A stretch of DNA of 32,262 bases, taken from a virus. The position numbers and the translations under genes are program-made. The stretch is from the IMG/VR virus record IMGVR_UViG_3300025168_000355, positions 1 through 32,262 of that record, one strand, 5' to 3'. The notes under the pieces were generated by a model. The model had not been told where the DNA came from and ran no database searches. It saw only the letters and a list, made by a program, of their open reading frames with translations. Below, one piece after another: positions 1 to 32,262 of the stretch; the first letter of the stretch is position 1, and each line of letters begins with the position of its first letter.

Positions 1-1048
1 CGCAGATATACAATTTAGGGGCAATGATGGTGGTTCAACTATAACTGCTCTTACACTTGATATGTCAGATGGTGGTGTCGCAACATTTAATGCTGGTGCT
101 GAATTTGGTGGCAATGTGCTTTGGCCAGACAATCAAAAAATATTAGTTGGCACAGGTGCTGATTTACAGATATATCACGATGGTACTGATTCTCATATTG
201 CAGAAACAGTTACTACTCGAAGATTTCTTATACGAGGAGATGAAGTAACAATTAGAAATGCTGATTCTAGTAAGGATTCTGCAAAATTTAATAATGGTGG
301 TTCAGTAGACCTTTACCATAATAATGTTAAAAAATTAGAAACAACTAGTGAAGGCGCTAAAGTAACTGGACATTTAAGATTAAATAATAGTCAAGAAATG
401 CAATTTGGCGGTTCTGCAACACACATTGAGGGTGATAGTGGTTATATGGCTTTTGATGTAGGTAGTACAGAAAGAATGAGAATTACAAGTAATGGTAGTA
501 TTCATTGCCCAAGTACTACATCTTCTAGTGGTGCAAAGTTTGGTTTTGGAACTGACGCTCCGAATGGTAAAGTACACATTAAGTATGATGGCTGGAATGG
601 CTCTGATGGCATAGAAATGCAAGATATGTATGGAGGCAATTATGGAACTATAGCAATTGATTTTCAAAGAAATGGTAGTAGAGTTGGAACTATTCAGACT
701 ACTTTATCAGCTACACAATATAACACATCCTCAGACTATCGCTTAAAAGAAAATGTAGATTACACTTGGGATGCTACAACAAGACTTAAACAACTCAAAC
801 CAGCTAGATTTAATTTTATAGCAGATGACACTAATACTCTTGTTGATGGCTTTATAGCACACGAAGTATCAAGCATAGTTCCTGAAGCTATTAGTGGTGC
901 AAAAGATGCTACTGAAACATACACAAATAATGAAGGTAATGAGCAAACAAGAATAGTTGCACAAGGCATAGACCAAAGCAAACTTGTACCTTTATTAGTT
1001 AAAACAATACAAGAGTTAGAGGCTCGTATAACCGCACTAGAATCCTAA
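1..1048 (+). CDS. Tail fibre with C-terminal S74 intramolecular chaperone, 3' part
   Basis: The reading frame is open from base 2, with no start in the window, and stops at TAA 1046-1048. The body has fibre-type repeats (LQIYHDG near 160, VDLYHNN near 310). The C-terminus is a Peptidase_S74 / endosialidase intramolecular chaperone domain: SSDYRLKENV is encoded at 728-757, with the Ser (731-733) and Lys (746-748) five residues apart, as in the known catalytic dyad, and GFIAHEVSSIVPEAI follows. In this family the domain trimerises the fibre and then cuts itself off. The end of the protein (ELEARITALES) is a short coiled coil. The 5' part is almost certainly 31985..32262: two leftover bases there plus base 1 make a codon and the frame continues, giving a 441-residue protein. 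Its role is probably host recognition at the tail tip. Confidence 0.9.
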   Translation, partial: ADIQFRGNDGGSTITALTLDMSDGGVATFNAGAEFGGNVLWPDNQKILVGTGADLQIYHDGTDSHIAETVTTRRFLIRGDEVTIRNADSSKDSAKFNNGGSVDLYHNNVKKLETTSEGAKVTGHLRLNNSQEMQFGGSATHIEGDSGYMAFDVGSTERMRITSNGSIHCPSTTSSSGAKFGFGTDAPNGKVHIKYDGWNGSDGIEMQDMYGGNYGTIAIDFQRNGSRVGTIQTTLSATQYNTSSDYRLKENVDYTWDATTRLKQLKPARFNFIADDTNTLVDGFIAHEVSSIVPEAISGAKDATETYTNNEGNEQTRIVAQGIDQSKLVPLLVKTIQELEARITALES

Positions 1049-1329
1049 TGAATAAAAAATTCTGGATAATTATTTTTATACTTGTAATTACTCAAGCATC
1101 TGCTTTTGGCTATATGAATAATCGTTTTGTATTGTTACAAGAACAGTTTAAACAGAATAATTCTGAAGAAATTATTTTTAGTCAACAAATGCTAAAGCAA
1201 GATATGAATCAAGTTATTCAAGTTATTAGAGGATTAATGATACAAGTAGAATATTTAACACACGAAAATGGAAAAAACAAACCAAAGAAAATTAAACAAA
1301 CTAAAGATAGGGGCATAGATTTGTCATGA
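1048..1329 (+). CDS. Small membrane-anchored or exported protein with helical C-terminal part
   Basis: This 93-residue protein starts at an ATG sharing one base with the fibre stop codon, so it is translationally coupled. It has an N-terminal hydrophobic segment (about residues 5-22) ending in QASAFG, which could be a signal peptidase site or a membrane anchor. The rest is Gln/Glu-rich and predicted helical (residues 28-70), ending in a Lys-rich tail. An inner-membrane spanin or another lysis accessory would have this shape, and it heads a run of small membrane genes. No family was recognised, so the lysis role is inferred from position and topology only. Confidence 0.6.
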   Translation: MNKKFWIIIFILVITQASAFGYMNNRFVLLQEQFKQNNSEEIIFSQQMLKQDMNQVIQVIRGLMIQVEYLTHENGKNKPKKIKQTKDRGIDLS

Positions 1330-1430
1330 CGAAAGGTTTAGCTATATTCATAGGTTGTGTTATCTTTGCATTTATCGTGGCTATTTGGCTAGGTGTTGAA
1401 GCTGTAAGGTGTACACCACCTTGTATATAA
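1326..1430 (+). CDS. Short single-TM peptide (34 aa)
   Basis: ATG at 1326 overlaps the previous TGA as ATGA, and the frame stops at TAA 1428-1430, directly abutting the next ATG at 1431. The 34-residue product is nearly all hydrophobic from residue 4 to 24 (GLAIFIGC then VIFAFIVAIWLG) and ends in CTPPCI, a CxxxC pair. The perfect tiling between neighbours supports translation. The sequence before Cys11 is only weakly lipobox-like, so an o-spanin call is not justified. It is best described as a small membrane peptide of the lysis cassette. Confidence 0.5.
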   Translation: MTKGLAIFIGCVIFAFIVAIWLGVEAVRCTPPCI

Positions 1431-1721
1431 ATGACAGATGCTCAAATCAGTACAATGCGGTGGAGATGGACTGCTTTAATTTTATATCTGTTAATTTGTT
1501 TTTATGATTTTTTGTTTGTGCCTGTATGGTACGGACTGAATAGACCAGATATTAGTGAATTTATGATTATAATTAACTCAACAGAAGAAACAATTGTACA
1601 AATGGAATTGATGAAAAAACTTACAGCACAACACAATCCATTTACTCTTATGAATGGTGGTTTATTCCACTTGGCATTTGGAGCAATTTTAACAGGTAGT
1701 GCAGTAGGACTTAATAAATAG
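1431..1721 (+). CDS. Holin-like membrane protein
   Basis: The protein has 96 residues and begins immediately after the preceding stop. It has two likely membrane segments: about residues 13-32 (WTALILYLLICFYDFLFVPV) and about residues 74-93 (LMNGGLFHLAFGAILTG and following). A polar loop of around 40 residues separates them. Small size, two TM segments and position among lysis-type genes fit a phage holin that makes inner-membrane holes at lysis. The pattern WRWTALI...FHLAFGAILTG resembles proteins annotated as holins in marine phages, from memory and unchecked. Function is inferred. Confidence 0.65.
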   Translation: MTDAQISTMRWRWTALILYLLICFYDFLFVPVWYGLNRPDISEFMIIINSTEETIVQMELMKKLTAQHNPFTLMNGGLFHLAFGAILTGSAVGLNK

Positions 1722-1731
1722 GAGAAATAAC

Positions 1732-1800
1732 ATGGCTTATAACAAAACACCTTATAAAAATACAAAAGGTAAAGGCAAAAAGAAGAAAAAGCGTGGATAA
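1732..1800 (+). CDS. Very short basic peptide (22 aa)
   Basis: ATG at 1732 follows a good ribosome binding site (AGGAG at 1721-1725, spacing about six). The 22-residue product ends in KGKGKKKKKRG, with ten Lys/Arg among its last thirteen residues. Its stop (1798-1800) overlaps the GTG start of the next gene, consistent with coupled translation. The strong binding site is the main evidence that it is real. It could be a nucleic-acid or membrane-binding peptide, or just a leader for the next gene. No family recognised. Confidence 0.45.
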   Translation: MAYNKTPYKNTKGKGKKKKKRG

Positions 1801-2002
1801 CAGAATTGAAATGCTTGAGCATAAAGTTGATAAGCATAGTTCACAAATTTCTAAATTATTCAATAAGTTAGAAGATACTAATGTGAAATTAAATGCTATT
1901 ATGCACACGCTAAACCAAATAAGATGGACTTTTTATGGTGCTGTCGGGTATTATGCCTTTTCGGAATTAGGTTTATTATCTGTTCTGAAAATCATGCAAT
2001 AA
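1793..2002 (+). CDS. Coiled-coil protein with C-terminal TM segment (XhlA-like shape)
   Basis: The protein has 69 residues and starts at GTG 1793, overlapping the previous stop. Residues 1-40 show heptad-like spacing (IEMLEHKVDKHSSQISKLFN), typical of a coiled coil. Residues 45-66 form a hydrophobic C-terminal segment (WTFYGAVGYYAFSELGLLSV). This topology is that of hemolysin XhlA-like holin accessory proteins, which sit in the inner membrane with a cytoplasmic coiled coil. The family assignment is by shape only. Its position between other small membrane genes supports a lysis-related role. Confidence 0.55.
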   Translation: MDNRIEMLEHKVDKHSSQISKLFNKLEDTNVKLNAIMHTLNQIRWTFYGAVGYYAFSELGLLSVLKIMQ

Positions 2003-2018
2003 ATAAAATGGGGGTTTT

Positions 2019-2123
2019 ATGTACAGTCTTGATGAAATGAAACAAAGAGCAAAAGGCAAAACAAGTTTAATTGTATTTGCTGTTATTGTAGTTGTAGGTT
2101 TTTTAATAAACTGGTTACAGTAA
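2019..2123 (+). CDS. Short single-TM peptide (34 aa)
   Basis: ATG at 2019 follows a G-rich binding site (GGGG at 2011-2014), and the frame ends at TAA 2121-2123, one base before the next start codon. The protein has a basic N-terminal part (KQRAKGK, residues 8-14) and one hydrophobic segment (LIVFAVIVVVGFLINWL, residues 17-33), so it should insert with its N-terminus in the cytoplasm. It is one of several tiny membrane proteins in this cassette; antiholin or holin-regulator roles are possible but unproven. Confidence 0.5.
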   Translation: MYSLDEMKQRAKGKTSLIVFAVIVVVGFLINWLQ

Positions 2124-2124
2124 A

Positions 2125-2562
2125 TTGTTTGGCATCCCCACAGAAGTAATCACTATGTTGTTTTCAACTGTGGGTGGTGCTGTCATGAAAATGTGGTCTC
2201 AAACAAATGCAGATAAAGCTGAACAACAAAAAGCATTAATAACAAGATTTCAAGAATCAGAAAAAAGTGTTGAGAGTGCTAGAGCATTTGTAAATCCTAA
2301 TGCAAATTGGATAAGGCGATTCTTGGTGATTAGTTTTATGGCAATGGCTGGTTTTATATTACTTGCACCAGCAATCTTTAATGTTACAACACAAATACCA
2401 GTTATATCAACTGAAGGTTTTAAATTATTATTCTTAGATTTTACAAAAGATATTACAACATGGGTCGAATTGGAAGGTATAGTTACTCCCGATTGGTTAG
2501 GTCATGCTATACTTTCAGTAGTGGGCATGTATTTTGGCTCAAGTATAACTTCTCGTAGATGA
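2125..2562 (+). CDS. Holin, 3-TM gene-transfer-agent type
   Basis: The 145-residue protein starts at TTG 2125. Its shape matches the family 'Holin of 3TMs, for gene-transfer release': a short hydrophobic N-terminus, a soluble helical stretch rich in Gln/Lys (about residues 25-50), NANWIRRFLV, a TM segment (about residues 65-87), a middle region containing FKLLFLDFTKDITTWVELEG, and a final TM segment (about residues 125-140, HAILSVVGMYFGSSI). In that family the protein supports release of particles through the inner membrane. Its last codons overlap the ATG of the next gene. With the 1431 gene, the cassette has two holin-like proteins. Confidence 0.7.
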   Translation: MFGIPTEVITMLFSTVGGAVMKMWSQTNADKAEQQKALITRFQESEKSVESARAFVNPNANWIRRFLVISFMAMAGFILLAPAIFNVTTQIPVISTEGFKLLFLDFTKDITTWVELEGIVTPDWLGHAILSVVGMYFGSSITSRR

Positions 2563-3317
2563 TCACAAAAAGAGCGATTGTAATACCAGACCAGCATTTT
2601 CCAATCCACGACTCAAGAGCAGTCAAGGTTACACTTCAAGCAATTCAATTAATTAAACCAAACATATTTATTAATTTAGGTGATGTTGGTGAATGGAGTT
2701 CTGTATCTAGCCATAGATATAAAAGACGAAAACAACCACCATTAGAATATCAATTACCAGAAATAGATAAAGAAATAAGAGCAGTTAATAAACAAATTGA
2801 TCGTTTTGATAAAGTTTTAGATGAAGTTGGATGTAAAGAACGATACATATTGGCAGGTAATCATGATGAATGGCTAGATAGTTTTGTTGAATACCATCCA
2901 TATTTAACTGATTACACCTTTAGAAATGCTTGTCGTTGGAAAGAAAGAGGTTATGAGTATCGTATTTATAATGATGTTTTAACAATAGGCAAATTATCAT
3001 TTACGCATGGTGCATACACTGGTCAAAATCACGCAAAAAAACATTTAGATTCTTATGGTACTAATATTATGTATGGTCATGTGCATGATGTAGCTAGATA
3101 CTCAACCACCAGGTTATTAGATGGCAACATTAGTTCTTGGGCAATGGGATGTTTAAAAGATATGTCACCTCAACAAAACACATGGTTAAAAGGTAGATTA
3201 CATAATTGGAATCATGCTTTTGGCATTGTTACTTGGTACAAAAATGGTAATTTCCAAGTAGAAGTTATAGATATAGTTGATGGTCGTGCCAATGTTTGGG
3301 GTACAGAGCTTACCTAA
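2559..3317 (+). CDS. Calcineurin-like metallophosphoesterase
   Basis: The 252-residue protein carries the standard metal-binding motifs of the family in order: D11xH13, G41D42, G100NHD103, H150 and G173HVHD177. These bind two metal ions for phosphoester hydrolysis. The substrate cannot be read from the sequence; family members act on nucleotides, nucleic acids or proteins. ATG 2559 overlaps the holin TGA as ATGA. The 3' end overlaps by eight bases the end of the convergent minus-strand nuclease gene. It is the last gene of the late transcription direction before the strand switch. Confidence 0.85.
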   Translation: MITKRAIVIPDQHFPIHDSRAVKVTLQAIQLIKPNIFINLGDVGEWSSVSSHRYKRRKQPPLEYQLPEIDKEIRAVNKQIDRFDKVLDEVGCKERYILAGNHDEWLDSFVEYHPYLTDYTFRNACRWKERGYEYRIYNDVLTIGKLSFTHGAYTGQNHAKKHLDSYGTNIMYGHVHDVARYSTTRLLDGNISSWAMGCLKDMSPQQNTWLKGRLHNWNHAFGIVTWYKNGNFQVEVIDIVDGRANVWGTELT

Positions 3318-3663
3318 TACCCCATTTTTCCAACATTTCTATTAAATCTGGTACTGAGTAGACTACACCAACAACGCCTCCATATGACTTGATTTCGTCT
3401 ATTCTTGCTTTTTGATTAGAACTAAGTGTTCCTTTAGGCGTAGTAGTTTTAGGTTTCTTAACTTCTATTCCATAATATTTGCCATTATAAATTAAGGTTA
3501 TATCAGGAATGCCTGACTTTACTCCTTCAGCTTTTAATTTTTTAGCTACTGTTATGTTTCTTCTGCCACCATTAGGAACTGCCCACCAACACAATTTACG
3601 CAAATCTAAATATTGTGCTATACCTTTTTGAATTTGGTGTTCTACATCATTCATAGTTCTCAT
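3310..3663 (-). CDS. Stand-alone VRR-NUC nuclease
   Basis: This is the only convincing minus-strand gene. The 117-residue product has the compact VRR-NUC (PD-(D/E)xK superfamily) pattern: E8 near the N-terminus, WAVPNGGRR, KSGIPDITLIY with the metal-binding Asp, and then YGIEVKKPK, the ExK catalytic pair. The C-terminal part (SNQKARIDEIKSYGGVVGVV) is also typical. Single-domain VRR-NUC proteins cut DNA and are often linked to branched-DNA or recombination intermediates. ATG at 3661-3663 was chosen; a second ATG lies three codons later. It is read divergently from the early genes and convergently with the phosphoesterase. Confidence 0.85.
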   Translation of the reverse strand: MRTMNDVEHQIQKGIAQYLDLRKLCWWAVPNGGRRNITVAKKLKAEGVKSGIPDITLIYNGKYYGIEVKKPKTTTPKGTLSSNQKARIDEIKSYGGVVGVVYSVPDLIEMLEKWGIR

Positions 3664-3695
3664 TATAATTTATTTGTATAAATAAGTATATACAG

Positions 3696-3744
3696 ACGAA
3701 TAATGGGCGTATAATTCTTTTTATGAGGTCAATTTTGATTTCAT
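3696..3744 (+). promoter_or_regulatory. Early promoter with 5'-terminal hairpin (copy 1)
   Basis: ACGAATAA at 3696-3703 lies exactly 14 bases upstream of TATAAT (3710-3715). Seven bases later, at the expected transcript start, a hairpin begins: arms 3723-3732 (ATGAGGTCAA) and 3735-3744 (TTGATTTCAT), pairing over ten positions with two G-U pairs and a minimal loop, so the innermost pairs are probably open. A free binding site (AGGAG) follows, then ATG 3760. No TTGACA-like -35 box is visible. The same layout recurs at 6904 and 16862. Confidence 0.75.
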
Positions 3745-3759
3745 AAATAGGAGATAAAA

Positions 3760-4092
3760 ATGAAAATATTAACGGATAAAATTACAAAAGCGTTACATCA
3801 CAATTACAAGCATGGTAATGGTGCAGATTTAAAACCTGTATTAAAATTATTTGGTGGTTCAGCTTGTACTTGGTTACTTACAGAACTAGACCCAAAAACT
3901 AATGTTGCTTTTGGTTTGTGTGATTTAGGAATGCAATGTCCAGAATTAGGTTATGTAAGTATGGATGAATTGACAGCATTAAAATTTGCACCTTTCGGTT
4001 TACCTGTCGAACGAGATTTACATTTTGAAGCTGACAAAACAATTATGGAATATACAAAAGAAGCTACAACTTTAGGATATATACAGGCTTAA
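3760..4092 (+). CDS. DUF2958 family protein
   Basis: The 110-residue protein matches the DUF2958 pattern: an N-terminal ILTDKITKAL segment, VLKLFGGSACTWLLTELD, FGLCDLG, CPELGYVSMDELTAL, and the conserved FGLPVERDLHFEADK near the C-terminus (residues about 78-92). The family is widespread on plasmids and phages but has no established function that I can name. It is the first gene behind the promoter/hairpin at 3696, with a good AGGAG binding site, so it is probably expressed early and strongly. Confidence 0.8.
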   Translation: MKILTDKITKALHHNYKHGNGADLKPVLKLFGGSACTWLLTELDPKTNVAFGLCDLGMQCPELGYVSMDELTALKFAPFGLPVERDLHFEADKTIMEYTKEATTLGYIQA

Positions 4093-4141
4093 TTCCTTAC
4101 CACCTTGCTATGTGGAAAAACTGGCACATTAATTTAAGGAG
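4080..4141 (+). promoter_or_regulatory. Folded leader that pairs the ribosome binding site of the 4147 gene
   Basis: TCCTTA at 4094-4099 is complementary to TAAGGA at 4135-4140, which contains most of the AAGGAG ribosome binding site of the gene at 4147. Inside lie two alternative small stems: CCAC/GTGG (4100-4103/4112-4115) and ATGTG/CACAT (4110-4114/4125-4129). A TATACA box at 4080-4085 is seven bases before 4093, so a transcript could start just at the fold. The pairing is visible directly; the promoter and regulatory effect are inferred. Confidence 0.45.
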
Positions 4142-4146
4142 AATAT

Positions 4147-4437
4147 ATGCAATACCCAGATGATGAAGAAATTAACGAAATGGCTTGGAAAGAATTTTGT
4201 TCAGAAGTTGAAAGTCAATTAATTGAATTTGAGCATGTTGTTGATGAAAAAACTGGAACAGTTGTTTTTAATGAAAGAAATGTTAAATTGATCGTAGAAA
4301 ATGTTGTACATTTAAAAGAAATTGCAAAAAGTTTTGTTCCATATTTTAACGGACACAATGAACAAGAATTGGAGTGGGATTATACAGATGATTTGTGGAA
4401 TGCGATATGGGAATCTTGGAAGATAAAACCAAAATAA
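4147..4437 (+). CDS. Acidic hypothetical protein
   Basis: The 96-residue protein is rich in Glu and Asp (PDDEEINEMAW at the start; EQELEWDYTDDLW near residues 74-86) and in Trp. No membrane segment, signal or known motif was seen. It has its own binding site (AAGGAGAATAT before the ATG), which may be paired in the leader fold. Small acidic early phage proteins often bind host proteins or mimic DNA, but nothing here proves either. Not recognised. Confidence 0.7.
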   Translation: MQYPDDEEINEMAWKEFCSEVESQLIEFEHVVDEKTGTVVFNERNVKLIVENVVHLKEIAKSFVPYFNGHNEQELEWDYTDDLWNAIWESWKIKPK

Positions 4438-4443
4438 AAAGTT

Positions 4444-4472
4444 TATAATAGTTCTTATTTAGGAGAATTATT
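4444..4472 (+). promoter_or_regulatory. Candidate promoter and binding site for the 4473 gene
   Basis: A TATAAT box at 4444-4449 is preceded by AAATAAAAAG, which resembles the GAATAAxxxG of the conserved promoters. A transcript starting about seven bases later would begin at ATTTAGGAG, with the ribosome binding site (AGGAG, 4461-4465) almost at its 5' end and no hairpin. This differs from the other copies and makes it a weaker candidate. The binding site itself is clear. Confidence 0.4.
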
Positions 4473-4694
4473 ATGGCTATTGAAGATACAGAGTTTGTTT
4501 TTATACCCGAAGGAGACCATCATGTTACTGTTCCTATTAATGAAGCAGATGGTAAAGCACTTTTGGATATAGCAGGTGGTTACAGAGGTGCTATGGAATG
4601 GCAATTTACAAGTCATGATGGTTCTAATGTAACTTTATATTTTATAAATGAAAAGGACATAGTAGAAGATGAAAAAATCAAATATGACGGGTGA
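4473..4694 (+). CDS. Hypothetical protein (73 aa)
   Basis: This small acidic protein (MAIEDTEFVFIPEGDHHVTV...) looks like a compact alternating-strand fold with one helix (NEADGKALLDIAGG, residues 23-36). It has a strong AGGAG binding site seven bases before the ATG. It overlaps the next gene by 26 bases, so the pair is probably co-translated. No family recognised. As the immediate upstream partner of a Cro-type regulator it may belong to early gene control, but this rests on position only. Confidence 0.65.
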   Translation: MAIEDTEFVFIPEGDHHVTVPINEADGKALLDIAGGYRGAMEWQFTSHDGSNVTLYFINEKDIVEDEKIKYDG

Positions 4695-4890
4695 TCAAAT
4701 TAAACAAATTAGAAACCATTTTGGTTTGACCCAAAAAGAATGTGCAAATAGACTTGGAGTTGGTATTAGAATGTGGCAAAAATATGAAGCTGGACATTCA
4801 TGCAAAGAAGTTTATTTAGATGCAGTATTTAAAATAGAAAGCATAGATTACGCAAAAATACCAAAAGCATATAACGAAATAATGGCGTAG
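4669..4890 (+). CDS. Cro/C1-type helix-turn-helix protein
   Basis: The 73-residue protein is essentially one XRE-family HTH: DQIKQIRNHFGLTQKECANR, then LGVGIRMWQKYEAG (residues about 9-42), where the LTQKECANRLGV helix and the recognition helix before YEAG are clear. Such single-domain proteins bind operators as dimers. ATG 4669 overlaps the upstream gene; an alternative ATG at 4684 would still leave the HTH intact but has no better binding site. An intrinsic terminator lies about 27 bases after the stop. With no partner repressor or integrase in view, it is more likely an early-gene switch than a lysogeny regulator. Confidence 0.8.
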   Translation: MKKSNMTGDQIKQIRNHFGLTQKECANRLGVGIRMWQKYEAGHSCKEVYLDAVFKIESIDYAKIPKAYNEIMA

Positions 4891-4916
4891 TTCTTGTGTA
4901 TAATAAAAATATAACT

Positions 4917-4938
4917 AAGGGGTTTTTACCCCTTTTTT
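4917..4938 (+). terminator. Intrinsic terminator after the Cro-type gene
   Basis: AAGGGGT (4917-4923) pairs perfectly with ACCCCTT (4928-4934) around a TTTT loop, and the run of T continues to 4938. This is a textbook rho-independent terminator in the 75-base gap before the replication initiator gene. A TATAAT sequence lies just upstream at 4899-4904, so any RNA started there would meet the hairpin at its 5' end. Confidence 0.85.
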
Positions 4939-4965
4939 ATCCACTACCAAAAATGAGGAGAAGCA

Positions 4966-5610
4966 ATGAAAGATTCATTTATTGTATACAGAAGTTTCCA
5001 TCTAGCAATATCAGAATTAGAAGATAAAGACCGATTACAAATATACGATGCTATATTTGAATTTGGATTAAATCATAAAGAAATTAAATTAGAACATTTA
5101 CCAAAAGCTATGTGGCATTTGATCAAACCACAATTAGAAGCAAATCACAGAAAATACTTAAATGGTAAATTAGGTGGTCGTGGTAATAAAGCTAACCCAA
5201 AGCAAAACGAAAGCAAACAAGAACCTAAGGATAACCAAGAGATAACCACAGGTTATAAATCTAATAACCTAAGGATAACCAAACAAGAACCTAATGATAA
5301 TGTTAATGCTAATGTTAATAATAATGTAAATGTAAATGTTGGGTTGCCATTAAAAGAAAATGGCAATGAAGTAATATTAGACTTTGATTTTTTAAACGAA
5401 TTAAAAATAACTTACCCACTTGTTAATTTGCACGATGAATTAACAAAAATGAGAACTTGGTTATTAGCAAATCCATCTAAACGAAAAACAGCAAGGGGTA
5501 TGCCCCGATTTGTTAATTCTTGGTTGTCAAGAATAAAGACAGAATCACCTGTAGATAGTTATGCTAATATACATAAAGCTGTAATGGATAGAAAAAATGT
5601 ACGCAAATAA
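4966..5610 (+). CDS. Replication initiator, lambda-O-like organisation (DUF6291-type N-terminus)
   Basis: The 214-residue protein has three parts. Residues 1-65 (FIVYRSFHLAISELEDKDRL, IYDAIFEFGLN) match the N-terminal domain found in phage replication proteins of the DUF6291 type. Residues 65-125 form a low-complexity Asn/Lys/Gln linker (NVNANVNNNVNVNV). Residues 130-214 form a helical C-terminal domain (EKTYP-like LKITYPLVNLHDELTKMRTW, PRFVNSWLSRI) typical of proteins that recruit helicase loaders. The linker codes through an iteron array with all the marks of an origin, exactly as lambda O does. AGGAG lies before ATG 4966. The gene overlaps the next by 14 bases. Confidence 0.75.
   Translation: MKDSFIVYRSFHLAISELEDKDRLQIYDAIFEFGLNHKEIKLEHLPKAMWHLIKPQLEANHRKYLNGKLGGRGNKANPKQNESKQEPKDNQEITTGYKSNNLRITKQEPNDNVNANVNNNVNVNVGLPLKENGNEVILDFDFLNELKITYPLVNLHDELTKMRTWLLANPSKRKTARGMPRFVNSWLSRIKTESPVDSYANIHKAVMDRKNVRK
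5222..5366 (+). other. Predicted replication origin: four iterons, AT-rich region, inverted repeat
   Basis: Four direct repeats start at 5222, 5244, 5266 and 5288, i.e. exactly every 22 bases. Copies 1 and 3 are identical over 17 bases (AACCTAAGGATAACCAA); copies 2 and 4 are degenerate but keep AACC and the register. An AT-rich stretch made of TTAATG/GTAAAT units follows (about 5302-5340), then a perfect 8-bp inverted repeat, TTGCCATT 5344-5351 with AATGGCAA 5359-5366. Lambda ori has the same order of parts inside its O gene. The repeats are seen; the origin function is inferred. Confidence 0.75.
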
Positions 5611-6106
5611 CGATATAGACAATAATCAAATGGATTGCATACAAATAGCAACTGAGATTGCTTATTGGTGTGAAAGAAACTATGGTTATTTTGTTCGTAG
5701 CAAGGCCGACAAGGTAGCTACAATTAACGATTTATCTGATCAACTAGCAAGACTAACAGTGCATCAACAAAATAGCTGGAATAGAGCATTAAACCAACAT
5801 TACGATATGGGTTTGGCTCATCCACCTTTACCTGCACAAGTAATTAAAACAATGAGAGGTTTAGCACCCGAAAATAATGAGGAGATTAAAAAATTGGCAC
5901 ATAATATAAATGTACAAATAGATTGGTATGGACAATGGCAACAAGCAAATCACGATTCTAAAATGACGTTCTTTAAAGACCACCCACCTCAAGGTGTTGG
6001 TTGGACAGATATTCCATCTTATATTCAATACGAAGCTAAAAAATATTATATGGCAAATGCCGATATGAATAATTATGAAGCTATGATGCACATGAGAACA
6101 ACATGA
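5597..6106 (+). CDS. Hypothetical replication-region protein, possible helicase-loader partner
   Basis: The 169-residue protein directly follows and overlaps the initiator gene, the place of P-type helicase loaders in lambda-like phages. Residues 40-95 (DKVATINDLSDQLARL, WNRALNQHYDMGLAHPPLPA, QVIKTMRG) are helical and end with a Pro-rich turn, a layout reminiscent of lambda P. The C-terminal half is rich in Trp, Tyr and His (QIDWYGQWQQ, GVGWTDIPSYIQ). No Walker motif is present, so it is not itself an AAA+ loader of the DnaC kind. The role is inferred from neighbourhood and is uncertain. Confidence 0.55.
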   Translation: MYANNDIDNNQMDCIQIATEIAYWCERNYGYFVRSKADKVATINDLSDQLARLTVHQQNSWNRALNQHYDMGLAHPPLPAQVIKTMRGLAPENNEEIKKLAHNINVQIDWYGQWQQANHDSKMTFFKDHPPQGVGWTDIPSYIQYEAKKYYMANADMNNYEAMMHMRTT

Positions 6107-6585
6107 AAATTACTTTACAAAAATATGAAACGCAAGGTGCAAAATCTGGAGTGCTTGTTCCTTGCGATGAAGAATCAGAAACTTTTGTTGGTAAATTAAT
6201 TAGAAATGATGTAATTACTGCTGATTTTATAAAACCAAGAAATTACAAATTCCATAAAAAATGGTTTGCTTTAGTTAAATTTGCATATGATCATTGGAAA
6301 CCATCTAATCTTGAAGATGCAAGATGGAAAAATGTAGTTCCAGAAAAATCATTTGATAGATTTCGTAAAGATATTATTATTATGGCAGGAAGATATATTG
6401 CTGTGTATCGTGTAGATGGTTCTGTAAGAATAGAAGCACAATCTATTGCTTTTGCAAATATGGATGAAGAAGAATTTGGAAAATTGTATGACAAAACAGC
6501 AAATGTTATTTTAGAAAAAATATTAACTACTTACACAGCTGAAGAATTAGCTTTAACAGTTGTTAAATTAGAAACATTTTATTAA
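6103..6585 (+). CDS. DUF1367 family protein
   Basis: The 160-residue protein overlaps the previous gene by four bases (ATGA). It matches the DUF1367 pattern found in replication/recombination regions of temperate and virulent siphophages: an early GVLVPCDEESE segment, then NYKFHKKWFALVKFAYDHW, FDRFRKDIIIMAGRY, a serine/isoleucine block (IEAQSIAFANMDEEEFGKLY) and a helical C-terminus. No catalytic motif is obvious and no biochemical function is established to my knowledge. Its stop codon is part of the base of the leader fold in front of the next gene. Confidence 0.75.
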   Translation: MKITLQKYETQGAKSGVLVPCDEESETFVGKLIRNDVITADFIKPRNYKFHKKWFALVKFAYDHWKPSNLEDARWKNVVPEKSFDRFRKDIIIMAGRYIAVYRVDGSVRIEAQSIAFANMDEEEFGKLYDKTANVILEKILTTYTAEELALTVVKLETFY

Positions 6586-6635
6586 CCTATAGCAGTATTA
6601 TGCGTTCCAATGGTATTACAACACAGCAATAGGTT
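6584..6635 (+). promoter_or_regulatory. Leader fold covering the ribosome binding site of the 6636 gene
   Basis: AACCTAT (6584-6590, including the last two bases of the upstream stop codon) is perfectly complementary to ATAGGTT (6629-6635), which directly touches the ATG at 6636 and holds the only plausible ribosome binding site (AGG). The 38 bases between could fold further. The stem would need to open for initiation. The complementarity is visible; the control is inferred. Confidence 0.45.
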
Positions 6636-6911
6636 ATGACTAAAAAAGAACGCAAAATTAGATTTGAAACCTTAGCTGAATATGGTTGTTGTATTTGTAT
6701 GCGACCCGCTGAAATACATCATCTTATAGGATATAAATATTCTAGTTTAGGAAAAAAAGCAATTGATCAAAACACAATACCTTTATGTGTAGACCATCAT
6801 AGAGGTTCACAAGGCATACATCATTTAGGGATGAGAGTATGGGAAGAAGTTTACGGAACGCAAGAATACCATCTAAATTTAATTAATAAAAAAGTCAAAC
6901 TGTACGAATAA
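6636..6911 (+). CDS. Ref-type RecA-dependent nuclease (HNH-like)
   Basis: The 91-residue protein shows the zinc/HNH-like pattern of the phage P1 Ref family: C18CIC21 near the N-terminus, AEIHHLIG (H28, H29), TIPLCVDHHRG (C51, H54, H55), GIHHLG (H62, H63), then VWEEVYGTQ. Ref proteins cut DNA where RecA forms a D-loop. This protein is close to the minimal domain in length and lacks a long N-terminal DNA-binding arm. It sits among recombination genes. Its stop codon lies within the ACGAATAA element of the next promoter. Confidence 0.8.
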   Translation: MTKKERKIRFETLAEYGCCICMRPAEIHHLIGYKYSSLGKKAIDQNTIPLCVDHHRGSQGIHHLGMRVWEEVYGTQEYHLNLINKKVKLYE

Positions 6912-6947
6912 AGAGCGTATAATAATCTTTATAGCAATTAAGCTATA
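6904..6947 (+). promoter_or_regulatory. Early promoter with 5'-terminal hairpin (copy 2)
   Basis: ACGAATAA 6904-6911 is 14 bases before TATAAT 6918-6923. Seven bases later ATAGC (6931-6935) pairs with GCTAT (6942-6946) around AATTAA, with T6930-A6947 adding a pair. The hairpin is shorter than in the other two copies but starts at the same distance from the box. The binding site TTAGGAG and ATG 6971 follow. Confidence 0.7.
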
Positions 6948-6970
6948 TGACCAAAAATTAGGAGAATTAT

Positions 6971-7186
6971 ATGTTTAGATTTATCTTAGAAGCAAGGCGT
7001 AAAACTAACAAATGGTTATGGGAAAAAGGCATAGTTAAATACAATCAAAAATATGCTTTTCACAATATTAAACCAATTCCTTATGAAAAAGCTATTACTC
7101 CGTTAAGGGGTAGGTGGTGGTTTTTGTTAGGTATTTGTGTTGGTTACATTCCTTATGTAGTTCACATGCAAGGATGGTTAAGATGA
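6971..7186 (+). CDS. Small membrane protein (71 aa)
   Basis: The basic N-terminal two thirds (MFRFILEARRKTNKWLWEKG) are followed by one hydrophobic segment, WWFLLGICVGYIPYVV, at about residues 49-64. It has a good binding site (TTAGGAG) and is the first gene after promoter copy 2. No family recognised; a membrane-associated early protein is all that can be said. Confidence 0.65.
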   Translation: MFRFILEARRKTNKWLWEKGIVKYNQKYAFHNIKPIPYEKAITPLRGRWWFLLGICVGYIPYVVHMQGWLR

Positions 7187-7392
7187 GCAAAATAGGTCAA
7201 GAAATCATACAAATGTATGAAGATGGCAAAATTGTATTTGATGAAAATACAAATTGCTATTTGCTTGTTAATTGGCAAGAACAACAGCGTATAGATATGG
7301 AAGAAATACGCAATGATGCTTTGTATGATGAATATAAAGAACGCAAAGCAGGAATTACTAAAATAACTTTAGGAGATGAAAATGATACTTGA
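7183..7392 (+). CDS. Hypothetical acidic protein (69 aa)
   Basis: ATG 7183 overlaps the upstream TGA as ATGA and has AAGGATGG about ten bases before it; a longer reading from 7114 would run through the upstream gene and is not supported. The product (MSKIGQEIIQMYEDGKIVF...) is charged and probably helical, with EEIRNDALYDEYKERKAG near residues 44-61. No known motif. It overlaps the next gene by 11 bases. Confidence 0.6.
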   Translation: MSKIGQEIIQMYEDGKIVFDENTNCYLLVNWQEQQRIDMEEIRNDALYDEYKERKAGITKITLGDENDT

Positions 7393-7612
7393 TTATAAAA
7401 AAGATTACTATGATGATATTCATATAGCACAATTACACACGCTAAGAACAGGTCTTTTATTAGAAATGAAAGGCATGAAATTAAGTTGTGGTAGAAGTTG
7501 TTATACGATCATAAAAAAGCGTTGGGATTTAAAAGGAAACCAACAAAGAGTTTATGAGCAATTAACATATGCAATGGAACAATGTTGTTTAATAGGAGAT
7601 GATAATGCTTAG
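7382..7612 (+). CDS. Hypothetical protein (76 aa)
   Basis: Two ATGs lie six bases apart. The one at 7376 touches the AGGAG binding site (7371-7375) and is too close; ATG 7382 has correct spacing and is preferred. The product is basic and Cys-containing (MKLSCGRSCYTIIKKRW near residues 32-48; MEQCCLIG near the end). The CxxxC and CC pairs could bind a metal but the pattern matches no family I know. Confidence 0.6.
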   Translation: MILDYKKDYYDDIHIAQLHTLRTGLLLEMKGMKLSCGRSCYTIIKKRWDLKGNQQRVYEQLTYAMEQCCLIGDDNA

Positions 7613-7874
7613 TCAAAAAATAATAATTGAAAAATGGTTACATGATTATGGCTCTATAACTGGTAAAGAAGCTATGGAAAAATGTGGTGTATACCGATTA
7701 AGTAATTGTATTTTTAAAATACGAGAAAAACAAAAATTAACTAAAAGCAAATACTATATAGAAACGACTTATATAGATGTTGTCAATCCACATACTGGTG
7801 CAATTAGCCATCCAGCTATGTATAAATTATGCAAAAAAACAATTTTACAAACCTTAATGGAGAAAACAAAATGA
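7605..7874 (+). CDS. Winged-helix DNA-binding protein
   Basis: As with the previous gene, an ATG touching AGGAG (7599) is followed six bases later by the better placed ATG 7605. The 89-residue product carries the pattern of small phage helix-turn-helix proteins: IEKWLHDYGSITGKEAMEKC, GVYRLSNCIFKIREKQKL (residues about 7-45), followed by a wing-like hairpin (YYIETTYIDVVNPHTG). It probably binds DNA and may control recombination or modification genes. It overlaps the ERF gene start by four bases. Confidence 0.7.
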   Translation: MLSQKIIIEKWLHDYGSITGKEAMEKCGVYRLSNCIFKIREKQKLTKSKYYIETTYIDVVNPHTGAISHPAMYKLCKKTILQTLMEKTK

Positions 7875-8473
7875 CTACTAAAAATTTAACTTTATCTGAA
7901 GCATTACTAGAATTTAAAAAAAGAGAATTAAAAGTTGTAAAAGATTCTAAAAATTCTTTTTATGCTAATTCTGAATATGCTGATATTAACAATGTACTTA
8001 AAACTATACAACCTACATTAAATGATTTAGGAATTGTATTAGTTCAAAGTGTGCAAATTCAAGATGGTTTTGATGTGTTACAAACTAATATATCAATGGC
8101 ACATAATCCATCTGAAGGCTTATCAAGTTCTGTAAGATTAGTAATGCCTCAAGGAAAAGAAAACATGCAAACCCTAGGGGCGTGTGTGACATATGCTCGG
8201 AGATACGGAATTATAAGTATGCTATCTCTTGAAGCTATAGGTGTTGATGCTGATGATGATGGAAATGTAGCTATAGGCATGAAACCTAAAACACCAAGCC
8301 AAAAACGAAGTGATCATGTGGTAAAATTAAAAAGTGATTTAGATAGGGCGAAGAAAACTGGCAATTTAGAATTAGCCACAAATGTTTATGAAGAAGCTGA
8401 TGGTACTGATTATTTAATACCTGTGATAGATTATCATTCACAATTGTTTGACAATACAGAAGCAACTTTATAA
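7871..8473 (+). CDS. erf: ERF-family single-strand annealing recombinase
   Basis: ATG 7871 (ATGA overlap, binding site TGGAG) gives 200 residues; a longer frame to 7829 lacks a binding site. ERF family features: NSEYADINNVLKTIQPTLND (residues 33-52), then the signature LGACVTYARRYGIISMLSLE (102-121) and DADDDGN (126-132). ERF proteins form rings that anneal complementary single strands, replacing RecA in phage recombination. The C-terminal third is helical and less conserved. An SSB-like protein is encoded two genes downstream, a usual partner. Confidence 0.88.
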   Translation: MTTKNLTLSEALLEFKKRELKVVKDSKNSFYANSEYADINNVLKTIQPTLNDLGIVLVQSVQIQDGFDVLQTNISMAHNPSEGLSSSVRLVMPQGKENMQTLGACVTYARRYGIISMLSLEAIGVDADDDGNVAIGMKPKTPSQKRSDHVVKLKSDLDRAKKTGNLELATNVYEEADGTDYLIPVIDYHSQLFDNTEATL

Positions 8474-8600
8474 AAAAAATTACTGATGCCCAATCGGTAT
8501 TCGGGGTTTCAGTTAAGGTTATTCATTCCTTATCTCCTTTACCTCGTTAGGTCTTATGGGGGATTGGTTGCCCTAAGCAACCACTATTACAGGATATAGA
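8448..8600 (+). ncRNA. Highly structured leader or small RNA with its own promoter
   Basis: TTGACA (8448-8453) and TATAAA (8469-8474) form a candidate promoter inside the end of erf, although the 15-base spacer is short. Seven bases after TATAAA a chain of hairpins begins: ACTGA/TCAGT (8482-8486/8509-8513) enclosing CCCAAT..ATT..GGG; TAAGG/CCTTA (8514-8518/8528-8532); ACCT-CGTT-AGGT (8541-8552); and TGGTTGC-CCTAA-GCAACCA (8565-8583). CCAATC (8490-8495) could instead pair with GATTGG (8562-8567), which excludes the first and last stems. An AGGA binding site and ATG 8601 follow. It does not fit a tRNA. Confidence 0.55.
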
Positions 8601-8984
8601 ATGATTACATATGAACAATTCTTAGAACATTTAACAGACCCATCACTTATGCCAAAAGATAGGTTCACAAACAAAATAGAAATACTTAGATTAAAAAACC
8701 AAATGGGTTGGACAATTGCCCATGCTCAATCAAGACGAGGTTGGGTAACAAATGATAATAACATACTAAAATGGTCAACTATACAAGGTTACACAGTTGC
8801 TCATTGCCAAGCATTTCATGGCGAAATATTTACATCAAAAATAATTAACAGACTTCAAACTGATATTGGGTGGTTGCCTGCATCTTCAAAAACAAAAATA
8901 GAAACGAAGATATCAGTTGAACAATTAGGCAGTCTTGTAACCAAAGGCTATTCTTATATATCTAAAGCAAGGAGAAAAAAATGA
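8601..8984 (+). CDS. Protein with degenerate 'GxTVAHxQAxxG' repeats
   Basis: The 127-residue protein contains two related units: GWTIAHAQSRRGW (residues 36-48) and GYTVAHCQAFHGEIFTS (63-79), with a third weaker GWLPAS (90-95). The TVAHxQAxxG phrase is ankyrin-like and occurs in phage proteins of unknown role. The C-terminus (KISVEQLGSLVTKGYSYISK, then ARRKK) is basic. Translation follows the structured leader at 8448-8600, with the AGGA site unpaired in the hairpins described. The function is unknown. Confidence 0.7.
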   Translation: MITYEQFLEHLTDPSLMPKDRFTNKIEILRLKNQMGWTIAHAQSRRGWVTNDNNILKWSTIQGYTVAHCQAFHGEIFTSKIINRLQTDIGWLPASSKTKIETKISVEQLGSLVTKGYSYISKARRKK

Positions 8985-9301
8985 ACTACGATAATACAAA
9001 CAAAGCAATAGCTTATGTTGAAAATGGACTGTTTGCAAAAGCAGGTGTTGAAAATTTACAAGCACAAAGAAAACCGATACTCAAACTTAAAGTAAATGTT
9101 GATGGCAAAGATGTAGAAATAGCATTGTATTTTAAAATGGTATATGACGAAGCTACAGGAAGTTTTACTGATCAATATAAAGTTACTAGCACAGGCTCTA
9201 AAATGTTAGCTGGAAAAGTAACTTTACCATATGTTGCAAATGCAATAGATTCTGTTACTGAATCAAATGTAGAAGAATTTGAAGATAAAGTACCTTTTTA
9301 G
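8981..9301 (+). CDS. Putative single-stranded DNA-binding protein
   Basis: The 106-residue protein overlaps the previous gene by four bases. The centre (KPILKLKVNVDGKDVEIALY, FKMVYDEATGSFTDQYKVTS) looks like a small beta barrel of OB type. The last residues, EEFEDKVPF, are an acidic tail ending in PF, the tip by which SSB proteins dock onto replication and repair partners. This tail plus its place just after the ERF recombinase suggests ssDNA binding. No aromatic pattern of classical SSB is clear, so this is an inference rather than a family match. Confidence 0.6.
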   Translation: MNYDNTNKAIAYVENGLFAKAGVENLQAQRKPILKLKVNVDGKDVEIALYFKMVYDEATGSFTDQYKVTSTGSKMLAGKVTLPYVANAIDSVTESNVEEFEDKVPF

Positions 9302-9333
9302 GCTTTCATATTCTTTCATATAGCAACTTTCTT

Positions 9334-9361
9334 TACCCTTGCCTTGTCGTTGGTAGGGGTA
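9334..9361 (+). promoter_or_regulatory. Hairpin containing the ribosome binding site of the 9363 gene
   Basis: TACCCTTGCC (9334-9343) pairs with GGTAGGGGTA (9352-9361) over ten positions, including two G-U pairs, around loop TTGTCGTT. The GGGG that serves as ribosome binding site lies within the 3' arm and ATG 9363 starts one base after the stem. Upstream is a direct repeat CTTTCATAT (9303-9311, 9313-9321). This fold should lower translation unless something opens it. Confidence 0.55.
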
Positions 9362-9362
9362 A

Positions 9363-9644
9363 ATGTCTAAAATAACTAAGGCAACTCTTAAAAAAGCAAT
9401 TGATCAAAATGTTTGGCGTTTTGCTAAAACAATGCCAAAGAATCCACATTGGTATGCACTGCGTGAAAATTGGCAAGGCGAATTAGATTTTGATATTTTC
9501 GTAATATACATTCGGCAGTTCGGATATAATACAAAATATCGGGGGTGGAATTACACCTTGTTAGATATTGATGGACATTCTTATTGGACTATGGGTGCAC
9601 CAATATCTAAAACGATACTTATAAACAGAAAAGAGATTGTATGA
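9363..9644 (+). CDS. Conserved phage hypothetical protein of the modification cassette
   Basis: The 93-residue protein contains phrases I associate with a recurrent phage family of unknown function: NPHWYALRENW (residues 27-37), FVIYIRQFGY (46-55), YTLLDIDGHSYWTMGAPISK (64-83) and ILINR. Aromatic residues and the GHSYWTMGAP motif suggest a small enzyme or nucleotide/sugar-binding fold, but this is not shown. It overlaps the methyltransferase by four bases, and its translation appears gated by the hairpin just upstream. The family link is from memory. Confidence 0.65.
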   Translation: MSKITKATLKKAIDQNVWRFAKTMPKNPHWYALRENWQGELDFDIFVIYIRQFGYNTKYRGWNYTLLDIDGHSYWTMGAPISKTILINRKEIV

Positions 9645-10195
9645 ATTCAGAGGATTTTTACGATAGCATTGCAGAGCAATACGATACATTCTTCCAAGAT
9701 GAGGCATCTAAGGAAGAAGATGCTAAAGTTAAAGAACATTTAATTCCATTGTTACAATGGGGCAATAAACGTGTCTTAGATATAGGATGTGGTACAGGTC
9801 TTTTATTAGAAATGTATTATATTGATGATTATATTGGTATAGACCCATCTATAAGAATGTTAGCTCAACTTACTAAAAAGTTTGAAAAATCTATAGTTTT
9901 TAAAACGCCCTTTGAAGATTTCCATTGGTTAAACAATAGAGATATATTAATTTCTTTATATGGTTCTATTAGTTATGTGGACCCTGTTTATTTTAAAGAA
10001 TACTTACAGCATTTTCATGGTGAATTTTATTTTATGTTTTATAACGATAATTACAAACCTGTAACTTACGATAAAGCTGGAAATAAAACTGAACATTACA
10101 ATATTAACGAATATGAATTTGATGATAAATGGATGTCAGGTGCTAATATTTATTATTTAAATAATTATTTAATTTTTACGAGTCTTGAATTATGA
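9641..10195 (+). CDS. Class I SAM-dependent methyltransferase
   Basis: The 184-residue protein has the SAM-binding motif VLDIGCGTG at residues 45-53 and the acidic motif II strand end GIDPS (66-70), preceded by the common YDSIAEQYDTFF N-terminus. The following strand DILISLYGSISYV (about 105-117) takes the place of motif IV, but there is no DPPY or NPPY motif, so it is not a standard N6-adenine or N4-cytosine DNA methylase. The substrate is open: a small molecule, a modified base precursor or protein. It lies between two overlapping genes (ATGA joints), so it is made together with the PAPS-reductase-like protein. Confidence 0.82.
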   Translation: MNSEDFYDSIAEQYDTFFQDEASKEEDAKVKEHLIPLLQWGNKRVLDIGCGTGLLLEMYYIDDYIGIDPSIRMLAQLTKKFEKSIVFKTPFEDFHWLNNRDILISLYGSISYVDPVYFKEYLQHFHGEFYFMFYNDNYKPVTYDKAGNKTEHYNINEYEFDDKWMSGANIYYLNNYLIFTSLEL

Positions 10196-11298
10196 GATTT
10201 TATAGAAATGAAAATGTTTTTGAAGTTGCATTAGATAGAATAAGATGGTTGTATGATGAATTTGACGATATTGTTGTTTCATATAGTGGTGGTAAAGATT
10301 CAGTAATTGTTTTTCAATTAACATTAATTGTAGCTAAAGAAAGAAACCGATTGCCATTAAAAGTTTTGTTTTTAGACCAAGAAGCAGAATTTGAAGCTAC
10401 TATTGATTTAGTAACTGAAATCATGGAAATGAAAGAAGTTAAACCTATGTGGTTTCAAATGCCTATGAAGATATTTAATGCCACATCTTCACAAGACCCA
10501 TGGATTCAATGTTGGGATAAAGATAAAGAACATTTATGGATGCGTAAAAAAGTACCATATGCAATTACAGAAAATAAATATGGAACTGATCGCTTTAAGG
10601 AAATGTTTACAAAAATATTACTTACAGATTTTCCACCTAGAAGTGCAAATATTGGGGGTGTAAGAGCCGAAGAAAGTCCAGCAAGACTACTTTCTCTAAC
10701 TGGACAAGTAACCTATAAGGGTGAAACATGGGGCAAAGCATTAGACAAAATTAAGCATAAATATACTTTTTATCCAATTTACGATTGGAGTTATACAGAT
10801 GTTTGGAAAGCAATACACGATAACAATTGGAAATATAATGTGGTGTATGATCAACAATTTAGTTGGGGTGTTCCAATATTAAAAATGAGAGTTTCTAGTT
10901 TATGCCATGAAACTTCTGTAGCAAATCTTAAATATCTACAAGAAGTAGAAAAAGATACATGGCAAAAATTAACTCAAAGATTACATGGAATTGATACAGA
11001 AGGTAAATTTGGAGATGATTTAGGTTGCCCCCAGGAATTACCATTTATGTTTCATAGTTGGAATGAATACAGAGATTACCTTGTAGATAATATGTTGCCA
11101 GAAGGTAAAGGCAAAATAAAAATAATTAAAAAATTTAAGAATTTTGATAATAGATTTGGACATTTAAAAAGATATTACAGAGTTTGTATTACAACAATTA
11201 TTAAAAATGATTATCACTTTACTTTATTAGATAATTACAGAGTTGCAAATAATAGAAAAGAAATTAAATCTGGAGTACCAAAGGAGATGTATGTCTAA
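10192..11298 (+). CDS. PAPS-reductase-like PP-loop protein (IbrA / DUF3440 type)
   Basis: The 368-residue protein has the PP-loop SGGKDS (residues 32-37), FLDQEAEFEAT (60-70), GGVRAEESPAR (155-165) and YPIYDWSYTDVW (194-205), all found in the PAPS reductase / adenine-nucleotide alpha-hydrolase family. The catalytic ECGLH tail of assimilatory CysH reductases is absent, so it is unlikely to reduce PAPS. It resembles IbrA-type proteins, which are encoded beside a ParB-fold partner, as here. PP-loop relatives such as DndC activate substrates with ATP during DNA phosphorothioation. The exact reaction here is unknown. It overlaps both neighbours. Confidence 0.85.
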   Translation: MRFYRNENVFEVALDRIRWLYDEFDDIVVSYSGGKDSVIVFQLTLIVAKERNRLPLKVLFLDQEAEFEATIDLVTEIMEMKEVKPMWFQMPMKIFNATSSQDPWIQCWDKDKEHLWMRKKVPYAITENKYGTDRFKEMFTKILLTDFPPRSANIGGVRAEESPARLLSLTGQVTYKGETWGKALDKIKHKYTFYPIYDWSYTDVWKAIHDNNWKYNVVYDQQFSWGVPILKMRVSSLCHETSVANLKYLQEVEKDTWQKLTQRLHGIDTEGKFGDDLGCPQELPFMFHSWNEYRDYLVDNMLPEGKGKIKIIKKFKNFDNRFGHLKRYYRVCITTIIKNDYHFTLLDNYRVANNRKEIKSGVPKEMYV

Positions 11299-11860
11299 AA
11301 TAAAAATGCCAATTGATAGTGTTAAATGGGTTAGTTTAGATAATGTTGAAGCAAATGATTACAACCCAAATTCTGTAGCTAAAACAGAATTAAAATTATT
11401 ACAAACTTCAATACTTGCTGATGGTTATACACAACCTATAGTTACTTTTTATGATAATGACAAAAACAAATATGTAATTGTAGATGGTTTTCATAGATAC
11501 ACCTGTTGTAAGATTAATAAAGACATCAATTCTATGTGTAATAACAAAATCCCAGTAGTTGTTATAGAAAAAGATATTAATGATCGTATGGCTTCTACAG
11601 TTAGACACAATAGGGCAAGAGGAAAGCATTCTGTAACAGGTATGAGTGATATGGTATTTAAAATGCTTGATAACGGAATGAGTGATACTGAAATATGTAA
11701 AGAATTAGGAATGGAAGCTGAAGAAATAGTTAGGTTAAAACATTTAACTGGATTTTCTAAATTATTTGCAAATGTAGAATATAGAAAAGCATGGGAAACT
11801 GATAAACAATTACGCATAAGAAAGGAACATAGAGATGGAAACGATAAAAAAGAAAATTAA
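11291..11860 (+). CDS. ParB/Srx-fold protein 1 (IbrB-like)
   Basis: ATG 11291 follows AAGGAG (11281-11286); a start at 11243 lies deep in the upstream gene. The 189 residues comprise a ParB/sulfiredoxin-fold domain (VKWVSLDNVEANDYNPNSVA, DGYTQPIVTF, and the active-site phrase VDGFHRY at 64-70), then RHNRARGKHS and a helix-turn-helix (SDTEICKELGMEAEEIVRL, residues 131-149). This is the IbrB arrangement and it directly follows an IbrA-like gene. ParB-fold proteins bind CTP or ATP and some cut or modify DNA. It overlaps ParB protein 2 by 26 bases. Confidence 0.85.
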   Translation: MSKIKMPIDSVKWVSLDNVEANDYNPNSVAKTELKLLQTSILADGYTQPIVTFYDNDKNKYVIVDGFHRYTCCKINKDINSMCNNKIPVVVIEKDINDRMASTVRHNRARGKHSVTGMSDMVFKMLDNGMSDTEICKELGMEAEEIVRLKHLTGFSKLFANVEYRKAWETDKQLRIRKEHRDGNDKKEN

Positions 11861-12374
11861 AGATTTAATACCATATAAAAACAATGCTCGATTAAATGAT
11901 GAAACAGTTGAGCGTTTAGCAAAATCAATAGAAGATTATGGTTATGTTGTTCCTATTGTAATTGATCACAAGAATGTTTTAGTAACTGGTCATGCTAGAT
12001 TAAAAGCAATTAAAAAATTAGGATGGAAAAATGTTGAATGTGTTGTGTCTAATTTATCTGAAGAAGAAAATAAAGAATATCGAATAATAGATAACAAAAT
12101 ACAAGATATTACAGAATGGAATGATGATTTATTAGTAACAGAATTAAGAGGGTTACAACATATAGCATCTGAATTTGATTTAAAAGTTAACACAGCATTA
12201 GAAACAAGTTATGGAATGTTTGACGATGCAGTAACAAATGCTGATATAGAAAAACAAGAAAACAAATTTGAAACTGGTTTTGTCAATAGGGCAAATCAAG
12301 CAAATGATAGTTTAATACAAGTTTCTTGTGAGCATTGTGGTGCTAATTTTGGTATAGAGGCTGATAAATTATGA
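11835..12374 (+). CDS. ParB/Srx-fold protein 2 with C-terminal CxxC
   Basis: The 179-residue protein has a compact ParB domain: IKDLIPYKNNARLNDETVER, SIEDYGYVVPIVID (31-44), TGHARLKA (51-58), then RIIDNKIQDITEWNDDLL (83-100). It aligns without gaps to the next gene over the first 100 residues, so the two are tandem duplicates. The C-terminal tail is VSCEHCGANFGIE, with one CxxC knuckle (C165, C168), half of a zinc ribbon. No HTH follows the ParB domain, unlike protein 1. Similar genes precede the terminase in many phages; their role in packaging or modification is not settled. Confidence 0.83.
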   Translation: METIKKKIKDLIPYKNNARLNDETVERLAKSIEDYGYVVPIVIDHKNVLVTGHARLKAIKKLGWKNVECVVSNLSEEENKEYRIIDNKIQDITEWNDDLLVTELRGLQHIASEFDLKVNTALETSYGMFDDAVTNADIEKQENKFETGFVNRANQANDSLIQVSCEHCGANFGIEADKL

Positions 12375-12868
12375 ATATACAATCTATAAAAACTAAAGAT
12401 ATTATTCCGTATTGGCGTAATCCTAGAAAAAATGATGAAACTTTACCAGCTTTAATTAAATCTATACAAAAATATGGTTTTAAAGTTCCGTTAATTATAG
12501 ATAATAAAAATGTAATTATAAGTGGGCATACAAGATTTAGAGCAATTGTTGAATTAGGATGGGAAGAAGTAGATTGTGTAAAAGTAGATTTTAGTGATGA
12601 AAAAGCTAAAGAATTACGATTGTTGGATAATAGAATACATGATTTAACACAATGGAATCAAATTGAATTAGATGATGAACTTGCGTCTATTATTGGATTT
12701 AGTAAAACACTTGATTTCTTTGATGGAACATTAGATAAGATATTTGATATAACAAAAGAAAGTTTTGATGTAGATTTAAATATAGAAATTGGTGCATCAG
12801 AAAGCGAAACTGAGGATGTATTAGTAATATGTCCTGTATGTATGGAAATGACAAAACTTGAGAAATAA
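12371..12868 (+). CDS. ParB/Srx-fold protein 3 with C-terminal CxxC
   Basis: The 165-residue protein repeats the plan of the preceding gene: KTKDIIPYWRNPRKNDET, SIQKYGFKVPLIID (31-44), SGHTRFRA (51-58) and LRLLDNRIHDLTQWNQIEL (82-100) lie at the same residue numbers. The tail VICPVCMEMTKLE also ends with one CxxC (C154, C157). Divergence is substantial, so the duplication is old and both copies appear kept. The ATGA overlap with the upstream copy suggests equal expression. The terminase small subunit gene starts two bases after its stop. Confidence 0.83.
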   Translation: MNIQSIKTKDIIPYWRNPRKNDETLPALIKSIQKYGFKVPLIIDNKNVIISGHTRFRAIVELGWEEVDCVKVDFSDEKAKELRLLDNRIHDLTQWNQIELDDELASIIGFSKTLDFFDGTLDKIFDITKESFDVDLNIEIGASESETEDVLVICPVCMEMTKLEK

Positions 12869-12870
12869 TT

Positions 12871-13230
12871 ATGGACACTTCAAAATCAAACAAAAGACAA
12901 CAAATAACTGAAACAAATAAAGCTAACTTTATAAAGGCATTTAGAAAAAGTGCAGGAAACATAGCACACGCCTGTAAATCTGCTGATATTAATAGACAAA
13001 CTTACTATAACTATTTAGAGAAATTCGACACCTTTAAAAAAGAGTGCCATAATATCAAAGAAGAAAACATTGATTTTGCTGAATCTGTATTAATGGATGC
13101 AATAAGAAATAAGAATATGACAGGTACTATTTTCTATTTAAAAACTATTGGTAGAAACAGAGGATATGTTGAAAAACAAGAAATGGACATTGAAGGTAGT
13201 TTTAATTTACATGTTAAATTCCTTGATTAG
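12871..13230 (+). CDS. terS: Terminase small subunit
   Basis: The 119-residue protein sits directly before the large terminase gene. It contains a helix-turn-helix (FRKSAGNIAHACKSADINRQ and TYYNYLEKFDTF, residues about 25-55), then the helical region typical of small terminase subunits (FAESVLMDAIRNKNMTGTIF, YLKTIGRNRGYVEK). These proteins form rings that recognise the packaging start site. The site itself was not identified. The stop TAG (13228-13230) overlaps the GTG of the large subunit, indicating coupling. Confidence 0.82.
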   Translation: MDTSKSNKRQQITETNKANFIKAFRKSAGNIAHACKSADINRQTYYNYLEKFDTFKKECHNIKEENIDFAESVLMDAIRNKNMTGTIFYLKTIGRNRGYVEKQEMDIEGSFNLHVKFLD

Positions 13231-14438
13231 TGGAAGCTACAGGAGTTGTCGAATTAAAAAAGGTATATAAACCTTTATTTGCACCAAAAAGATACAAAAT
13301 CTATTATGGTGGCAGAGGTGCAGGAAAATCTACTGCATTTGCTTTAACTCTATTAACTTTAGGATGTCAAAAAAAACTTAGAATACTTTGTACTAGAGAG
13401 ATACAAGGTTCTATGAAGCAATCAGTCCATAAACTCTTAGAACAATGCATTGATAAACTAGGCTTAGGAACTTATTACAAAGTAACAAGAGAGGGCATAT
13501 GGGGTATAAATGGAACTGAATTTATATTTCATGGTTTACGACATGATCCAATGCAAATTAAATCGTTAGAAGGCGTAGATATTTGTTGGGTTGAGGAAGC
13601 ACAAAAGATAACTAACGAAAGTTGGGAAATTCTTATTCCAACTATTAGAAAAAAGGGAAGTGAAATATGGGTTAGTTTTAATCCTAATCTTGAAACTGAC
13701 CCAACTTATCAAAAATTTGTAATTAACAATCACAGACCAGAAGATACGCTACTAGTTAAAACAAATCATGACGATAATCCGTTTTTTTCTATGGAATTGC
13801 AAAAAGAATTAGATTACATGAAAGAATACGATTATGATGAATATTTGCATGTATGGGAAGGAGAATGTAAAACTTCATCTGAAGCACAAATATTTAGGCA
13901 TAAATTTAAAGTCCAGGATTTCGAAACTCACAATGATGTAGCTTTTTATTATGGTTTAGATTGGGGTTTTTCACAAGACCCAACAGCAGTATTAAGATGC
14001 TATGTTTTTGATAGTTGTTTGTATATTGATTATGAATCAGGTGGGCGTCAGGTAGAATTAGACAATACCTACAGACTAATTGATGAAATTCCAAATGCAA
14101 AACAGCATATAATAAGAGCAGATAGTGCACGACCCGAATCTATTAGCTTTGTTAAAAGACAAGGTTATAGAATAGAATCTGTGCATAAATGGTCTGGAAG
14201 TATACAAGATGGTATAGAATTTATAAGAAGTTTTAAAATGGTTTACATTCACTCGAGGTGTTTAGAAACTGCAGGGGAGTTTGTTAGATATAGTTATAAG
14301 GTTGATCGTTTAACAGAAGATGTTTTGCCAGTAGTTATTGATGCTAATAACCACTATATTGATGCATTACGCTACGCATTGCAACCTATGATTAAAAAAC
14401 TTGGTCAACCAAAATTAGCTAAAGTAACAGGAGTTTAA
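13230..14438 (+). CDS. terL: Terminase large subunit (PBSX-type ATPase/nuclease)
   Basis: The 402-residue protein starts at GTG 13230. ATPase: Walker A GGRGAGKST (27-35), Walker B VDICWVEEA (116-124) and coupling motif SFNP (149-152). RNase-H-like nuclease: YYGLDWGFSQDPTAV (240-254, catalytic D244), IIRADSARPES (294-304, D298) and NNHYIDALRYAL (373-384, D378). It translocates DNA into the procapsid and cuts it. The length is normal for the PBSX/XtmB type. Portal follows immediately, as usual. The ParB block just upstream is an interesting context. Confidence 0.95.
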   Translation: MEATGVVELKKVYKPLFAPKRYKIYYGGRGAGKSTAFALTLLTLGCQKKLRILCTREIQGSMKQSVHKLLEQCIDKLGLGTYYKVTREGIWGINGTEFIFHGLRHDPMQIKSLEGVDICWVEEAQKITNESWEILIPTIRKKGSEIWVSFNPNLETDPTYQKFVINNHRPEDTLLVKTNHDDNPFFSMELQKELDYMKEYDYDEYLHVWEGECKTSSEAQIFRHKFKVQDFETHNDVAFYYGLDWGFSQDPTAVLRCYVFDSCLYIDYESGGRQVELDNTYRLIDEIPNAKQHIIRADSARPESISFVKRQGYRIESVHKWSGSIQDGIEFIRSFKMVYIHSRCLETAGEFVRYSYKVDRLTEDVLPVVIDANNHYIDALRYALQPMIKKLGQPKLAKVTGV

Positions 14439-15770
14439 ATGAGTATCGAAAGCGTACATCCGTTATACATAGATTGTAAAGATAAATGGACAAGAGTCAG
14501 AGATTCTTTTTTAGGTTCAGACACAATAAAAGAAAAAGGCGAAGTTTATTTGCCTAAACTTGGTAGTCAAGATAAAGATGAATATAGTTCTTATGTTTTA
14601 AGAGCAATGTATGTAAATGCTATAAAAAATACAGTACAAGGTTTAGTTGGTGCTGTAATGCGTATTGACCCAGTTATTGAAGCACCAAATAGAGTTATGG
14701 AATTAGCTGAAGATATTACTGGTACAGGTGTAAGTCTTAATGATTTTATATCTAATATGTTATCTGAACAATTACTTATGGGTAGGCAAGGTGTGTTAGT
14801 TGATCGCACAGAAGATAGAGCATATTTATCGGGATATACAACAGAACAAATAACAAATTGGATGAATGATGATGTTATTGTTTTAAAAGAAACTTATTTA
14901 CAAAATGATTCACAAGACCCATATGAAATGGAATATATGGTGCAATATCGTGAATTGTTAATAGATGAAGATGGAAAATTTTTAGTTAGAATATGGCGTG
15001 ATAATAATGGTTGGTCAATAGTAGATGAAGTTTATCCTACAAAAGTTGGACAAGCATTAGATGAAATACCATTTGTAGCGTTAAGTGGTAATGAATTAAA
15101 CCTTAATCCAACACAACCACCTTTATTGTCATTAGTTGACACAAACCTTTCAATGTATAGAACAAGTGCTGATTTAGAACATGGCAGACACTTTACAGCT
15201 TTACCAACACCTTATGTAACTGGCATAGATGCTGAAAGTGAATTAAGGATTGGTTCGGGTTCAGCTTGGATATTACCAGATTCATCAAGTAGAGCTGGGT
15301 ATCTTGAATTTACTGGTCAAGGATTACAAGCATTAGAAAAAGCAGTAGAAGAAAAGCGTGGCATTATGGCTAGTCTTGGTGCAAGTTTATTACAAACGCA
15401 AAAAGCAGGTATTGAATCAGCAGAATCTATTAGATTAAGACAGAACTCCGAAGCCTCTGTGCTTGTTGGGGCAGTTTTATCTGTTCAAGAAGGAATTGCT
15501 AAAGCACTAGGTATTTTAGCTGAATGGGAAGGCGTTAGCGGAGATATAAAAGTTGCATTAAATACAGACTTTGTAGATACTAAGATTGAATCAGATGATT
15601 TAACTGCATTAATGGGTGCTTGGCAAACAGGTGCTATTAGTCATGATACTTTCTTATACAATATGAAGAAAGGCGAAATCCTACCAGATGAAACAACTAT
15701 TGAAGATGAAAAAGATTTAATAGATTTACAAAATGGACAAATAGTTGAAAATGCGTTAAATTTAGATTAA
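14439..15770 (+). CDS. Portal protein (DUF4055 type)
   Basis: The 443-residue protein fits the DUF4055 family that takes the portal position in many siphophages: an N-terminal helical region with AMYVNAIKNTVQGLVGAVMR, NDFISNMLSEQLLMGRQGVL, the middle strand region (IPFVALSGNELNLNPTQPPL), LSLVDTNLSMYRTSADLEHG, and the long C-terminal helices (KRGIMASLGASLLQTQKAGI, ESAESIRLRQNSEASVL). Portals form the dodecameric DNA channel at one capsid vertex. It starts directly after the terminase stop. Confidence 0.87.
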   Translation: MSIESVHPLYIDCKDKWTRVRDSFLGSDTIKEKGEVYLPKLGSQDKDEYSSYVLRAMYVNAIKNTVQGLVGAVMRIDPVIEAPNRVMELAEDITGTGVSLNDFISNMLSEQLLMGRQGVLVDRTEDRAYLSGYTTEQITNWMNDDVIVLKETYLQNDSQDPYEMEYMVQYRELLIDEDGKFLVRIWRDNNGWSIVDEVYPTKVGQALDEIPFVALSGNELNLNPTQPPLLSLVDTNLSMYRTSADLEHGRHFTALPTPYVTGIDAESELRIGSGSAWILPDSSSRAGYLEFTGQGLQALEKAVEEKRGIMASLGASLLQTQKAGIESAESIRLRQNSEASVLVGAVLSVQEGIAKALGILAEWEGVSGDIKVALNTDFVDTKIESDDLTALMGAWQTGAISHDTFLYNMKKGEILPDETTIEDEKDLIDLQNGQIVENALNLD

Positions 15771-15773
15771 ATT

Positions 15774-16847
15774 ATGAATACCAACGAAAAGATACTTGAT
15801 GAAATAGTTGGGTTTGCTGTTGACATACAACGATATGAAGCTACTGTACAAAATGAAGTATTAAAACAATTAAAAACTTTAGAAACAAAAGTTCTTAAAG
15901 AATTAAGAGAATCAGAAGTTGCTGATACTTTAAGAAAACAAACGCAACAAAATCGTTTAAAAGCATTACTGATCAAAACAAAGAAAACAATAACTGATAC
16001 TTATAAAGAAATATCTAATGCTCAAATCCAAACTTTAAAAGAAGTTGCAGAATTATCAGAATTACAAGTCATTTCTTCTATAAATACTTCTTTAGGTGTT
16101 GTTATAGTTAATCCAAGTTTAAGTAAAACTATGATTAATACGATTGCCTCTGATACTTTAATTGAGGGTGCACCAACAAAAGAATGGTGGTCGAGAAGAA
16201 ATTCACAATTCCAAAGTAGATTTGAAGATACTGTGCGTATGGGTATGATGCAAGGCATAACTACAAATCAAATAGTAGCTTCTTTACGAGGAACAAAAGC
16301 AAATCGGTATAAAGATGGGGCATTTAATTCTACATTTAATGGTGCAAGTGCTTTAGTCAGAAGTTCTATACAAACAGTTGCAAATACAGCAAATGTAGCA
16401 TCCTTCGAACAAAACAAAGATTTAATTAAAGCAATTGAATGGTCATCTACATTTGATAACAGGACATCAGAAATATGTATGGCATTAGATGGATTGCAAT
16501 GGGATATGAATTATAAACCGATAGGGCATAATAAAATATTTCCAGGTGCTACTGCACATTGGAATTGTAGAAGTAGACAAGTTCCTGTAACTAAAAGTTT
16601 TGCAGAATTAGGTAGTAAAAGAAAATTTAAGAAAATACCCGAAGGTACTAGAGCATCTATGGATGGTCAAGTTTCAGGTGGTAAGAATTATGAAGAATGG
16701 TTATTAGGTAAATCAAAAGCATTCCAAATAGAAGTGCTTGGAGTAGAAAAACGCAAATTGTGGAAAGCTGGTAAGATTGGATTTAATGATTTAATTAACC
16801 AAAGAGGCAACCCATTAACACTTGCAGAAATAAAAAGAAAAATTTAA
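15774..16847 (+). CDS. MuF-type head morphogenesis protein
   Basis: The 357-residue protein has a helical N-terminal half and a phage Mu gpF-like domain at about residues 195-285: ALVRSSIQTVANTANVASFE, IEWSSTFDNRTSEICMALDG, and then GATAHWNCRSRQVPV with the conserved WNCRS. MuF proteins are minor head components near the portal, sometimes injected with DNA. The C-terminus (YEEWLLGKSKAFQIEVLGVE) is a usual extension of this family. No toxin domain is fused. Confidence 0.88.
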   Translation: MNTNEKILDEIVGFAVDIQRYEATVQNEVLKQLKTLETKVLKELRESEVADTLRKQTQQNRLKALLIKTKKTITDTYKEISNAQIQTLKEVAELSELQVISSINTSLGVVIVNPSLSKTMINTIASDTLIEGAPTKEWWSRRNSQFQSRFEDTVRMGMMQGITTNQIVASLRGTKANRYKDGAFNSTFNGASALVRSSIQTVANTANVASFEQNKDLIKAIEWSSTFDNRTSEICMALDGLQWDMNYKPIGHNKIFPGATAHWNCRSRQVPVTKSFAELGSKRKFKKIPEGTRASMDGQVSGGKNYEEWLLGKSKAFQIEVLGVEKRKLWKAGKIGFNDLINQRGNPLTLAEIKRKI

Positions 16848-16861
16848 ATTGATCACACACA

Positions 16862-16910
16862 ACGAATAAAAGGCGTATAATTATCTCTATAAAGTTAATT
16901 TTGACTTTAT
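16862..16910 (+). promoter_or_regulatory. Promoter with 5'-terminal hairpin (copy 3)
   Basis: ACGAATAA 16862-16869 is 14 bases before TATAAT 16876-16881. Seven bases on, ATAAAGTTAA (16889-16898) pairs with TTGACTTTAT (16901-16910). Compared with copy 1, several stem positions differ while pairing is kept on both arms, including G-U exchanges. The AAGGAG binding site and ATG 16926 follow. It lies between the MuF gene and a small unknown gene, showing that this promoter type is not limited to the early region. Confidence 0.75.
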
Positions 16911-16925
16911 GTTAAGGAGATAAAA

Positions 16926-17165
16926 ATGAATATAACAGAAAAAGATTGGAAAGGTTTAGGAGATATCTTGACAGCTAAACTTGATGCATGTATCGAAAGA
17001 GAAAATGCAGAAACTAAAAAACAACTGGAAAAAGAAATTAGTAATTTAGAAAAACAAAATAAATTACCACCAGTTGGAAATGGTTATTTCTCAGAATTTA
17101 AAGATTGGTCAAAAAGTGATCAAGTGAGATATAACGATTTAATAGAGAAATCTAATAAATTGTAA
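16926..17165 (+). CDS. Hypothetical coiled-coil protein (79 aa)
   Basis: The small charged protein has a long helical stretch (CIERENAETKKQLEKEISNL, residues about 17-36) likely to form a coiled coil, then GNGYFSEFKDWSKSDQVRYN. It has its own promoter/hairpin and a terminator right after it, so it is an independent transcription unit set in the head gene cluster. No family recognised. Its insulated expression and position suggest an added 'moron'-like gene rather than a head protein, but this is inference. Confidence 0.65.
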   Translation: MNITEKDWKGLGDILTAKLDACIERENAETKKQLEKEISNLEKQNKLPPVGNGYFSEFKDWSKSDQVRYNDLIEKSNKL

Positions 17166-17179
17166 ATAATCATAAATTT

Positions 17180-17210
17180 AAGGGTAAGGTTGAGGTCTTA
17201 CCCTTTTTTT
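17180..17210 (+). terminator. Intrinsic terminator after the 16926 gene
   Basis: AAGGGTAAG (17180-17188) pairs perfectly with CTTACCCTT (17197-17205) around loop GTTGAGGT, and the T-run continues to 17210. It closes the small transcription unit begun at 16862. Confidence 0.9.
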
Positions 17211-17253
17211 GTGTAGTGAATAAAGATGTGGTAAAATTATTTTGACAGAGTCA
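17209..17253 (+). promoter_or_regulatory. Candidate promoter for scaffold gene
   Basis: TTGTGT (17209-17214) and TAAAAT (17232-17237) are separated by 17 bases, a normal sigma-70-like spacing, just after a strong terminator. A small palindrome TGAC-AGA-GTCA (17243-17253) lies at the expected transcript start. A binding site ACGGAG and ATG 17279 follow. The boxes are imperfect, so this rests partly on the need for a promoter after the terminator. Confidence 0.45.
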
Positions 17254-17278
17254 TTTTTTTTATATTACGGAGTAATGT

Positions 17279-17932
17279 ATGAGCGAAGATACAAAAGAAG
17301 AAGTTACATATTCAGAAGAAGAATTCAAAGGGGTTCAAACTAAAGTTGACGAATTCCGAAAAAATAATGTTAAACTTATGAAAGACATGGAAACACTTGC
17401 CAGTAAATTTGAAGGTGTTGATGTTGATGCATATAAGGATATGTTATCTAAACAAGATGAATTAAATAAAAAGAAACTTATTGATGCAGGTAAGATTGAC
17501 GAGTTACTTGAAGAAAAAACCAAATCAATGAGGGAAACCCATAATAAAGAATTAGAAAAAACTACAGAAGTGAATCAATCTTTACAAGAACAATTAGCTA
17601 CATTAGTTATTGATAATGCAGTTCGTGATTCAGCAACTAAAAATGGAGTTGTTGATACAGGTATGGATGATATATTATTAAGGTCAAAAACTGTATTTTC
17701 ATTAGTTGATGGTAAAGCAGTTCCAACTGACAATCAAGGTAATACAATATTTGGACATGGTACAACTGATCCAATGTCAGTTAATGAATGGGTTAAAGCA
17801 CAAATGGATGTTGCACCTCATTTATTTAAATCATCTAATGGTGCTGGTTCATCACATGGTAGTAGACCAAATGCAAACAGTAAACAAAATCTAACTTCTG
17901 TGCAAAAATTAGAGATGGGGTTTGCAAAATAG
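17279..17932 (+). CDS. Capsid scaffolding protein
   Basis: The 217-residue protein lies just before the major capsid gene. It is highly charged with a long predicted coiled coil (EEFKGVQTKVDEFRKNNVKL to residue about 110, with EKTKSMRETHNKELEKTTEV), followed by a globular C-terminal part (IDNAVRDSATKNGVVDTGMD, VNEWVKAQMDVAPHLFKSSN) and a Gly/Ser/Asn-rich tail. This order is typical of scaffold proteins that guide shell assembly and leave before DNA entry. No protease domain was seen. Confidence 0.8.
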   Translation: MSEDTKEEVTYSEEEFKGVQTKVDEFRKNNVKLMKDMETLASKFEGVDVDAYKDMLSKQDELNKKKLIDAGKIDELLEEKTKSMRETHNKELEKTTEVNQSLQEQLATLVIDNAVRDSATKNGVVDTGMDDILLRSKTVFSLVDGKAVPTDNQGNTIFGHGTTDPMSVNEWVKAQMDVAPHLFKSSNGAGSSHGSRPNANSKQNLTSVQKLEMGFAK

Positions 17933-17935
17933 GTT

Positions 17936-18061
17936 TATAATACGCATATTAACTGTCGGAGATAGTTAGACCCTACTTTATTGCCTGTGGCATACAGTAG
18001 TAGATGTTTTTTAATCTGCCTGTATTACATGGGCATTATTTTTTTATATAGGAGTCATAAC
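17936..18061 (+). promoter_or_regulatory. Capsid gene promoter and structured leader
   Basis: TATAAT 17936-17941 is followed after seven or eight bases by hairpin TAACTGTC/GATAGTTA (17950-17957/17961-17968, loop GGA; T17949-G17969 can extend it). Further possible stems are CTGT/ACAG (17985-17988/17994-17997), AGAT/ATCT (18002-18005/18014-18017) and GCCTGT/ACATGGGC (18018-18023/18027-18034), the last followed by a T-run like a weak terminator. GCCTGT also occurs at 17983-17988 and could compete for the same partner. A clear AGGAG site precedes ATG 18062. ACGAATAA is not conserved here. Confidence 0.65.
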
Positions 18062-18982
18062 ATGGCATCAGTTACATTAGCAGAATCTGCTAAATTATCA
18101 GAAGATATGTTGGTTGCAGGAGTGATTGAAAATATTATTACTGTTAACCCTTTTTACGAAGTTCTACCATTTGCAGGTATTGAAGGTAATTCTCTAGCTT
18201 ATAACAGAGAGAATGCACTTGGAGCCGCACAATGGACAACTGTTGGAACTGCAATTGCAGGTGGTAAAGCACCAGCAACTTTCACTCAAATTACAACTTC
18301 ATTAACTACTCTTGTAGGTGATGCAGAAGTAAATGGTTTGATTCAAGCTACTCGTTCTAACATTAACAATCAAAAAGCTGTACAAGTTGCTTCAAAAGCT
18401 AAAGAGATTGGTCGTCAATATCAATCTAAAATGATTGTTGGTGCAGGTGCAAACAATGAAATCACAGGTTTAGCTTCTTTATGCCCTGCTGGTCAAAAAG
18501 TTGCGTCAGCCGCTAATGGTTCTAATCTTTCATTTGCAAAAATGGATGAGGCTATGGATAAAGTTGTAGATAAAGATGGTGAAGTTGATTACATCTTAAT
18601 GCACTCTAGAACTATTCGTTCTTACATGGCATTATTGAGAGCATTAGGTGGTGCTTCTATTGGTGAGGTTGTTACTTTGCCAAGTGGTCGTCAATTACCA
18701 GCTTACAGAGGTGTTCCAATCTATCGTAATGATTACATACCTATTAATGTTGCACAAGGAAATCAAGCGGCTTCAACAAGTGTGTATTTCGGTACTTTAG
18801 ATGATGGTTCTATGTCTCATGGTATTTCTGGATTGACAGCAAGTGGTTCAGCAGGTATTCAAGTAGTAGAAGCTGGAATTTCTGAAACTAAAGACGAAAC
18901 AATTACTCGTGTTAAATGGTACAACGGACTTGCTTTATTCTCAAACTTGGGAATCGCAGCAATGACAGGTATTCTTGACTAA
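18062..18982 (+). CDS. Major capsid protein (HK97 fold)
   Basis: ATG 18062 follows AGGAG with correct spacing; the frame is open further upstream to 17981, but that part is leader and has no binding site. The 306-residue protein begins MASVTLAESAKLSED, without a long delta domain, and shows HK97-type elements: NPFYEVLPFAGIEGNSLAYN (E-loop region), QYQSKMIVGAGANNEITGLA, the P-domain helix region (DYILMHSRTIRSYMALLRAL) and GVPIYRNDYIP, common before the final A-domain strands. Position after scaffold and before connectors supports the call. Confidence 0.9.
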   Translation: MASVTLAESAKLSEDMLVAGVIENIITVNPFYEVLPFAGIEGNSLAYNRENALGAAQWTTVGTAIAGGKAPATFTQITTSLTTLVGDAEVNGLIQATRSNINNQKAVQVASKAKEIGRQYQSKMIVGAGANNEITGLASLCPAGQKVASAANGSNLSFAKMDEAMDKVVDKDGEVDYILMHSRTIRSYMALLRALGGASIGEVVTLPSGRQLPAYRGVPIYRNDYIPINVAQGNQAASTSVYFGTLDDGSMSHGISGLTASGSAGIQVVEAGISETKDETITRVKWYNGLALFSNLGIAAMTGILD

Positions 18983-18994
18983 GAGCGTTTAATC

Positions 18995-19020
18995 AAATCC
19001 CCACTCTAGGGTGGGGGTTT
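18995..19020 (+). terminator. Strong hairpin after the capsid gene
   Basis: AAATCCCCACT (18995-19005) pairs with GGTGGGGGTTT (19010-19020) over 11 positions, two of them G-U, around loop CTAG, followed by only a short T tract (through 19021). It could stop part of the transcripts so that the capsid message is in excess over the connector and tail genes, or protect the 3' end of the capsid mRNA. Confidence 0.7.
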
Positions 19021-19033
19021 TACTGGAGTAATT

Positions 19034-19537
19034 ATGGCAATTGATGCAACAGTAAATGGTGCTTCTTCTGATAGTTTTTGTACTTTAGCTGAAGCAAACA
19101 CTTATTTCACAAATAAACTTTATTCAACTACTTGGGATGCAAGTAGTACAGCTGATAGAGAAAAGGCTCTAAAACAAGCTACAAGAATATTAGATGAAAA
19201 AATAGCTTGGACAGGTACAAGAGCAACAAGCACACAAGCATTAGGATGGGGTAGAACTGATGTTTATTATGACGGAATTACTGTTTCCTCAACTGCAATA
19301 CCAAAACAAATTATTAATGCAACTTCAGAATTTGCAGGGCATTTGCTTGAAAAAGATACAACTATAAATGCAGAAGGTAAAGGTTTAAATTCATTATCAG
19401 TTGGAGATATAACTCTTGATTTTGATAAACAAGATACAGCAGGTGTAATGCCTGACATTGTTCAAGAAATGCTTAGAGGTTGGGGAGTTATTTACGCAAG
19501 AGCCAAATTTGGTTCTGTTGCAGTTGTGAGGTCTTAA
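19034..19537 (+). CDS. Head-tail connector (annotated elsewhere as DnaT-like)
   Basis: The 167-residue protein matches the 'putative DnaT-like ssDNA binding protein' family found after capsid genes: SFCTLAEANTYFTNKL (residues 14-29), DREKALKQATRILDEKIAW (42-60), QALGWGRTDVYYDG (67-80), AIPKQIINATSEFAGHLL (87-104). In this position such proteins are first head-tail adaptors (gp6-like); the DnaT name is a legacy label and should not be read as a replication role. Binding site TGGAG precedes the ATG. Confidence 0.8.
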   Translation: MAIDATVNGASSDSFCTLAEANTYFTNKLYSTTWDASSTADREKALKQATRILDEKIAWTGTRATSTQALGWGRTDVYYDGITVSSTAIPKQIINATSEFAGHLLEKDTTINAEGKGLNSLSVGDITLDFDKQDTAGVMPDIVQEMLRGWGVIYARAKFGSVAVVRS

Positions 19538-19908
19538 TGGCTTTTCGTACAACAATACAAAATTTAGTAGAATCAGCATTTGTAACTCTTGATGATATTA
19601 CAGAGACGATCACTTATATTTCTACTGTAGGTGGACATTACGATACATATTCTGGTCAAATCACAAACACAAGCACCGAATACAGCTTAAAAGCAGTCGT
19701 TAAATATCTAGGTGACAAAGTAGAAGGCAATGAAAAAGAAATCGCTTTTACAGGCGATATTTCAATTATGTTTGCTAGTAAAGATTTAGCAATCATTCCA
19801 ACAACTGCAGATACTATTAAAAGAAATGGAGATATTTATTCAATTAATAGTATTAAATCAGATTCAGTAATAGCAACTTACACTCTTAATTTGGTGAAAT
19901 TAGGATGA
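19537..19908 (+). CDS. Head closure / head-tail joining protein
   Basis: ATG 19537 shares a base with the upstream stop codon; a longer frame from 19480 runs inside the preceding gene. The 123-residue protein is beta-rich (ETITYISTVGGHYDTYSGQI, YSLKAVVKYLGDKVEG, KEIAFTGDISIMFASKDL, IKRNGDIYSINSIKSD), matching stopper or head closure proteins of siphophages. The call rests on fold pattern and gene order. Confidence 0.7.
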   Translation: MAFRTTIQNLVESAFVTLDDITETITYISTVGGHYDTYSGQITNTSTEYSLKAVVKYLGDKVEGNEKEIAFTGDISIMFASKDLAIIPTTADTIKRNGDIYSINSIKSDSVIATYTLNLVKLG

Positions 19909-20276
19909 GTGTTGCAAGTTTCCAATTAGATTTAAAAAAATTTGCTAAACAATTAGATTTAGATTTAGAATTAGTAACTAGAAAAATAGCATTTGATCTT
20001 TATACAGATATAACACAAATGACTCCTGTTGATACAGGTCGTGCAAAAGCAAATTGGAACATTGGTTTTCGAAATATTAATACACAAATAACAGACAATA
20101 CAGTATTTACACCTGTTGATATTCCAAAAGGTGCAGGTAAACACGCTATTTATATTACAAATCATTTACCATATATTGGTGTTTTAGAAAATGGTTCAAG
20201 CAAACAAGCACCTAGTGGTATGGTAAAAGTATCAATGAATAATTTAAAATCGAGGTTATCAAGTGTCATTCGCTAA
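19905..20276 (+). CDS. HK97 gp10-like neck/tail protein
   Basis: The 123-residue protein overlaps the previous gene by four bases. It has the HK97-gp10 pattern: an N-terminal helix (FQLDLKKFAKQLDLDLELVT), then DITQMTPVDTGRAKANWNIG, where the PVDTGRAKANW phrase is diagnostic, and HLPYIGVLENGSSKQAPSGM followed by a final helix. These proteins join head and tail. It overlaps the next gene by 14 bases. Confidence 0.87.
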   Translation: MSVASFQLDLKKFAKQLDLDLELVTRKIAFDLYTDITQMTPVDTGRAKANWNIGFRNINTQITDNTVFTPVDIPKGAGKHAIYITNHLPYIGVLENGSSKQAPSGMVKVSMNNLKSRLSSVIR

Positions 20277-20643
20277 TGAAAGAATAGAAATTGAAAATCG
20301 TGTAGCTAGTTTATGGATAGACACACCTGTTGATTATGGCAACATAGCATTTAAAAGTCCAAATAATAGTTCCTGGATTCGTTTAAATATATTAAATGGA
20401 TTAACGGAATATAGGGCAATAAATTATAAGAAACGATATAATGGTATAATAAATGTACAAATATTTGTACCTCTTAAAACAGGTACAAGTGTACAAAGAG
20501 AATATGTTGATTCCATTTGTGATATGTTTGATTCTCATATTTTTAGTGATGTTGTTTGTGATGTAGCAAGTGTTACAACAATAGGAACTGATGGTAAATG
20601 GCATCAGATGAATGTAGACATACCTTATTGGAGAGATTCATGA
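20263..20643 (+). CDS. Tail terminator (DUF4128-like)
   Basis: GTG 20263, with GAGG nine bases upstream, gives 126 residues. The layout (RIEIENRVASLWIDTPVDYG, IRLNILNGLTEYRAINY, YNGIINVQIFVPLKTGTS, a helix with VDSICDMFD, and a final strand MNVDIPYWRDS) matches tail terminator/completion proteins that cap the tail tube. Gene order (after gp10-like, before tail tube) agrees. Confidence 0.78.
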   Translation: MSFANERIEIENRVASLWIDTPVDYGNIAFKSPNNSSWIRLNILNGLTEYRAINYKKRYNGIINVQIFVPLKTGTSVQREYVDSICDMFDSHIFSDVVCDVASVTTIGTDGKWHQMNVDIPYWRDS

Positions 20644-20795
20644 GTAAAAACGATGTAAAATTATATCCACCTACAGGTGGTGTAGATTTCATTATTCCTC
20701 ACCCTACAAAGGTGAAGTTTATGAAAAAAATGGGTTGGGTTGAAAAACCTGTAACTAAAACTATGTCAAAGGAGAAACCAAATGGCAAATCATAA
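20640..20795 (+). CDS. Small conserved tail-region protein (51 aa)
   Basis: ATG 20640 overlaps the upstream TGA and has GGAGAG before it; a frame from 20598 lies within the previous gene and is less likely. The 51-residue protein has VKLYPPTGGVDFIIPHPTKV and MKKMGWVEKP, then a Lys-rich tail. Small proteins with a 'GWVEK' phrase occur just before tail tube genes in many phages, but no function is known to me. Confidence 0.6.
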   Translation: MSKNDVKLYPPTGGVDFIIPHPTKVKFMKKMGWVEKPVTKTMSKEKPNGKS

Positions 20796-21171
20796 AGGCT
20801 CTGAGGGAGTCGTAAAAATCGGTGCAAATACAATTGCTGAAGTTAAAGACTGGAGTCTTTCTGAAACTGCTGACACTATTGAAGATACAACAATGGGTGA
20901 TGTAGCTAGAACTAGACAACCATCACTTACATCAGCAAGTGGTTCATTAAATTGTTTTTGGGATGAAACAGATGCTAATGGACAAATTGCTATGCAGGCT
21001 GGAACTGAAGTAGCATTAAAGCTATATCCAGAAGGAGCCGCTTCAGGCGATTACTTTGCAAGTGTTCAAGCAATTATAACTACACAAGATGCAAGTGCTA
21101 CAATGGATGGTATGGTAGAAGCTGCTTTTTCTTGGGAATCTAATGGTGCTGTTACATGGGCAACTGTTTAA
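20782..21171 (+). CDS. Tail tube protein
   Basis: The 129-residue protein begins MANHKGSEGVVKIGANTIAE and contains VKDWSLSETADTIEDTTMGD and SGSLNCFWDETDANGQ, the beta-sandwich pattern of the major tail tube protein family. Copies stack as hexameric rings along the tape measure. AAGGAG precedes ATG 20782. It is followed, as expected, by the tail assembly chaperone pair. Confidence 0.9.
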   Translation: MANHKGSEGVVKIGANTIAEVKDWSLSETADTIEDTTMGDVARTRQPSLTSASGSLNCFWDETDANGQIAMQAGTEVALKLYPEGAASGDYFASVQAIITTQDASATMDGMVEAAFSWESNGAVTWATV

Positions 21172-21177
21172 TGTAGC

Positions 21178-21498
21178 ATGAGTGTATTAGATAAAGCTAA
21201 AACCCACTTTGATAGCCTTGAAACTAAAGTTATTGAAGTGGAAGAATGGGAAGCTACGATATATGCAACCCCTTTCACTATGGGTGAAAAAAAGAAACTT
21301 TGGAAACACGCTAAAGAAGATGATATAGAATTTATGGTAAGAACATTAATTCTAAAAGCGTTAAACAAAGATGGTTCAAAGATGTTTGACATATCAGATA
21401 AGATAACATTAATGAATCATGTGGACCCTAATGTAATTGTTCGAGTTGTGGGCGAGATATCGGTAGCTGATACTATTGATGAAATGTCGGGAAACTAA
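21178..21498 (+). CDS. Tail assembly chaperone, short form (G-like)
   Basis: The 106-residue protein lies between the tube and tape measure genes. It contains VEEWEATIYATPFTMGEKKK (residues 21-40) and EFMVRTLILKALNKDGSKMF (51-70), typical of gpG-like chaperones. The stop TAA (21496-21498) comes right after a slippery site, GGGAAAC, so a minority of ribosomes should make the longer protein listed separately. Confidence 0.85.
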   Translation: MSVLDKAKTHFDSLETKVIEVEEWEATIYATPFTMGEKKKLWKHAKEDDIEFMVRTLILKALNKDGSKMFDISDKITLMNHVDPNVIVRVVGEISVADTIDEMSGN

Positions 21499-21638
21499 TA
21501 GGCGATTCCGAGTTAAAAGGTAAATATGAACTTGCGAATCGCTTACACAAAACTGTAGCTGAAATTGATCAGATAACAGTAGAGGAGTTTAACGGATGGA
21601 TTGCCTACTTTAAATTAAAGGATAAAGATGGCAACTAA
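21178..21638 (+). CDS. Tail assembly chaperone, -1 frameshift fusion (GT-like)
   Basis: Slipping back one base at GGGAAAC (21489-21495; zero-frame codons GGA AAC) avoids the TAA at 21496 and opens 47 further codons to TAA 21636-21638, giving about 153 residues. The added part (LIGDSELKGKYELANRLHKT, VEEFNGWIAYFKLKDKDGN) is helical, with an ELANRLHKTVAEI and W-I-AYF pattern like the T domain of lambda gpGT, which binds tape measure and tube proteins. The T part has no start of its own. It ends 11 bases inside the tape measure gene. Confidence 0.88.
21489..21495 (+). promoter_or_regulatory. -1 ribosomal frameshift site GGGAAAC
   Basis: The heptamer fits X XXY YYZ exactly in the reading frame of the chaperone (G GGA AAC) and is followed at once by a zero-frame TAA. 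The lambda tail gene site is GGGAAAG. No strong downstream pseudoknot was recognised. Confidence 0.85.
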
Positions 21639-23679
21639 TCAAATAGCAAATTTAGGTGTTAAAGTAGACCCTAGAGGTGCTGTACGAGGTTCTAGCAAAG
21701 CAAAACGAGCAATTCTTGGAATTGGCAAAAGTGCATCTCGTGTAAAACAACAAATCTTTTCTTTAAATGGTGCTTTAGGTGCTTTAGGTGCTGGTGCTGT
21801 TTTAAAATCTATAATTAAAAGTGCTTCGGGTTTAGAAAGTCTTAGAGTACGATTAAAATTCCTTACTGGTAGTGTTGATGATGCCTCAGTAGCATTTGAT
21901 CAAATGACTGCATTTGCTTCTAAAGTTCCATTTGCTTTAGAAGATATACAACAAGCCTCACCACTTTTATTAACAGTTGTCGATGATGTTGATGAATTAA
22001 ACAGTTTATTAGAAATGACAGGAGATATAGCCGCTGTTTCTGGTCTTGATTTTGTTAAAACAGCAGAACAATTACAGAGAGCAATGGCAAGTGGTATTGC
22101 TAGTGCAGATTTATTTAGAGAAAGAGGTGTAGCATCATTCTTAGGATTTGAAGCTGGGGTTAGTGTATCAGCAGAAGAAACTAAAAAAAGAATGAACGAA
22201 ATGTGGAAAAACGGAACAACAACTGCTGTAGGTGCAACAAAAGAATTAGCAAGTACATTTCAAGGTCAAGTATCTATGATGCAAGATGCTTGGTTTAAAT
22301 TAAAAATACAAATTGCAGATGCAGGAGTATTTGAATTTGCAAAAGAAGCTATAGAAGATTTAACTAAATTTTTAGGAGACCCACAAACTTTAGAAAATGC
22401 TAAAAAATTTGGAGTTGTATTAACTGATATATTTAGTGCAATTAAAAGCACAGGTGAATATTTATTAGGATTGCCAAAATGGGTATTAGAAGTTGGAATA
22501 GTAATAGCATTTCTTGGTGGTAAAAAAGCTAGATTAGCAATTATTGGTATTAGTGCTATAGCTATGGGTATTGATGCAGTTACTAAAGCAATCCAAGATT
22601 TTCAAAATCAAACAGAAGAAGAAAAATTAGAAGGGCAATTAGAAGGCTTAGAAAAACGAGCTGAAAATGTATCAAACAAATATAAACTTGCTCTTAAAGC
22701 ATTTAATGAATTTAAAACTTTACATAATTTAGTTAACCCAGATGATATTGTTAATTTAGCAAATCAAAGAGGTGGAACTGCGTTAGTTGAAGAATTTGCA
22801 AGATTAGAACAAGCTGTTAGAAGATATAAAGAAGAATTACCTAAAATAGAAACAAGAATTAAAGAAACAGAAGGTGCTTTAAGTATACAAGCAGATACAG
22901 TAAGAAATTTAAAGGATGAATATAAAGCTCTAATGGGTTTGCATATGGAAGAACATGTATTTGGTACAGAACAAATATTATCTCTTGAATTCTATAACGA
23001 ACAATTAGACAAAATGATGAAAGGCTATAAAGATGTTGGTATACAAGCTACAACATTAGGAAGTAATTTAAATGTAGTAAATGATCACATGAATAGAAAT
23101 TCTATGTTAGCGCATAATATGGCAATAAATTTGCAAAAGATTGCAGATGAAGCTGAATTAGCAAAAGAAAAAACTAAAGAATTTGCTGATAGCATGGCAA
23201 CAAATATAGAAGATTCAATTATGAGAATGACACAAGGTTTAATGTCATTTAAAGATGTAGTTAAAAGTGTGTTCCAATTTGTAGCAATGGAAATGGTAAA
23301 AGCTAATATAGCGAAACCTTTAGCTGGTGCTTTAACAGGAATATTAACAGGAGATACAAGTAGAGGTGGCGCTGGTGATGGTGGGGTTTTAGGAAAAATG
23401 TTTCCTAATTTAAAATTGTTTGCAAATGGTGGAAATCCACCTGTAGGTAAAGCATCTATTGTTGGTGAGCGTGGCCCCGAATTATTTGTACCTAATACAG
23501 CAGGTACAATTGTTCCTAATAATAAAATGGGTGGTCAAACAATAAATGTTACTTATGCACCACAAGTTAATGCTTTAGACCCAGCTACAGCACAAGTTGT
23601 TATATCAGAAAATGCACCAACAATTATTGGTGTGATCAGACAAGCATTTAATGAAAATGGAACAGAGGTTGCAATATGA
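21628..23679 (+). CDS. Tape measure protein
   Basis: The 683-residue protein sets tail length and is threaded through the tube. The N-terminal part carries the conserved tape measure domain (SGLESLRVRLKFLTGSVDDA, SKVPFALEDIQQASPLLLTV, LQRAMASGIASADLFRERGV, residues about 65-170). A hydrophobic stretch lies at about 285-320 (WVLEVGIVIAFLGG, LAIIGISAIAMGI) and long coiled coils at 330-530. The C-terminus has GKASIVGERGPELFVPNTAG, common at tape measure ends. It is short for a siphophage, implying a tail of around 100 nm if about 1.5 angstrom per residue applies. No peptidoglycan hydrolase domain was seen. Confidence 0.92.
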   Translation: MATNQIANLGVKVDPRGAVRGSSKAKRAILGIGKSASRVKQQIFSLNGALGALGAGAVLKSIIKSASGLESLRVRLKFLTGSVDDASVAFDQMTAFASKVPFALEDIQQASPLLLTVVDDVDELNSLLEMTGDIAAVSGLDFVKTAEQLQRAMASGIASADLFRERGVASFLGFEAGVSVSAEETKKRMNEMWKNGTTTAVGATKELASTFQGQVSMMQDAWFKLKIQIADAGVFEFAKEAIEDLTKFLGDPQTLENAKKFGVVLTDIFSAIKSTGEYLLGLPKWVLEVGIVIAFLGGKKARLAIIGISAIAMGIDAVTKAIQDFQNQTEEEKLEGQLEGLEKRAENVSNKYKLALKAFNEFKTLHNLVNPDDIVNLANQRGGTALVEEFARLEQAVRRYKEELPKIETRIKETEGALSIQADTVRNLKDEYKALMGLHMEEHVFGTEQILSLEFYNEQLDKMMKGYKDVGIQATTLGSNLNVVNDHMNRNSMLAHNMAINLQKIADEAELAKEKTKEFADSMATNIEDSIMRMTQGLMSFKDVVKSVFQFVAMEMVKANIAKPLAGALTGILTGDTSRGGAGDGGVLGKMFPNLKLFANGGNPPVGKASIVGERGPELFVPNTAGTIVPNNKMGGQTINVTYAPQVNALDPATAQVVISENAPTIIGVIRQAFNENGTEVAI

Positions 23680-24248
23680 GTTTTCCAACAACGCCAGTAC
23701 CAAACAGCATATCAATAACAAGTTTAAATCCTACTTACACAAGTGTAACTCATTCTTTAAAAAGACAAGTAAGAACAAGAGGTGGTCAAAGATGGCAAAT
23801 TGACGCTACTTTTCCACCTTTAAACAGAACAGACTTTGCACCAATATGGGCATTTGCTCAAAAACAAAAAGGACAATTTGGTAGTTTTAGTTTTACTCCC
23901 CCTATATATTCTAATTCTAGTGGTACAGCAACAGGTACTTTAAGTGTAAATAATGGTGCTGGTTATGTAGCTGGTTCATCAACTATTACAGTAGATGGTT
24001 TAACAGGTTCTCTTAAAGCAGGTGATTTTATTAAATTTGCTAATCATGATAAAGTTTATTCAATTGTTGCTGATGGTTCTACATCTTTAATTATAGAACC
24101 TAGTTTACAAGTAGCTGTTGTAGATAATGTTGTAATTACTTACAACGCTGTACCATTTAAAGTTTCTTTTACATCAGATTCACAAAATATGAAAGTAGGT
24201 GCAAATGGTTTTGTTAATTACAGTATACAATTAATTGAGGTTGTTTAA
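23676..24248 (+). CDS. Minor / distal tail protein
   Basis: The 190-residue protein overlaps the tape measure by four bases. The N-terminal region (SISITSLNPTYTSVTHSLKR, QRWQIDATFPPLNRTDFAPI, WAFAQKQKGQFGSFSFTPP) resembles distal tail proteins of marine siphophages. A beta-rich insert (residues 85-150, SSTITVDGLTGSLKAGDFIK) looks like an added domain. It ends with YSIQLIEVV, a usual last strand. It takes the lambda M position. Confidence 0.7.
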   Translation: MSFPTTPVPNSISITSLNPTYTSVTHSLKRQVRTRGGQRWQIDATFPPLNRTDFAPIWAFAQKQKGQFGSFSFTPPIYSNSSGTATGTLSVNNGAGYVAGSSTITVDGLTGSLKAGDFIKFANHDKVYSIVADGSTSLIIEPSLQVAVVDNVVITYNAVPFKVSFTSDSQNMKVGANGFVNYSIQLIEVV

Positions 24249-24814
24249 TGAACAGAGGCTCAACTACAGCATTTCAGAATGAAATTGTAAAATCTGCTAA
24301 TAGACCAGTACATCTAGCTGAAATAATTTTTGATGATGAAACTGTCAGAATGAATGATGGTTATAAAACTATTACTTATAGTGGTAATGATTATTTAGCT
24401 GTAGGTCATTTTATGGGTTTTTCTAACATCCAGGAATCAGTAGAAGTTATAGTTAGTAAAGTTACAATGTCTTTATCGGGAGTTGATCAAAGTATGATTT
24501 CTCGTTTTCTTAATAAAGAATATATAGACAGAACAGTAAAAGTGTATACAGCGTTTCTCACAGATGCACAAGTTTTAGTAGCAAATCCTGTGTTAATTTT
24601 TGAAGGCAGAATGGACACTCCTGTTATATCAGATAACCCAATTGCAGGTGCTTCTATGGTTTCTGTAACAGCTACCAATACTTGGGTTGATTTTTCACGA
24701 AAAACAGGTAGACATACTAACCATGAAGAACAACAAGTATTTTTTGCAGGAGACAAAGGATTTGAATTTGCCTCGGAAATTGTAAAAGATATTATTTGGG
24801 GGAAAGCAGGTTGA
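24248..24814 (+). CDS. Minor tail protein (lambda L position)
   Basis: The 188-residue protein shares one base with the upstream stop. It is beta-rich with phrases typical of tail-tip proteins: RPVHLAEIIFDDETVRMNDG, YSGNDYLAVGHFMGFSNIQE, VSKVTMSLSGVDQSMISRFL, VLIFEGRMDTPVISDN and TATNTWVDFSRKTGRHTN near the C-terminus, the last resembling the end of tail proteins where a zinc or Fe-S site sits in lambda L; here no Cys cluster is present. Structural role is well supported by order; the exact homology is not. Confidence 0.7.
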   Translation: MNRGSTTAFQNEIVKSANRPVHLAEIIFDDETVRMNDGYKTITYSGNDYLAVGHFMGFSNIQESVEVIVSKVTMSLSGVDQSMISRFLNKEYIDRTVKVYTAFLTDAQVLVANPVLIFEGRMDTPVISDNPIAGASMVSVTATNTWVDFSRKTGRHTNHEEQQVFFAGDKGFEFASEIVKDIIWGKAG

Positions 24815-25242
24815 GTCCAGATGTTGAAATTAAATTACATGCATATGTAGAAAGTCAAATAGGAATACCCTTTAAATTTGGGCATACCGATTGTCCATTA
24901 TTTACGCTTGGTGCTGTAGATATTATGTGTGGAACAGAATTAAAATGGCAATTTCTTGGTAAATGGAATAATCAAAAATCAGCATGGAAATATGCAAAAA
25001 AACATGGCGATATATATGAGCATTTATTAAGATGGGATTTTAAAAGAGTTAATATACAATATATACAAATTGGTGATATTCTTATTATGGCTCAAGATTT
25101 AGCACACGCAAAAAAATGGCGTAGTGTAGCTGTATGTATGGGTGAAAAAATAGCTATAGTTACAGAAGAATACGGATTGCAATTAGTAAATATTAAAGAA
25201 GTTCCAAATGTTACAGGAGTAGTCAGATGGCAGTCAGCGTAA
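24811..25242 (+). CDS. NlpC/P60-like tail tip protein (DUF6950 type)
   Basis: TTG 24811 overlaps the upstream TGA and has a G-rich binding site before it; TTG 24796 is a less likely alternative. The 143-residue protein shows IGIPFKFGHTDCPLFTLGAV near the N-terminus, where the Cys is the probable nucleophile, and a His in ILIMAQDLAHAKKWRSVAVC further on, as in DUF6950/NlpC-P60-like phage proteins. In lambda the K protein has this place. It may open peptidoglycan locally during entry. It overlaps tail tip J by 16 bases. Confidence 0.72.
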   Translation: MSPDVEIKLHAYVESQIGIPFKFGHTDCPLFTLGAVDIMCGTELKWQFLGKWNNQKSAWKYAKKHGDIYEHLLRWDFKRVNIQYIQIGDILIMAQDLAHAKKWRSVAVCMGEKIAIVTEEYGLQLVNIKEVPNVTGVVRWQSA

Positions 25243-27974
25243 TTGGAATAGCAGCTTCGGTTGCAGGTACTTACGCAGGTACTTTTGTAACAGGTTCTAT
25301 TGCTACAGCTTTGACTCAAGGAATAGTTGGTACAGTTGTTGCTGGTGCGTTAAGTGGTTTAGTATCTAAAGATGAACAAGAACAAGTTGATCAAATAAAT
25401 CAACAACAAGCTAGTGCTTTATTAAACAAAGCATCAAATAATGCACCATTACCAGTTGTATATGGATTAAGAAAAATAGGTGGTACTAAAGTATTTTTAG
25501 AAACAAGTGGCACAGATAATGAATTTCTTCATGTAGTAATAGCTATGTCAGAGGGCGAAATTAACTCATTTGAGGACATTTATTTAAATGACATAGTATC
25601 GACAGACTCAAGATTTAATGGGGTTTTAAACACATACACACATACAGGAGCAGATAATCAAACTGCTGATTCTAATTTAGTATCTGCAGTTCCTAATTGG
25701 ACTACAGCACATAGACTTAGAGGTACAGCATATGTTTATGTCAAATTAAAATTTGATGAAGATGCTTATGCACAAGGATTGCCTACTATTACTGCTGATT
25801 TAAAAGGTGTTAAAGTATTTGACCCAAGAAATAATGCTACTGCATGGAGTGATAATCCAGTTTTAGCTATTAGAGATTATTTAACTAACACAAGATATGG
25901 TAGAGGTATTGCAACATCTTTAATTGATGACACATCATTTATTGCATCAGCTAATTATTGTGATGCAAATGTTACAATTGGTGGTGCAACAGTTAAAAGA
26001 TATACCTTAAATGGAATAGTAAATACTTCACAAGGTTCAATAACGATTTTAAAGCAACTTCTTACTGCGTGTAAGGGGTTTTTAGTATTTACTGGTGGGA
26101 AGTACAAGGTAATCATAGATAAACCCGATACGGCAGGATTTACATTTGATGAAGATAATATTATAGGTGCTTGGACAATTGCTTTAGGTAGTAAAAAAAG
26201 TCAATATAATAGAATTCGTGCTAATTTTATTAACAAAGATAAACAATGGCAACCAGATATTGCAGTTATTGAATCAGCAACATTAAGAACCCAAGACAAT
26301 GGCATATTACTAGAAAAAAGTATAAGTTTGCCATTTACAACAGATATTGATAGAGCGAAGATGATTACTACAATTAATTTAAATCAATCAAGACAAAAAA
26401 TTAGTTGTGAATTTACAGCAACAATTGAAGGATTAAAAGCAGAAGTAGGTGATGTTGTATATATAAAACATTCTACTGTTGGTTGGCAATATTTAAATTC
26501 TAATGCAGGTAAAAAATTTAGAATTATTAAAATGATTTTAAAAAATAATGACGAAGTTAGAGTTACTGCAATAGAATATGCAGATTCTTCATATAATTTT
26601 GGCACTATACAAATTAGTGATACAGCACCTAACACAAATTTACCAGATGTAACAACAACTAAAATTCCAGTAAATCTTTTGGTAACAGAAGAATTGTTTG
26701 TAACTAACACAGGTCAAGGAGTACAAGTAAGAGCAAATCTAAACTGGACAGCACCAACAGATGCTTTTGTACAATATTATGAAATTGAGTTTAAAGAAGG
26801 TGCAGGTGCATTTCAATTTGTTACACAAACAAGGTCTACATCAGCATCAGTTAATAATTTAAAAGCTGGTACATTTACTTTTAGAGTTAGAAGTGTAAAT
26901 ACTATTGGTGTTCGTTCAGCTTACATAACTGTAACTGATACATTAGCTGGATTAACAACACCACCTTTACAAATTGCAAATTTTTCTGTAAATGCAATTG
27001 ATGGTTCTGCTTATTTACAATGGGATAGGTCAACTGATATTGATGTAATTCATGGTGGTTTTTTAAGAATTAGACACACACCTTTAATAACAGGTGCTGT
27101 ATGGGCAGGTGGTTCAGCTTTAGGTCAAGCATTAGCTGGTACTTCTACAAATGCTTCTTTGCCATTATTGGCAGGTACTTATATGATCAAAGCAGTAGAT
27201 TCAGCAGGTAACTTTGCAAATGATGCAACTTTGGCTGTTACAACTGTTCCTAATATTATTGATTTTAATGTTGTACAAACAATTACCGAGTCACCAGGAT
27301 TTAGTGGTGCAAAAGTAAATACTGTAAAATCTGGCAATACGCTTGTATTAACTAATACTAATAATGTAGTTGCAACAAGTGGTTCTTATACTTTTAACAC
27401 ATTAGCAGATTTAGGTGCTGTTTTTACTTCAAGAATAACTGCAAACTTTTCAGCTTCTGGTTTTGTACAAACAGATTTAATAGATGGTAGAACAGCTTTA
27501 ATTGATACTTGGGCAAATTTTGATGGTGAGCCTTCTGATAAAGTTATAGCAGAATTACAAATTAGAACAACACAAACAGACCCAGCAAGTAATCCAACTT
27601 GGACAGCATATCAACCTTTAGTTGTTGGTGATTTTCAAGCTAGAGGTTTTCAATTTAGGGTAGTTATTACATCAAGCGATTCATCAAGAAACATAGCTAT
27701 TTCTGCTTTAGGTGTGGTTATTGATATGCCAGACAGAAATGAAAAAGCAACTAATATTACTGTACCTACTAGTGGGTTATCTGTAAGTTATGCTAATCCA
27801 TTTAAAACTGTTCCATATTTAGGAATAACAGGTCAAAATCTTTCGCAATCAGATTATTGGGTTGTCAGTAATGAAACTGTAAGTGGCTTTAGCATAGTAA
27901 TATATAATAGTAGTGGCACAGCTATACAAAAAAACATTAATTATATGGCAACAGGATTTGGGAGAAGGGCATGA
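25227..27974 (+). CDS. Tail tip / host specificity protein J-like
   Basis: The 915-residue protein begins with a hydrophobic Gly/Ala-rich region (VIGIASVAGTYAG-like, residues 3-45), then NNAPLPVVYGLRKIGGTKVF (70-89) and VVIAMSEGEINSFEDIYLND, hallmarks of the J / gp21 family. A phage-tail domain with RLRGTAYVYVKLKFDED and the NPVLAIRDYLTNTRYGRGI phrase follows, then at least two fibronectin-III-like segments (about 480-650), and a C-terminal beta domain. It forms the central tip and contacts the host. It overlaps the following gene by four bases. Confidence 0.9.
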   Translation: MAVSVIGIAASVAGTYAGTFVTGSIATALTQGIVGTVVAGALSGLVSKDEQEQVDQINQQQASALLNKASNNAPLPVVYGLRKIGGTKVFLETSGTDNEFLHVVIAMSEGEINSFEDIYLNDIVSTDSRFNGVLNTYTHTGADNQTADSNLVSAVPNWTTAHRLRGTAYVYVKLKFDEDAYAQGLPTITADLKGVKVFDPRNNATAWSDNPVLAIRDYLTNTRYGRGIATSLIDDTSFIASANYCDANVTIGGATVKRYTLNGIVNTSQGSITILKQLLTACKGFLVFTGGKYKVIIDKPDTAGFTFDEDNIIGAWTIALGSKKSQYNRIRANFINKDKQWQPDIAVIESATLRTQDNGILLEKSISLPFTTDIDRAKMITTINLNQSRQKISCEFTATIEGLKAEVGDVVYIKHSTVGWQYLNSNAGKKFRIIKMILKNNDEVRVTAIEYADSSYNFGTIQISDTAPNTNLPDVTTTKIPVNLLVTEELFVTNTGQGVQVRANLNWTAPTDAFVQYYEIEFKEGAGAFQFVTQTRSTSASVNNLKAGTFTFRVRSVNTIGVRSAYITVTDTLAGLTTPPLQIANFSVNAIDGSAYLQWDRSTDIDVIHGGFLRIRHTPLITGAVWAGGSALGQALAGTSTNASLPLLAGTYMIKAVDSAGNFANDATLAVTTVPNIIDFNVVQTITESPGFSGAKVNTVKSGNTLVLTNTNNVVATSGSYTFNTLADLGAVFTSRITANFSASGFVQTDLIDGRTALIDTWANFDGEPSDKVIAELQIRTTQTDPASNPTWTAYQPLVVGDFQARGFQFRVVITSSDSSRNIAISALGVVIDMPDRNEKATNITVPTSGLSVSYANPFKTVPYLGITGQNLSQSDYWVVSNETVSGFSIVIYNSSGTAIQKNINYMATGFGRRA

Positions 27975-28753
27975 GTCAGCATGATTACAACATAGCAAAT
28001 GGAACAGGAGCCGCTGTAAGGTCAGACATAAATCTTGCATTAACTGCCATTGCAACTGCAAATAGTGGTTCATCAGCACCAACAACTACTTACGCATTTC
28101 AACTTTGGGCAGATACAACAAGTGGTAATTTAAAAATTAGAAATGGAGGAGATAGTGCATGGATTGAAATAGGTGCATTAGCTAGTCCAAATTTAGGATT
28201 AATTTTAGCTAGTAAATTTCCAAATGTAGGTGCTAATGTAACTGCAAGTAGTGCTGAATTAAACAAATTAGATGGCGTAACTGCTACAACTGCTGAAATA
28301 AATTTATTAGCAGGAGCAACACAACTTGGCGTTATTATGACTTCAATATATCCAGTTGGTCATATATATACAACAGTGGCTAGTGGTAATCCTAGCACTT
28401 TGTTAGCAGGAATGAGTGGTACAACATGGGTTGCTTTTGGAGCAGGTAAAACTTTAGTAGGCTTAACTTCTGCTGATTCAGATTTTAATCAAATTGAAGA
28501 AACAGGTGGTTCTAAAACAGATACAACTGCTGTAGGTAGTACATCATTAACTGTAGCTCAATTACCATCACATACACACACTTTACTTGGTGGTGGTTTT
28601 AATGGTAGTTCTGGTGCAGAGCCTGGAAGTACAACAAGTTCAAATTTAGGACAAGGTGGTGCAACTGGTGGTAATCAAGGGCATAGTCACACAACAAATA
28701 CTTCAATAGTGCAACCTTACGTTGTAGTTTATTTCTGGAAAAGGACAGCATAA
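27971..28753 (+). CDS. Tail fibre / collar-domain protein
   Basis: The 260-residue protein has an N-terminal attachment part (YAFQLWADTTSGNLKIRNGG), a short T/A/E repeat (SSAELNKLDGVTATTAEINL), and a C-terminal collar domain: SIYPVGHIYTTVASGNPSTL, TWVAFGAGKTLVG, EETGGSKT, LTVAQLPSHTHTL and GHSHTTNTSIVQPYVVVYFW. The HxH pairs in the last two usually bind metal inside the trimer. It is a receptor-binding or adaptor fibre. Confidence 0.87.
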   Translation: MSQHDYNIANGTGAAVRSDINLALTAIATANSGSSAPTTTYAFQLWADTTSGNLKIRNGGDSAWIEIGALASPNLGLILASKFPNVGANVTASSAELNKLDGVTATTAEINLLAGATQLGVIMTSIYPVGHIYTTVASGNPSTLLAGMSGTTWVAFGAGKTLVGLTSADSDFNQIEETGGSKTDTTAVGSTSLTVAQLPSHTHTLLGGGFNGSSGAEPGSTTSSNLGQGGATGGNQGHSHTTNTSIVQPYVVVYFWKRTA

Positions 28754-29133
28754 TGGCATATTACAAACCAATTGATTTAGTAAAAGGTGATGATTTACCT
28801 CTTTTAAATATAACGCTTAGAGATAGCAATGATGCTGATACTGGTAAAGTGCTTTCATTAGTTGATCCATCTACATGGAAACCACTTGATTTAACTACTA
28901 TGACAGCAGTAGTTATGAAATTTAGAAAAATAGGAACAACATCACCATTAATTACTATAAGTTGTACAAGATTAGTTCCTTTTGTTGATGGTGTAATACA
29001 AATGGCATGGGGTACAACATCACTTGATGGTGAAAGTGGAGATTATGAGGGAGAAATTGAAATAACTTATAACAATGGTAAAGTGTTAACTATTGCTGAT
29101 AAGTTTAAATTTATAGTGCGTGACCAATTCTAA
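28753..29133 (+). CDS. BppU-like baseplate/fibre adaptor
   Basis: The 126-residue protein is one Ig-like beta domain: LVKGDDLPLLNITLRDSNDA, PLDLTTMTAVVMKFRKIG, FVDGVIQMAWGTTSLDGESG, DYEGEIEITYNNGKVLTIAD. This matches the N-terminal domain of BppU-type baseplate proteins, which fasten receptor-binding proteins. Here it stands alone. It shares its first base with the collar gene's stop. Confidence 0.75.
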   Translation: MAYYKPIDLVKGDDLPLLNITLRDSNDADTGKVLSLVDPSTWKPLDLTTMTAVVMKFRKIGTTSPLITISCTRLVPFVDGVIQMAWGTTSLDGESGDYEGEIEITYNNGKVLTIADKFKFIVRDQF

Positions 29134-29894
29134 TGATTAGAGCAACTGTATCATTTGTTAAAGCAAAATTTGAAACAAATTATATAAATGCTTCTGCACA
29201 AGATTTCAGAGTCAGAGCAAGGTCTTTTGATAATCCATTTTTTGTTGAAACAATTACATTAAGTGAAATTATAGGAATTGCTTATACAACAACACAATCA
29301 GATATTATTGCTGTTGCTGATGTAAACATATTTCAAATAACAAAACCTATACCAGATACTGTAAGTTTTGGAGATAATGCAATTGTCGAAGCATCTTATT
29401 TAAGGTCAATAACAAGTAATTTAACAATAAATGATGTAATAAATAGTATTACTAAAGGCAATAGTGAAACTGATCAAACAACTTTAAATGAAATAATAGG
29501 GTTTGATTACACTACAACAGAAACAGACAGCTTCGCATATACTGATTTATTAAGTCATTTAATGTCTAAAATAGAAACTGATAATTTTACTGTTTCAAGT
29601 AGTCAAGTTTTACAACCTAGAAAATCTGAATCAGAAATTTTGTCAATAGGCGATTCTGATATATTTAATTTTGGTAAAAACGAAACTGATTTATTAAATT
29701 TTACAGACGCTCAAATTTTCCAACATGCTAAAACTTTAGGCAGTGGATTTACTTTAACAAGTATTTTGCAGGTAGGAAACGAGTTTATAGAGGATGATAC
29801 AGATTTACTTTCTTTTAGTGATACAATTGCTATATCGAGAGTACATGGAAGGGCATTAGGTAATATGGTGCTAGGCAGTACAACATTAAATTAA
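29133..29894 (+). CDS. Repetitive fibre protein with 18-residue repeats
   Basis: The 253-residue protein is mainly repeats: TDSFAYTDLLSHLMSKIE (131-148), TDNFTVSSSQVLQPRKSE (149-166), SEILSIGDSDIFNFGKNE (167-184) and TDLLNFTDAQIFQHAKTL (185-202), with related units from 57 and 75. A larger unit repeats too: TLSEIIGIAYTTTQSD (42-57) recurs as TLNEIIGFDYTTTETD (117-132). The last residues GRALGNMVLGSTTLN look like a capping peptide. Regular repeats of this size suit a slender triple-stranded fibre. Family not recognised. Confidence 0.75.
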   Translation: MIRATVSFVKAKFETNYINASAQDFRVRARSFDNPFFVETITLSEIIGIAYTTTQSDIIAVADVNIFQITKPIPDTVSFGDNAIVEASYLRSITSNLTINDVINSITKGNSETDQTTLNEIIGFDYTTTETDSFAYTDLLSHLMSKIETDNFTVSSSQVLQPRKSESEILSIGDSDIFNFGKNETDLLNFTDAQIFQHAKTLGSGFTLTSILQVGNEFIEDDTDLLSFSDTIAISRVHGRALGNMVLGSTTLN

Positions 29895-29906
29895 TAGGAG
29901 AAACAC

Positions 29907-30329
29907 ATGATTCAAGATAATTTTACAATGACAGGTGCATTATCTATTGCCATTAATAACAAAATAGTGGCAGAAGTACCAAACACAGTAGTTACAAGTG
30001 GTAAGGCTTGGGTTGCACAACGTATGAATAACGTAAATACTGTTATGACTCATATGGCAATTGGAACTTCCAACACTGGAGTTCAACCAGCTAACACTAC
30101 ATTAGGAACTGAAGTTGGCAGAGTTACATTAACTTCAACAACAGTTAATGCAAATAGTATTGTGTATGTAGGTACTTTCCCAGCAGGTACAGGTACAGGT
30201 GCAATTACAGAAGCAGGTACATTTGATGCAAGTTCAGCAGGTGATATGCTTTGTAGAACAGTTTTTTCAGTTGTTAATAAAGGTGCAAACGATTCAATGG
30301 TTATAACATGGACAGTAACTGTAAACTAG
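29907..30329 (+). CDS. Small tail fibre-associated protein
   Basis: The 140-residue beta-rich protein has a strong binding site (AGGAG). It contains VVTSGKAWVAQRMNNVNTVM, THMAIGTSNTGVQPANTTLG, TEVGRVTLTS, ITEAGTFDASSAGDMLCRTV and FSVVNKGANDSMVITWTVTV, a pattern repeated in many marine phage tail regions where a 'MAIGT...TLGTEVGR' phrase recurs. Probably a trimeric fibre segment or base. Function beyond structure is unknown. Confidence 0.75.
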   Translation: MIQDNFTMTGALSIAINNKIVAEVPNTVVTSGKAWVAQRMNNVNTVMTHMAIGTSNTGVQPANTTLGTEVGRVTLTSTTVNANSIVYVGTFPAGTGTGAITEAGTFDASSAGDMLCRTVFSVVNKGANDSMVITWTVTVN

Positions 30330-30349
30330 AATAATATAGGGGAAGCCTT

Positions 30350-31975
30350 ATGGCAGTTAAATTTACTAACAATGCTGTTACTACATTAACAGCAGGTATA
30401 TCAGCAGGAGTAACACAATTTGTTGTTGCATCAAATAGTGGGTTTCCATCTTTAGGTGGTTCAGACCATACTTATGTGACAATAGGAAGTGAGGTTGTAA
30501 AGGTTACTGCTATAAGTGGTACTACTTTTACTTGTGTTGCTACATCTAGTGCTCATGCAAATGGTGATAATGTAGAGTTACGAATGACTGCTGAATTGTT
30601 AGATGATTTTGCTACTGATTTAGAAGCAATGCCTAAAATTGGTGGCACATTTACTGGCAATGTATCTTTTAATGATAATGTTTTATTAGGACTTGGTAAT
30701 AATTCAAGTTCGGGTAGTGATATGATTCTTTATCATGATGGCTCTCATTCTTATGTAAATACATCTGTTGGTGATTTGAGATTAAGCACAGCAGATGCTG
30801 GTTCTTCTGTGCAAATATTAGGCTCTGGTGAAACATTAGCTGAATTTACTGATGATGGAGATGTTGATTTATTTCATAATGGTACATTAAAATTTTCAAC
30901 TACAGCTACAGGAATAAATGTTGTCGGCAACATAGTAGTAAGTGGAACTGTTGATGGTGTAGATTTACAAACACTTAATACTGCTGTTAATTTAAATACA
31001 GCTAAAACTGGTATAACAAATTCTCAAGCATCAGCTATAGTTGCAAACACAGCAAAAACTGGAATAACATCAACACAAGCATCTGCAATTTCAGCCAATA
31101 CTGCAAAGGTAGGTATAACTCCTGCACAAGCATCAGCAATTACAACGAACACAGCTAAAACAGGAATTACCACAACTCAAGCAAATGCTATAACTGCTAA
31201 TACAGCTAAAGTTGGTATTACTACTAGTCAAGCAAATGCTATAACAGCATCACTTCCAAAAACAGGTGGAACTATGACTGGCAACATTGCTATGAGTGGC
31301 ACAACGCTTGTTGATGGTAGAAACATATCTGTAGATGGTGCTAGATTAGCAAATACAAGTGGAACAAATACAGGTGATCAAACTATTGCATTGACAGGAG
31401 ATGTTACTGGTAGTGGTACAGGTTCTTTTGCAACTACAATTGGTGCTAACAAAATAACAACTGCTAAAATCCTGGACGATGCTGTAACTGTAGCAAAATT
31501 AAATTTAGTATCTACAAGCAGTGTTCCTTCTTTAGAAGCAAAAGGTGATGGCAGTTCACAAGATGGTTACATACAATTAAATTGTTCACAAAATTCACAT
31601 GGCATAAAATTAAAGAGTCCACCACATTCAGCAAATGCTAGTTACACATTAACATTTCCTAATGATGATGGTGATGCTAACCAATATTTAAAAACTAATG
31701 GCTCTGGTGTTTTAGATTGGGACACAGTTGATGCTCTACCTTCACAATCTGGTCAAAGTGGCAGATACTTAACGACAAACGGAACTGTGGCTTCTTGGGG
31801 AGTGCTTAATACAGATTCAAACACTACAACTAAAGGTTTGTATGAAATGGCTAATACAATTTCAGCTAATTATTCTATAACAAGTGGAAACAATGCCCTT
31901 ACAGCAGGGCCTATAACAGTTAATAATGGCATATCAGTAACTATTCCAAGTGGTAGCACTTGGGTAATCGCATAG
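30350..31975 (+). CDS. Long tail fibre with tandem 17-residue repeats
   Basis: The 541-residue protein starts after GGGGAAG. Residues 1-85 form a head domain (VTTLTAGISAGVTQFVVASN, HTYVTIGSEVVKVTAISG). Then come fibre modules such as MILYHDGSHSYVNTSVGDLR, and five 17-residue repeats at 31001-31255. A second part has GGTMTGNIAMSGTTLVDGRN, ALTGDVTGSGTGSF and a final domain. It has no S74 chaperone of its own, while the next gene has one. Together they probably form the side fibre set. Confidence 0.85.
   Translation: MAVKFTNNAVTTLTAGISAGVTQFVVASNSGFPSLGGSDHTYVTIGSEVVKVTAISGTTFTCVATSSAHANGDNVELRMTAELLDDFATDLEAMPKIGGTFTGNVSFNDNVLLGLGNNSSSGSDMILYHDGSHSYVNTSVGDLRLSTADAGSSVQILGSGETLAEFTDDGDVDLFHNGTLKFSTTATGINVVGNIVVSGTVDGVDLQTLNTAVNLNTAKTGITNSQASAIVANTAKTGITSTQASAISANTAKVGITPAQASAITTNTAKTGITTTQANAITANTAKVGITTSQANAITASLPKTGGTMTGNIAMSGTTLVDGRNISVDGARLANTSGTNTGDQTIALTGDVTGSGTGSFATTIGANKITTAKILDDAVTVAKLNLVSTSSVPSLEAKGDGSSQDGYIQLNCSQNSHGIKLKSPPHSANASYTLTFPNDDGDANQYLKTNGSGVLDWDTVDALPSQSGQSGRYLTTNGTVASWGVLNTDSNTTTKGLYEMANTISANYSITSGNNALTAGPITVNNGISVTIPSGSTWVIA
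31001..31255 (+). repeat. Five tandem 51-bp units coding 17-residue repeats
   Basis: Each unit codes AK(T/V)GIT..QA(S/N)AI..NT. Units start at 31001, 31052, 31103, 31154 and 31205. The protein sequence is much better kept than the DNA at third positions, so these are old repeats under protein selection. They probably form a coiled or beta-type fibre shaft whose length varies with copy number. Confidence 0.85.
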
Positions 31976-31984
31976 GAGTTAAGA

Positions 31985-32262
31985 ATGAGTAAAGTAAAAA
32001 TTCAAGGACACGCTTCGGGAACTGGAGTATTTACTTTAACAAGTCCAAATTCATCAACTGATCGCACTATAACTTTACCAGATGGTTCAGGTACTTTAGC
32101 CTTTACTACAGGCGATGATGATAAGTTACCATTAGCTGGTGGTACTATGACAGGTAATTTAATTTTTGCAGATAATGTGAGAGCTAGATTTGGTGCTAGT
32201 AATGATTTACAAATATTTCACGATACTAATAATAGTTACATTGAAAACACAGGAACAGGAGA
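31985..32262 (+). CDS. Tail fibre with S74 chaperone, 5' part (runs off the window)
   Basis: ATG 31985, with AGGAG nine to ten bases upstream, opens a frame that leaves the window after 92 codons and two bases. The product starts MSKVKIQGHASGTGVFTLTS, contains RTITLPDGSGTLAF and KLPLAGGTMTGNLIF, common in phage fibre stems, and ends in DLQIFHDTNNSYIENTGTG. Joining the last two bases to base 1 makes a GAC codon and continues in frame to the S74 part at 1..1048. The GGTMTGN and L-Q-I-x-H-D phrases also occur in the neighbouring fibre, showing shared modules. Confidence 0.85.
   Translation, partial: MSKVKIQGHASGTGVFTLTSPNSSTDRTITLPDGSGTLAFTTGDDDKLPLAGGTMTGNLIFADNVRARFGASNDLQIFHDTNNSYIENTGTG

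Follow-up and report, generated by a model that had tools for sequence, protein, structure and literature searches.

The initiators ORF16 of the lactococcal phage Tuc2009 (Rep2009) and ORF13 of TP901-1 bind repeats in their own genes, and these repeats serve as the origin (PMC8965321). In the rep gene of Tuc2009, AACC occurs at 7438, 7449, 7460, and 7471, that is, in four exact 11-bp steps, and the sequence record bears the remark 'contains origin of replication'. When the rep gene of TP901-1 was taken as a second control, its lag-15 signal was not significant. The iterons of lambda, found at 39034, 39054, 39078, and 39101 with spacings of 20, 24, and 23 bp, are 18-19-bp inverted repeats, or dyads (PMC7466680), to which O dimers bind, forming the O-some (PMC3985674, PMC7466680). 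In SPP1, oriL lies in gene 38 and combines direct repeats in the gene of the origin-binding protein with an AT-rich unwinding element (PMC6316719).

Here we analyzed the whole 32,262-nt stretch of IMG/VR record IMGVR_UViG_3300025168_000355, a virus of bacteria, which we refer to as the window. Judging from the sequence, replication of this virus most likely starts at a row of repeats inside the gene of a putative initiator (Table 1). The row and its 11-bp register were computed directly. Within ORF 4966-5610, three AAGC cores (5189, 5200, and 5211) are followed by six AACC cores (5222, 5233, 5244, 5266, 5277, and 5288), both types sharing one register, so that the core AASC fills 9 of 10 slots from 5189 to 5288 in 11-bp steps. 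The slot at 5255 lacks AACC, and an inverted GGTT at 5251 stands beside it. A single dyad is present in the array, and the remaining units are 11-bp direct units. The sequence-only reading had reported four iterons in this gene, at 5222, 5244, 5266, and 5288, with a 22-bp step. These positions are correct, but the true step is 11 bp: the units named are every second one, and those at 5233 and 5277 as well as the upstream AAGC units had been missed. The lag-11 score reaches its window-wide maximum of 17 at the array, the next best value being 8; when the whole window was simulated 60 times with a Markov model, the maxima averaged 7.3 and never exceeded 10. The observed value was reached in 1 of 5000 local shuffles, and p was about 0.003 by comparison to synonymous-codon shuffles. 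A scan of both strands of the window for core units chained at 11-bp pitch, with a minimum of four per chain, returned this array only.

Table 1. Positions of the features at the candidate origin, in window coordinates
Feature	Position	Strand	Description
Putative replication initiator	4966..5610	+	N-terminal DUF6291, linker, C-terminal domain common to other phage initiators
11-bp-pitch iteron array	5188..5298	+	AAGC and AACC cores on one lattice
Dyad with inverted half-site	5242..5256	.	ATAACCACAGGTTAT (ATAACC-ACA-GGTTAT); adjoins empty array slot
AT-rich TAATG/TAAATG tract, candidate DNA-unwinding element	5291..5341	+	Encodes NVNVN linker; in register with last iteron
8-bp inverted repeat, 7-nt loop	5344..5366	.	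TTGCCATT at 5344-5351, AATGGCAA at 5359-5366
Probable lambda P-type helicase-loader-like protein	5597..6106	+	Overlaps initiator stop; hhalign to P-like group

The array is located in the linker-encoding part of the gene, and the encoded protein matches DUF6291 (PF19808; E 2.5e-15, 56.8 bits versus a curated cut-off of 27.2). This was its only match in a Pfam search, in which Phage_rep_O (PF04492) was not detected, and the combination of a Tuc2009-type N-terminal region with Rep_Org_C (PF06926) was not found in the protein either. The C-terminal domain is 43% identical over 58 amino acids to gp42 of Ruminococcus phage phiRgIBDN1, which is annotated as a replisome organizer. Like the window, phiRgIBDN1 has an in-gene 11-bp array, of TGTCAACC, but gp42 carries a Tuc2009-type N-terminal region where the window protein has DUF6291. 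The same domain matches (27/40) a Phage_rep_O protein, L186, of which the N terminus belongs to Phage_rep_O (E 2e-20) and the gene contains lag-24 repeats and is followed by DnaB. An AlphaFold model of the initiator was of low confidence (mean pLDDT 54) and gave no match in Foldseek, and a PDB profile search returned nothing credible. We found no mention of DUF6291 in the open-access papers that were searched.

In pitch and core, Tuc2009 is the nearest match to the window array, and its direct repeats are likewise inside the initiator gene. However, its Rep protein has a different N-terminal region, with undetectable homology to DUF6291, and a Rep_Org_C C terminus. The common AACC motif may therefore reflect convergence. 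Lambda ori resembles the window in that iterons in the initiator gene, O, are followed by an AT-rich tract and then by the gene for a loader, P, of the kind likely to come next in the window, and in that L186, a Phage_rep_O protein, has the C-terminal domain of the window protein. By contrast, lambda has 18-19-bp dyads at 20-24-bp spacing that are bound by a Phage_rep_O protein, whereas the window has 11-bp units in a DUF6291 gene and lacks an array of dyad iterons at the lambda spacing. The in-gene origin proposed earlier is well supported by comparison, but the label 'Lambda-style' is loose, denoting a functional analogy and not membership, and Tuc2009 is closer.

The same row of repeats recurs within the DUF6291 genes of many unrelated phages. 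The consensus from 178 units in 31 genes is DAASCWAA plus three loose bases, with A at 97% and 90% in the two positions after W, which were not set by the search pattern. Core types vary among DUF6291 genes (AACC, AAGC, and GGGC/TAGC, the last in L102) and differ between close relatives, for example, AAGC in L096, where TAGC occurs as well, and AAGC plus AACC in the window. The cultured Nitratiruptor phages NrS-2 and NrS-3 also have a DUF6291 gene, with a weak array in NrS-3. In an extra sample of ten loci from named phages and prophages, the lag-11 test was positive for L175, L196, L204, L199, and L202, weak for L174 (p 0.04), significant without a clear array for L193, and negative for L205, L198, and L195. 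Few additional DUF6291 loci came from the sampled genomes of two phyla. Instead of the 11-bp array, L124, L130, and L139, and similarly L167, have AACCAC/AGTGGTT dyads (AACC-GGTT) spaced by about 23-24 bp, which resemble the lone dyad of the window. In the linkers of L140, L143, L160, and L162, AACCCC cores replace AASCWAA, also at 11-bp pitch. The DUF6291-like genes of L205 (Riemerella phage GDF21) and L203 (CRP19), which encode nearly the same protein, contain a lag-10 repeat of the GATAGCAA type, not lag 11.

An AT-rich block after the repeats had been noted from the sequence and is present. In the window, the array is followed by TAATGATAATGTTAATG and then by the inverted repeat, and in 27 of the 31 genes TAAT, which belongs to the AT-rich tract, adjoins the last unit without a gap. 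By stability, the tract of the window ranks within the lowest 2-4% of stretches, although it is not the single least stable one. The 8-bp inverted repeat also exists as had been described, but it is not above chance: it did not exceed synonymous shuffles in any of 10 relatives, a sample that included the window and covered members with LPLK, not those with MPLK at this place. As a signal was lacking in these 10 sequences, we rejected the interpretation of this repeat as a conserved lambda-like palindrome, and the lambda parallel drawn for it is without statistical support. The suggested check by GC skew was uninformative for the origin position, because the skew is positive throughout the window with no turning point. 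A terminator-like hairpin, AAGGGGTTTTTACCCCTT, to which a T-run is appended, is located at 4917-4934, just 5' of the initiator gene. Rfam gave no match, nor did a nucleotide search of named phages with positions 4900-6600.

The gene that follows the initiator probably encodes a lambda P-type helicase-loader-like protein, based on its alignment with the P-like loader group A3 (hhalign Prob 94.5, E 8e-8). A member of this group, L104, matches PF06992 at 6.5e-5, which is below the curated cut-off, and the P-like helicase loader phrog_109 at 3e-7. The window protein itself had no direct Pfam or PHROG match to a loader family and no relative among named phages. Its AlphaFold model was of low confidence (mean pLDDT 62), and Foldseek and a PDB profile search gave no credible match. 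Downstream of other DUF6291 genes we observed DnaB (L140), a P-like loader (L104), helicase-like ATPases (L131 and L175), and a G39P-like loader (L115), the last of these adding to the likeness with the published SPP1 origin, with its in-gene repeats and AT-rich element. Among those window proteins that were scanned, none matched a further initiator family or any helicase or primase family.

These neighborhoods, together with the AT-rich tract, argue against the most serious alternative, namely that the array is an internal operator through which the DUF6291 protein throttles transcription or expression of its own gene, while replication starts elsewhere. Sites in a gene that are bound by the gene's own product could affect expression as well, and the initiator gene overlaps the next gene, so that, by their coordinates, both are probably on one transcript. 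We nevertheless consider such an operator improbable: the AT-rich tract stands at a fixed register beside the array in most genes, loader or helicase genes adjoin the DUF6291 genes, the comparable array of Tuc2009 sits in an experimentally identified origin, and the window has no comparable array elsewhere. Less credible again is a role of the array in partition or packaging, as a parS-like or pac-like site. It is true that the product of ORF 11243-11860 is similar to ParB-like partition proteins of phages (phrog_2159, E 1e-74) and that ORFs 11835-12374 and 12371-12868, which follow it consecutively, resemble it by eye, but the ParB-like gene is 6 kb from the array, and the array recurs within the DUF6291 gene, the neighbors of which are loaders or helicases. 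The product of 10192-11298 resembles phosphoadenosine phosphosulfate reductase (phrog_2302, E 7e-86).

The array in DUF6291 genes is under selection at the level of the DNA. We compared 56 distinct DUF6291 linkers with shuffles that preserve both the protein and the codon usage of the gene. Over all linkers, lag 11 gave 753 observed versus 171 expected, lag 22 gave 519 versus 150, and lag 33 gave 472 versus 273. Lags not related to 11 were close to expectation, with a modest excess at lag 23 (146 versus 80). The lag-11 signal was present in 44 of the 56 linkers and absent in about a fifth, and some linkers, for example that of L169, had no significant array whatever. In close pairs, which are not independent inside one group, synonymous changes affected 12/418 core sites (2.9%) and 53/544 spacer sites, compared to 347/2293 sites in the DUF6291 domain (15.1%) and 410/2603 in the downstream C-terminal part (15.8%). 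The iterons are thus kept at synonymous sites in relatives, as the sequence-only reading had proposed to examine, with 2.9% change in the cores versus about 15% elsewhere in the gene. Four or more cores in a chain were found in 26 of 64 DUF6291 genes, at pitch 11 only, versus 0 of 259 other, neighboring ORFs of the same loci. Taken together, the lag excess, the low synonymous change in the cores, and the distribution of the chains identify selection on the DNA. We give very little weight to the possibility that the DNA has no role and the repeats merely reflect a repetitive Lys/Asn/Gln-rich linker encoded by an A-rich genome. The linker is indeed of low complexity and the genome AT-rich, but since neither 11 nor 22 is divisible by 3, the same motif is translated in all three frames, and a repeated peptide alone cannot account for an array in which each step shifts the reading frame. 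Furthermore, synonymous shuffles destroy the array, its synonymous core sites are conserved, and none of the 259 other ORFs contains it.

These sequences are best read as an origin that lies inside the gene of its initiator, a protein of a new class. We estimate a probability of roughly 0.8 that positions 5188-5341 constitute a theta-type origin within the gene of its own initiator, at which DUF6291 would bind the array, the AT-rich tract would open, and DnaB would be recruited. This reading of an in-gene origin is well supported by iterons maintained at synonymous sites, an AT-rich tract in register with them, a next gene related to P-like loaders, and a C-terminal domain that also occurs in a Phage_rep_O protein. 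At the level of sequence, the segment has both the iterons, selected as DNA inside the putative initiator gene, and an adjoining AT-rich element. We infer that DUF6291 binds DNA, that the tract opens, that the helicase is recruited, and that the segment acts as an origin, as follows. With an AASC unit at each helical turn of 11 bp, DUF6291 proteins bound to neighboring units would line up along one face of the DNA, in a compact row ending at the AT-rich tract. The assembly of initiators would strain and then open the TAATG/TAAATG tract. The C-terminal domain would bring the host DnaB helicase, probably through the loader-like product of 5597-6106. By analogy, opening of the tract and loader-mediated delivery of DnaB may proceed as in lambda and SPP1.

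We also lean, with less confidence, toward a more general proposal: DUF6291 may be a widespread origin-binding domain of phages, with origins inside its own genes as arrays of one unit per turn (DAASCWAA, 11 bp) or, in a minority, as dyad arrays of about 23-24 bp. The helicase-facing C-terminal domain would then have been swapped between unrelated DNA-binding domains, and the same 11-bp AACC grammar would recur in unrelated initiators of the Tuc2009 type. The recurring array suggests a job for the uncharacterized DUF6291 family. If this is correct, a function would be assigned to a Pfam family found in phages and prophages from marine, gut, rumen, and hydrothermal vent sources and from duck excrement, and an 11-bp AASC chain followed by TAATG would provide a sequence rule for locating origins in unannotated phage genomes. 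Because the type of iteron core switches between close relatives, the coevolution of initiator and origin is directly testable. The coding sequence of the initiator would carry two messages at once.
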